Below are positions 1 to 64,000 of a DNA stretch of 64,000 bases, in pieces. Source of the stretch: Silvimonas terrae (GTDB lineage: Bacteria > Pseudomonadota > Gammaproteobacteria > Burkholderiales > Chitinibacteraceae); the NCBI RefSeq assembly GCF_014202765.1, contig NZ_JACHHN010000006.1:1-64000 (forward strand), given 5' to 3'. The notes under the pieces were generated by a model that was not told the DNA's origin, did not search any database, and saw nothing but the letters and a program-made list of their open reading frames with translations. Position 1 is the first letter of the stretch, and every line of letters starts with the position of its first letter. The position numbers and the translations under genes are program-made.

Positions 1-130
1 CCCTGCGCTTCTCGTGAGGGCCGGCTGGCTCCAGGGAACTCGCTACGCTCAAACACCCTTACGCCGAAACCCCGGCCCTCCCTGCGATGCTCGGCACTGT
101 CGGAGGGGAGGTATGTCAAAAGCAACGGCA
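1..130 (+). repeat. Structured long repeat, copy A (cut by window edge)
   Basis: 3' half of the long repeat family described under findings; its 5' half lies before the window. It shows the family landmarks: CCCTGCGCTTCTCG, a 9-bp long-range stem (GAGGGCCGG at 16-24 with CCGGCCCTC at 72-80), a small hairpin GCTACGC, and the end motif GGAGGGGAGG followed by CAAAAGCAAC. The stem sequence differs from the other copies but still pairs perfectly. No gene is supported anywhere in 1-998; the open frames here are low-complexity translations of repeats. Confidence 0.8.
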
Positions 131-146
131 ACATCAAAAACCAAAA

Positions 147-200
147 CAAAAACAAAAACAAAAACAAAAACAAAAACAAAAACAAAAACAAAAACAAAAA
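147..200 (+). repeat. Hexanucleotide microsatellite (CAAAAA)9
   Basis: Nine perfect head-to-tail copies of CAAAAA. The tract begins just after the AAAGCAAC tail of repeat copy A and ends in CAACCCCAACCC, the tail seen in other copies, so it looks like slippage expansion of the element tail. Confidence 0.95.
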
Positions 201-262
201 CAACCCCAACCCAACCCCGCAAACCGTCTGCTCGCAAGAACGGTTCACCAAGCCCACCACTT

Positions 263-291
263 CGTCATTCCGGCCCTGAGCCGGAATCCAG
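263..291 (+). repeat. Short palindromic repeat, CGTCATTCC family
   Basis: Imperfect palindrome beginning CGTCATTCCGGC and ending GCCGGAATCCAG. One of nine members in the window (others at 439, 32562, 37902, 38259, 53089, 53582, 58637 and 60922). The inner stem varies but stays paired. Confidence 0.85.
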
Positions 292-438
292 TCCGCAGCC
301 CAACGGGCTGCCTATGGTTGCGACCCCGCTGCAACTGCCATCTGGTAAGAGCAAGTGTCACTGTGGGGGTACCGGCACGCTCCCGATTCATCCATGGCTA
401 CAAACCGGTATCAGCGCCTGCGGCGCAAGTATTTTGAA

Positions 439-467
439 CTGGATTCCGGCTCAAGGCCGGAATGACG
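439..467 (-). repeat. Short palindromic repeat, CGTCATTCC family (inverted)
   Basis: Reverse-oriented member of the CGTCATTCC/GGAATCCAG palindrome family, facing the copy at 263-291. The pair brackets about 150 bp with no recognisable gene. Confidence 0.85.
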
Positions 468-492
468 AGTCAGTGGGATGCGCGTTGAATTG

Positions 493-572
<80 letters not shown>

Positions 573-614
573 CGTTGCCGTTGGTTTGGATTTTGGGGTT
601 GTAGTTGCTGTTGT

Positions 615-825
615 CTTTGATGTTCTCCCCCCATCAAAGCCCAGCGCCGAAGGAGTGGAGGGAGACCCCAGGCTCCCGACCGACTGAGGGAAGCCCGGAG
701 GGCCGCCAGGCTGGGGTCGCCTTTCTTTGCCTACTTTCTTTGGCGAAGCAAAGAAAGTAGGGTGCTCCCGCCACCGCGGGTATCAAATGCTTTTAAAAGA
801 CCCGCGCCGCAAGGCGCTAACACGC
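615..825 (-). repeat. Structured long repeat, copy B (minus strand, variant 3' half)
   Basis: On the minus strand this reads GTTAGCGCC...GGCGCG, then the CCCGC-GGTG-GCGGG hairpin (767-780) and a long hairpin CCTACTTTCTTTG/CAAAGAAAGTAGG (730-761). The latter pairs CCTAC with GTAGG where other copies pair GTTAC with GTAAC. The 3' half diverges from the other copies but has its own stem, GACCCCAG (664-671) with CTGGGGTC (711-718). It converges on copy A. Confidence 0.75.
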
Positions 826-911
826 TTTCCCAACCCTCAGAGGCACAGACCACCAAGCCACCTTCTGGTGCACCCCCCTCTACCACCTCCCCCCACCGTC
901 CATGCCCCAAC

Positions 912-943
912 AAAAAGCCCCCAAGGTCTCCCAAGGGGGCTTT
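912..943 (-). terminator. Rho-independent terminator of ubiK
   Basis: On the minus strand AAAGCCCCC and GGGGGCTTT form a 9-bp stem (914-922 with 935-943) with a 12-nt loop, followed by TTTTTG. It lies about 55 bp past the ubiK stop codon. Confidence 0.75.
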
Positions 944-947
944 CTGA

Positions 948-1880
<933 letters not shown>

Positions 1881-1915
1881 GCCAATCAAGAAAAATACGG
1901 GAAGGAGATGACCCG

Positions 1916-3373
1916 ATGAAGAAATTACTTGCGATGTTCGCAATGCTGGGCGCGATGTGTATGGCCGCCCCCAGCTTTGCCGACGATGCTTCTGCTGCGG
2001 CCCCGGCGTCTGACGCTGCCGCTGTGGTGGCTTCTGACGCCTCTGCTGCCGCGCCGGCCCCGGCCGCTGCAGTGAGTTCCGACGCTTCGGCCGCTGCCGC
2101 TTCTGCACCCGCAGCAGCCCCGGCGCCGACTGCGCCTTTCAGTGTTGATTCTTCCAAGATCAGCGGTGGCGATACCGCATGGATGCTGACTTCCACGGCG
2201 CTGGTGTTGTTCATGACCATCCCGGGCCTGGCGCTGTTCTACGCCGGCATGGTGCGCAAGAAGAACGTGCTGGCCACCGTGATGCAAAGCTTTGCCATCA
2301 CTTGCCTGATCACGATCATCTGGGTGGTGATTGGTTACTCGCTGGCCTTCACGCCGGGTAACAGCTTCATTGGCGGGTTCTCTCGCGTGCTGTTGTCGGG
2401 TATGAACTACATCAAGGGTGCTAACGCAACCACGCTGACCGTCAGCCATCTGGCCACGACGATCCCGGAATCGGTGTACATGGTCTATCAAATGACCTTC
2501 GCCATCATCACGCCGGCCCTGATCACCGGTGCGTTTGCTGACCGTATGAAGTTCTCTGCCATGCTGGTATTCATGGCCCTGTGGTCCATCATTGTCTACG
2601 CTCCGATCGCTCACATGGTGTGGGAACCGACGGGCTGGTTGGCAACCGCAGGCATCCTGGACTTTGCTGGCGGTACTGTGGTGCACATCAACGCCGGTGT
2701 CGCCGGTCTGGTATGTGCCCTGGTGCTGGGCAAGCGCGTGGGCTTTGGCAAAGAAGCCATGGCACCGCACAACCTGGTGCTGTCGCTGATCGGTGCTTCC
2801 ATGCTGTGGGTGGGCTGGTTCGGCTTCAACGCCGGCTCTGCAGTGGCTGCTGATGGCCGCGCCGGTTTCGCCATGATGACTACGCAAGTTGCCACCGCCA
2901 TGGCTGCACTGGGCTGGCTGTTTGCCGAGTGGGTTGCCAAGGGCAAGCCATCCGTCCTGGGCATCATCTCTGGCGCTGTGGCAGGTCTGGTTGCCATCAC
3001 TCCGGCCTCTGGCTTCGTGGGTGTCGGTGGTGCGCTGATCATTGGTCTGCTGGCTGGTGTGGTGTGCTTCTGGTCCGCCACATGGCTCAAGCACAAGCTC
3101 GGTTACGACGACTCCCTGGATGCCTTTGGCGTGCACGGTGTGGGCGGTATCCTGGGTGCGGTGTTGACTGGTGTGTTCGCAGTGAAAGATATCGGTGGCG
3201 CTGACGGCAACGTGATTCTGCAGATCAAGGGTGTATTGACCACCGTGATCTACAGTGGCGTGCTGACCTTTGTCCTGCTGAAGATTATTGATGTTGTGAT
3301 CGGCCTGCGCGTGACTGAAGAAGAAGAACGCGAAGGTCTGGATGTGGCCCTGCACGGTGAACGTGTGGAGTAA
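1916..3373 (+). CDS. amtB: Ammonium transporter AmtB with Ala-rich N-terminal extension
   Basis: 485-residue Amt/Rh ammonium channel of the inner membrane. Residues 1-22 are a signal peptide (ends PSFADD). Residues 23-75 are a low-complexity Ala/Ser/Asp/Pro segment not seen in classical AmtB, and the core starts at DTAWML. The core keeps the twin-His pore residues (AGGTVVHINAG and AFGVHGVGG) and the cytoplasmic C-terminal tail used by GlnK. The start has GGAG at the expected distance. It is co-transcribed with glnK and ends at the terminator at 3430. Confidence 0.95.
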   Translation: MKKLLAMFAMLGAMCMAAPSFADDASAAAPASDAAAVVASDASAAAPAPAAAVSSDASAAAASAPAAAPAPTAPFSVDSSKISGGDTAWMLTSTALVLFMTIPGLALFYAGMVRKKNVLATVMQSFAITCLITIIWVVIGYSLAFTPGNSFIGGFSRVLLSGMNYIKGANATTLTVSHLATTIPESVYMVYQMTFAIITPALITGAFADRMKFSAMLVFMALWSIIVYAPIAHMVWEPTGWLATAGILDFAGGTVVHINAGVAGLVCALVLGKRVGFGKEAMAPHNLVLSLIGASMLWVGWFGFNAGSAVAADGRAGFAMMTTQVATAMAALGWLFAEWVAKGKPSVLGIISGAVAGLVAITPASGFVGVGGALIIGLLAGVVCFWSATWLKHKLGYDDSLDAFGVHGVGGILGAVLTGVFAVKDIGGADGNVILQIKGVLTTVIYSGVLTFVLLKIIDVVIGLRVTEEEEREGLDVALHGERVE

Positions 3374-3429
3374 AACCAGAACAAGACAAAACACATCCGC
3401 TTGGTCGTAAAGAGCAGAGTCGTACCTTC

Positions 3430-3457
3430 AACCCGCCGCAAGGCGGGTTCTTTTTTT
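3430..3457 (+). terminator. Terminator of glnK-amtB
   Basis: Perfect 8-bp stem AACCCGCC/GGCGGGTT with a GCAA tetraloop followed by CTTTTTTT, 56 bp after the amtB stop codon. Confidence 0.9.
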
Positions 3458-3477
3458 GCAGCGTGGCCCGCACTGGT

Positions 3478-3507
3478 AAAAAAACGCCCCGCGGTCTGGC
3501 GGGGCGT
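3478..3507 (-). terminator. Terminator of the Nramp-family gene
   Basis: Minus strand: ACGCCCCGC, short loop, GCGGGGCGT, then a run of seven T. It sits 20 bp past the stop codon of the gene at 3528 and faces the amtB terminator. Confidence 0.85.
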
Positions 3508-3527
3508 CGGGCTGGTCCAATGCAGGC

Positions 3528-5147
3528 TCAATGCAGCGCCATTTGCGCCACTTTCCACACGGTCATCAAGAGGGCAATCAACAGATACGCCCGCAGCACC
3601 CCCATCCACAACGTATTGCGCCGGGACAGCACCATGGGTTTGAGTGCCGACAACGGCGGCATGCGCCATGCATAGCGTGCCTTGTCGGTAAGCACGGCTG
3701 GCTTGTGATCGCTGAGGGCGTCTTCCCGCGCATGGATCACATTGACCGCCAGTGCGACCACCAGACCAATGACCCCGCCAAAGATCAATGTGTTGACGAT
3801 GGTCTGTTCCGGCATATCCGGAAACAACACGGCCGCCACCAGAATCACCGATAACAACACCAGCGCCGCAACGACCACCGCCGTTAACAGATTGGTCAGC
3901 CGGCTATTAACCCACGGCCCCAACACCTCCCGGTCGTTGCACAGAATCAGCAAGAACACCGACGCGCTGGGCAGCAGCACCCCGGCCAGCGTCTGGACTG
4001 CGTTGGTCAGCAGACCCAGTGGCACACCCGGGATCAGCACCAATGCCGCCGCCAGTGCAATCAGACCGCAGTAAAACAGGTAGAAGCCTTTGGCGTCGCC
4101 CGGCTTGCGGTGTAGTGAATGCTTGAGGTTGAGCACGTCCCCCATGGCATAGGCGGTAGAGAGCGAAACCGCCATGGCGCCAATCAGGCTGGCATCAATC
4201 AGGGCAATGGCAAACAGTACGCCGGGAAGTCGGCCGTAGTGCTCGCCCAAAGCTTTGGCGACCGCGCCTGCATCGGTGAACTGGCCAAATTCCGGGCGGC
4301 CAGCGAACAGATGGGCACTGAAGGCAATCATGGCGACGGCGCCAATAATGACCAGCGCAATGCCCAGCCACAGATCTGCCCGTTCGTACTTGATAAAACG
4401 CGGCGTAATACGCTTGTCGATCACATAGCTTTGCTGGAAAAACAACTGCCAGGGCGCCACCGTGGTCCCGACGATAGCAATAATCAGCAGCATGATTTCG
4501 CTGAGCTTGCCAGCGGGCAGTTGCGGCACCACAAAGTCATGCGCGACCTGGCCCAGCGGCGGATGCACAATCACAAAGATCGGCACCAGCAGCAGACTGG
4601 CAAACACCAGCACCATGGACATCCGTTCAAAGCGACGAAAATCCCCAGTGCCAGCCGCCGCCATAATAGCCAGCGCAGACAGAATCACCCCTGGCACTTT
4701 GGGCATACCCAGGTAATCCAGACCCAGACTGATCCCGATGAACTCGGTCACAATGGTCAGCGCGTTGAGCAAAAACAGATCCACCACGCTGAACGCACCC
4801 CAGAACTTGCCGAAGCGCTCAAAGATCAGCCGGGCGTGACCGACGCCGGTCACTGCGCCCAACCGCAGCACCATTTCCTGGTTCACATACAGCACGGGAA
4901 TCAGCAAGGCCAGCGTCCATAGCAGACTGGTGCCATAGTTCTGGCCCGCTTGGGCGTAGGTGGAAAAAGCGCCGGCATCGTTGTCACCGACCATGACGAT
5001 CAGACCAGGCCCCAGAATGGCCAGCAAGGTACGCAGACGCTGCGCCCAGGTTTTGCGAGAGGCCACGTCGCCGTGGCGGATGGTGCCGAAAGCACCTTTG
5101 ATATCACCGACATGGGCGCTATCGAGCACCGCTTGTTGTTCAGTCAT
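3528..5147 (-). CDS. Nramp-family divalent metal transporter (variant motifs)
   Basis: 539-residue integral membrane protein with 11-12 hydrophobic segments and Nramp (MntH-like) architecture, a presumed proton-coupled divalent cation importer. Canonical Nramps have DPGN in TM1 and MPH in TM6. Here TM1 reads GDNDAGAF (residues 54-61; Asp57 kept, Pro and Asn replaced by Ala) and TM6 reads TTVAPW (228-233; Met replaced by Ala, His by Trp). Loss of the soft-metal methionine resembles Nramp-related Mg2+ transporters, so Mn2+/Fe2+ specificity should not be assumed. An ATG at 5147 follows a small ORF at 5208-5327. Confidence 0.85.
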   Translation of the reverse strand: MTEQQAVLDSAHVGDIKGAFGTIRHGDVASRKTWAQRLRTLLAILGPGLIVMVGDNDAGAFSTYAQAGQNYGTSLLWTLALLIPVLYVNQEMVLRLGAVTGVGHARLIFERFGKFWGAFSVVDLFLLNALTIVTEFIGISLGLDYLGMPKVPGVILSALAIMAAAGTGDFRRFERMSMVLVFASLLLVPIFVIVHPPLGQVAHDFVVPQLPAGKLSEIMLLIIAIVGTTVAPWQLFFQQSYVIDKRITPRFIKYERADLWLGIALVIIGAVAMIAFSAHLFAGRPEFGQFTDAGAVAKALGEHYGRLPGVLFAIALIDASLIGAMAVSLSTAYAMGDVLNLKHSLHRKPGDAKGFYLFYCGLIALAAALVLIPGVPLGLLTNAVQTLAGVLLPSASVFLLILCNDREVLGPWVNSRLTNLLTAVVVAALVLLSVILVAAVLFPDMPEQTIVNTLIFGGVIGLVVALAVNVIHAREDALSDHKPAVLTDKARYAWRMPPLSALKPMVLSRRNTLWMGVLRAYLLIALLMTVWKVAQMALH

Positions 5148-5207
5148 GTCGTGTACTCCTGCGTTTTTGTGTTTTTCTGGTGGGCCGCACTGGCGCGGCC
5201 CGGCGGG

Positions 5208-5327
5208 TCAAGCGCGGCGCAGCCAGCGGCGGATCCGTTGCCCCAGGGGCAGGCGGGTCTGAATGGCAGCAGCGGGATGGATGTGTTCGGGCCGTTTGAA
5301 ATCGGCCAGTGGCAGAGCGAAGAACAT
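5208..5327 (-). CDS. Small ORF upstream of the Nramp gene (39 aa)
   Basis: 39-residue ORF beginning MFFALPLADF and ending RIRRWLRRA. It has a strong ribosome site (CAGGAG, 7 bases before the ATG), a hydrophobic start and a strongly basic C-terminus. It lies 60 bp before the Nramp gene on the same strand, so it would be on the same transcript. It could be a leader peptide that senses translation or a small accessory protein of the transporter; I do not recognise a family. There is no proline run of the MgtL type. Confidence 0.5.
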   Translation of the reverse strand: MFFALPLADFKRPEHIHPAAAIQTRLPLGQRIRRWLRRA

Positions 5328-5823
5328 GGCACTACTCCTGAATCAGGTACGACCAAGGGGTCGCGTTCAGGCGCAGCAGGCAGGTGAGCAGGAAAGCCGG
5401 ACGAAGCGCGCTAGCGTGGGCTCCTTCCAGATGGTATGCACACCCGCCCTGCTGCCGTCACGCGGGGCAGGTTGGGTAAACAAGATCGACTGTCGTCGGA
5501 CATGGGACATGCTCCGGTTCGTGAATCACACACGCAGGTTGTGGCCGTGCCTTGCCGCAGTGGCAAAGCCAAGCAGGACACGTGCGCAGCGGCCGCGCTT
5601 TGCAATGGGCGCGGACATGCTGCGCAACACCAGCGCAGACCAGGGGTCAACAATAATCAGTGGGATGTACAAGCCGGCGGCTGAAGGCCGCTGGCATGGC
5701 ATACCGTTGCGCGGATCGGCAACAGCACGCCAGAAAGGAGGGGGGTGCGTAGCCGGATTAGCGCGTCATTAACGCGGGACGACTGGGGGTTTCCAAGGCG
5801 GTTGGGCCTCAAAGTATGAAAAC
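5328..5823 (-). other. Long untranslated leader of the Nramp transcript
   Basis: About 500 bp without a convincing gene, between the predicted promoter (5831-5859) and the small ORF. It is GC-rich with several inverted segments. I looked for M-box, yybP-ykoY and NiCo riboswitch cores and found none. The piece around 5520-5600 vaguely resembles parts of a cobalamin riboswitch, but the B12 box is not there. The length alone suggests post-initiation control. Confidence 0.4.
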
Positions 5824-5830
5824 GGCGCCA

Positions 5831-5859
5831 TTGTTATCCCGGTGCCATAAAAGCGTCAA
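5831..5859 (-). promoter_or_regulatory. Predicted sigma-70 promoter of the Nramp operon
   Basis: Minus strand TTGACG, 17-bp spacer, TAACAA. The -35 is close to consensus and the -10 is weak. It would start near 5824, giving a leader of about 500 nt. Confidence 0.45.
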
Positions 5860-6007
5860 CGCGTTTTTTGTGCGTGTGGCGTGAGAGATATCCGGCGCCA
5901 GATAGGCAGGCGAGTTGTTTATATATCGGCGTTATGTTCGGTAAACTTGCAGCCAAAAGCAGGCTATGTGCTGCCATCATCAAATGATGTGCAAAGGTGG
6001 GCGCCGC

Positions 6008-6050
6008 AAAAAAGCCGCAAGGTACGCGGTCAGGCGTAGGTTTGCGGCTT
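6008..6050 (-). terminator. Terminator of the nucleoside operon
   Basis: Minus strand AAGCCGCAA (6042-6050) pairs with TTGCGGCTT (6012-6020), followed by a T run. It is 31 bp past the udp stop codon. Confidence 0.8.
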
Positions 6051-6080
6051 TGTGCTGAGACGGATTTGTCAGGCCAGGGG

Positions 6081-6854
6081 TCAGATCAGATGACGAGCGG
6101 CCTCAATCGCAATGGCCACCGAATCACTTTCCGTCTTCTTCATGGTCTCGGCGTTGGGAATTTCCTGCTGGGTACGGTTGACGATCACGCCGGCAATCAT
6201 GCCCGCACGCAGGCCCAGTGCAGCACACATGGTCAGCAGCGTGGCCGATTCCATCTCGTAATTCATGACGTGCAGCGCCTGCCATTGCTGCATGCTGCCT
6301 TCCCATTCCTTGTTCACGCGGCCAGAAAAGGTGTCGTAGCGTTCCTGGCCAGGATAGAAGGTGTCAGAGGACGCCGTAATGCCGACGTGTGCTGTCGTGC
6401 CTTTGGCTTTGGCACCAGCAACCAGCGCCGTGGTGCAGTCAAAGTCAGCGACGGCAGGGTAAGCGGCCGGTGCAAAGTGGTAGCTGGCACCATCAAGCCG
6501 TACCGACCCCGTGGTGATCAGCACATCCCCCACATTGATATGGGGCTGGATCGCACCGGTGGTGCCGACGCGCAAAAAGGTGCGAACCCCCAGCTGCGCC
6601 AGTTCTTCCACGGCAATGGAGGTCGACGGGCCACCAATGCCGGTAGAACACACCACCACCGGTTTACCGTCCAGCTCGCCCAGCCAGGAATTGAATTCGC
6701 GGTGGCTGGCCAGGGGTTGCGGGTTCTGCATCAGTTCTGCAATGCGCTGGCTGCGGGCCGGGTCGCCCGGCACGATGGCCAGCGTTGCACCCTTGAGCAT
6801 GGCTTTGGTCAATCCGAGGTGGAACACTTCGGACTGGGTATGGGTTTGCGACAT
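6081..6854 (-). CDS. udp: Uridine phosphorylase
   Basis: 257-residue homolog of E. coli Udp, cleaving uridine (and deoxyuridine) with phosphate to uracil and (deoxy)ribose-1-phosphate in the cytosol. Near-identical signature stretches are visible: [53 protein letters not shown] and [11 protein letters not shown] chose the ATG at 6854 (AAGGA seven bases before it, family-like N-terminus) over a GTG nine codons upstream. It is the last gene of the nucleoside operon, 48 bp after cdd, followed by the terminator at 6008. Confidence 0.95.
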
Positions 6855-6902
6855 GAGTTGATCCTTGTCAGTCTGCTGCACGAGTCGGCGTAATGGGGCG
6901 GG

Positions 6903-7316
<414 letters not shown>

Positions 7317-7369
7317 TCAAATCGGAACCGGGCTCGGTGGTCAGTAGCCGGTTATCAGTGATGGGTAGG

Positions 7370-8689
7370 CTAATGAATAAGCTGCTGGATCACTGGTGGC
7401 AATTGGGGGGGCGTATCCGTAATGGTGTAGGCGGCGATGACGTCTGCCATGGCATTGCGGGCGCTGTTTTCATTGTGGGCATGCACCAGCGCAAGCGGCT
7501 GGCCGGGTTCCACCCGAGCGCCCAGTTCTGCCAGTTCAGTCAGACCCACCGCAAAGTCGATCCGGTCTGCCGGCAAACGGCGACCACCGCCCAGGTTGAC
7601 CACCGTCAAACCCAGCGCGCGGCAGTCGATATTGCTGATGTAACCGGTTCGCGTGGCGATCACCGGCACCTGGGTGCGTGACTGGGCCAGACACTGATCG
7701 GGCGTTTCCAGCAGGTTGGCCGGCCCACCCAGCGCGGACACCATGCGGGCAAAGCGTTCGGCAGCCGCGCCGGTATCAAGGCTGTGCAGCAGTTTGTCGC
7801 GTGCCTCTGCCGCATTGGCAGCCAACCCGCCCAGCATCAGCATATGCGTGGCGAGTGTCAGCGTTACTTCGTGCAGCCGCGCAGGCCGGCTCTTGCCGGA
7901 CAGGTAATCAATGGCGCAGCGGATTTCCACCGCGTTACCCGCTGCCGGGGCCAAGGGCTGGCTCATATCGGTGATCAGCGCCGCCGTTTTAAGCCCGGCC
8001 CCGTTACCGACATCGACAATGCTGTGCGCCAGCGTCTGGGCTTTTTCCAGTGTTGCCATGAATGCGCCACTGCCGGTTTTGACATCCATGACCAGCGCTT
8101 GCAAACCCGCACACAACTTTTTGGACAGGATGGACGCGGTGATCATGGCCACCGATTCCACCGTCGCGGTGACGTCCCGTACGGCGTAGATGCGTTTGTC
8201 CGCTGGCGCCAGGTCTGAGGTCTGGCCGACGATGGCGAGGCCCGTCTCGCTGACAATGCGCTGCAAGCGTGGCAGATCGGGCGAAGTGTCATAGCCCGGG
8301 ATCGCTTCCAGCTTGTCCAGCGTGCCACCGGTATGGCCCAGCCCGCGGCCGGAAATCATCGGTACAAAGCCGCCGCAGGCCGCCACCATCGGCCCCAGCA
8401 GCAGGGACGTCACATCACCCACCCCACCGGTGGAGTGTTTGTCTACCACCGGGCCGGGCAGGTGCCATTGCGCCCAATCCATGGTTCGGCCGGAGTCGCG
8501 CATGGCCAGGGTGAGTGCTACCCGTTCATCCGTACTCATGCCATTGAAATAGACGGCCATGGCCAGCGCAGCAACCTGACCATCTGACACCGAACGATCC
8601 ACCACGCCACGGACAAAAAAGCTGATTTCTTCCGCGCTAAGGGCAATGTGGTCGCGCTTTTTGCGGATAATTTCCTGGGGTAAAAACAT
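7370..8689 (-). CDS. deoA: Thymidine phosphorylase
   Basis: 439-residue enzyme of nucleoside salvage, converting thymidine and phosphate to thymine and deoxyribose-1-phosphate. The signature [10 protein letters not shown] and the glycine-rich [14 protein letters not shown] segment are present, and length matches E. coli DeoA. The start at MFLPQEII matches family N-termini and has GAGG upstream; four extra codons could be read before it. It lies 44 bp after deoC on the same strand. Confidence 0.95.
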
Positions 8690-8733
8690 GATCGACCTCA
8701 ATCAATTAGAGCGCGCAGGCCGGACCGCCGCGT

Positions 8734-9510
8734 TCAGTAAGCTGAATTGCGGGTGGCGCCTGCGTCATGCCCCAGCGTGGTCAGCAAATTGCCGAGGAGA
8801 CTGGATGCACCAAAGCGGAAGGTGGCCGGTCTGGCCCAGTCTGGCCCCATGATGCGATCGGCCAGCGCCAGATACGCTGCAGCCTCGGTGGCGGTGCGTA
8901 CGCCGCCGGCCACCTTGAAACCTACCGGTTTGCCGGATTTGCGGATGGCTTCCAGCATGATCTCTGCCGTCTGCAAGGTGGCATTGACCGGCACCTTGCC
9001 GGTTGAAGTCTTGATGAAGTGTGCACCAGCCGCGATGGCGATCTCGCTGGCGCGCTTGATCAGTTGCGGCGCGGTCAGTTCTCCCGACTCAATGATCACC
9101 TTGAGCACTTTGTCGCCCACGGCAGTGCGACACATCGAGACCAGTTTGTGGCCCACCTCTTCATCGCCTGCCATCAGCGCGCGATAGGGGAAAACCACGT
9201 CCACTTCGTCCGCGCCCAGCAGCACGGCTTCGGCGGTTTCGCCGGCGGCGGCTTGCGGGTTGGCCTCGCCCGCCGGGAAATTGGTCACGGTCGCCACCGG
9301 AATACTCAAACCCCGGGCAGCCAGGGCTTCTTTGGCGGTGCGCACAAAGGGTGCATAGACACACAAAGCCGCGGGTGTGCCCAGCGGCGTGTCCGCTGCA
9401 GTGGCCAGGGCGCGGATGGAATCGTGCGTATCGGTGTCGTTCAGCGCGGTGAGGTCCATCAAATGCAGCGCGCGCAGCGCTGCTTCGGTCAGATGGTTGC
9501 GGTCGGTCAT
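8734..9510 (-). CDS. deoC: Deoxyribose-phosphate aldolase
   Basis: 258-residue class I aldolase that splits 2-deoxyribose-5-phosphate into glyceraldehyde-3-phosphate and acetaldehyde. The Schiff-base lysine is Lys167 in FIKTSTGK, and the second active-site lysine is in [10 protein letters not shown]. Length is that of the E. coli subgroup. The ATG at 9510 has GGAGG eight bases upstream, so the in-frame ATG seven codons earlier is not preferred. A phosphopentomutase gene (deoB) is not in this operon. Confidence 0.95.
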
Positions 9511-9533
9511 GATTGCCTCCGGCGGGTACATGA

Positions 9534-10805
9534 TTACAAAGACAGGAAAATGCCGGCAATGGTTGCACTCATCAGGTTGGAGAGTGTGCCGGCGACCACC
9601 ACGCGCAGGCCATAGCGGGCTACCTCAGAGCGCCGCTCTGGTGCGACGGCGGAAAACCCGCCCGTCAGGATGGCGATGGATGAGAAATTGGCAAAGCCGC
9701 ACAGCGCAAACGACACGATCGCCAGGGTTTTGGGGTCCAGCACCGTCAGGCCGGCGGCGGCTACGCTGGTCGCGTCCTTCAGATAGGGTGCCAGCCCGAC
9801 ATAGGCCACAAACTCGTTCAGGATCATTTTCTGCCCCAGGAAATTGCCAGCCACCTGGGCGTGTTCCCACGGTACGCCAATCAGCCAGGCCAGGGGCGAA
9901 AACGCATAGCCCAGCAGGGCCTCCAGCGTCCATTGCGGGTGACCAAACCAGCCAAAGAATCCGCCCACAACGCCGTCCAGCAAGGCAATCAGGCCAATGA
10001 AGGCAATCAACATGGCCCCCACATTGAATGCAATCTGCAGGCCCACCTGCACGCCAGAGGCAGCGGCCTCAATGACATTGGCCGGACGATGTTCATCAAA
10101 ACCGACATTGTCGAACTCGACCGTACTGGGCCCGGTGGTGGGACAGATAATCTTGGCAAACAGCAAGCCGCCAGGAATAGCCATGAACGAGGCCGCCAGC
10201 AGGTATTCCATTTTCACGCCCAACCCGGCGTAACCCGCCAGCACCGAGCCCGCCACGGCGGCCATGCCGCTGGACATGACCGCAAACATTTCCGGCCCGT
10301 TCATTTGTTTGACGAAGGGTTTGACCACGGCCGGCATTTCGCTCTGGCCCAGAAAAATAGTGGTTGCCGCAGAAAACGATTCGATTTTGGAGACGCCGAT
10401 GATCTTCTGGAAAACGGTCCCCAGAATCAGCACGATCCAGCGCATAACACCGACGTAATACAAGACAGAGATCAGCGCAGTAACAAAAATGATCGCCGGC
10501 AACACGCGAAAGGCGAACACAAAACCACCATCGCCAAACACTTCAAACATCTTTTTGCTGACCAGGCCGCCAAACATGAACTCAATGCCGTGGCTACCGT
10601 AATCAAGCACGGCATTCACGGCATTGGCGGCACCGGCCAGAATGTCTTTGCCCACCGGCACAAACAGAATGAATGCCCCGATGGCAATCTGGGTCAAGAG
10701 CGCGGCAATGACCACACGCGGTTTGATCAAACGACGATTGTTGGAAACAGCAAATGCGATCAACAACAGAACCAGCATGCCTACAAGGCTGCGGATGATA
10801 TCCAT
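9534..10805 (-). CDS. nupX: NupC/NupX-type concentrative nucleoside transporter
   Basis: 423-residue CNT-family inner-membrane symporter that imports nucleosides with protons. It has an N-terminal helix, a gate domain with [19 protein letters not shown], the GQSEMPA substrate motif near residue 155, NEFVAY near 330 and a C-terminal [12 protein letters not shown] segment. Sequence and length are closest to E. coli NupX. As first gene of the minus-strand cluster it supplies substrate for Cdd, Udp, DeoA and DeoC. The assignment to NupX rather than NupC is by similarity of motifs only. Confidence 0.9.
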
Positions 10806-10998
10806 CTTGAAAGGTACCCCCGAAACGGCGTATCGAGATTGTTCTTTGCACCTGACCTGTCCGCTTGTGGCGGGGCCCGGTTATCCAGGAAACAGCTGAC
10901 CGCCCAATTTGATCGCGCGGGCGCGCGTCAGTATTGATGCGTATCCTGTTTTTGGCAGAAAAATCCCTGATATGCCAATCAGGTTTGTCCTGATGCGG
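10806..10998 (-). other. Upstream region of the nucleoside operon
   Basis: About 190 bp between the nupX-like start and the tandem arrays. It must hold the operon promoter, but I could not pick a convincing -35/-10 pair or a DeoR/CytR-type operator by eye. Confidence 0.4.
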
Positions 10999-11054
10999 GA
11001 GTGAGGAGTGAGGAGTGAGGAGTGAGGAGTGAGGAGTGAGGAGTGAGGAGTGAG
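10999..11054 (+). repeat. Heptanucleotide tandem array (GAGTGAG)8
   Basis: Eight perfect copies of the 7-bp unit GAGTGAG plus one degenerate unit (GAATGAC). Confidence 0.95.
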
Positions 11055-11106
11055 GAATGACGACGTAGAGGTGTGCAAGGGGCGGTGAACTGGCCACAGA
11101 ATCTGG

Positions 11107-11190
11107 CACACCGCACACCGCACACCGCACACCGCACACCGCACACCGCACACCGCACACCTCACCCCTCACCCCTCACACCTCACCCCG
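11107..11190 (+). repeat. Heptanucleotide tandem array CACACCG/CACCCCT (12 units)
   Basis: Seven perfect CACACCG units, then five variants (CACACCT, CACCCCT, CACCCCT, CACACCT, CACCCCG) that keep the 7-bp phase and end exactly at the base before the msrP stop codon (11191). Confidence 0.95.
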
Positions 11191-12135
11191 TCAGTAATAC
11201 TTCTTGAGGTCCATCCCCTTATACATGCCAGCCACATAGTCCCCATAGCCATTGAACATCAATGTCTTGCGCCGGAAGAATTCGCCAATACGCCGTTCGG
11301 TGGCCTGGCTCCAGCGCGGGTGATCGACTTCCGGATTCACGTTGGAGTAAAACCCGTATTCGCTGGCCACCGACTTGTTCCACGCCGTCCCCGGCTGGGT
11401 ACTCACCAGGCGGATTTTCACAATGGATTTGGCGCTCTTGAAACCATATTTCCATGGCACCACGATGCGGACCGGCGCGCCGTTCTGGTTAGGCAGCGGC
11501 TTGCCATACAGGCCAAAGGTCAACAGCGTGAGCGGATTCATGGCCTCATCCATGCGCAGGCCTTCGGTATAGGGCCAATCCAGTACCCGTTCGGCCAGGC
11601 CTGGCATCTGGCGCGGGTCTGCCAAGGACGTAAATTCCACATATTTGGCGTTGCCGGTGGGTTGAACCTGCTTGATCAGGTCCGCCAGTGGGAAACCCTC
11701 CCATGGGATCACCATGGACCACGCCTCAACGCAGCGCAGGCGGTAGACGCGTTCTTCCATGGGCGCCAGCTTGATCAGGCTGTCGATATCAAAGGTCTGT
11801 GGTTTAAGGCACTCACCTTCCACCCGCACGGACCAGGGCCGGGTTTTCAGCGTCCCGGCGTTCTGGCCCGGATCGGTCTTGTCCGTACCAAACTCGTAGT
11901 AGTTGTTGTAATGGGTGATCTGATCAAAGGTGTTCTGGGCTTCCGTCGTGTTGTATCTGGAGGGTTTGCCTGCAAACACATTGGCCGGTGCGGCTGCGGC
12001 CATGGCCAGCTCAGGTATCAGGCTGGCACCCATCAGCGTGCCGGCCGCTGCCATGAAGCGGCGACGTTCGCGATAAATATCTTCCGGTGTGATCTCGCTA
12101 GGCGTAATGCCCGCGTCAAACATGAAACGAGACAT
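11191..12135 (-). CDS. msrP: Methionine sulfoxide reductase catalytic subunit MsrP (YedY)
   Basis: 314-residue periplasmic molybdopterin enzyme that repairs oxidised methionines in envelope proteins. A Tat signal with RRRFM (24-28) is followed by a hydrophobic stretch ending near AMAAAAP. Cys135 in [10 protein letters not shown] is the molybdenum ligand, and the mature part matches YedY to the C-terminal [11 protein letters not shown]. The ATG at 12135 gives the usual MSRF...ITPSEITP start. The membrane partner msrQ is not adjacent: downstream are the tandem arrays, upstream a different small membrane protein. Confidence 0.95.
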
Positions 12136-12252
12136 GAAGGTTCTCCCACAGTGGTGTGAGCTATGAGTCGGGTTATTGCCGGTTTTCTTACGCGGATGAA
12201 TTGTTTTTGGATGCACGGCACCGGTATCGCCAGGCTTTTGCGCGTGTGACCG

Positions 12253-12432
12253 TCAGTGCAGTAAAAAGTGCGCGGTGAACACACCGGCGGCGGCCACCAC
12301 CAGCACACAGGCCGCGATCTTCATGGTGCGATCGACTTCTTTGCGGGCTTTGGGGTAAAGCCGGCTCCAGAGCCACCATGCGGCCAGCAGCAGGACCAGA
12401 ACGCGGATCATCTGTAGAAATGCTGGGAGCAT
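12253..12432 (-). CDS. Small two-helix membrane protein (possible MIGRI family)
   Basis: 59-residue ORF (starts MLPAFLQMIR) with two hydrophobic segments (about 9-23 and 40-57) separated by a charged loop YPKARKEVDRTMK. Codon use is regular and an in-frame stop lies just upstream of the ATG; the ribosome site is poor. It may belong to the small Neisseriales protein MIGRI family, but I assign this only tentatively. It lies between msrP and the divergent mraZ promoter and could be co-transcribed with msrP. Confidence 0.6.
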   Translation of the reverse strand: MLPAFLQMIRVLVLLLAAWWLWSRLYPKARKEVDRTMKIAACVLVVAAAGVFTAHFLLH

Positions 12433-12623
12433 GTTTGTTTTTCTGGATCAGTAAGGGACGCTTATCGCCGCCGAAAGCGTAGGTCATCTCCGACGACACT
12501 TAATGTTCTACTTTAAGTACCGTGGTTTATATGCTGATACTTAATGATTTTATTCGACGGGAATTTTTGTGTGAAGTCCATTATAAGTGATTGTATAGAA
12601 ACGGAAAAATAGGTGAGCGCCCC

Positions 12624-12652
12624 TTGTGGCGCGTTTTTTTTTGCTCTATAGT
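12624..12652 (+). promoter_or_regulatory. Predicted promoter of the dcw cluster
   Basis: TTGTGG, 17-bp spacer containing a T9 run, TATAGT. The -10 overlaps the first MraZ box. A GCGCC/GGCGC hairpin with the same T run (12617-12642) could act as a terminator for leftward-originating readthrough. Confidence 0.6.
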
Positions 12653-12683
12653 GGGGCGAAGTGGGAGAAAGTGGGTGAAAGTG
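12651..12683 (+). promoter_or_regulatory. MraZ operator boxes
   Basis: Direct repeats GTGGGG, GTGGGA and GTGGGT at 12651, 12661 and 12671, plus a GTG at 12681, spaced exactly 10 bp. This is the GTGGGN array bound by MraZ in other bacteria and implies autoregulation of the cluster. Confidence 0.9.
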
Positions 12684-12720
12684 TCCTTTTTACCCAGAAT
12701 TCACCAGGAAAAACCAGGCA

Positions 12721-13158
12721 ATGTTCGGCGGCGTAGCAACTCTCAATCTCGACAGCAAAGGGCGTTTGGCCATTCCAGCCAGACACCGCGAACTGCTGTC
12801 TGCGCATTGCGCCGGCAAACTGGTGATTACCGTGGAACCGGCAGGCTGCCTGCTGGTTTATCCCGAGCCGGACTGGGTTCCGGTCCGGGACAAGCTCAAT
12901 CAGTTGTCTGGCGCGCAAGTGGCCATCCGCCGCGTGATCGTCGGGCACGCCGAAGAAATCGAAATGGATAGCGCCGGTCGCGTGCTGATCCCGCCACGCC
13001 TGCGCCAGATCGCCGGCCTGGACAAAGAAGTTGCACTGGTGGGCATGGGTAACAAGTTCGAACTGTGGGATGACGTCAAGTGGGCCGCACAAACTGCGTC
13101 CGTACTGGCGATTGACCCGGCGGAACTGGCCCAGCAAATGCAGGGTATCGTGCTGTGA
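12721..13158 (+). CDS. mraZ: Transcriptional regulator MraZ
   Basis: 145-residue protein with two AbrB/SpoVT-type swapped-hairpin domains (about 5-55 and 77-125; [16 protein letters not shown] and [16 protein letters not shown]). It forms ring-like oligomers that bind the GTGGGN boxes just upstream and repress the dcw cluster, opposing RsmH. Length and start are standard. It overlaps rsmH by 4 bp, so the two are translationally coupled. Confidence 0.95.
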
Positions 13159-14084
13159 GCTTTATCCATCGCACGGTCCTGCTCGACGAAGCGGTCCAGG
13201 GCCTAAATCTTCAAGCTGACGGTATTTACGTCGACGGCACCTTTGGTCGTGGCGGACACAGCCGCCGCATTCTGTCACAACTGGGCCCGAACGGTCGCTT
13301 GATCGGGTTCGACAAAGACCCGCAGGCCATTACCGAGGCCGGCACCATCACCGACCCCCGCTTCACCATTGTTCACGATGGCTTTGCACATCTGGCGCAA
13401 GCGCTGGACAAGCTGGGCGTGGACAAGGTCGATGGCGTGCTGCTGGATCTCGGTGTTTCTTCCCCCCAACTGGATGATGGCAGTCGCGGTTTCAGTTTCC
13501 GCTTCGACGCGCCATTGGATATGCGCATGGATACCACGCGCGGCATGACTGCTGCCGAGTGGTTGAACACTGCTGATGTAAAAGACATTGCCGAGGTGAT
13601 ACGTGACTATGGCGAAGAACGGTTTGCTAAACAGGTTGCAGCAGCGATTGTTGCGGGTCGGGGCGAACAACCCCTCACGAGTACACGCCAACTTGCCGCG
13701 CTCGTGGCAAAAGCCGTCCGTACCCGTGAGCCGGGCCAGGACCCGGCGACGCGTACCTTCCAGGCTGTACGGATTTTCATTAATCGGGAGCTTGAAGAGC
13801 TCTCGCTGATCCTGCCGCAGGCGCTCTCGCGCCTGAAAACAGGTGGGCGTTTGTCGGTCATTGCCTTTCATTCGCTGGAAGACCGGATCGTCAAACAATT
13901 CGTGCAGCATGCGTCAAAATCACACATGCCGGACAGATTGCCGCTCAGAGCCTCCGAAATGCCGGTGCCGCCACTGAGAATCATCGGCAAACCGGTCAGA
14001 GCCTCCGAAGAGGAGGTGGCGGAAAACCCCAGGGCCAGAAGTGCGATCCTGCGGGTGGCAGAAAGAACGGAGGCGGCGCTGTGA
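13155..14084 (+). CDS. rsmH: 16S rRNA (cytosine-1402-N4)-methyltransferase RsmH
   Basis: 309-residue SAM-dependent methyltransferase modifying C1402 of 16S rRNA in the ribosomal P site. The SAM motif is GTFGRGGHS (28-36), with [18 protein letters not shown] and [12 protein letters not shown] further on. The GTG start overlaps the mraZ stop. The C-terminus overlaps ftsL by 4 bp. Confidence 0.95.
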
Positions 14085-14389
14085 TCCGCCTCAATCTGTT
14101 TTTATTGGCCCTTGCCATTGTGTGTGCCTTATCTGTTGTGACCAGCCAGCACCGCGCGCGTAAAGCGTACGGAGAACTGCAGAAAGAACAAGAGGTTGCG
14201 CGTCAGCTTGACGTGGAGTGGGGCCAGTTGCAGCTGGAAGAAAGCACCTGGGCCATGCATTCACGGATCGAGTCTGAGGCCACCCAGCGTCTTGGCATGC
14301 AGATGCCTGGCGCTACGCGCACGCAAGTGGTCGGCCCGGATGGCACGGCGGTCGGTCGCATTGCCACCAAAGCGGATCTGAAAGAATGA
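14081..14389 (+). CDS. ftsL: Cell division protein FtsL
   Basis: 102-residue bitopic membrane protein: one N-terminal helix (about 3-20) followed by a periplasmic coiled coil. It scaffolds FtsB and FtsQ in the divisome. The GTG start overlaps rsmH and the stop overlaps ftsI, as in other dcw clusters. Sequence conservation of FtsL is low; position, size and topology carry the call. Confidence 0.9.
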
Positions 14390-16227
14390 ACGCGCGTATT
14401 TCCTCAGTGCGTCCGCATCAACGCCACGTCCATGTGCTCAAGCTGGAGCGCTGGCGGGTCTGGGCGATTGTAACGCTCTTGATGGCGCTGTTTGGCGTGC
14501 TGCTGGCGCGTGGCCTGTATCTGCAGGCGTTCAACGAGTCGTTCCTGCAAAGCCAGGGCGACGCGCGTTACACCCGTACCCTGAAGCTGGAAGCCAACCG
14601 CGGCATGATCACCGACCGCAATGGTGACCCGCTGGCTATTTCTACCCCGGTGCAATCCATCTGGTGCAGCCCGCGTGGCATGACGTTGCTGCCGCCGGGC
14701 CAGAAGCGCGATGACGACTGGGAACCGGCCAATGAGAAAGACCCGGTGCCGGTGTCGCGTGCCGAAGTGGCTTCACTGGGTAAGGCGTTGGGGATGACCC
14801 CGACCGATATCATCGGTCGTATCACGGCTTCGACCAAAAAAGGCCCGAACGGCGAAGATATCCGCCCGGATTTCGTCTGGCTCAAGCGCGGTATGGCGCC
14901 AGCCGACGCCAAGAGCGTGCTGGCGTTGAATGTTCCCGGCGTTTACGCCCAGACCGAATACCGCCGTTACTACCCCGCCGGGGAAGTGATGGCGCACATC
15001 ATTGGCTTTACCAATATCGATGGTAAAGGTCAGGAAGGCTTTGAGCTGACCCGTGACGGCATGCTGGCGGGCAAGCCAGGCAGCCGCACGGTAATCCGCG
15101 ATCGTCGCGGTTATATTGTGGAAGACATTTCCACCATCGTCCCGCCGCGTGATGGCGAAACGCTGACGCTCTCTATCGACAAGCGCATTCAATATCTGGC
15201 TTACCGTGAACTCAAGGCGGCAGTAGAAGCTAACAAGGCCGTGGGCGGCGGCATTGTGGTGCTGGATGCCCATACCGGCGAAGTGCTGGCACTGGCCAAT
15301 GCCCCTTCGTACAACCCCAACAGCCGCGCCCGTATCGATCCGGCTGCCCGTCGGAACCGGGCGCTCACCGATATCTACGAACCCGGTTCGGTGATGAAAC
15401 CGATCACGATCTCGGCGGTCATGGATTCCGGCAAGATCACGCCTTCCAGTCGGGTGGATACCTTCAACGGCACCATGTCGATTGGCCCGGCGACCATTCA
15501 CGACACCCACCATGGCGGCGTGTTGTCCATTGCCCAGGTCATCCAGCAATCTTCCAATGTGGGCGCAGCGCGTATCTCTTTGATGATGCCGCGTGAATAT
15601 ATGTGGAACGCCTACCACAACGCCGGCTTTGGCGAAGTGCCGCACAGTGGTTTCCCCGGTGAAGCGGGCGGCATTTTGCGTAACTGGAAAAACTGGCGGC
15701 CCATCGAACAAGCCACCATGGCCTTTGGTAACGGTATTTCGGTCAGCCTGATGCAAATGGCGCGTGCCTACCAGATGTTTGCCGATGGCGGCCAGATTCA
15801 CCCGATCACCTTTACCAAACTGGTTGCTCCCATGCCGGGCAAGCAGGTGATTACCCCGCAATCGGCGCAAGCCATGCGCGACATGATGGAAAGCGTGGTG
15901 CAGCCTGGTGGTACCGGGGTTGCGGCGCGCGTGGTGGGCTACCGCGTAGCGGGCAAGACCGGGACGTCCCACAAGCTGGAAAATGGTCAGTATGTGAACA
16001 AGTACGTTGCGTCATTTATTGGTATGGCCCCAGCATCTGACCCCCGTTTGATTATTGCCGTGATGATTGATGATCCTCAGGGCGGCAAGCACTTTGGCGG
16101 CTCCGTGGCGGGCCCGGTGTTCAGTAATGTCATGGCTGGCAGTCTGCGTTTGCTGGGCGTACCGCCCGATGCGCCGACCGACAATATCCTTCTGCCCGCA
16201 CCCGATGAATCGGATGCAAGGGAATAA
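14386..16227 (+). CDS. ftsI: Septal peptidoglycan transpeptidase FtsI (PBP3)
   Basis: 613-residue class B penicillin-binding protein that cross-links septal peptidoglycan. It has a single N-terminal membrane helix (about 27-45), a dimerisation/pedestal domain to about 245, and a transpeptidase domain with Ser335-Val-Met-Lys338, SSN (389-391) and KTGT (524-527). All catalytic motifs are intact. It overlaps ftsL by 4 bp; murE starts 1 bp after its stop. Confidence 0.97.
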   Translation: MNARISSVRPHQRHVHVLKLERWRVWAIVTLLMALFGVLLARGLYLQAFNESFLQSQGDARYTRTLKLEANRGMITDRNGDPLAISTPVQSIWCSPRGMTLLPPGQKRDDDWEPANEKDPVPVSRAEVASLGKALGMTPTDIIGRITASTKKGPNGEDIRPDFVWLKRGMAPADAKSVLALNVPGVYAQTEYRRYYPAGEVMAHIIGFTNIDGKGQEGFELTRDGMLAGKPGSRTVIRDRRGYIVEDISTIVPPRDGETLTLSIDKRIQYLAYRELKAAVEANKAVGGGIVVLDAHTGEVLALANAPSYNPNSRARIDPAARRNRALTDIYEPGSVMKPITISAVMDSGKITPSSRVDTFNGTMSIGPATIHDTHHGGVLSIAQVIQQSSNVGAARISLMMPREYMWNAYHNAGFGEVPHSGFPGEAGGILRNWKNWRPIEQATMAFGNGISVSLMQMARAYQMFADGGQIHPITFTKLVAPMPGKQVITPQSAQAMRDMMESVVQPGGTGVAARVVGYRVAGKTGTSHKLENGQYVNKYVASFIGMAPASDPRLIIAVMIDDPQGGKHFGGSVAGPVFSNVMAGSLRLLGVPPDAPTDNILLPAPDESDARE

Positions 16228-16228
16228 C

Positions 16229-17710
16229 ATGAAGCCACAAACCTGGAAACTTCCCGAGCTGGACCTGGCCGCCATCGATGCGATTGCCGCTGGCCGTGCC
16301 GTGCGCGCCGATAGCCGTCTGGTTGGCCCGGGCGATGTGTTCCTGGCCTTCCAGGGCGAATACGCCGACGGCCGCACTTATATAGATAAGGCTATTGCCG
16401 CAGGCGCTGGTGCGGTGTTGTGGGAAGCCGAAGGTTTTACCTGGCAACCAGACTGGACCATTCCCAACCTGGCGATCCCGCAATTGCGCGCGCAGGCTGG
16501 CATTGTGGCGTCCCACTTGATGGGTGATCCCTCGCAAGCGCTGTTAGTTGTGGGCGTGACCGGCACCAATGGCAAGACCTCGATTGCCCACTGGCTGGGC
16601 CAGGCTTTCAGTCTGCTGGGCAACAAGACCGGCGTGCTGGGCACCATGGGCAACGGCCTGTGGGGTGATCTGGAATCGTCCACCCACACCACGCTGGACC
16701 CCGTCGCCGTACAACAATGGATGACCCGCTTCCGTGACCAGGGTGCCAGCCACGTCGCCATGGAAGTCTCTTCCCACGGTCTGGCGCAGGCACGGGTGCA
16801 TGGGGTTGCGTTCGATACGGTGGTGTTCACCAACCTGACGCGGGATCATCTGGATTACCACGGTTCCATGGACGCCTACGGTGCCGAGAAGGCCCGGTTG
16901 TTCGCCTGGGAAGGGCTCAAGAACGCAGTCATTAACGTGGATGACGAATTCGGCCGCAAGCTGGCCGAAGAAACCACGGCGCAGAACGTCTTTACCTACG
17001 GGATTGACCAGGGAGATATCCGCGCCATCGCCGTGCATACCTCGCTGGCAGGGCTTGCGCTGGAAATCGACACCCCGCAAGGTCGTTGCAGTGTGGTGAG
17101 TGAGCTGATTGGCCGCTTTAATGTCTACAACCTGCTGGCCACGCTGGGTGTGCTGCTCAGTGCCGGGGTTTCATTGACCGACGCCGCTCGTGTGCTGGGC
17201 GAAATCAAACCCGCTGGTGGCCGCATGCAGCGTCTGGGCGGCGGCAAGCTACCGCTGGTGGTCGTGGACTACGCCCACACGCCAGACGCACTGGAAAAAG
17301 CGCTCTCTACCTTGCGTGACGCCATGCCGGAAGGCAAACGGCTGTACTGCGTGTTTGGCTGCGGCGGCGACCGTGATCCGGGCAAGCGCTCCATCATGGG
17401 CAAGATTGCCTGTGATCTGGCGGACAACGTCATCATCACCAGTGATAACCCGCGCTCGGAAAGCCCGCAAAAAATCATTGAAGACATCGTCAAGGGCGTC
17501 GAGGGCGTTTACGGCCTCGGCGACCACAACTACGCCATCAGCGTGGACCGCCGCCATGCCATTGAAGACACCATTGATCTGGCCGGACCGGACGATGTGG
17601 TGCTGATTGCCGGTAAGGGCCACGAGACGTATCAGGAAATCAATGGCGTGCGCCAGCACTTCGACGATGTCGAAGAGGCGCGCGCTGCACTGGAAAGGAA
17701 GTCGCAATAA
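16229..17710 (+). CDS. murE: UDP-MurNAc-tripeptide ligase MurE (meso-DAP type)
   Basis: 493-residue ATP-dependent Mur ligase adding the third residue to UDP-MurNAc-dipeptide. The P-loop is GTNGKTS (112-118). The DNPR motif in TSDNPRSES predicts meso-diaminopimelate rather than lysine. I chose the ATG at 16229 (AAGGGA upstream); an in-frame ATG five codons earlier lies inside ftsI. The stop overlaps the murF start by one base. Confidence 0.96.
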   Translation: MKPQTWKLPELDLAAIDAIAAGRAVRADSRLVGPGDVFLAFQGEYADGRTYIDKAIAAGAGAVLWEAEGFTWQPDWTIPNLAIPQLRAQAGIVASHLMGDPSQALLVVGVTGTNGKTSIAHWLGQAFSLLGNKTGVLGTMGNGLWGDLESSTHTTLDPVAVQQWMTRFRDQGASHVAMEVSSHGLAQARVHGVAFDTVVFTNLTRDHLDYHGSMDAYGAEKARLFAWEGLKNAVINVDDEFGRKLAEETTAQNVFTYGIDQGDIRAIAVHTSLAGLALEIDTPQGRCSVVSELIGRFNVYNLLATLGVLLSAGVSLTDAARVLGEIKPAGGRMQRLGGGKLPLVVVDYAHTPDALEKALSTLRDAMPEGKRLYCVFGCGGDRDPGKRSIMGKIACDLADNVIITSDNPRSESPQKIIEDIVKGVEGVYGLGDHNYAISVDRRHAIEDTIDLAGPDDVVLIAGKGHETYQEINGVRQHFDDVEEARAALERKSQ

Positions 17711-19080
17711 TGCTCACCCTGCGCGAAACGGCGCTGGCCCTTAACGGCGCGCTCACTGGCGATGCGGATCTGGTCTTTACCCGGGTCAGCACGGATAGCC
17801 GTGATATTCAGCCGGGCGACTTGTTTGTGGCCCTCAAAGGCGAGCGCTTCGACGGCCATGACCACGCCGCCGCCGCGCTGGCGCAAGGGGCTGTTGCGGT
17901 GCTGGTTGAGCGTGAAGTGCCGGGCACGCATATCGTCGTGCCCGATACCCTGGCCGCATTGGGCCAACTGGGTGCGTTCTGGCGTAACCGCATGAGCGGT
18001 CTGAAAGTGATCGCGGTGACCGGCAGCAACGGCAAGACCACCGTGAAAGAGATGATCGCCACCGTGCTGGCGCATTACGCCGGTGCCGATGCCGTGCTGG
18101 CCACGCGTGGCAACCTGAATAACCACATTGGCGTGCCGCTGACGCTGTTGAGCCTCAAACCGGAACACCGCTACGCCGTGGTCGAAATGGGCATGAACCA
18201 CTTTGGCGAGATCGACTACCTGACCCATCTGGCCAGCCCGGATGTGGCGCTGGTGAACAACGCGTTGCGCGCCCACCTCGAAGCCCTGGGTTCGGTGGAA
18301 GGCGTAGCGCGCGCCAAGGGCGAAATTTTTGGCGGCCTCAAAGATGGCGGTACGGCAGTGATCAATGCGGATGATCCGCACGCAGAACTGTGGAGCCAAC
18401 TGGCCATGGGCAAGCGGCAGATCACGTTTGGTCTGAAATCGGCCGAAGTGCATGCGCGTGAAGTGCGGACCACTGATGAAGGGAGCCAGTTCATTCTGGG
18501 GGCCGGCATTGATGAAACCCACGTGCTGTTACCGGTGCCTGGCCTTCACAACGTAGGCAATGCGCTGGCTGCGGCCGCCGCGTCGTCGGCGGTGGGTCTG
18601 ACCGTGGATGAGATTGCCGCCGGTCTGGCCAGCTACAAGGGTGTGAAGGGGCGACTGGAACGCAAAACGGCCGCCAACGGCGCCGTGCTGATTGATGACA
18701 CCTACAACGCCAACCCGGATTCCATGCGCGCCGCCATTGATGTGCTGACCGGCCTGAGCGCCGCCAGCGGCAAGCCCTCGATCCTGGTGCTGGGCGATAT
18801 GGGTGAAGTGGGTACTGAGAAAGTTGAGCGCCACATCGAGATTGGCCAGTACGCCAAAGACAAAGGCGTGCAGCAACTGTTCACGCTGGGCACAGACATG
18901 ACCCACGCTGCTGCCGCATTTGGCAGCCCGCATTACGCCAGCCTGGAAGACCTGCTGGCGGCACTGAACAAAGCGGTAACGCCAGACAGCATCGTCCTGG
19001 TGAAGGGCTCGCGCTTCATGCAGATGGAGCGCGTGGTCAAAGCGCTGCAAGCCGATAACAACAATAAAAAGGATGCCTGA
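17710..19080 (+). CDS. murF: UDP-MurNAc-pentapeptide synthetase MurF
   Basis: 456-residue Mur ligase attaching D-Ala-D-Ala to UDP-MurNAc-tripeptide, the last cytosolic precursor step. The P-loop GSNGKTT is at 105-111, followed by NNHIGVPLTLL and the C-terminal domain segment YNANPDSM. Length is standard. TAATG coupling to murE; mraY starts 3 bp after its stop. Confidence 0.96.
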   Translation: MLTLRETALALNGALTGDADLVFTRVSTDSRDIQPGDLFVALKGERFDGHDHAAAALAQGAVAVLVEREVPGTHIVVPDTLAALGQLGAFWRNRMSGLKVIAVTGSNGKTTVKEMIATVLAHYAGADAVLATRGNLNNHIGVPLTLLSLKPEHRYAVVEMGMNHFGEIDYLTHLASPDVALVNNALRAHLEALGSVEGVARAKGEIFGGLKDGGTAVINADDPHAELWSQLAMGKRQITFGLKSAEVHAREVRTTDEGSQFILGAGIDETHVLLPVPGLHNVGNALAAAAASSAVGLTVDEIAAGLASYKGVKGRLERKTAANGAVLIDDTYNANPDSMRAAIDVLTGLSAASGKPSILVLGDMGEVGTEKVERHIEIGQYAKDKGVQQLFTLGTDMTHAAAAFGSPHYASLEDLLAALNKAVTPDSIVLVKGSRFMQMERVVKALQADNNNKKDA

Positions 19081-19083
19081 ACC

Positions 19084-20169
19084 ATGTTGCTGCTGCTGAC
19101 TCAATGGCTGGGCGAGTCGATCCGCGCTTTCAACGTGTTCAACTACATCACGTTGCGCGCCGTGCTGGCCATGATTACCTCACTGGGCATTTCCTGGATG
19201 CTGGGCCCGTGGGTGATCCGCAAACTGACCGAAATGAAGGTCGGCCAGTCCGTGCGCACGGATGGTCCGCAAACCCATCTGGTGAAAGCCGGCACACCCA
19301 CCATGGGCGGTACGCTGATTTTGCTGTCGATTGGCATCACCACACTGTTGTGGGGCGAACTCAACAACAAGTATGTGTGGCTGACGCTGATTGTGACGCT
19401 GGCGACCGGCGTCATCGGTTTTATTGATGACTACAAGAAAGTGGCACTGAAGAACCCCAAGGGTTTGTCGGCCCGCGCCAAGATGATCGGCCAGTCTGCC
19501 ATTGCCATTGGGGCCGGCGTGTTCCTCGTGAATGCCGGCCAGTTACCGTCGCATACCGGCTTCATCATCCCGTTCTACAAGGAAATCCTCTACCCGTTCG
19601 GGGCGATTGGTTTCTGCGTACTGACCTATTTCGTGATCGTGGGGACATCCAACGCGGTGAACCTGACCGATGGTCTGGATGGCCTGGCGATCATGCCCAC
19701 CGTGTTTGTCTCCGGCGCCTTCTGCATTTTTGCCTATGTCGCCGGCAACGCGGTGTTCTCCAAATACCTCGGCATTCCGCATGTACCGGGCGCGGGCGAG
19801 CTGGTGATTTTCTGTGCCGCCATGGCGGGCGCGGGTCTTGGTTTCTTGTGGTTCAACGCCTACCCGGCAGAAGTGTTTATGGGTGACGTCGGCGCGCTGG
19901 CGCTGGGCGCGGGCCTTGGCACCGTGGCCGTGATCGTGCGCCAGGAAATCGTGTTGCTGATCATGGGCGGCGTGTTTGTGGTCGAAGCGCTTTCCGTGAT
20001 GATCCAGGTAGCCAGCTTCAAGCTCACCGGCAAACGCGTGTTCCGTATGGCCCCGCTGCATCACCACTATGAACTGAAAGGCTGGAAAGAAACGCAGGTG
20101 GTTGTGCGCTTCTGGATTATCACCATGCTGCTGGTGCTGGCGGGTCTCGCCACACTCAAGCTGCGGTAA
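19084..20169 (+). CDS. mraY: Phospho-MurNAc-pentapeptide transferase MraY
   Basis: 361-residue polytopic membrane enzyme (about ten helices) transferring phospho-MurNAc-pentapeptide to undecaprenyl phosphate to give lipid I. Family signatures are present: [35 protein letters not shown] and the [11 protein letters not shown] loop. Length is nearly that of E. coli MraY. Confidence 0.97.
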
Positions 20170-20187
20170 GAGGACAGGACAAGAATC

Positions 20188-21609
20188 ATGGCCTGGCAAG
20201 GAAAACACTGCATCGTCGTTGGGCTCGGAGATTCCGGGCTGGCCGCTGCATGCTGGTTGAATGACCAGGGTGCGCGCGTCAGCGTGGCCGACACCAGTGC
20301 CGCGCCGCGCAATCTGGCCGCGCTCAAAGCTGCGCTGCCGGATGCTGACGTGCGTCTGGGCAACTTTACCGATGCCACCTTTGCCGATGCCGATGCCCTG
20401 ATCATGAGCCCGGGCGTCGCCCTGGCGACCCCGGCGGTGGCCGCTGCTGTGGCGCGCGGCGTGCCGGCGCTGGGCGATGTCGAACTCTTTGCACAAGCCG
20501 TGGCGGGCAGCAAGAGCAAAGTCATTGCCATTACCGGTTCCAACGGTAAATCCACCGTCACCACCATGGTTGGCAAGATGTGCGAAGCCGCTGGCCTGTC
20601 AACGGTTGTGGCCGGCAACATTGGGCTGCCGGTGCTCGAAGCGCTGGCGCAGTGGCAGGCCCAAGGCACGCTGCCAGACGTATTTGTGCTGGAACTCTCC
20701 AGCTTCCAGCTGGAAACCACGTACTCGCTGCAGGCCGATGCCGCCACCGTCCTTAACGTGACCGAAGACCACCTCGATCGCTACACCGGCATGAGCGATT
20801 ACGTCGCCACCAAAGCGCGTGTGTTCAACGGCATGGGCGTGATGGTGCTCAACCGTGAAGACGGCTGGTGCCGTGGCATGACCCAGGCCGGGCGTGATCT
20901 GGTCTGGTTTGGTGCCGATGCGCCGCGTAATGGCGCGGAATATGGCCTGGTGGAGCAGGGTGACGATACCAGCCTGCGTGTGGGCGACTTCGAATTGATG
21001 AAAGCCAGCGAGCTACCGCTGGCCGGGCTGCATAACGCAGTCAACGCCTTGGCAGCCATCGCCCTGTGCAAAGCCATTGGCATTGCAACCGGCCCATTGG
21101 TCACTGCGCTCAAAGCCTTCAAGGGCTTGCCACACCGGGTCGAGTTCGTGGCCGAAGTGGATGGCGTGCGTTACTACGACGACTCCAAAGGCACCAACGT
21201 CGGCGCGACCGAAGCCGCACTCAAGGGCATGACCCAGCCGGTGGTGCTGATTGCCGGCGGTGATGGCAAGGGTCAGGACTTCCGCCCGCTGGTGCCCGCA
21301 TGCGAACGCATTTGCCGCGCCGTGATCCTGATTGGCCGGGACGGCCCGCAGATCGCCGCCGTGTTGAACGACGCAACCTCCAGCTTCATTGCCGCTGGCG
21401 ATGAGGATGACGACGACGAATCCTTCCTGCCGGTGCTGCAAGTACCGACGCTGGAAATGGCTGTGAGCATTGCCGCCAACATGGCGCAACCGGGCGATGC
21501 GGTGTTGTTGTCGCCGGCGTGCGCCAGCCTGGATATGTTCCGCAATTATCACCACCGCGCAGAAGTGTTTATCGCGGCGGTGAACGCGCTGGCCGGAGGT
21601 GCGGCGTGA
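20188..21609 (+). CDS. murD: UDP-MurNAc-L-Ala:D-Glu ligase MurD
   Basis: 473-residue Mur ligase adding D-glutamate to UDP-MurNAc-L-Ala. The N-terminal dinucleotide-like fold is VVGLGDSG, the P-loop GSNGKST (117-123), and the carbamylated-lysine region YVATKARVF. An acidic insertion GDEDDDDE (404-411) in the C-terminal domain makes it slightly longer than usual. The stop overlaps the ftsW GTG. Confidence 0.96.
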
Positions 21610-22796
21610 AACAGTTGTTCTATCAGGCCCTCAAACGCGTCCGGCCGACCATGGCCGCATACGATCAGATCCTCCTCTGGACGGTCCTGATCCTGCTCGC
21701 GTTCGGCCTGGTGATGGTGTACTCGGCTTCGATTGCCCAGGCAGAAGTCGACAAGGATGTGGGTTTCCGCGCCAATTACTATCTGATCCGCCACTCCATT
21801 TTCCTGGTGGTGGGTCTGGTGGCCGGTTTTGTGGCGTTCAATATCTCCACCAAAACCTGGCAGCAGTACGCGCCCGCCTTGTTCATTCTGGGCACCTTGC
21901 TGCTGATTGTGGTGCTGGTGCCGGGCATTGGTCGTGAAGTGAACGGTAGCCGTCGCTGGCTCTCGCTGGTGGTCATCAATCTGCAGCCGTCCGAAATCAT
22001 GAAGTTTGTGGTGCCGCTGTACGCCGCGGACTACACCGTGCGCAAAGCGGCCTTCATGGGCGGCAACCTGATGGAAAGTATCACCAAGGGCCTCTTGCCC
22101 ATGCTGGTGGTGATGTTGATGGTGGGCGGGCTGTTGCTGCTGGAGCCTGACTTTGGCGCCTTCGCCGTCATTACCGCCATCGCCATGGGTTTGTTGTTCC
22201 TGGGCGGTTTCAACTGGCGGTTGTTTGCCGGTTTGATTGTGATGCTGGCAGTGGGCTTTGTCGGCCTCGTGGTCAGCTCACCGTACCGGATGCAACGCGT
22301 GCTGGGTTTCCTGGATCCGTGGAAAGACCCGTTCGGCAAGGGTTACCAGTTGAGTCACTCGCTGATTGCCTTTGGCCGGGGCGAGTGGACCGGCGTGGGT
22401 TTGGGCGCGAGTGTGGAAAAACTCTCCTACTTGCCAGAAGCACATACCGACTTCTTGATGGCCATCATCGCGGAAGAACTGGGGTTTGTGGGCGTCGCCT
22501 TTGTGGTGGCGCTGTTTGCATTCCTGGTCCTGCGTGCCTTCCTGATCGGCGTTCAGGCCGCCAAGCTGGATCGTGCTTATCAGGCGCTCGTCGCCCAAGG
22601 CATCGGCATCTGGTTCGGCGTGCAGTCGGTGATCAACATTGGCGTGAACATGGGCCTGATGCCCACCAAGGGTTTGACCTTGCCGCTGCTGTCGTTTGGC
22701 GGTTCTGGCATTGTGGCCAACCTGCTGGCGCTGGGCGTGCTGATGCGCATCGACTTTGAAAACCGCCAGATGATCCGCGGGGTGCGCCATGAGTAA
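21606..22796 (+). CDS. ftsW: Septal peptidoglycan glycosyltransferase FtsW
   Basis: 396-residue SEDS-family membrane protein with about ten helices, polymerising lipid II at the septum with FtsI. Recognisable blocks are [34 protein letters not shown] and [18 protein letters not shown]. The GTG at 21606 has GGAGG seven bases upstream and overlaps the murD stop; the open frame extends upstream but only as a shadow of murD. It overlaps murG by 8 bp. Confidence 0.95.
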
Positions 22797-23862
22797 GCGC
22801 ACCTTGATGGTCATGGCGGGCGGTACCGGTGGGCATATTTTCCCGGCGCTGGCGGTGGCAGACGCAGTTCGGCAAAAGGGCTGGGATGTGGTGTGGCTGG
22901 GCGCGGCCGGGGCCATGGAAACGCGCATCGTGCCGCAGTACGACATTCAGCTGGAAACGCTCCCCATTACCGGTGTGCGCGGCAAGGGTCTGATCAAGAA
23001 GCTGGTGCAGCCGTGGGTGCAACTGCGTGCGCTGGCCAAATCCGTGAGCGTGATTTTCCGCTACCGCCCGGACGTGGCGATCGGCTTTGGCGGCTTTACC
23101 GGTTTTCCAGGCGGCGTGGCGACGCGTTTGTTGTGGCTGCCGCTGGTCATCCACGAACAGAACTCCGTGGCCGGCCTGACCAACAAGGCCTTGTCGCGCA
23201 TTGCCAACCGTGTGTTGTTTGCGTTTCCGGGGGCGTTCAAAGCAGGCCACAACCGCGCTTGCATCGGCAACCCGGTGCGTGGTGCGATCCTGAATGCAGC
23301 GGAACCAGCGGTACGTTTTACCGGTCGGACCGGGCCGCTCAAGGTTTTGGTGGTGGGCGGCAGCCTGGGCGCAAAAGTGTTTAACGAAGAAGTCCCCAAG
23401 GCATTGGCGCAACTGCCGGTGGCACAACGGCCACAGGTGATTCACCAGGCCGGTGAAAAGAATATTGAAGCCCTGCGCGCCAATTACGCCGCCGCCGGGG
23501 TTGAGGCCGATTGCGTGGCCTTTATCAGCGATATGGCCAAGGCCTACGCCGATGCTGATCTGGTACTGTGTCGCGCCGGTGCGCTCACGGTGTCGGAACT
23601 GGCCTGTGTGGGCGCTGCCAGCGTGCTGGTGCCGTATCCGCATGCCGTGGACGACCACCAGACCGGCAACGCCCGCTATCTGGCAGATAGCGGCGCCGGC
23701 GTGCTGGTGCAACAAACCGAATTCACTGCAGCGTGGTTGCTCACGCTGCTGCAACAAACACAACGCGAGCAGTGTCTGGCCATGGCGATCAAGGCCAGAG
23801 CGCTCGCCCACCCTGAGGCCACGGCAGAAGTGGTCAAGGTGCTGGAGGAACTGGCAGCATGA
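22789..23862 (+). CDS. murG: UDP-GlcNAc:lipid I GlcNAc transferase MurG
   Basis: 357-residue GT28 glycosyltransferase on the cytosolic face of the membrane, converting lipid I to lipid II. The N-terminal [14 protein letters not shown] loop, HEQNSVAG, and the C-terminal [11 protein letters not shown] and [12 protein letters not shown]-GlcNAc-binding blocks are present. It overlaps ftsW by 8 bp and murC by 4 bp. Confidence 0.97.
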
Positions 23863-25265
23863 AACACAAAGTCAAACGCATTCATTTTGTAGGGATCGGC
23901 GGCGTCGGCATGAGCGGTATTGCCGAGGTACTGGTCAACCTGGGCTTTGAGGTCAGCGGGTCTGACTTGGGGCAAAACGCCACCACGCAACGCCTGATCA
24001 AGGCCGGTGCCACCGTACATCAGGGGCACTCAGCGGACTATGCCAAGGGCGTGGACGTGGTCGTCACCAGTACGGCCGTAGGTAGTGAGAACCCGGAAGT
24101 GCAAGCCGCGCGCGAAGCCAAAACGCCGGTGATTCCGCGTGCCATGATGCTGGCCGAGCTGATGCGCCTCAAACAGGGCATCGCCATTGCCGGCACGCAC
24201 GGCAAGACCACCACCACCAGCCTGACCGCCTGCGTGCTCGAAGCCGCCGGTCTGGACCCGACGTTTGTGATTGGCGGCAAGCTGCACGCGGCCGGCACCA
24301 ATGCGCGGCTGGGTCATGGTGATTTTCTGGTGGCCGAGGCTGACGAGTCTGATGCCTCTTTCCTCTACCTGAACCCGGTGATCTCGGTCGTGACCAACAT
24401 CGACCAGGACCACATGGACACCTACGACCACGACTTCAACAAGGTCAAAGGTGCGTTTGTCGATTTCTTGCGCCATCTGCCGTTCTACGGCCGTGCCGTG
24501 CTGTGTATTGATGATCCGCATGTGCGGTCCATCCTGCCGCAGGTGGCCAGCCCGGTGACGACCTACGGTTTTAGCGAAGACGCTTTGTTGCGCGCCGAAA
24601 ACGTGCAGGCCATTGGCGGTCAGATGAAATTCGACGCCGTGTGGGAAAACGGCGAAACCCGCCGTATCCCGATCACCGTGAACATGCCCGGTAACCACAA
24701 CGTGCTCAACGCGCTGGCGGCGATTGCGATTGGCCTGGAAGTGGGTGCCAGCGAAGCCGCCATCCAGAAAGCCCTGGCCGAGTTCACCGGTGTTGGCCGG
24801 CGCTTCCAGCGTTATGGCGAAGTGGCCTTGCCGGCCGCAGCCGATGGCAGCGCGCGCGGTCAGTTCACGCTGGTTGACGACTACGGCCACCACCCGGTGG
24901 AAATGGCGGCTACGCTGGCCGCCGCTCGCGGTGCATTCCCCGGCCGCCGCTTGTTGCTGGCCTTCCAGCCGCATCGTTACAGCCGCACGCGTGACTGTTT
25001 TGAAGATTTTGTCAAAGTGCTGTCCACGGTGGACGGCCTGTTGCTGGCCGATGTCTACGCCGCTGGCGAAGCCCCGATTGTCGCGGCCGACGGCCGCAGC
25101 CTGGCCCGCGCGATTCGCGTGGCCGGCAAAGTAGAACCCGTTTTTGTAGAACAGATTGCCGATATGCCCGAAGCCATTCTGGCCGCAGCCCAGGATGGCG
25201 ACGTGGTGATCACCATGGGTGCCGGCTCCATCGGCGGCATCCCGGTCAAGCTGAGCCAGATTTGA
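23859..25265 (+). CDS. murC: UDP-MurNAc-L-alanine ligase MurC
   Basis: 468-residue Mur ligase attaching L-Ala to UDP-MurNAc, the first peptide step. Its N-terminal fold is [14 protein letters not shown], the P-loop GTHGKTT is at 112-118, followed by EADESDASF and a C-terminal [17 protein letters not shown] domain. Length is typical. Confidence 0.97.
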
Positions 25266-25276
25266 GAACGACGAAC

Positions 25277-26194
25277 ATGAAGCAATACGGAAAAGTGGCG
25301 GTTTTGATGGGTGGCACCTCCAGCGAGCGCGAAGTCTCGCTGATGAGTGGTGCCGGCGTGCTGGCGGCCCTGCAAAGCCGTGGCATTGATGCGCACAAAT
25401 TTGATCCGGCCGAAAAGCCGCTGTCTGCCCTCAAGGATGAAGGCTTTGACCGCGTGTTCATCATCCTGCATGGCCCGTTTGGTGAAGACGGCACGGTGCA
25501 GGGCGCACTGGAAGTGCTGGGTATGCCGTACACCGGCTGTGGCGTGATGGCCTCGGCCATCGGTATGGACAAGCTGCGCACCAAGCTGGTGTGGCAAGCG
25601 CTGGGCCTGCCGATTCCGGCGTTTGAACTGGTGAACGCCAACAGTGATTTCGCGGCGATCGAGAAAAAACTGGGCTTGCCGCTGTTCGTCAAACCGGCCA
25701 CAGAAGGCTCCAGCGTGGGCGTGGTCAAGGTCAAGGAAGCGGGCGGCCTGAAGGCTGCGTTTGAAGAAGCGGTGAAGTACGACCCGTTGGTACTGGCTGA
25801 AACCTTTATGGGCGGCGGTGAATACACCACCGCCATTCTGGATGGCGAAACCCTGCCGGCCGTGAAGATTGAACCGGCCACCGAGTTTTACGATTACGAC
25901 GCCAAGTATTTCCGCGACGACACCAAATACCTGTGTCCATGCGGTTTGTCGGCCGAGAAAGAAGCACAGATCGCCGCTGATGTGAAAAAAGCGTTCTGGG
26001 GCATTGGCGGCAAAAGCTGGGCGCGCGTGGACTTTTTGATGGATGACGCCGGCAACCACTTCCTGCTGGAAGTGAACACGGCACCGGGCATGACCAGTCA
26101 TAGCCTCTTTCCGATGGCCGCACGTGCCAAAGGCATGAGTTACGAGGATCTGGTGGTGCGCATTCTGGACACAACTCTGGCAGCTGAGGAATAA
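25277..26194 (+). CDS. ddlB: D-alanine-D-alanine ligase DdlB
   Basis: 305-residue ATP-grasp ligase making D-Ala-D-Ala for Mur[15 protein letters not shown] at the N-terminus, [23 protein letters not shown] and [12 protein letters not shown] at the C-terminal metal site are all present. I chose the ATG at 25277; a TTG overlapping murC would add five codons. It precedes ftsQ by 7 bp. Confidence 0.96.
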
Positions 26195-26201
26195 CGCGGC
26201 G

Positions 26202-26951
26202 ATGTGGGACAAGCCTCAACTTTTGATGTGGTTTGCCAATCTGCTCACGGCTTTGGCCGTGCTGCTGCTGTTTTATTCGTTGCTGTTTCTGGCCGTGCAC
26301 TCGCCGCTGTTTCCGGTGCGCAAGATTTCGGTGGATGGCGATCTGGCCCACGTGACGCGGGAACAGTTGCAGTACGTGATCCGCAACGACCTGAAAGGGA
26401 CGTTCTTCACCCTGGATCTGGACCGTACCCGCTCGGCCTTTGAAAAACTGCCGTGGGTGCGCCAGGTGAGCGTGCGGCGCCGCTGGCCAGACCGGCTGGA
26501 AGTGACGATTGAAGAACACCATGCCATCGCCCGCTGGGGATCGATTGCATTGCTCAATAACTATGGCGAACGCTTTGATGCCGCCTCGAATGACCCGCTG
26601 CCGATCCTGGAAGGTCCGGACGGCACGGAGAAACTACTGGTAGACGGGCTAAGCGATCTCAAAGGGGCTTTGGCTCCGATGGGCAAGCAGCCTACGCATA
26701 TCTGGTTGTCGGATCGTCGGGCCTGGCGTTTTGAGCTGGACCGGCAAGTGATTGTGGAAGCGGGACGCACCGATGTCCTGGAACGCGTGCGGCGATTGGC
26801 TGCGGCGTGGGGCGGTTCCCTGGCGAAGCTTTCGGGCGATAACCAGGCGTTTTCGTACGTGGATTTGCGTTATCCGAACGGTTTTGCCGTGCGCCTGCCA
26901 GGGTTCAAACCCGCGGTGCCGGCCAAGGGTGCCAAAGCGGCCCCGGCCTGA
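26202..26951 (+). CDS. ftsQ: Cell division protein FtsQ
   Basis: 249-residue bitopic divisome protein: cytosolic start, one membrane helix (about 12-32), a periplasmic POTRA domain (FPVRKISVDGDL onward) and a beta domain that binds FtsB/FtsL. The C-terminus ends in a short Ala/Lys/Pro tail. A GC-rich inverted repeat (26975-26990) lies between ftsQ and ftsA. Confidence 0.94.
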   Translation: MWDKPQLLMWFANLLTALAVLLLFYSLLFLAVHSPLFPVRKISVDGDLAHVTREQLQYVIRNDLKGTFFTLDLDRTRSAFEKLPWVRQVSVRRRWPDRLEVTIEEHHAIARWGSIALLNNYGERFDAASNDPLPILEGPDGTEKLLVDGLSDLKGALAPMGKQPTHIWLSDRRAWRFELDRQVIVEAGRTDVLERVRRLAAAWGGSLAKLSGDNQAFSYVDLRYPNGFAVRLPGFKPAVPAKGAKAAPA

Positions 26952-27030
26952 CGGCTGACGCGTGACATACAGGCCCGGCGCAAGCGCCGGAAACGTTTAA
27001 AAGTAATCAGGAAATTGGAAGAGGTTATCT

Positions 27031-28263
27031 GTGACACGGGATACCAAAAACCTCATCGTGGGTCTGGATATCGGCACCAGCAAGGTGGTGACGGTGGTGG
27101 CCGAGGTACAAGAAGACGGCTCACTGAACGTCGTCGGGCTGGGCTCGGCCGCATCACGCGGTCTGAAGCGTGGCGTGGTGGTGGATATCGAGAAAACCGT
27201 CAGCGCCATTCAGTCTGCGCTGGGCGAAGCCGAGTTGATGGCCGATTGCAAAATCCGCGAAGTCTTTACCGGCATCGCGGGCAGCCACATTCGCAGTCTG
27301 AATTCGCACGGCATGGTGGCGATCAAGGACAAGGAAGTCACGCAAGCCGATATGGATCGGGTGATCGAGACCGCCAGCGCGGTCAATATCCCCACGGACC
27401 ATCAGGTGCTGCACATCCTGGCCCAGGAATACATCATCGACGGCCAGGAAGACGTGAAAGAGCCGCTGGGCATGAGTGGCGTGCGCATGGAAGTGCGCGT
27501 GCACATTGTGTCCGGCGCGGTGTCTGCCGTGCAGAACATCACCAAGTGTGTGCGTCGCTGTGGCCTGGAAATTGCCGAGGTCATCTTGCAGCCGCTGGCT
27601 TCGGCCCACGCCGTGCTGACGGAGGACGAGAAAGAACTGGGTGTGTGTCTGGTGGACATCGGCGGTGGCACCACGGATCTCTCGGTGTTCGTGAACGGCG
27701 CCATTCGCCATACGGCCGTGATCCCGATTGCTGGCGACCAGGTGACCAACGACATCGCCATGGCGCTGCGCACCCCGACGGGTGAGGCAGAGACCATCAA
27801 GCTGCAATACGGCGTGGCGCTGCGTCATATGACCGATCCGCAGCAAATGATCGAAGTGCCCGGCGTGGGCGAGCGCGGTTTGCGCCAGATGAGCCGCCAC
27901 ACGCTGGCCGAAGTGATTGAACCGCGCGTGGAAGAACTCTACAGCCTGGTGCAGGCCGAACTGCGCCGCGCCGGCTTTGAAGACCGTCTTTCCAGCGGCA
28001 TCGTCATTACCGGCGGTGCGTCGCTGATGCCAGGCATGGTGGAGCTGGGTGAAGAAATCTTCCACATGCCGGTGCGTCTGGGCACGCCCAAATATGTCGG
28101 CGGTCTGGCGGAAGTGGTCAAGAACCCGCGTTTCTCTACCGCCGTGGGTTTGTTGTTGATTGCCCGCGAACAGTACATGCGTAACCCGGTGAGCCGTGCG
28201 AAAGACGGTTCGTTTGGCGACATCCTGGGCCGGATGAAGTCCTGGTTCCAGAACAACTTTTAA
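27031..28263 (+). CDS. ftsA: Cell division protein FtsA
   Basis: 410-residue actin-like ATPase that anchors FtsZ to the membrane. It has VGLDIGTSKV (phosphate 1), the 1C domain, VDIGGGTTDLSVF (phosphate 2), ITGGASLMPGM (adenosine) and a C-terminal amphipathic helix GRMKSWFQNNF. GTG start with AAGAGG upstream. Confidence 0.96.
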   Translation: MTRDTKNLIVGLDIGTSKVVTVVAEVQEDGSLNVVGLGSAASRGLKRGVVVDIEKTVSAIQSALGEAELMADCKIREVFTGIAGSHIRSLNSHGMVAIKDKEVTQADMDRVIETASAVNIPTDHQVLHILAQEYIIDGQEDVKEPLGMSGVRMEVRVHIVSGAVSAVQNITKCVRRCGLEIAEVILQPLASAHAVLTEDEKELGVCLVDIGGGTTDLSVFVNGAIRHTAVIPIAGDQVTNDIAMALRTPTGEAETIKLQYGVALRHMTDPQQMIEVPGVGERGLRQMSRHTLAEVIEPRVEELYSLVQAELRRAGFEDRLSSGIVITGGASLMPGMVELGEEIFHMPVRLGTPKYVGGLAEVVKNPRFSTAVGLLLIAREQYMRNPVSRAKDGSFGDILGRMKSWFQNNF

Positions 28264-28442
28264 TGAATGCAACACGAAATCGGGCGCCGACCGGTGATCC
28301 TGGCCGGCGCCAGGCAAGACCAGCAGAACAGTCAGAACAGTAAAAACAAGTCAGCAGCAGTCGGTTTTTTTGGTGAAACAACGGGCGTTTCGTTTATCAA
28401 TTTTTCGGGTCAAGCAGTTAGTTAGGGTCAGAGGAGATACAC
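28264..28442 (+). other. ftsA-ftsZ spacer
   Basis: 179-bp spacer, the longest within ftsQAZ. It holds a GGCGCC-centred inverted repeat near 28285-28312 and a T-rich stretch before the ftsZ ribosome site (AGAGGAGA). It may carry an ftsZ promoter, but no clear -35/-10 pair stands out. Confidence 0.4.
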
Positions 28443-29633
28443 ATGGCACTTACTTTTGAGTTTCAGGAAGTAGCGCACCTTGTGAATATCAAGGTGATCG
28501 GTGTTGGCGGTGCAGGTTGCAACGCCATCAACAACATGATTGAAAACGCCATGCAAGGCGTTGAGTTCATTGCCGCCAATACGGATGCGCAAGTGCTCAA
28601 GCTGGCACGCGCCAGCAACGTGGTCCAGCTGGGCGCGGACCTCACCCGTGGTTTCGGTGCCGGTTGCAATCCGGACATCGGCCGCCAGGCAGCAGAAGAA
28701 GACCGTGATCACATTGCGGATCTGATTTCGGGTGCCGACCTGTTGTTCATCACTGCGGGCATGGGTGGTGGCACGGGTACCGGCGCAGCCCCGGTGATCG
28801 CCCAGGTGGCGCGTGAACAAGGCATTCTGACCGTAGGCGTGGTCACCAAGCCGGGCGCGGATGAAGGCAGCCGCCAGAAAGTGGCGCAAGTCGGTATCGA
28901 CGAGTTGGCCAAGTATGTGGATTCGCTGATTGTGGTTTCCAACCAGAAGCTGGAAGAAGTTCTGGGTGAAGACGTCACCATCGACGAAGCCTTCCGTGCC
29001 GCCGACGATATTCTGCGCAGCGCCGTGGGTTCGATTGTTGAAATCATCAACTACCCGGGCCTGATCAACGTCGACTTTGCCGACGTGAAGACCGTAATGC
29101 GCGAAATGGGCATGGCCATGATGGGTTCGGCCGTGGCTGTGGGTGCAGACCGCGCGGTGGTCGCGACCGAAGAAGCCATTCGTTGCCCGTTGCTGGACAA
29201 CATCAGCTTCAAGGGTGCGCGCGGCGTGCTGGTGAATTTCTCTGCCAGCCGTGCCACGCTCAAGAAGAGCGAAATCCGTCAGTCGCTGGAAATCATCAAC
29301 GCGCACGTGTCGGAAGACGCACAGGTCAAGCATGGCGTGGTGTATGACGAATCGCTGGGCGACCAGATCCGCATTACGCTGATCGCCACCGGTCTGGGCG
29401 CGAAAGAAACGTCCAAGCCGCAGCTGTCCGTTGTACAAGGTCAGGCGCAACAAGCCCGCACCGGCACCGATAATATCGGCTTTAACGCTGAAGATTACGA
29501 AAAGCCGGCGATCTGGCGTACCCGCCGTGGCGGTGCCCAGGGTGGGGGTGAGGCAACGCAATCGGCGGCGCGTCCGGCGTTGAACAATATCGATATGGAT
29601 ATTCCGGCCTTCCTGCGTCGCCAGGCAGATTGA
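28443..29633 (+). CDS. ftsZ: Cell division GTPase FtsZ
   Basis: 396-residue tubulin homolog forming the Z-ring. The tubulin signature GGGTGTG is at 108-114, with NTDAQ and the T7 loop region NVDFADVKTVM. A variable linker leads to the conserved C-terminal peptide DIPAFLRRQAD that binds FtsA and ZipA-type partners. AGAGGAGA precedes the ATG. Confidence 0.98.
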   Translation: MALTFEFQEVAHLVNIKVIGVGGAGCNAINNMIENAMQGVEFIAANTDAQVLKLARASNVVQLGADLTRGFGAGCNPDIGRQAAEEDRDHIADLISGADLLFITAGMGGGTGTGAAPVIAQVAREQGILTVGVVTKPGADEGSRQKVAQVGIDELAKYVDSLIVVSNQKLEEVLGEDVTIDEAFRAADDILRSAVGSIVEIINYPGLINVDFADVKTVMREMGMAMMGSAVAVGADRAVVATEEAIRCPLLDNISFKGARGVLVNFSASRATLKKSEIRQSLEIINAHVSEDAQVKHGVVYDESLGDQIRITLIATGLGAKETSKPQLSVVQGQAQQARTGTDNIGFNAEDYEKPAIWRTRRGGAQGGGEATQSAARPALNNIDMDIPAFLRRQAD

Positions 29634-29637
29634 GGCC

Positions 29638-29750
29638 GGAGCGCCGAACAAAATTCTTCTGGCTGCGTTGTGCTCGCTTGCCGTACTCACGTACTGTCTG
29701 CGCTCGCACGCCTTGCCAGAACCGCTTCGCTGAATTTTGTTCAGCGCTCC
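29638..29750 (+). repeat. 113-bp inverted-repeat element after ftsZ
   Basis: 19-bp terminal inverted repeats (GGAGCGCCGAACAAAATTC at 29638-29656 and its complement at 29732-29750, one mismatch) enclose a second inverted region (CTGGC...GCCAG, with GTAC-TCAC-GTAC at the centre). The whole can fold into one long hairpin. It begins 4 bp after the ftsZ stop codon, so it may terminate or stabilise the dcw transcript. It has no coding potential. Confidence 0.8.
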
Positions 29751-30070
29751 TTGTGGCTCGCACAAGCAGTTTTGTGTGGTCACAGGGGTGATGCCAGTTG
29801 TGCCATTGCTGCGCTTCTCTGACCCGATCGCGTAGCGTGCGGCATGCCTTGTGGCGTGCCGCACCGCCTGCCTGACGGCGGTTGATCGGTCGTCTGCGTT
29901 GATGCCATGACGCAGGGGATGATTGTCGGCGCGGTACTGGACCTGGTTTTAGATTGATTCCGGCTATCACTTTTATTGTGACGATCAATCCAGCCCATGA
30001 CCCGGGGCTGGTAAAATGGCGTCTCTTTGAGATAGGCCGGGATAACCGGAACAGGCGGAGTAACCATTTC
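29751..30070 (+). other. ftsZ-lpxC intergenic region
   Basis: 320 bp without a gene. It contains a strong hairpin at 29837-29864 (GTGCGGCATGCC, TTGT, GGCGTGCCGCAC, one G-U pair) followed by CCGCC/CGGCGG, without a T run. The sequence nearer lpxC is less GC-rich and probably holds its promoter. Confidence 0.5.
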
Positions 30071-30985
30071 ATGTTTCAGCAACGCACCTTGAAATCCACG
30101 GTTCGTGCCGTTGGCGTCGGTTTGCATTCGGGCGAGCGTGTCACGCTTGTCATGAAACCAGCGCCAGTGGATCACGGCATCGTGTTCAAGCGTTCCGATC
30201 TGCCCGACTCGGACACTTTCAAGGTGGGACCGGACCTCGTCAACGATACGCGACTCTCCTCCACGCTCGTCAAAGACGGCGTGCGCGTGGGCACCATCGA
30301 ACATCTGATGTCGGCGTTTGCCGGCTTTGGTATCGATAACGTGCTGGTTGAAGTGGATGCCCCGGAAATGCCGATCATGGACGGTTCCTCCGCCCCGTTC
30401 ATTTACCTGCTGCAGTCGGCAGGGGTGGTCATGCAAAGCGCACCCAAGCGTTTTGTGCGCGTCAAGCAGCCGGTAGAAGTGGTGGAAGGCGACAAGTGGG
30501 TGAAGCTGGAGCCCTACGACGGCTACAAGACAACGTTGACCATCGACTTCAAACATCCCGCATTCAAGAAGTCCCAGCAGTCCATCTCCATTGATTTTGC
30601 CAATACCAACTACATCAGCGAGATTGCCCGGGCGCGAACCTTCGGCTTTATTCATGAGGTGGAATACATGCGCATGAATGGCCTGGCGCGTGGCGGCAGC
30701 ATGGATAACGCCGTGGTGATCGACGAATACCGCGTGCTCAATGATGGCGGCCTGCGGTTTGATGACGAGTTTGTCCGCCACAAACTGCTCGATGCCATTG
30801 GTGATCTGTATATCCTCGGCCACCCGCTGATTGCTGCATTCTCGGGTTACAAGTCGGGCCACGCCATGAACAACAAGCTCTTGCGCGCGCTGCTGGCTGA
30901 TCCGGATAACTACGAGCTGGTCACTTTTGAAAATGACGCTGAAGTCCCGTCGTCATTCCACGCACTGCCGCCGCTGTCCATCTGA
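30071..30985 (+). CDS. lpxC: UDP-3-O-acyl-GlcNAc deacetylase LpxC
   Basis: 304-residue zinc amidase committing lipid A synthesis. Zinc ligands are visible in [13 protein letters not shown] (first His) and in HKLLDAIGD (His and Asp), with the catalytic Glu in the adjacent segment. The ATG at 30071 gives the standard MFQQRTLKS start; upstream reading is not LpxC. It terminates the dcw region. Confidence 0.97.
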
Positions 30986-30991
30986 CCTGGC

Positions 30992-31177
30992 ATGTTCAGC
31001 GTGCTGCGTATCCTGTTCGTGCTGGCCGTGTTGCTGATCGGGTTTGGCGCGTTCAAATACCAGCGTACGCGTGACCGTTTCTGGCTGCGCATGATCAGCT
31101 GGGTGCTGTTCGGCGTACTCGGTTTGTTGCTGATGTTCTTCGCCGGGCTGGCGTTTGAACGCCTGTCTGTCGGCTAG
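30992..31177 (+). CDS. Small membrane protein after lpxC
   Basis: 61-residue ORF with two hydrophobic helices (about 4-20 and 35-52) separated by KYQRTRDRFWLR. It starts 6 bp after the lpxC stop, so it is probably co-transcribed. I do not recognise the family; topology suggests an inner-membrane hairpin protein. Confidence 0.7.
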   Translation: MFSVLRILFVLAVLLIGFGAFKYQRTRDRFWLRMISWVLFGVLGLLLMFFAGLAFERLSVG

Positions 31178-31254
31178 TTTTCCCCTCCATTCTTCCGTTG
31201 TGCGTTGCCTCGACCTATCTTGCCCATGTCATTGTCACGGTCAGGAAGAACACC

Positions 31255-32037
31255 ATGCTGCGCTGGTTGGTTTTGCTTTGCGGGTTCTGCGCAACGTGTG
31301 CGGCAGCCGCGCCCTGCGCCAATGAAGATTTTCAGCATCAGGTGACGGGTGCGGACCAGTGTCTGGTCCTGGCCAGTTATGGCGTGACCGACGCGCCGCA
31401 GGTGCTGCTGGTGTGGTTGCATGGCGATACGCCCGCGCGGGACGAAGCGGTTTACCTCTTTCCGATGGCGCGGGCGGTGGCGGAGCAGTTTGCTGCGCAA
31501 AAGGTGCTGAGTGTGGCGCTGGTCCGGCCAGGCTATGCCGACGACAAAGGTCATCGTTCGGACGGCGACAATCACTGGCACCAGGACCTATACACCCGGC
31601 AAAATATGCAGATTGTCGGCGGCGCCATCGACCGCCTCAAACAGCACTACCACCCGCAGCGGGTGATCCTGATTGGTCACTCGGGCGGTGCGGCCACTGC
31701 GGCGCTGCTGGCCGGCATGATGCCAGGGCTGGCCGACGCCGATATCCTGGTGTCCTGCCCCTGTGATCTCGCGGCGTGGCCGCTGGGCCATGACTGGCGT
31801 GCCAGCGAAAACCCCATGCGCTGGGCCGATCAGGTCCAGCCCCCGCTCAAGGTGTTTGCCCTGACCGGCACGGCGGATGACAATACGGGCGCTGCACTGG
31901 CGCAGGCTTACGTGGCGCGCTTGCAGCAACATGGCGTGGATGCGCGGTTTATTCCGATACCCAACGCCAGCCACAACAGCGCAATACGCTCGCTCCAGGT
32001 GATGCAAACGCTCACCGCCCTGCTGACTGCACCCTGA
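31255..32037 (+). CDS. Exported alpha/beta hydrolase
   Basis: 260-residue protein with an N-terminal signal peptide (about 1-19, ending AAAAPCAN) and an alpha/beta hydrolase core. It has WLHGDTP as oxyanion region, nucleophile Ser143 in GHSGGAA, and a candidate His in NASHNSA near the C-terminus. ATG at 31255 with AGGAAGA upstream; a further upstream ATG would disrupt the signal peptide. Substrate unknown (esterase or peptidase-like). Confidence 0.75.
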   Translation: MLRWLVLLCGFCATCAAAAPCANEDFQHQVTGADQCLVLASYGVTDAPQVLLVWLHGDTPARDEAVYLFPMARAVAEQFAAQKVLSVALVRPGYADDKGHRSDGDNHWHQDLYTRQNMQIVGGAIDRLKQHYHPQRVILIGHSGGAATAALLAGMMPGLADADILVSCPCDLAAWPLGHDWRASENPMRWADQVQPPLKVFALTGTADDNTGAALAQAYVARLQQHGVDARFIPIPNASHNSAIRSLQVMQTLTALLTAP

Positions 32038-32097
32038 TGCTGGCCGGGCAAGAGTCGGACCATTATCATGGCGCATCCCCTCTGACTGAGACCCATC

Positions 32098-32457
32098 ATG
32101 TCCAACGCCGATATCCAGCGCCTGCGCCCGACTGCGCAATGGTCTGACGCCACTGCTTTTAACGGCATCATCCACTTTGTAGAAGTCCCGGAAAGTGGCA
32201 AAACCTTTGCCGAACAGACCGTGGCCCTGCTGGCCCAGGCCCAACGCACGCTGGCGGCCATGAATTCGGATAAAAGCCGCGTGTTGATGGCGATGATCTA
32301 CTTGCCTGATCTGGCCAACCGCGCTGAGTTCAACAAGATCTGGCAAGCGTGGTTGCCGGAGGGGTCCGCGCCGTCACGGGCGTGTGTGAAGGCTGAATTG
32401 GCCTCGCCGGATGATTTGCTGGAGATTGTGTTTACGGCGGCGGCGCGGCAGGGGTGA
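32098..32457 (+). CDS. RidA family protein
   Basis: 119-residue YjgF/YER057c/UK114 (RidA) fold protein. The block FNGIIHFVEVPESGKTFAEQTVALLAQAQRTLAAMNSDK and the C-terminal ACVKAELASPDDLLEIV are typical. Family members hydrolyse reactive enamine/imine intermediates or act as related deaminases; the RidA arginine is conserved in SRACVKAEL. It is probably a single gene. Confidence 0.85.
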   Translation: MSNADIQRLRPTAQWSDATAFNGIIHFVEVPESGKTFAEQTVALLAQAQRTLAAMNSDKSRVLMAMIYLPDLANRAEFNKIWQAWLPEGSAPSRACVKAELASPDDLLEIVFTAAARQG

Positions 32458-32561
32458 TGTGGGGTGAGTAAAATGGCGAACTTGCGCCGCCATTCACCAA
32501 ACAGGCTGGCCGGGGCGTCGGTAGTGGGCGTATAGGCGCGGCGTCTTGCACCCAAATGGCT

Positions 32562-32589
32562 CGTCATTCCGGCGAAAGCCGGAATCCAG
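32562..32589 (+). repeat. Short palindromic repeat, CGTCATTCC family
   Basis: CGTCATTCCGGC, loop, GCCGGAATCCAG. It is the left member of a repeat cluster that fills 32458-33059, where no gene is supported. Confidence 0.85.
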
Positions 32590-32687
32590 GCGTAAACATG
32601 TGTGCCTCAGGCACTGAAAATGGTTTGCCAGGGTAAGCGGTGCAGGGGGATGCGGAGCCTTGGCGACAATCCACCCGCCGCAGCGGT

Positions 32688-32722
32688 GTAGGGTGGATTC
32701 GGAGCGATAGCGACAATCCACC
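32688..32722 (+). repeat. Short palindromic repeat, GTAGGGTGGATT family
   Basis: 35-bp element from GTAGGGTGGATT to AATCCACC with a GGAGCGATAGCGA core. Identical copies are at 38290 and 53220, and a shortened one at 61270. It lies about 25 bp before long repeat copy C. A decayed relative is at about 32640-32676. Confidence 0.85.
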
Positions 32723-32748
32723 TTCATTGTCGTAAAACCCGAACCCTT

Positions 32749-33008
32749 GTTAGCGCCTTTGGCGCGAGTTTGAAAGGCATTTTGATACCGGCGGTGGCCG
32801 GAGCACGTTACTTTCTTTGCTTCGCCAAAGAAAGTAACCAAAGAAAGGCGACCCCTGCGACAGCGCCCACTACGTGGGTTCCCTGCGCTTCTCACAAGGC
32901 GCGGCTGGCTGCGGGAACTCGGCCTGCGGCCTCAAACACCCCTCCGCCGAAACCCCGCACCTTGCTGCGATGCTCGGCGCTGCCGGAGGGGAGGTACGTC
33001 AAAAGCAA
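32749..33008 (+). repeat. Structured long repeat, copy C
   Basis: Full-length copy. Stems: GCGCC/GGCGC (32753-32765), CCGGC-GGTG-GCCGG (32788-32801), GTTACTTTCTTTG/CAAAGAAAGTAAC (32807-32838), CCCAC-TAC-GTGGG, long-range AAGGCGCGG (32896-32904) with CCGCACCTT (32955-32963; one mismatch), GCCTGCGGC hairpin. It ends GGAGGGGAGG then CAAAAGCAAC repeated. It sits just past the fba stop codon. Confidence 0.85.
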
Positions 33009-33059
33009 CATCAAAAGCAACCCCAACCCCACAAATCATCCGCGTGCTTGTTTTCCTGG

Positions 33060-34124
33060 CTACTTCACCCGCGCATGCAACTCCCCGATCGCATAGCGGT
33101 GTGCCATCTTGTCCAGGCTCACAGGCTTGAGCTTCGCCGCTTGCCCGGCAGCGCCAAACGCTTCAAAACGGGCGATACATACACTGCGCATGGCATCGAC
33201 CGATTGTTTCAGGTACTTGCGCGGGTCGAACTCGGCCGGGTTCTGGCCAAAGGCGCGGCGGATAGCACCCGTGGCGGCCAGGCGCAGGTCGGTATCAATG
33301 TTGACCTTGCGTACCCCATAGCGGATACCTTCCACAATTTCGGCCACTGGCACGCCCCAGGTTTCCGGGATTTCACCGCCATACTCGTTAATGAGTTTGA
33401 GCCACTCTTGCGGCACGGATGAACTGCCGTGCATGACCAGGTGCGTGTTGGGCAAACGGGCGTGGATTTGCCGGATGCGCTCAATGGCCAGTGTCTCTCC
33501 GGTCGGTGGTTGGGAAAACTTGTAGGCACCGTGGCTGGTGCCAATGGCAATGGCCAGGGCGTCAACCTCAGTGGCCTCTACAAAGTGTGCGGCTTCTTCC
33601 GGGTCGGTCAGCATCTGGCTGTGATCCAGTTTACCCACCGCCCCCACGCCATCTTCCTCGCCGGCCATACCGGTTTCCAGGCTCCCCAGCACGCCCAGTT
33701 CGCCCTCAACCGAAACCCCGCAGGCGTGCGCGAAGGCGACCACCTGGCGCGTGGTACTGACGTTGTAGTCGTAACTGGTGGGGGTTTTGCCGTCCTCGCT
33801 GAGCGAGCCGTCCATCATCACCGACGAAAATCCAAGCTGGATGGCGCGCTGGCAGATGGCCGGGCTGGTGCCGTGATCCTGATGCATCACCAAGGGCAAA
33901 TGAGGAAATTCTTCCAGCGCGGCCAGCATCAGATGCCGCAAAAATGGCGCCCCGGCATAGGCGCGGGCCCCGGCGGAGGCCTGCACAATCACCGGGCTAC
34001 CGGTGCGATCGGCCGCCTCCATGATCGCCCGCATCTGTTCCAGGTTATTGACGTTGAACGCAGGTACGCCGTAGCCGTGTTCGGCGGCGTGATCCAGTAA
34101 CTGGCGTAGTGAGACCAGAGCCAT
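33060..34124 (-). CDS. fba: Fructose-bisphosphate aldolase, class II (Calvin subtype)
   Basis: 354-residue zinc aldolase interconverting fructose-1,6-bisphosphate with glyceraldehyde-3-phosphate and dihydroxyacetone phosphate. The zinc/catalytic motif is HQDHGTS (His81, Asp83, His84), with GSLETG and [10 protein letters not shown] further on. The sequence is of the cbb/Calvin subtype. It lies 14 bp after fbp in the glpD-tpiA-fbp-fba order, so the set runs from glycerol-3-phosphate towards hexose phosphate. Confidence 0.95.
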
Positions 34125-34138
34125 CGTGTTCTCCGCCC

Positions 34139-35224
34139 TCAGGGGGCTGGGGCTTCAAGGTGGTATTGCACCAGGCGTTCAACCTCGTTGCGCGATCCCA
34201 TGATCACCGCTACCCGTTGATGCAATGCTTGCGGCTGAACCTGCATGATGGGCTCGCGGCCGGTGCTGGCGGCGCCGCCGGCTTGCTCCACGATGAAAGA
34301 CATCGGGTTGGCCTCGTACATCAGCCGCAATTTGCCGGGTCGGGTCGGGTCCCGGTTGTCCTTGGGGTAGAGAAACACCCCACCGCGGATCAGGATGCGA
34401 TGGATTTCCGCCACCATCGAGGCCACCCAGCGCATGTTGAACGCTTCGCCCCGCGGGCCGTTTACGCCTGCCAGGCACTCGTCGATATAGCGGATCACCG
34501 GGGCTTCCCACATGCGGGCGTTGGAGGCGTTGATGGCAAACTCCCGCGTATCCGGGTGAATGGTCAGGTGGGGATGGGTCAGGATGAATTCACCGGTTTC
34601 TTCATCCAGCGTAAAACCGTTGACGCCGTGACCGGTGGTGACGACCAGCATGGTCGCCGGGCCGTAGAGTGCATAACCGGCCGCCACTTGCATGACGCCG
34701 GGCTGCAGAAAGTCGGCGTCTTCCACTTCGCCTTCGCTATGCGGGCGCTCCAGCACAGAGAAAATACTGCCGACAGAGACGTTCACATCCAGGTTGGATG
34801 AGCCATCCAGGGGGTCGAACACCAGCAGATAGCGCCCTTGCCGGTATTGCGTGGGAATCCGGTAGATATCGGCCATTTCTTCCGAGGCCATGGCCGCCAC
34901 CTGACCGCCCCATTCGGTCCAGCGTATCATTAACTCGTTGGCGATCAGGTCCAGCTTTTGCTGGTTCTCGCCCTGGATATTGTCGGTGCCGGTGTTGCCC
35001 ATGGCATCTGACAACGGCCCGCGTGCCACGGCGGCGCTGATCACTTTACAGGCCGTCGCCACCTGGCCCAGCAATACCCCCAGATCGGTTTGTGGGGATA
35101 CGGCAAACTCGCCGGTGTTGAACTCGGAAAAGCTGGTGCCCATATGCGGTTTGCCCGGCGCGCTGCCGGCGGCAGGCCCGGTCGGGGCTGGGGCTTGATC
35201 GGCCAGTACGGTACGGTGTGCCAT
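34139..35224 (-). CDS. fbp: Fructose-1,6-bisphosphatase class 1
   Basis: 361-residue sugar phosphatase, the irreversible gluconeogenic step. The metal/phosphate motif DPLDGSSN is at 137-144, after MASEEM. The C-terminal [15 protein letters not shown] block is typical. An extra N-terminal Ala/Pro-rich stretch (10-30) precedes the core. ATG at 35224 with GGAG upstream. It is 62 bp after tpiA. Confidence 0.95.
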
Positions 35225-35286
35225 GCGTTTACTCCGTTGCCTGATCGCCGTGCGCACGCTGCGTTGCGCCCGCGGATGCCAGCCCG

Positions 35287-36087
35287 TCAAGCCAGGGCGG
35301 CGGTATAAATCTGCATCAGTGCATCACTTTGCAGCGAAGCACTGCCAACCAGCGCGCCATCGACATCGGGCAGCGCAAACAGGTTGGCCGCATTGCTGGC
35401 GTTTACGCTGCCACCATACAACACGGTCATGTTGTTACCCGCCACCGGGTCGCGCGCGGCAAAGCGGCTGCGAATAAAGCGGTGGGCGGCCTCTATCGTC
35501 TCGGGCCGTGCGGCCACGCCGGTGCCGATGGCCCAGACTGGCTCGTAAGCAATGATCAACCCGCGCCAGCCAGACAATGCCAGGAGTGTGCCCAACTGGT
35601 GTTGCAAAATGGCTTCGGTCTGCCCGGTCTGGTGCTCTATCCAGCTTTCTCCCACGCAGACAATCGGTACGACATGGGCTTCAAGGCAGGCTTGTGCCTT
35701 GGCGGCGACCAGATGGTCACTTTCATGATAGTGCCGCCGCCGCTCAGAGTGCCCGACAATGGCGTAACGGCAGCCCAGATCGGCCAGCATGCCGGCAGAC
35801 CATTCCCCGGTGAGCGCGCCACCGTGGGCATCGGCCACGTTCTGCGCGCAGCACTGCACTTGCGAACCTGTGGCCAGCCGGGTGACTTCGCCCAGATACG
35901 GCGCGGGCGGGCACAGCACCAGCGCCGCAGCGGGGTGGGCAATGCTGGCCATGGCGGGCACCATTTCCCGGCACAAGGCCAGACTGCCGTGCATTTTCCA
36001 GTTGCCCACCACCATGCGCACACGCACTGGCAAGTCCTCGGCGGGCCTCGTCAGGGGTGCGGGCTGGGTGCGGGCAAACAGGCTCAT
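35287..36087 (-). CDS. tpiA: Triosephosphate isomerase
   Basis: 266-residue TIM-barrel enzyme interconverting DHAP and glyceraldehyde-3-phosphate. Active-site residues are present: Lys31 in NWKMH, His113 in VGHSERR, Glu182 in [11 protein letters not shown], and the phosphate loop YGGSVNASN. The ATG at 36087 overlaps the glpD stop by 4 bp; a start at MVVGNWK 24 codons later would be closer to the family norm. Translational coupling to glpD ties DHAP production to its isomerisation. Confidence 0.94.
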
Positions 36088-37637
36088 GGTGCAGAGACCG
36101 CATGGGCCGGGGCCGCAACGGGTCGGCGGTATGTCGCCAGCCAGCGTGTCAGCGTGGCCTCGGCACCAGGGCCGGCATGCAGTTTGAGTTTGCTGCGCCG
36201 CCAGAGGATATCTTCCGCCGTTTGCGCCCATTCCACTTCCACCAGATAGCGCGCCTCCAGTTCATACAATCCGGGCACGATGCATTCGCCCAGGTCTGCC
36301 AAAGAGCGTGCCTGCCCCAACAGCGTGTGAATGCGTGTGCCGTAGGCGTGGGCATAGCGCTTGAGCAGGCTGGCCGGTAGCCACGGATATTGCCGGGCCA
36401 GACGGCTGTGAAAGGCCGGGAAATCCGCTTTCGGGATATCTCCCCCTGGCAGCGGCGCATTGCCGGTCCAGGTGGGTCGATACCGGCCCAGGCGTGGGCT
36501 GATCATGTCGACGACTTGCTCGGCCAGTTTGCGGTAGGTGGTGATCTTGCCGCCAAACACGGACACCAGCGGCGGGCCTTTTTCATCCAGCTCCAGCGTG
36601 TAGTCGCGTGGCACCGCCTGGGCACTGCTGGTCTGGTCTTTGACCAGCGGTCGCACGCCAGACATGGTCGCCAGCACGTCTGCCGGGCCGATCTGCCGGG
36701 CAAAATAGCGGTTCACCATCCGGCACAGATAGTCTGTTTCCCCGTCGTCAATCTGCACCTGACCCGGATTGCCCCGGAAATCGACATCAGTGGTGCCAAT
36801 CAGGGTGTAGTCATCTTCATATGGAATGGCAAAGATGATGCGGTTGTCCGGGTTCTGGAACAGGTACGCATAAGGGTGATCGAACAGCTTGCGCACAATG
36901 ATATGGCTGCCTTTGACCAGTCGCACGGAATGGCGCGGCGTGACGTCCAGCACGTCACCCAGCAGCCGGTTGACCCACGGCCCCGCTGCGTTGACCACGC
37001 CGCGCGCAAACACAATCTGGTTCTGGCCATCTGGCGTGCGCAAGGTCATCCGCCAGGATGAATGTTCTCTGGCTGCCGCCACCAGCGGCGTGCGGGTCAG
37101 GATGGTAGCGCCGTGTTCAGCGGCATCCAGCGCGTTGAGCACCACCAGGCGTGCGTCTTGTACGCGGCCATCCGAAAACACAAAGCCGCGCTGGAACCCG
37201 GGTCGCAACGCGGTGCCACAGGCGTGGGTGGTCAGGTCGATGGCTTCTGCGCTTTGCAGCACCTTGCGCCGGGCCAGATGGTCATACAGAAACAGACCCA
37301 GCCGGATCATCCACACCGGGCGTTGATCCGGTGCGTGGGGCATGACAAAACGCAGGGGCGAGATAATGTGCGGGGCTGAGCGTAACAAGACTTCCCGTTC
37401 TTGCAGTGCCTTGCGCACCAGCCCGAACTGATGATGCTCCAGGTAACGCAGCCCGCCATGAATCAGTTTGGTACTGGCCGAGGAGGTATGCGCAGCCAGG
37501 TCGTCCTGTTCGCACAGCAGTACCGACATGCCACGGCCAGCGGCATCACGGGCAATACCGGCACCGTTGATGCCGCCCCCGATGACCAGCAAGTCATAAA
37601 TCAGCTTATCCAAGGGCGCACCTTGTCGCGGGTTCAT
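36084..37637 (-). CDS. glpD: Aerobic glycerol-3-phosphate dehydrogenase
   Basis: 517-residue membrane-associated FAD enzyme oxidising glycerol-3-phosphate to DHAP and reducing quinone. The FAD-binding GGGINGAG is at 20-27, followed by SSASTKLIHGGLRYLE and FGGKITTYRKLAE. ATG at 37637 with AGG upstream; 30 upstream codons could be read but are not family-like. It is first gene of the glpD-tpiA-fbp-fba run. glpF and a glpR-type regulator are not nearby. Confidence 0.95.
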   Translation of the reverse strand: MNPRQGAPLDKLIYDLLVIGGGINGAGIARDAAGRGMSVLLCEQDDLAAHTSSASTKLIHGGLRYLEHHQFGLVRKALQEREVLLRSAPHIISPLRFVMPHAPDQRPVWMIRLGLFLYDHLARRKVLQSAEAIDLTTHACGTALRPGFQRGFVFSDGRVQDARLVVLNALDAAEHGATILTRTPLVAAAREHSSWRMTLRTPDGQNQIVFARGVVNAAGPWVNRLLGDVLDVTPRHSVRLVKGSHIIVRKLFDHPYAYLFQNPDNRIIFAIPYEDDYTLIGTTDVDFRGNPGQVQIDDGETDYLCRMVNRYFARQIGPADVLATMSGVRPLVKDQTSSAQAVPRDYTLELDEKGPPLVSVFGGKITTYRKLAEQVVDMISPRLGRYRPTWTGNAPLPGGDIPKADFPAFHSRLARQYPWLPASLLKRYAHAYGTRIHTLLGQARSLADLGECIVPGLYELEARYLVEVEWAQTAEDILWRRSKLKLHAGPGAEATLTRWLATYRRPVAAPAHAVSAP

Positions 37638-37901
37638 GAGACCTGGGCGGCTGCGCGTCAGATACCTTGCCGATGATGCTGTGCGCGATCTGGCCAGCCG
37701 CTCACGTTCTTTGTTTTGTGAACTCAACCTATGAATTCAGGCTAGGCGTAAAAGCGGTCGTGAACAATATTTGGTAGTGCGAGTGGCGGGGAGGGTGTGG
37801 GGTGGGTGCAACGGGGTGAAATGACAGGGCTTTGCCCTGGTGGGCCGGGCTGTTTGCAACTGGCGTTGGCGGGGGAGGAGGGGATTGGCGTCCCACTGAC
37901 T

Positions 37902-37929
37902 CGTCATTCCTGCGAAAGCAGGAATCCAG
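37902..37929 (+). repeat. Short palindromic repeat, CGTCATTCC family
   Basis: CGTCATTCCTGC, loop, GCAGGAATCCAG: the inner pair is changed to T/A compared with other copies, keeping pairing. It belongs to the repeat cluster filling 37638-38367, where no gene is supported. Confidence 0.85.
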
Positions 37930-37982
37930 CTGGCCGCCGCAGGTGGCCTTTGCTGGCGGTGGCTGAAAAACCTTGAGTACCT

Positions 37983-38230
37983 GTTAGCGCCTTCGGCGCG
38001 GTGTTTACATACCCGCGGTGGCGGGAGCACGTTACTTTTCTTTGCTTCGCCAAAGAACAGTAACCAAAAGAAAGGCGACCCTGCGACAGCGCCCTTCGGG
38101 TTCCCTGCGCTTCTCGCAAAGTCCGGCTGGCTCCAGGGAACTCGCCCTACGGGCTCAGACACCCTTACGCCGAAACCCCGGACTTTGCTGCGATGCTCGG
38201 CGCTGCCGGAGGGGAGGCAAGTCAAAAGCA
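37983..38230 (+). repeat. Structured long repeat, copy D
   Basis: Full-length copy. CCCGC-GGTG-GCGGG (38012-38025), GTTACTTTTCTTTG hairpin, CCC-TTC-GGG, long-range AAAGTCCGG (38118-38126) with CCGGACTTT (38178-38186; perfect), CCCTACGGG hairpin, end GGAGGGGAGG, tail CAAAAGCAACCCCAAC. It lies between glpK and glpD. Confidence 0.85.
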
Positions 38231-38258
38231 ACCCCAACGGCATGCACCCCAACTACCC

Positions 38259-38286
38259 TGTCATTCCGGAGAACGCCGGAATCCAG
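38259..38286 (+). repeat. Short palindromic repeat, CGTCATTCC family (variant)
   Basis: TGTCATTCCGG to CCGGAATCCAG, 3 bp before the GTAGGGTGGATT element. Confidence 0.75.
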
Positions 38287-38289
38287 CTC

Positions 38290-38324
38290 GTAGGGTGGAT
38301 TCGGAGCGATAGCGACAATCCACC
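38290..38324 (+). repeat. Short palindromic repeat, GTAGGGTGGATT family
   Basis: Identical in sequence to the copies at 32688 and 53220. It lies about 45 bp beyond the glpK stop codon. Confidence 0.85.
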
Positions 38325-38367
38325 ATCGCTCCAGTGAACAGCAGCCCGAATCCTGGCCGAGCCAGAA

Positions 38368-39864
38368 CTAATCATCCGCCCACGCAATACTCGCCCGCAC
38401 CGCCCGTTGCCACCCCGCCACGCGCCGGGCGACGTCGTCTGCTGGCATGGCCGGCGCAAACCGGTGTTCCAGCTGCCACTGGCCCGCCACGTCGCTCAGA
38501 TCATGCCAGTACCCCACCGCCAGCCCGGCCAGATACGCGGCCCCCAGCGCGGTGGTTTCGGTAATGCGCGGGCGCACGACATCAATGCCCAGGATGTCTG
38601 CCTGAAATTGCAGCAACAGGTTATTCACCGTCGCGCCGCCGTCCACCCGTAGTTCCGGCATGGGCACGCCGGCGTCGGCTTCCATGGCGCGGACTACGTC
38701 GCGGGTTTGCCAGGCAATGCTTTCCAGCGCGGCGCGGGCGATGTGGCCGGCGCTGGTGCCCAGGGTGGCGCCAAACAGCGCGCCGCGGGCATCCTGGTTC
38801 CAGTGCGGTGCGCCCAGACCGGCAAAGGCGGGCACCAGATACAGACCGTCGGTATCCGGCACGCTGCGCGCCAGACTGTCGATTTCTGATGAGGTACGGA
38901 TCAGCCGCAGCCCATCGCGCAACCATTTCACCACCGCGCCACCGCTGAAAATGCTGCCTTCCAGCGCGTATTGCACCTTGCCGCCGACCTGCCAGGCCAC
39001 CGTGCTCAACAGATTATTGCGGGAGGTAATGGGCGCATCGCCCGTGTTCATCATCAGAAAACAGCCAGTGCCATAGGTGTTTTTGACCATGCCCGGCGTG
39101 GTGCATTGCTGGCCAAACAGGGCCGATTGCTGGTCTCCGGCAATCCCGGCGACCGGGATCGCACCGCCAAACAGGTTGTCTGCCGTGTGGCCATAGATTT
39201 CGCTGGATGAACCCGCGCGCGGCAGCATGCTGGCCGGAATCTCAAACAAGCGCAGCAAGTCTTCATCCCACGCCAGCGTGTTGATGTTGAACAGCATGGT
39301 GCGCGAAGCATTAGAGACATCCGTGACATGTACGCTGCCTTGCGTAAAGTGCCAGACCAGCCAGCTATCCACGGTGCCAAAGGCCAGCTTGCCGGCTTGC
39401 GCCCGCGCAAGCGCGCCGGGGACATTGTGTAAAATCCAGCGGATTTTGCTGGCAGAGAAATACGCGTCAATCGGCAGGCCGGTTTTCTCGCGGATCATCG
39501 CCTCGTGGCCGCTGTGCTTGAGTTCATCACAAAACGCAGCAGTGCGGCGGTCTTGCCAGACAATGGCGTTGTACACGGGCTGGCCAGTCTCGCGATCCCA
39601 CACGATGGTGGTTTCGCGCTGGTTGGTGATGCCAATGGCGGCGATATCCTTGCCGCTCAAGCCGGCGGACGCCACGGCCTCTGCCGCCACGCCCGCCTGG
39701 GTGCCCCAGATTTCTCGCGGGTCATGTTCCACCCAGCCCGGCTGCGGGTAGATCTGGCGGAATTCTTTCTGGGCCAGCGAGACGATATTGCCGGCGCGAT
39801 CAAACACGATGGCGCGGGAACTGGTGGTGCCTTGATCCAGCGCCAGGATGTAGCGGGATGACAT
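38368..39864 (-). CDS. glpK: Glycerol kinase
   Basis: 498-residue FGGY kinase phosphorylating glycerol to glycerol-3-phosphate, the substrate of Glp[10 protein letters not shown] at the N-terminus, the [13 protein letters not shown] signature region and [11 protein letters not shown] are typical. ATG at 39864 with AGGAG upstream; six upstream codons are not needed. It is separated from glpD by about 730 bp of repeats and probably has its own transcript. Confidence 0.96.
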
Positions 39865-39985
39865 GTTGTTCTCCTGTGGCACGCACCACCGTCACGGGTG
39901 GGGCGTGGGACTGGAGCAATACTAGAGGCTGATGCCCGATTCGGCCAGATGTGCCGGTCACCGCCAGCACATCCCGCAACCGGAG

Positions 39986-57009: not shown

Positions 57010-57489
57010 TTACCCCAGGGCTTCGTTGTTCTTCAGAATCTTGCCGATCTCTGCCATGGCCTTCTTGCGGCCTTCGTTGTCGCCAATCTGGTCCGGGCGG
57101 TAGCGCATGACCAGGTTGCCATGCGGGTCAATCAGATACAGCCCGCCAGCGTGCAGCCCGGTGGCGTTATTGATGACCGCTACATCGTTATCCAGTGCCG
57201 GGCAAACCACGGTGGAACCCCGCTGGATACGGTGGCTTTCCTGACCCTGTGCCAGGCGCATTTGCCGGGTGGCAAACAACAAGGCCTTCTGATTGTCCGT
57301 ACACCCTTGCGGGTCGGCGGCCACCAGTCGCCAGTAACCATTGGCCGGTGTGGCGGCGGGCGCGGCAATCAGTTCGCCGTAGCTTTTGACCGCAGTGGGC
57401 CGCCAGAAATGAAAGAACGCCTGGGCGGCCAGAATGGGGGCAAGCGTGATACCAAACATCAACAGCAGGGTTTTTTGCCCGCGATTCAT
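57010..57489 (-). CDS. Membrane-anchored cytochrome oxidase assembly-associated protein
   Basis: 159-residue protein with one N-terminal helix (about 8-25) and a periplasmic thioredoxin-like domain related to the Sco family but without a CxxxC copper motif: only scattered Cys (DPQGC, VVCPAL). It occupies the usual position between SURF1 and ctaA in betaproteobacterial cox clusters. ATG at 57489 overlaps the SURF1 stop by 4 bp. Confidence 0.75.
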   Translation of the reverse strand: MNRGQKTLLLMFGITLAPILAAQAFFHFWRPTAVKSYGELIAAPAATPANGYWRLVAADPQGCTDNQKALLFATRQMRLAQGQESHRIQRGSTVVCPALDNDVAVINNATGLHAGGLYLIDPHGNLVMRYRPDQIGDNEGRKKAMAEIGKILKNNEALG

Positions 57490-58268
57490 GCGTCGTCTCC
57501 TTCGGGTGCGGTTGGTTTTTTTGTGGTGACAAGGGCTTCGGTCGTTGCCTGGGTTTGTGGCGCGCGCGTGCTGCGGCGAAAATGCCGCCACAAAAACAGC
57601 CCGGCAATGCTCATGCCCCACCAGGTCAGCATGTAGCCGATATGGCGGGACGGGTTGAAATCCGGGGTGGCGCTGTCGTGCTGCAGGCCGTCATTGGCCG
57701 CTGAACGCAAACGGCCATACCACAGCGGTTGGGGCAGATGAGACCACTCGGCAAAGCGCGCGGCGGTGATGTTCTGGAACAGCTTGCCTTGCGGCGGGGT
57801 ATGCGCCAGTTCAAAAAAGCGCGGCCAGTTCAGGACTTCGACCTGTGGGGTGGCGGGGATGGCGGCGCTCTCTACCGCGTTGGTGGCGCGCCAGCCCCGA
57901 TTGATCAGCACAATGCTGCCATCGGCCAGCCGGAACGGCGTGATGACCTCTACGCCCACTTCGCCGTTGTAATCGCGGTGATCCAGATACAGCGTCTGCG
58001 CTGACAGCCAGTAACCCTGGAGCGACACCCGCCGGAACAGCGGCGGTAGGTCGCTGTTACGCCAGGTGAGCGGCGGCAGCGCAATACTGGCCGCATAGTG
58101 ATCGGCCAGTCGTTGCTTGTACACGGCGCGCGCGGCCTGCCACAGCCCCAGCGCCACCGTCAGCAGCACCAGCGCGGCCAGCCCCACCAGCGCACCCCGC
58201 CGCTGACGTGCTTGCGGCAGCTTGATGACAGTTGTGCTACCGTTTCCGGTATCAGGAGGAGACGCCAT
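57486..58268 (-). CDS. SURF1 family cytochrome oxidase biogenesis protein
   Basis: 260-residue protein with an N-terminal helix (ALGLWQ signature after it), a periplasmic domain (QGYWLSAQTLYLDHRDYNG, VLINRGWRATN) and a C-terminal helix (RHIGYMLTWWGMSIAGLFLWR). It helps insert heme a into subunit I. I use the ATG at 58268-58266, which overlaps the divergent DUF2909 ATG; no good ribosome site is visible and the true start could be at a GTG further on. Confidence 0.85.
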   Translation of the reverse strand: MASPPDTGNGSTTVIKLPQARQRRGALVGLAALVLLTVALGLWQAARAVYKQRLADHYAASIALPPLTWRNSDLPPLFRRVSLQGYWLSAQTLYLDHRDYNGEVGVEVITPFRLADGSIVLINRGWRATNAVESAAIPATPQVEVLNWPRFFELAHTPPQGKLFQNITAARFAEWSHLPQPLWYGRLRSAANDGLQHDSATPDFNPSRHIGYMLTWWGMSIAGLFLWRHFRRSTRAPQTQATTEALVTTKKPTAPEGDDA

Positions 58269-58470
58269 GAGAGTTGTCATCGTACTGTTTTTGCTAATCA
58301 TTCTGTTTGCACTGGGCCGCGCGCTGTTCCAGCTGGTGCGTGGGCCATCCCGCTCTGAAAAACTGGCCCGTTCACTCACGCTGCGTATTGCGGTTTCCGT
58401 TGCGCTGTTCATCCTGTTGCTGCTGGCCTGGTACTTTGGCCTGCTGCAACCCCATGGGCCGACGCCCTGA
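58267..58470 (+). CDS. Twin transmembrane protein (DUF2909)
   Basis: 67-residue protein with two hydrophobic helices (about 1-20 and 40-60) separated by RGPSRSEKLARSLTLR, the DUF2909 pattern. It is encoded against the direction of the cox cluster. Excellent ribosome site AGGAGGAG before the ATG. Function is unknown but the family accompanies cytochrome oxidase genes. Confidence 0.85.
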   Translation: MRVVIVLFLLIILFALGRALFQLVRGPSRSEKLARSLTLRIAVSVALFILLLLAWYFGLLQPHGPTP

Positions 58471-58500
58471 AACGGTGATTGCCAATCGCCAGGGCCTAGC

Positions 58501-58526
58501 GGGGAAAGGCATTGCTGCCTTTCCCC
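58501..58526. other. Perfect hairpin after DUF2909
   Basis: GGGGAAAGGCA/TGCCTTTCCCC, 11-bp perfect stem with a TTGC loop and no T run; perhaps an mRNA-stabilising 3' end of the DUF2909 transcript. Confidence 0.6.
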
Positions 58527-58636
58527 TCGCCCTTGCCGATGCGCCCCTGCAACCTCCCGCCCTCGACAACCGCCAGCGCCTGCCAAAAACCTGCAACGGT
58601 TTTACCAGGCGCTACTTTTCTCGCCTACCACTGCAT

Positions 58637-58678
58637 CGTCATTCCGGTCCTCGGCGGCCCCCTTGAGCCGGAATCCAG
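58637..58678 (+). repeat. Short palindromic repeat, CGTCATTCC family (long loop)
   Basis: CGTCATTCCGG ... CCGGAATCCAG with a longer loop than other copies. Confidence 0.75.
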
Positions 58679-58680
58679 CG

Positions 58681-59231
58681 CCGTAGCCCGGATGAAGCGC
58701 AGCGAGAATCCGAGGTAACTACCCCGGCCCATGTCGCCACCCCGGATTTCCGGCCTGACGGCCTCCATCCGGGCTACGGTTTGTAGATTGGTCATCACTG
58801 CCTCACAGGCAGTCCACAAACAGCGCCGTAGCCCGGATGAAGCCCAGCGAGAATCCGGGGTAATTACCCTGGCCCATATCGCCACCCCGGATTCCCGGCC
58901 TGACGGCCTCCATCCGGGCTACGGTTTGTTGATTGGTCATCACTGCCTCACAGGCAGTCCACAAACAGCGCCGTAGCCCGGATGAAGCGCAGCGAGAATC
59001 CGGGGTGACTACCCTGGACAGTATCGCCACCCCGGATTCCCGGCCTGACGGCCTCCATCCGGGCTACGGTTTGTAGATTGGTCATCACTGCCTCACAGGC
59101 AGTCCACAAACAGCGCCGTAGCCCGGATGAAGCGCAGCGAGAATCCGGGGTAATTACCCTGGCCCATATCGCCACCCCGGATTCCCGGCCTGATGGCCTC
59201 CATCCGGGCTACGGGATTGGTCATTGCTGTC
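58681..59231. repeat. 145-bp tandem array with GTAGCCCGGATG palindromes
   Basis: Units start at 58681, 58826, 58971 and 59116 (exact 145-bp spacing); the last is shortened by about 6 bp and runs into the ctaE stop codon. Each unit has a palindrome with arms GTAGCCCGGATG and CATCCGGGCTAC, and a segment that matches the last codons and stop of ctaE on the minus strand. No gene is supported in 58471-59231. Confidence 0.95.
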
Positions 59232-60098
59232 TCACAGGCAGTACACAAAGACGAACAGTCCCAGCCAGACCACGTCCACAAAGTGCCAGTACCAGGCCGC
59301 GGCTTCGAAGCCAAAATGATGTTCCGGCGTGAAGTGGCCCTTGAGCACGCGGCCCAGCATGACCGAGAGCATGATCGCCCCCACCAGCACGTGCATGCCG
59401 TGAAAACCGGTCAACATGAAGAAGGTCATGCCGTATGCGCCGGAGGCCAGCGTCAGGTGCATTTGCGTATAAGCGTGGTGGTATTCAAAGGCTTGCAGCA
59501 CCAGGAACACCGCGCCCAGTGCCACAGTCAGCGCCAGACCCAATGCCATTTGCGTTCGGTTGTTCTTCACAAAGCCCCAGTGCGCCCAGGTCACGGTAAT
59601 GCCGGAAGTCAGCAGCAATGCCGTGTTGATGGCGGGAATCCCAAAGGCTTCCATCGGCGTGTAGGGCGCAATTTTCGGCCCGCTCACACCCGGCCAGGTG
59701 GCTTTGAAGGCCGGCCAGAGCTGCTCATGCGTGTCCGAGAACCAGCCTAGCTCCGGCACAGAGATGGTGCGGGTGTAGAACAGTGCGCCAAAGAACGCGG
59801 CGAAAAACATGACTTCTGAAAAAATGAACCAGCTCATGCCCCAGCGGAAAGAATGATCCACTTGCTGGCCGTAATCGCCGTGTTGCGATTCGGTGATCAC
59901 ATCGCGGAACCAGCCAATCAGCATGTGGATCAGGATCAAAAACCCCGCCAGCAGCAGCCACTTGCCCAACTGCATGTCGTTGATCCAGAGCGCGGTGCCA
60001 CAGGTCATGCAGAACAGCGCAATCGACCCGGTAATCGGCCAGCGCGAAGGTTCTGGCACGTAGTAGTGCGCGTCGTGAATGCCGTTTTCTACGTTCAT
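59232..60098 (-). CDS. ctaE: Cytochrome c oxidase subunit III
   Basis: 288-residue membrane subunit with seven helices (WGMSWFIFSEVMFFAAFFGALFY, TGFHGMHVLVGAIML, EAAAWYWHFVDVVWLGLFVFVYCL). It supports the proton-pumping core. Length is typical. The 3' end is duplicated in the tandem array that follows. Confidence 0.96.
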   Translation of the reverse strand: MNVENGIHDAHYYVPEPSRWPITGSIALFCMTCGTALWINDMQLGKWLLLAGFLILIHMLIGWFRDVITESQHGDYGQQVDHSFRWGMSWFIFSEVMFFAAFFGALFYTRTISVPELGWFSDTHEQLWPAFKATWPGVSGPKIAPYTPMEAFGIPAINTALLLTSGITVTWAHWGFVKNNRTQMALGLALTVALGAVFLVLQAFEYHHAYTQMHLTLASGAYGMTFFMLTGFHGMHVLVGAIMLSVMLGRVLKGHFTPEHHFGFEAAAWYWHFVDVVWLGLFVFVYCL

Positions 60099-60165
60099 GC
60101 TTCTCTCCAGTCGGCCACCGTGTGGCCCGCAGGTCGTTGGCGGTGGGTCCGCCCTTATCGTCGGT

Positions 60166-60342
60166 TCAGTGTTCCGCCACCAGCAAACGCACCAGTCCGA
60201 ACACCAACAGCGCCAGAATCAGCGCCAGCACTATTGCGGTAATGACAATCTGTTGCGGTTTGACCTTTTGCGATGACTCCGCACCCTTGCGGCCCCGTAC
60301 GCCAAAAAATGCCGCCAGGACGGTCTTGATGGCATCGATCAT
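60166..60342 (-). CDS. DUF2970 small membrane protein
   Basis: 58-residue protein: amphipathic/charged start (MIDAIKTVLAAFFGVRGRK) and one C-terminal helix. Its position between ctaG and ctaE, size and VLAAFFGVR motif match DUF2970. AGGAG seven bases before the ATG; overlaps ctaG by 4 bp. Confidence 0.85.
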   Translation of the reverse strand: MIDAIKTVLAAFFGVRGRKGAESSQKVKPQQIVITAIVLALILALLVFGLVRLLVAEH

Positions 60343-60872
60343 GGGCCACTCCTGGTGTCGGTGGCGTTGAACAGCGTGTACGAAAGCGTGATCGGGCCCA
60401 GGTCTTGCGGCAGGTCTTGCTTGAGTACCATCACCACCGTGGCATCGCGCACCTCGTGCGGGGCCAGGGCGATCTCGTTAAAACAAAAGCACTGCAGTTT
60501 TTCCACAAAGCGCACGGCGTTGGACGGTGCATAACTGGGGATGGCCCGCAGTTGCAGCGTGCGGTCGGTCGGGTTGGCAAGGCGAAACCGCGCCTTGACC
60601 AGTTGCCCGGCCTTGCCGCTGACCGTGTGATCCAGCGCCGTTAATGTGCCGGCCACGCCGGGCGCGGTATTGGCATCCAGATCGACCCGTTGCGACCACG
60701 CCGGCACGGCGTCACTTTCGTTGACCACGCGGTCTTGCTGAATGCCGACCGCGCGGCAGAACACGTCGTACATGGGCACCATGGCAAAGCAAAAGCCAAA
60801 CATCACCAGCACCGCCAGCAGGAGTTTGCGGGCGGTGGTGCGGTTCTGGTGATGGATAACGCTGCTGTTCAC
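60339..60872 (-). CDS. ctaG: Cytochrome c oxidase assembly protein CtaG/Cox11
   Basis: 177-residue copper chaperone delivering copper to the CuB site of subunit I. One N-terminal helix (about 16-35) ending YDVFCRAVG, and the copper-binding CFCFNE motif near residue 129. Standard for the family. Confidence 0.95.
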   Translation of the reverse strand: MNSSVIHHQNRTTARKLLLAVLVMFGFCFAMVPMYDVFCRAVGIQQDRVVNESDAVPAWSQRVDLDANTAPGVAGTLTALDHTVSGKAGQLVKARFRLANPTDRTLQLRAIPSYAPSNAVRFVEKLQCFCFNEIALAPHEVRDATVVMVLKQDLPQDLGPITLSYTLFNATDTRSGP

Positions 60873-60921
60873 GGTGTTTCCCTGTTCACTTTTCGCCCAC
60901 AGGGGCGCATTGCCACTACCT

Positions 60922-60949
60922 CGTCATTCCCGCGGAGGCGGGAATCCAG
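60922..60949 (+). repeat. Short palindromic repeat, CGTCATTCC family
   Basis: CGTCATTCCCGC...GCGGGAATCCAG. It starts the repeat cluster filling 60873-61341 between ctaG and the small assembly protein gene. Confidence 0.85.
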
Positions 60950-61003
60950 TCCGGCCACCGCAGGTGGCCCTTGTTCGCCGAAGCCGTAACACTTTGAACA
61001 TGT

Positions 61004-61246
61004 GTTAGCGCCTTGCGGCGCGATTGTTTACCTACCCGGGGTGCCGGGCCCACGTTACTTTTCTTTGCTTCGCCAAAGAAAAGTAACCAAAAGAAAGGCG
61101 ACCCTGCGACAACGCCCTGCGGGTTCCCTGCGCTTCTCGCAAAGTCCGGCTGGCTGCGGGAACTCGCTTCGCTCAAACACCCCTCCGCCGAAACCCCGGA
61201 CTTCGCTGCGATGCTCGGCGCTGCCGGAGGGGGGCAGGTCAAAAGC
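61004..61246 (+). repeat. Structured long repeat, copy F
   Basis: Full-length copy, antisense to the surrounding cox genes. CCCGG-GGTG-CCGGG (61035-61048), GTTACTTTTCTTTG/CAAAGAAAAGTAAC, CCC-TGC-GGG, AAGTCCGG (61142-61149) with CCGGACTT (61196-61203), GCTTCGC hairpin, end CGGAGGGGGG. The tail CAAAAGCC is shorter than elsewhere. Confidence 0.85.
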
Positions 61247-61269
61247 CAAATCGTCTGCATGCGGGTTTT

Positions 61270-61297
61270 GTAGGGTGGATTCGCGACAATTCACCAC
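61270..61297 (+). repeat. Shortened GTAGGGTGGATT repeat
   Basis: GTAGGGTGGATTCGCGACAA; the central GGAGCGATAG of the other copies is missing, and it lies 3' rather than 5' of the long repeat. Confidence 0.7.
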
Positions 61298-61341
61298 CAC
61301 CCCCCAAAAAGGCGCGCAGCTATCTGCACACCTCACCCGCC

Positions 61342-61470
61342 TCAATTCCCGAACAGCCAGTGCCGCGCCATGATCCCCACAAAGAATACCAGCGCCACGC
61401 TGGCCAGGATCAAGGCGGTGCGCAGGTTGCGGCGGCGTTCGGGCCGATCATCACGCATCAGGTTCTCCAT
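61342..61470 (-). CDS. Cytochrome oxidase small assembly protein
   Basis: 42-residue protein: charged start (MENLMRDDRPERRRNLR) and one helix to the end (ALVFFVGIMARHWLFGN). GGAG precedes the ATG. It begins 1 bp after the ctaD stop. Size, topology and place between ctaD and ctaG match the small assembly protein annotated in betaproteobacterial cox clusters. Confidence 0.8.
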   Translation of the reverse strand: MENLMRDDRPERRRNLRTALILASVALVFFVGIMARHWLFGN

Positions 61471-61471
61471 C

Positions 61472-63133
61472 TCAGTGCTCCAGCCCTTGGGCGATCAAAC
61501 CACGGCGCACCAGGGCTTCGTCCGGTGGGGTTTCCCAGGTGTGGTGCGGCGCGGGGGAGTCGACTTCCCATTCCAGCGTGTGTGCGCCATCCCACGGTTT
61601 GGCCGGGGCTTTGCCGACGCCGCCACGGATGGTGTGGATCACGTTGTAGAGGAAGAAAATCTGCGCAAAGCCAAACAGGAAGGCACCGACCGAGGCAATC
61701 TCGTTAAAGAAGGTGAATTGCAGTGCGTAATCCGGAATGCGCCGTGGCATGCCGGCCAGCCCCAGGAAGTGCATCGGAAAGAAGGTGATGTTGAAAGAAA
61801 TCATCGACCACCAGAAATGGATCTTGCCCATCCGCTCGTTGTACATATAGCCAGACCACTTGGGCAGCCAGTAGTAAGTGGCGCCAAACAGGCTGAACAG
61901 CGCGCCGGCCACCAGCACATAGTGAAAGTGCGCCACCACGTAGTAGGTGCCATGCAGGGCGATATCGACGGGTGCCAAAGACAGTACGAGGCCAGAGAAC
62001 CCGCCAATGGTGAACAGACACAAGAAACCGATGGCAAACAGCATGGGCGTTTCAAAGCTCATGGCGCCTTGCCACATGGTGGCAATCCAGTTGAACACTT
62101 TCACGCCGGTCGGCACTGCAATCAGCATGGTCATGAACATGTAAAAGAGTTGCGCCGTGGCCGGAAAGCCCACGGCAAACATGTGATGGCCCCACACCAT
62201 GAAAGAGAGGATGGCAATGGCACACACCGCGTAGACCATCGACACATAGCCAAACAGCGGTTTGCGGCTGAACGTCGGCAAAATCTGGCTGACCACGCCA
62301 AATGCCGGCAGCGCCATGATGTAGACCTCCGGGTGGCCGAAGAACCAGAATACGTGCTGGAACAGGATCGGGTCACCGCCGCCGGCGGCGTTGAAGAAGT
62401 GCGTGCCAAAGTGGCGATCGGTCAGCAGCATGGTCACCGCGCCGGCCAGTACCGGGGCGACGGCGATCAGCAAGTAGGCCGTTACCAGGCTGGTCCAGGC
62501 AAACAGCGGCATTTTCAGAAGCGTCATGCCGGGTGCGCGCATGTTCAGCACGGTGGTCACGATGTTGATTGAGCCCATGATGGAAGACAGACCCATCAAG
62601 TGAATGGCGAAAATCCCGAAATCCATGCCCGGTCCAAGCTGGACCGACAGCGGTGGGTAGAACGTCCAGCCTGCGCCCGGGCCACCGCCGGGCATAAACA
62701 GGCTAATGATCAGCAACAGCGCGGCCGGCGGCAGCAGCCAGAAGCTCCAGTTGTTCATGCGCGCAAAGGCCATATCCGGCGCGCCAATCATGAGCGGTAG
62801 CTGCCAGTTCATCAGTCCGGTAAAGGCCGGCATGATCGCGCCAAACACCATGATCACGCCGTGCAGCGTGGTCAGTTGGTTGAAGAACTCTGGTTGCCAG
62901 AATTGCAGGCCAGGCTGGAAGAGTTCTGCGCGAATGCACAGGGCAAAGGTGCCGCCCAAGAGGAACATGCTGAAGGCAAACCACAAATACATGGTGCCGA
63001 TGTCTTTGTGGTTGGTGGCGTATACCCAGCGCCGCCAGCCAGAGTGCGCGGCGCCGTGGTGGCCGTCGCCGTGGCCCGCGTGTACGTCATGATCCGCGTC
63101 GTGCGGGTGCAGTGTTTCGGTGGCAGTGGTCAT
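61472..63133 (-). CDS. ctaD: Cytochrome c oxidase subunit I
   Basis: 553-residue catalytic subunit with 12 helices, binding heme a, heme a3 and CuB. The CuB/Tyr motif HPEVY, the HHMFAVG copper His pair, and the HFHYVL heme ligands are intact. A His-rich N-terminal tail (HDADHDVHAGHGDGHHGAAH) precedes the first helix. ATG at 63133; upstream frame is not COX1. Confidence 0.97.
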   Translation of the reverse strand: MTTATETLHPHDADHDVHAGHGDGHHGAAHSGWRRWVYATNHKDIGTMYLWFAFSMFLLGGTFALCIRAELFQPGLQFWQPEFFNQLTTLHGVIMVFGAIMPAFTGLMNWQLPLMIGAPDMAFARMNNWSFWLLPPAALLLIISLFMPGGGPGAGWTFYPPLSVQLGPGMDFGIFAIHLMGLSSIMGSINIVTTVLNMRAPGMTLLKMPLFAWTSLVTAYLLIAVAPVLAGAVTMLLTDRHFGTHFFNAAGGGDPILFQHVFWFFGHPEVYIMALPAFGVVSQILPTFSRKPLFGYVSMVYAVCAIAILSFMVWGHHMFAVGFPATAQLFYMFMTMLIAVPTGVKVFNWIATMWQGAMSFETPMLFAIGFLCLFTIGGFSGLVLSLAPVDIALHGTYYVVAHFHYVLVAGALFSLFGATYYWLPKWSGYMYNERMGKIHFWWSMISFNITFFPMHFLGLAGMPRRIPDYALQFTFFNEIASVGAFLFGFAQIFFLYNVIHTIRGGVGKAPAKPWDGAHTLEWEVDSPAPHHTWETPPDEALVRRGLIAQGLEH

Positions 63134-63155
63134 GGTGAGTTCCCTGATATGCCGT

Positions 63156-64000
63156 TTACTTGCGGGCCGCTTTGACTTCAGCCGGCAAGACAAAGTCGCC
63201 GTCATGATTGCCAAAGCTGTTGCGTTCGTAGCTGATGACCGCCGCGATCTCGGTGTCGGACAAACCCGCCCACGAAGGCATCGCGTTCTTGCCAGTCAGC
63301 ACAATATGGATGTGACCTTCTTTGGGACCGGTGGCGATCTTGCTGCCTGCCAGCGCCGGGAATGGCCCGCCACCCTTGCCGTCAATCTTGTGGCACGCGG
63401 CGCAGTTGGCTTCAAACACCGTTTTGCCGCGGGCAATCAACTCATCCTTGGTCCACTTCTTGTTCGGGTCGTCCTGTGCGGCTTTGGCTTTCTTCTGCTG
63501 CTCGGCCACCCAGGTTTTGAAGTCGGCGTCTGAGACCACCTTCACCACGATCGGCATATAGCCATGATCGCGCCCGCACAGCTCCGTGCACTGGCCGCGA
63601 TAGGTTCCGACATGATCAGCGGTAAACCAGGTGTCCCGGATGAACCCGGGAATGGCATCTTGCTTGACGCCCAGCGCCGGCACGTACCAGCTGTGGATCA
63701 CGTCGTTGGCGGTTGTCATCACGCGCACGCGCTTGCCCACCGGCACCACCACGGGTTCGTCCACTTCCAGCAGGTATTGCGGGTTTTTGGCCACGTCACC
63801 CTTGTAGTTCTCGATCTGCAGGCGTGGCGTGGCCAGGTGGCTGCGGTAGCCAAAGCCGTAATCCAGATACTCGTAACCCCATTGCCACTGGTAACCGGTG
63901 GCCTTGATGGTGACGTCCGGATCGCGGGTGTCTTTCTGATCGAGTACAAGGCGCGCTGCGGGCCAGGCCATGACGGCCAGGATGAGCGCGGGGATGATGG
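63156..64000 (-). CDS. ctaC: Cytochrome c oxidase subunit II with cytochrome c domain (5' end outside window)
   Basis: C-terminal 281 residues are visible; the frame is open to the window edge. CuA domain with WYVPALGVKQDAIPGF and the ligands of CTELCGRDHGYMP, then a fused cytochrome c domain with CAACH and a candidate Met ligand in KNAMPSW. This makes the enzyme caa3-type. The N-terminal signal and first helix lie beyond 64000. Confidence 0.95.
   Translation of the reverse strand, partial: IIPALILAVMAWPAARLVLDQKDTRDPDVTIKATGYQWQWGYEYLDYGFGYRSHLATPRLQIENYKGDVAKNPQYLLEVDEPVVVPVGKRVRVMTTANDVIHSWYVPALGVKQDAIPGFIRDTWFTADHVGTYRGQCTELCGRDHGYMPIVVKVVSDADFKTWVAEQQKKAKAAQDDPNKKWTKDELIARGKTVFEANCAACHKIDGKGGGPFPALAGSKIATGPKEGHIHIVLTGKNAMPSWAGLSDTEIAAVISYERNSFGNHDGDFVLPAEVKAARK

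What the first reader, a model, noticed from the sequence alone, without database searches (positions are those of the whole stretch)
32749..33008. A 260-bp repeat family with covarying stems: a probable uncharacterised structured RNA or DNA element
Six copies occur (A 1-130 truncated, B 615-825 minus, C 32749, D 37983, E 53267, F 61004). Stem 2 reads CCCGC/GCGGG in B and D, CCGGC/GCCGG in C, CCGGG/CCCGG in E, CCCGG/CCGGG in F, always closing an invariant GGTG loop. The long-range stem is GAGGGCCGG/CCGGCCCTC in A, AAAGTCCGG/CCGGACTTT in D, AAGGCGCGG/CCGCGCCTT in E; C and F keep it with one mismatch. The outer pairs of stem 3 switch from GTTAC/GTAAC to CCTAC/GTAGG in B. Two small hairpins also covary (CCCACTACGTGGG against CCCTTCGGG; GCCTGCGGC, CCCTACGGG, GCTACGC). 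Translations shift frame between copies through single-base indels, so protein coding is not what is kept. Selection on structure fits best. Parts of the sequence are known to recur in proteobacterial genomes, but I know of no assigned function.
Basis: partly seen in the sequence, partly recalled or inferred. Interest (0 to 1): 0.88.

Follow-up and report, generated by a model that had tools for sequence, protein, structure and literature searches.

The report
Triplex-hairpin repeat family shared across phyla
The 260-base repeat is real: its stems, and even a three-stranded core, are kept by matching changes; it recurs in unrelated bacteria, sits mostly on one replication strand in three of four genomes of this genus, and looks like a folded mobile DNA element that I could not find described.

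Summary
Confirmed and extended. Copies C, D, E, F are full; A is cut by the window edge; B is a different arm sharing only the 5' ~110 nt. The own genome (a Silvimonas, by its sister genome) gave 214 first-look candidates. Stem covariation holds on 56 copies (19 of 43 pairs change on both sides; 0/500 shuffles). New here: (1) the core is a hairpin plus a third purine tract; when the arm is asymmetric the third tract is its mirror image, not a direct copy (43 of 43 pattern matches), as an intrastrand triplex requires; (2) the core recurs in Bacteroidota, Fusobacteriota, Selenomonadaceae, Pasteurellaceae and others, often with an AACTCG-hairpin-CTCRRACA module; (3) cores often form convergent pairs, cores outermost; (4) in three of four genomes of the genus scored copies lie almost always on the leading strand; (5) the four window copies are missing at matching sites in one or both sister species. 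No Rfam match. Best reading: a non-autonomous mobile element recognised as a folded single strand and inserted at replication forks (0.43). Mobilising enzyme, target duplication and transcription are not shown. It fails a tested defining feature of REP/REPIN, RAYT-TIR families and BoxC/TM-ECO repeats.

The parts
32749..33008 (+). Copy C, full type-A element
   Evidence: absent at the matching site in G001 and G002
32753..32765 (+). Hairpin 1, GCGCC/GGCGC
   Evidence: helix 1, 99.6% of cells paired
32788..32801 (+). Hairpin 2, CCGGC-GGTG-GCCGG
   Evidence: helix 2, two pairs changing on both sides
32807..32838 (+). Core hairpin GTTACTTTCTTTG-CTTCGC-CAAAGAAAGTAAC
   Evidence: outer pairs are helices 3 and 4
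32839..32847 (+). Third purine tract CAAAGAAAG, mirror partner of the hairpin purine arm
   Evidence: mirror rule (this copy itself is symmetric and uninformative)
32896..32904 (+). Long-range stem P1, 5' strand AAGGCGCGG
   Evidence: helix 6, 6 of 9 pairs change on both sides
32916..32938 (+). AACTCG-hairpin-CTCAAACA module
   Evidence: same module in other taxa
32955..32963 (+). Long-range stem P1, 3' strand CCGCACCTT
1..125 (+). Copy A, 3' part of a type-A element; left part lies outside the window
687..829 (-). Arm B: shared 5' ~110-nt domain, followed to the left by a type-B 3' module; convergent partner of A
37983..38231 (+). Copy D, full type-A element
   Evidence: site empty in G001, two tandem copies in G002
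53267..53527 (+). Copy E, full type-A element with a 14-nt insert in the core hairpin
   Evidence: site empty in G001, occupied in G002
61004..61246 (+). Copy F, full type-A element; asymmetric arm with mirror third tract
   Evidence: site empty in G001 and G002

Best explanation
It is a family of non-autonomous, structure-defined mobile elements. Each arm has a 5' end domain (two hairpins, then a hairpin whose purine arm is joined by a mirror third tract to make an intrastrand triplex) and a swappable 3' module full of covarying hairpins. Two arms in convergent orientation, cores outermost, bound a unit that is mostly 0.3-1.1 kb, rarely longer with genes inside. Shown: repeat, covariation, mirror rule, pairing of arms, leading-strand polarity in three of four genomes of the genus, presence/absence between sister species, patchy spread across phyla. 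Inferred: that an enzyme supplied in trans recognises the folded single strand exposed at replication forks, which would explain both the structural constraint and the polarity; single copies would be remnants or one-ended products.
For: Mirror rule: all 43 matches to a pattern that allows either order are mirror type (37 in four genomes of the genus; 6 in three other genera). In held loci (partly the same copies) 29 of 34 asymmetric arms are mirror only, 2 fit both, 3 neither, 0 direct only. Covariation on 56 copies. Stems flanking AACTCG..CTCRRACA average 7.3 pairs against 3.4 (maximum 4.4 of 200) with partners shuffled, over 32 rows, two of them Silvimonas. Pairing: 10 of 10 neighbouring full cores within 1.5 kb are convergent in the 857-kb own-genome sample; outside the own genome 17 convergent, 2 true divergent, 2 '++', 1 '--'. 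Polarity: 36 of 36 top copies in the nine contigs with clear GC skew lie on the leading strand; in the sample type A is 32 leading, 3 lagging, 2 unclear (4 typed by eye); G002 11 of 11 (5 typed by eye); G003 9 of 9 clear, 7 unclear. Not due to gene direction: upstream gene co-directional in 20 of 35, downstream gene in 11 of 35. Mobility: C and F sites empty in G001 and G002; D and E empty in G001, occupied in G002. Arms of 282 nt, 98% alike, flank 2.7 kb with genes in G327.
Against: No mobilising gene found: of 7 cargo ORFs in two large units none matched a transposase family, and the short units are too short to hold one. Y1 transposase (PF01797) is absent from the own genome, G001, G002, Chitinophaga skermanii (G441) and the Selenomonadaceae genome (G449), which all hold copies; of 20 Y1 genes in the other core-bearing genomes one has a core within 2 kb, and it carries its own different repeat. 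No target duplication stands out in 8 units, though unit ends are approximate. Polarity is not general: in G001 four contigs (C1, C2, C3, C8) hold both orientations (not scored against skew), and C. skermanii copies are mixed within contigs. Two direct tandem copies at site D in G002 break the pairing pattern. Empty sites could be losses. Chemistry and wobble hints lean to the minus strand folding, not the plus strand that type A puts on the lagging template. No exact core in viral contigs.
Confidence: 0.43

Rival explanations
1. A structured non-coding RNA, spread as a repeat. The minus-strand transcript would fold a U.A-U-rich (class IV, pyrimidine motif) triple helix plus the hairpin module, acting on neighbouring transcripts or as a protein-binding RNA.
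For: The mirror rule fits a pyrimidine-motif triplex on the minus strand equally well, and that motif can form in RNA whereas the purine motif cannot (Holder 2015, passage). Core mismatches are A.C more often than G.T on the plus strand (14 against 2 in 132 hairpins), so wobble is kept on the minus strand; one T-to-C change recurs in several genera. In a Pasteurellaceae genome (G446) the element lies just before a gene I recognise as yebC (recalled, no call), with the minus strand co-directional.
Against: In one search, 17 of the 18 A.C cases are one position, so they are few independent events; in the two crossing helices of A1, G.T exceeds A.C (43 against 18). No consistent position relative to genes. 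Folding energy favours neither strand beyond shuffles. RNA gives no reason for polarity or convergent pairs.
Confidence: 0.22
2. A replication or chromosome-architecture element: a polar DNA structure selected, or tolerated, in one orientation because it stalls or guides forks or segregation machinery.
For: Leading-strand orientation in G000, G002 and G003. The published GC-rich triplex repeat blocks DNA polymerase in vitro, although no in vivo effect was found (Holder 2015, passage).
Against: Orientation is mixed in G001 and C. skermanii. Sister species lack copies at the same sites. Exact patterns occur in few genomes of the phylum sample: 4 of 398 and 1 of 398, the own genome counted in both.
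Confidence: 0.15
3. Ends of an ordinary DNA transposon family whose transposase-bearing master copies I did not sample (a MITE in the classical sense).
For: Inverted arms with outward cores, variable cargo, high copy number.
Against: No short direct repeats at the ends of 8 units; arms carry elaborate covarying structure and often two non-identical arm types, unusual for transposase-bound ends (general knowledge).
Confidence: 0.14

Closest known systems
BoxC / PIT / TM-ECO intrastrand triplex repeats (Holder 2015, PMC4666352: abstract, sections 15 and 16 and passages seen)
   Same: Same strand order Y-loop-R-loop-R, intergenic, multi-copy, broad in proteobacteria.
   Different: That motif is GC-rich (CCCTCNCCC...), about 37 nt, without strand bias. 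Here the core is A/T-rich and part of a 150-260 nt element with covarying modules, convergent pairs and leading-strand polarity in three genomes. AAAGAAAG does not occur in the paper's main text.
REP / REPIN and RAYT-associated TIR families (Di Nocera 2013, PMC3733652: abstract, sections 7 and 16, passages; Quentin 2018, PMC6006769: start of abstract and passages)
   Same: High-copy intergenic palindromic units, inverted dimers, proposed single-strand mobilisation.
   Different: No GTAG or CGTC tag at the core, several times longer, no Y1 transposase in the own genome. GTAG- and CGTC-type repeats sit beside it as separate families.
IS200/IS605-type non-autonomous elements
   Same: Targeting of the lagging-strand template (Quentin 2018, start of abstract) would predict polarity.
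   Different: Arms are inverted rather than on one strand; no Y1 enzyme in several copy-rich genomes.
Rfam structured RNAs
   Same: Complex covarying fold.
   Different: No family matches (the four hits are tRNAs elsewhere in L104).

Membership tests
REP/REPIN | GTAG or CGTC tag next to a 20-40 bp palindrome | tested here: not met
   Element is 150-260 nt; tags belong to separate neighbours
REP/REPIN or RAYT-TIR family | RAYT (Y1_Tnp) in the genome, flanked by the repeat | tested here: not met
   PF01797 has no match in the own genome; a core lies within 2 kb of 1 of 20 Y1 genes in other core-bearing genomes, and that gene has another repeat
Intrastrand triplex repeat | Three tracts able to form triads | tested here: met
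   43 of 43 mirror
Intrastrand triplex repeat | Triplex forms physically | not testable with these tools
   needs CD, NMR or footprinting
BoxC/TM-ECO | Consensus CCCTCNCCC-GGGNGAGGG-GGGNGAGGG | tested here: not met
   Core is CTTTCTTTG-CAAAGAAAG-CAAAGAAAG
MITE | Terminal inverted repeats | tested here: met
   Inverted arms of 47-282 nt in 8 units; many copies are single arms
MITE | Target site duplication | tested here: inconclusive
   No direct repeat above controls in 8 units, whose ends are approximate
MITE | Cognate transposase with the same ends | tested here: inconclusive
   7 cargo ORFs of two units, no transposase family; not searched exhaustively
Rfam RNA family | Score above gathering threshold | tested here: not met
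   best sub-threshold hit E=3.6
Non-coding RNA gene | Discrete transcript | not testable with these tools
   no expression data

The most novel reading that the evidence does not exclude
A superfamily of mobile elements not described in the papers I could search, spread across at least four phyla, whose ends are marked by a hairpin-triplex with three-strand covariation and which inserts with replication polarity. The triplex itself would be the recognition signal, and the mirror rule would be comparative-sequence evidence that a natural intrastrand triplex is under selection.
Probability: 0.32. Interest if true: 0.88.

Novelty: new variant of a known kind. Interest (0 to 1): 0.72.

Why it matters
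Whether intrastrand triplexes have a natural role is open: for the best studied repeat (TM-ECO) the paper seen reports in vitro folding and a correlation with genome instability, and earlier work cited there found no in vivo effect. A three-strand mirror rule kept in several genera is sequence evidence that triplex geometry is constrained, and it gives exact base changes to test in a test tube. If the mobility reading is right, it is also a new way for a repeat to be recognised, and would explain a long repeat with leading-strand polarity. Such repeats may also account for spurious short ORFs in annotations (inference, not tested).

Tried and rejected
RAYT as the mobiliser: the near neighbour in G446 looked promising, but that gene carries its own GTAG-type repeat array and the core lies beyond the next gene. 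Target duplications: one Chitinophaga unit shows CACATGGTG on both sides by eye (L160), but 8 other units gave nothing above controls, so none is claimed. Phage link: no exact core in viral contigs, no blastn match in phages, none in E. coli with a 71-nt query. Leader or terminator role: gene context is mixed. Strand choice by folding energy: the minus strand is more stable in 41 of 55 copies, but shuffles of 7 of them show the same difference. Direct-repeat reading of the third tract (an alternative hairpin) is rejected by the mirror test. In print: one longer and six shorter core strings gave no paper; topic searches gave the related work cited. Passages of PMC2864571 and PMC2267715 showed nothing on this element; PMC5993296 was seen in a listing only. 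Hoyne 2000 and other subscription papers were not seen.

Full report
What is there. The 260-nt element at 32749-33008 recurs in full at 37983, 53267 and 61004; the copy at 1-125 is cut by the window edge. The own genome (4.83 Mb, 15 contigs) gave 214 first-look candidates; the 40 that were scored all match at E<=1.5e-60. One contig taken whole (C6, 317 kb) holds nine full copies, all on the plus strand.

Anatomy. Copies share a 5' domain of about 110 nt: a TTAGCGCC..GGCGC hairpin, a second GC hairpin, and the core GTTACTTTCTTTG-loop-CAAAGAAAGTAAC followed by CAAAGAAAG. Then comes one of several 3' modules: type A holds P1, P2 and AACTCG-hairpin-CTCAAACA; type B and a variant hold other hairpins; G003 has a very short one. 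Type A and type B arms often face each other with 0.3-0.45 kb between them, cores outermost; A and B of the window are such a pair.

Covariation. On 56 distinct type-A copies from three genomes of the genus, 43 named pairs form in 95.1% of cells; 19 pairs change on both sides (shuffle mean 10.8, 0/500); sliding partners by 1-3 columns drops pairing to 39-51%. P1 carries most of it, with C-G, U-A and G-C at one pair. Two helices that would cross P1 are weakly or not supported. Column shuffles do not remove relatedness, so the test across taxa matters more: in 32 rows from held loci outside the own genome (two from S. amylolytica, some from related MAGs) the stem flanking AACTCG..CTCRRACA averages 7.3 pairs, against 3.4 with partners shuffled among loci, maximum 4.4 of 200. 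Chitinophaga copies carry a different hairpin whose whole stem is replaced between copies (by eye).

The mirror rule. If the third tract only competed for the pyrimidine arm it would copy the purine arm directly; if it made a triplex it must be the mirror image. The usual tract AAAGAAA cannot tell them apart, but copies with one extra base can. A pattern allowing both orders matched 37 places in four genomes of the genus (15 with one arm form, 22 with the other) and 6 in three further genera: all 43 are mirror. A looser scan of held loci, partly the same copies, found 34 asymmetric arms: 29 mirror only, 2 fit both, 3 neither, none direct only, including AAGAAAA with AAAAGAAG in Thiobacillus-like loci and AAGGAAA with AAAGGAAG in Marinobacterium. 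Copies are related, so 43 is not 43 independent events, but both arm forms occur in this genus and several genera show their own. On the plus strand this is a class II purine motif, on the minus strand a class IV pyrimidine motif; the latter can form in RNA, the former cannot, and T-A-T triads drive stability of the pyrimidine motif (Holder 2015, passages). That, and more A.C than G.T mismatches in the core (14 against 2 in 132 hairpins; 18 against 3 in 188 with a looser definition, 17 of the 18 at one position), point weakly to the minus strand. In A1 the named stems show A.C 28 against G.T 10, but the two crossing helices show G.T 43 against A.C 18.

Spread. The exact core occurs in records of Bacteroidota (Chitinophaga, and Bacteroidales and Cytophagales MAGs), a Selenomonadaceae MAG, Pasteurellaceae, Cardiobacteriaceae, Burkholderiales, Thiobacillus, Marinobacterium, Lysobacter and Luteimonas (the scan stopped at its limit), and near copies lie on an Ilyobacter plasmid. 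Yet it is rare: 4 of 398 phylum genomes with the asymmetric exact pattern and 1 of 398 with the symmetric one, the own genome counted in both; exact patterns undercount. No exact core in viral contigs, no blastn match in phages or E. coli.

Pairs and cargo. In the own-genome sample (stretches partly chosen around known copies) 10 of 10 neighbouring full cores within 1.5 kb are convergent. Outside the own genome one search lists 17 convergent, 2 '++', 1 '--' and 8 '-+', of which 6 are one hairpin read twice; some MAGs are near duplicates, and the own-genome numbers of that call count some places twice. G002 has two direct tandem copies at site D. Rubrivivax and Thiobacillus-like units pair two arm types in either order (by eye). 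In G327 arms of 282 nt, 98% alike, enclose 2.7 kb with a PAAR protein, a Tae4-type amidase, a DUF6402 protein and two ORFs without a family. No target duplication stands out in 8 units.

Polarity. The top-40 copies keep one orientation per contig. In the nine contigs with clear GC skew 36 of 36 lie on the G-rich strand; C5 and C7 are unclear (4 copies). Skew was read from sampled stretches, except for C6, which was whole. In the sample, by sign of regional skew, type A is 32 leading, 3 lagging, 2 unclear; full type B is 16 lagging, 5 leading, 1 unclear; partial hits 6 lagging, 1 leading. G002: 11 of 11 leading, plus one type B lagging. G003: 9 of 9 clear ones leading, 7 unclear, one type B lagging; its 34 listed matches of 43 run 11 minus and 2 plus before about 2.2 Mb and 16 plus and 5 minus after it, where skew changes sign. 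Gene direction does not explain it. Against generality: G001 holds both orientations on four contigs (not scored against skew) and C. skermanii is mixed.

Presence and absence. The window is collinear with G001 and G002 at 77-92% identity. The gaps matching C and F are about 66-107 bases in both; those matching D and E are about 139 and 32 bases in G001, while G002 has two copies at D and one at E. So copies come or go on the time scale of sister species.

Mechanism. I favour a non-autonomous element recognised as a folded single strand at replication forks (0.43). Shown: structure, mirror rule, pairs, polarity in three genomes, presence/absence. Inferred: enzyme, strand, insertion. The RNA rival (0.22) is not excluded.

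Known kinds. It works like REP/REPIN and TIR families in copy number and pairing but lacks the tags and an adjacent RAYT; it resembles TM-ECO in tract order but not in sequence, size or strand bias. I file it in none of them.

Noticed in passing
53267-53527 (copy E) and many own-genome copies: A ~14-nt GC block (CCTCGGCGGCC core) is inserted in the core hairpin of many copies and in hairpins of CGTC-type repeats: 42 occurrences in the 857-kb sample, most at these two kinds of site. It looks like a tiny insert that favours hairpin loops.
   Followed up: partly
32562-32589 and 32688-32722: CGTC-type and GTAG-type palindromic repeats lie upstream of copy C, though no Y1 transposase (PF01797) is found in this genome.
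   Followed up: partly
135-203 and 493-583: Hexamer arrays (CAAAAA, GCTGTT) lie between arms A and B; similar AAAGCC or AACGGC runs follow many copies.
   Followed up: no
58676-59249: Four tandem copies of a 145-bp unit containing GTAG-type palindromes.
   Followed up: no
L186 1778-5071: PAAR, Tae4-type and DUF6402 genes between 282-nt inverted arms of this family in a genome of the same order.
   Followed up: partly
L240 4038-4714: A RAYT-like gene in a Pasteurellaceae genome with five occurrences of its own GTAGGGGCGTATG-type palindrome in and after it.
   Followed up: partly
10998-11190: Two short 7-bp tandem arrays, GGAGTGA and GCACACC.
   Followed up: no
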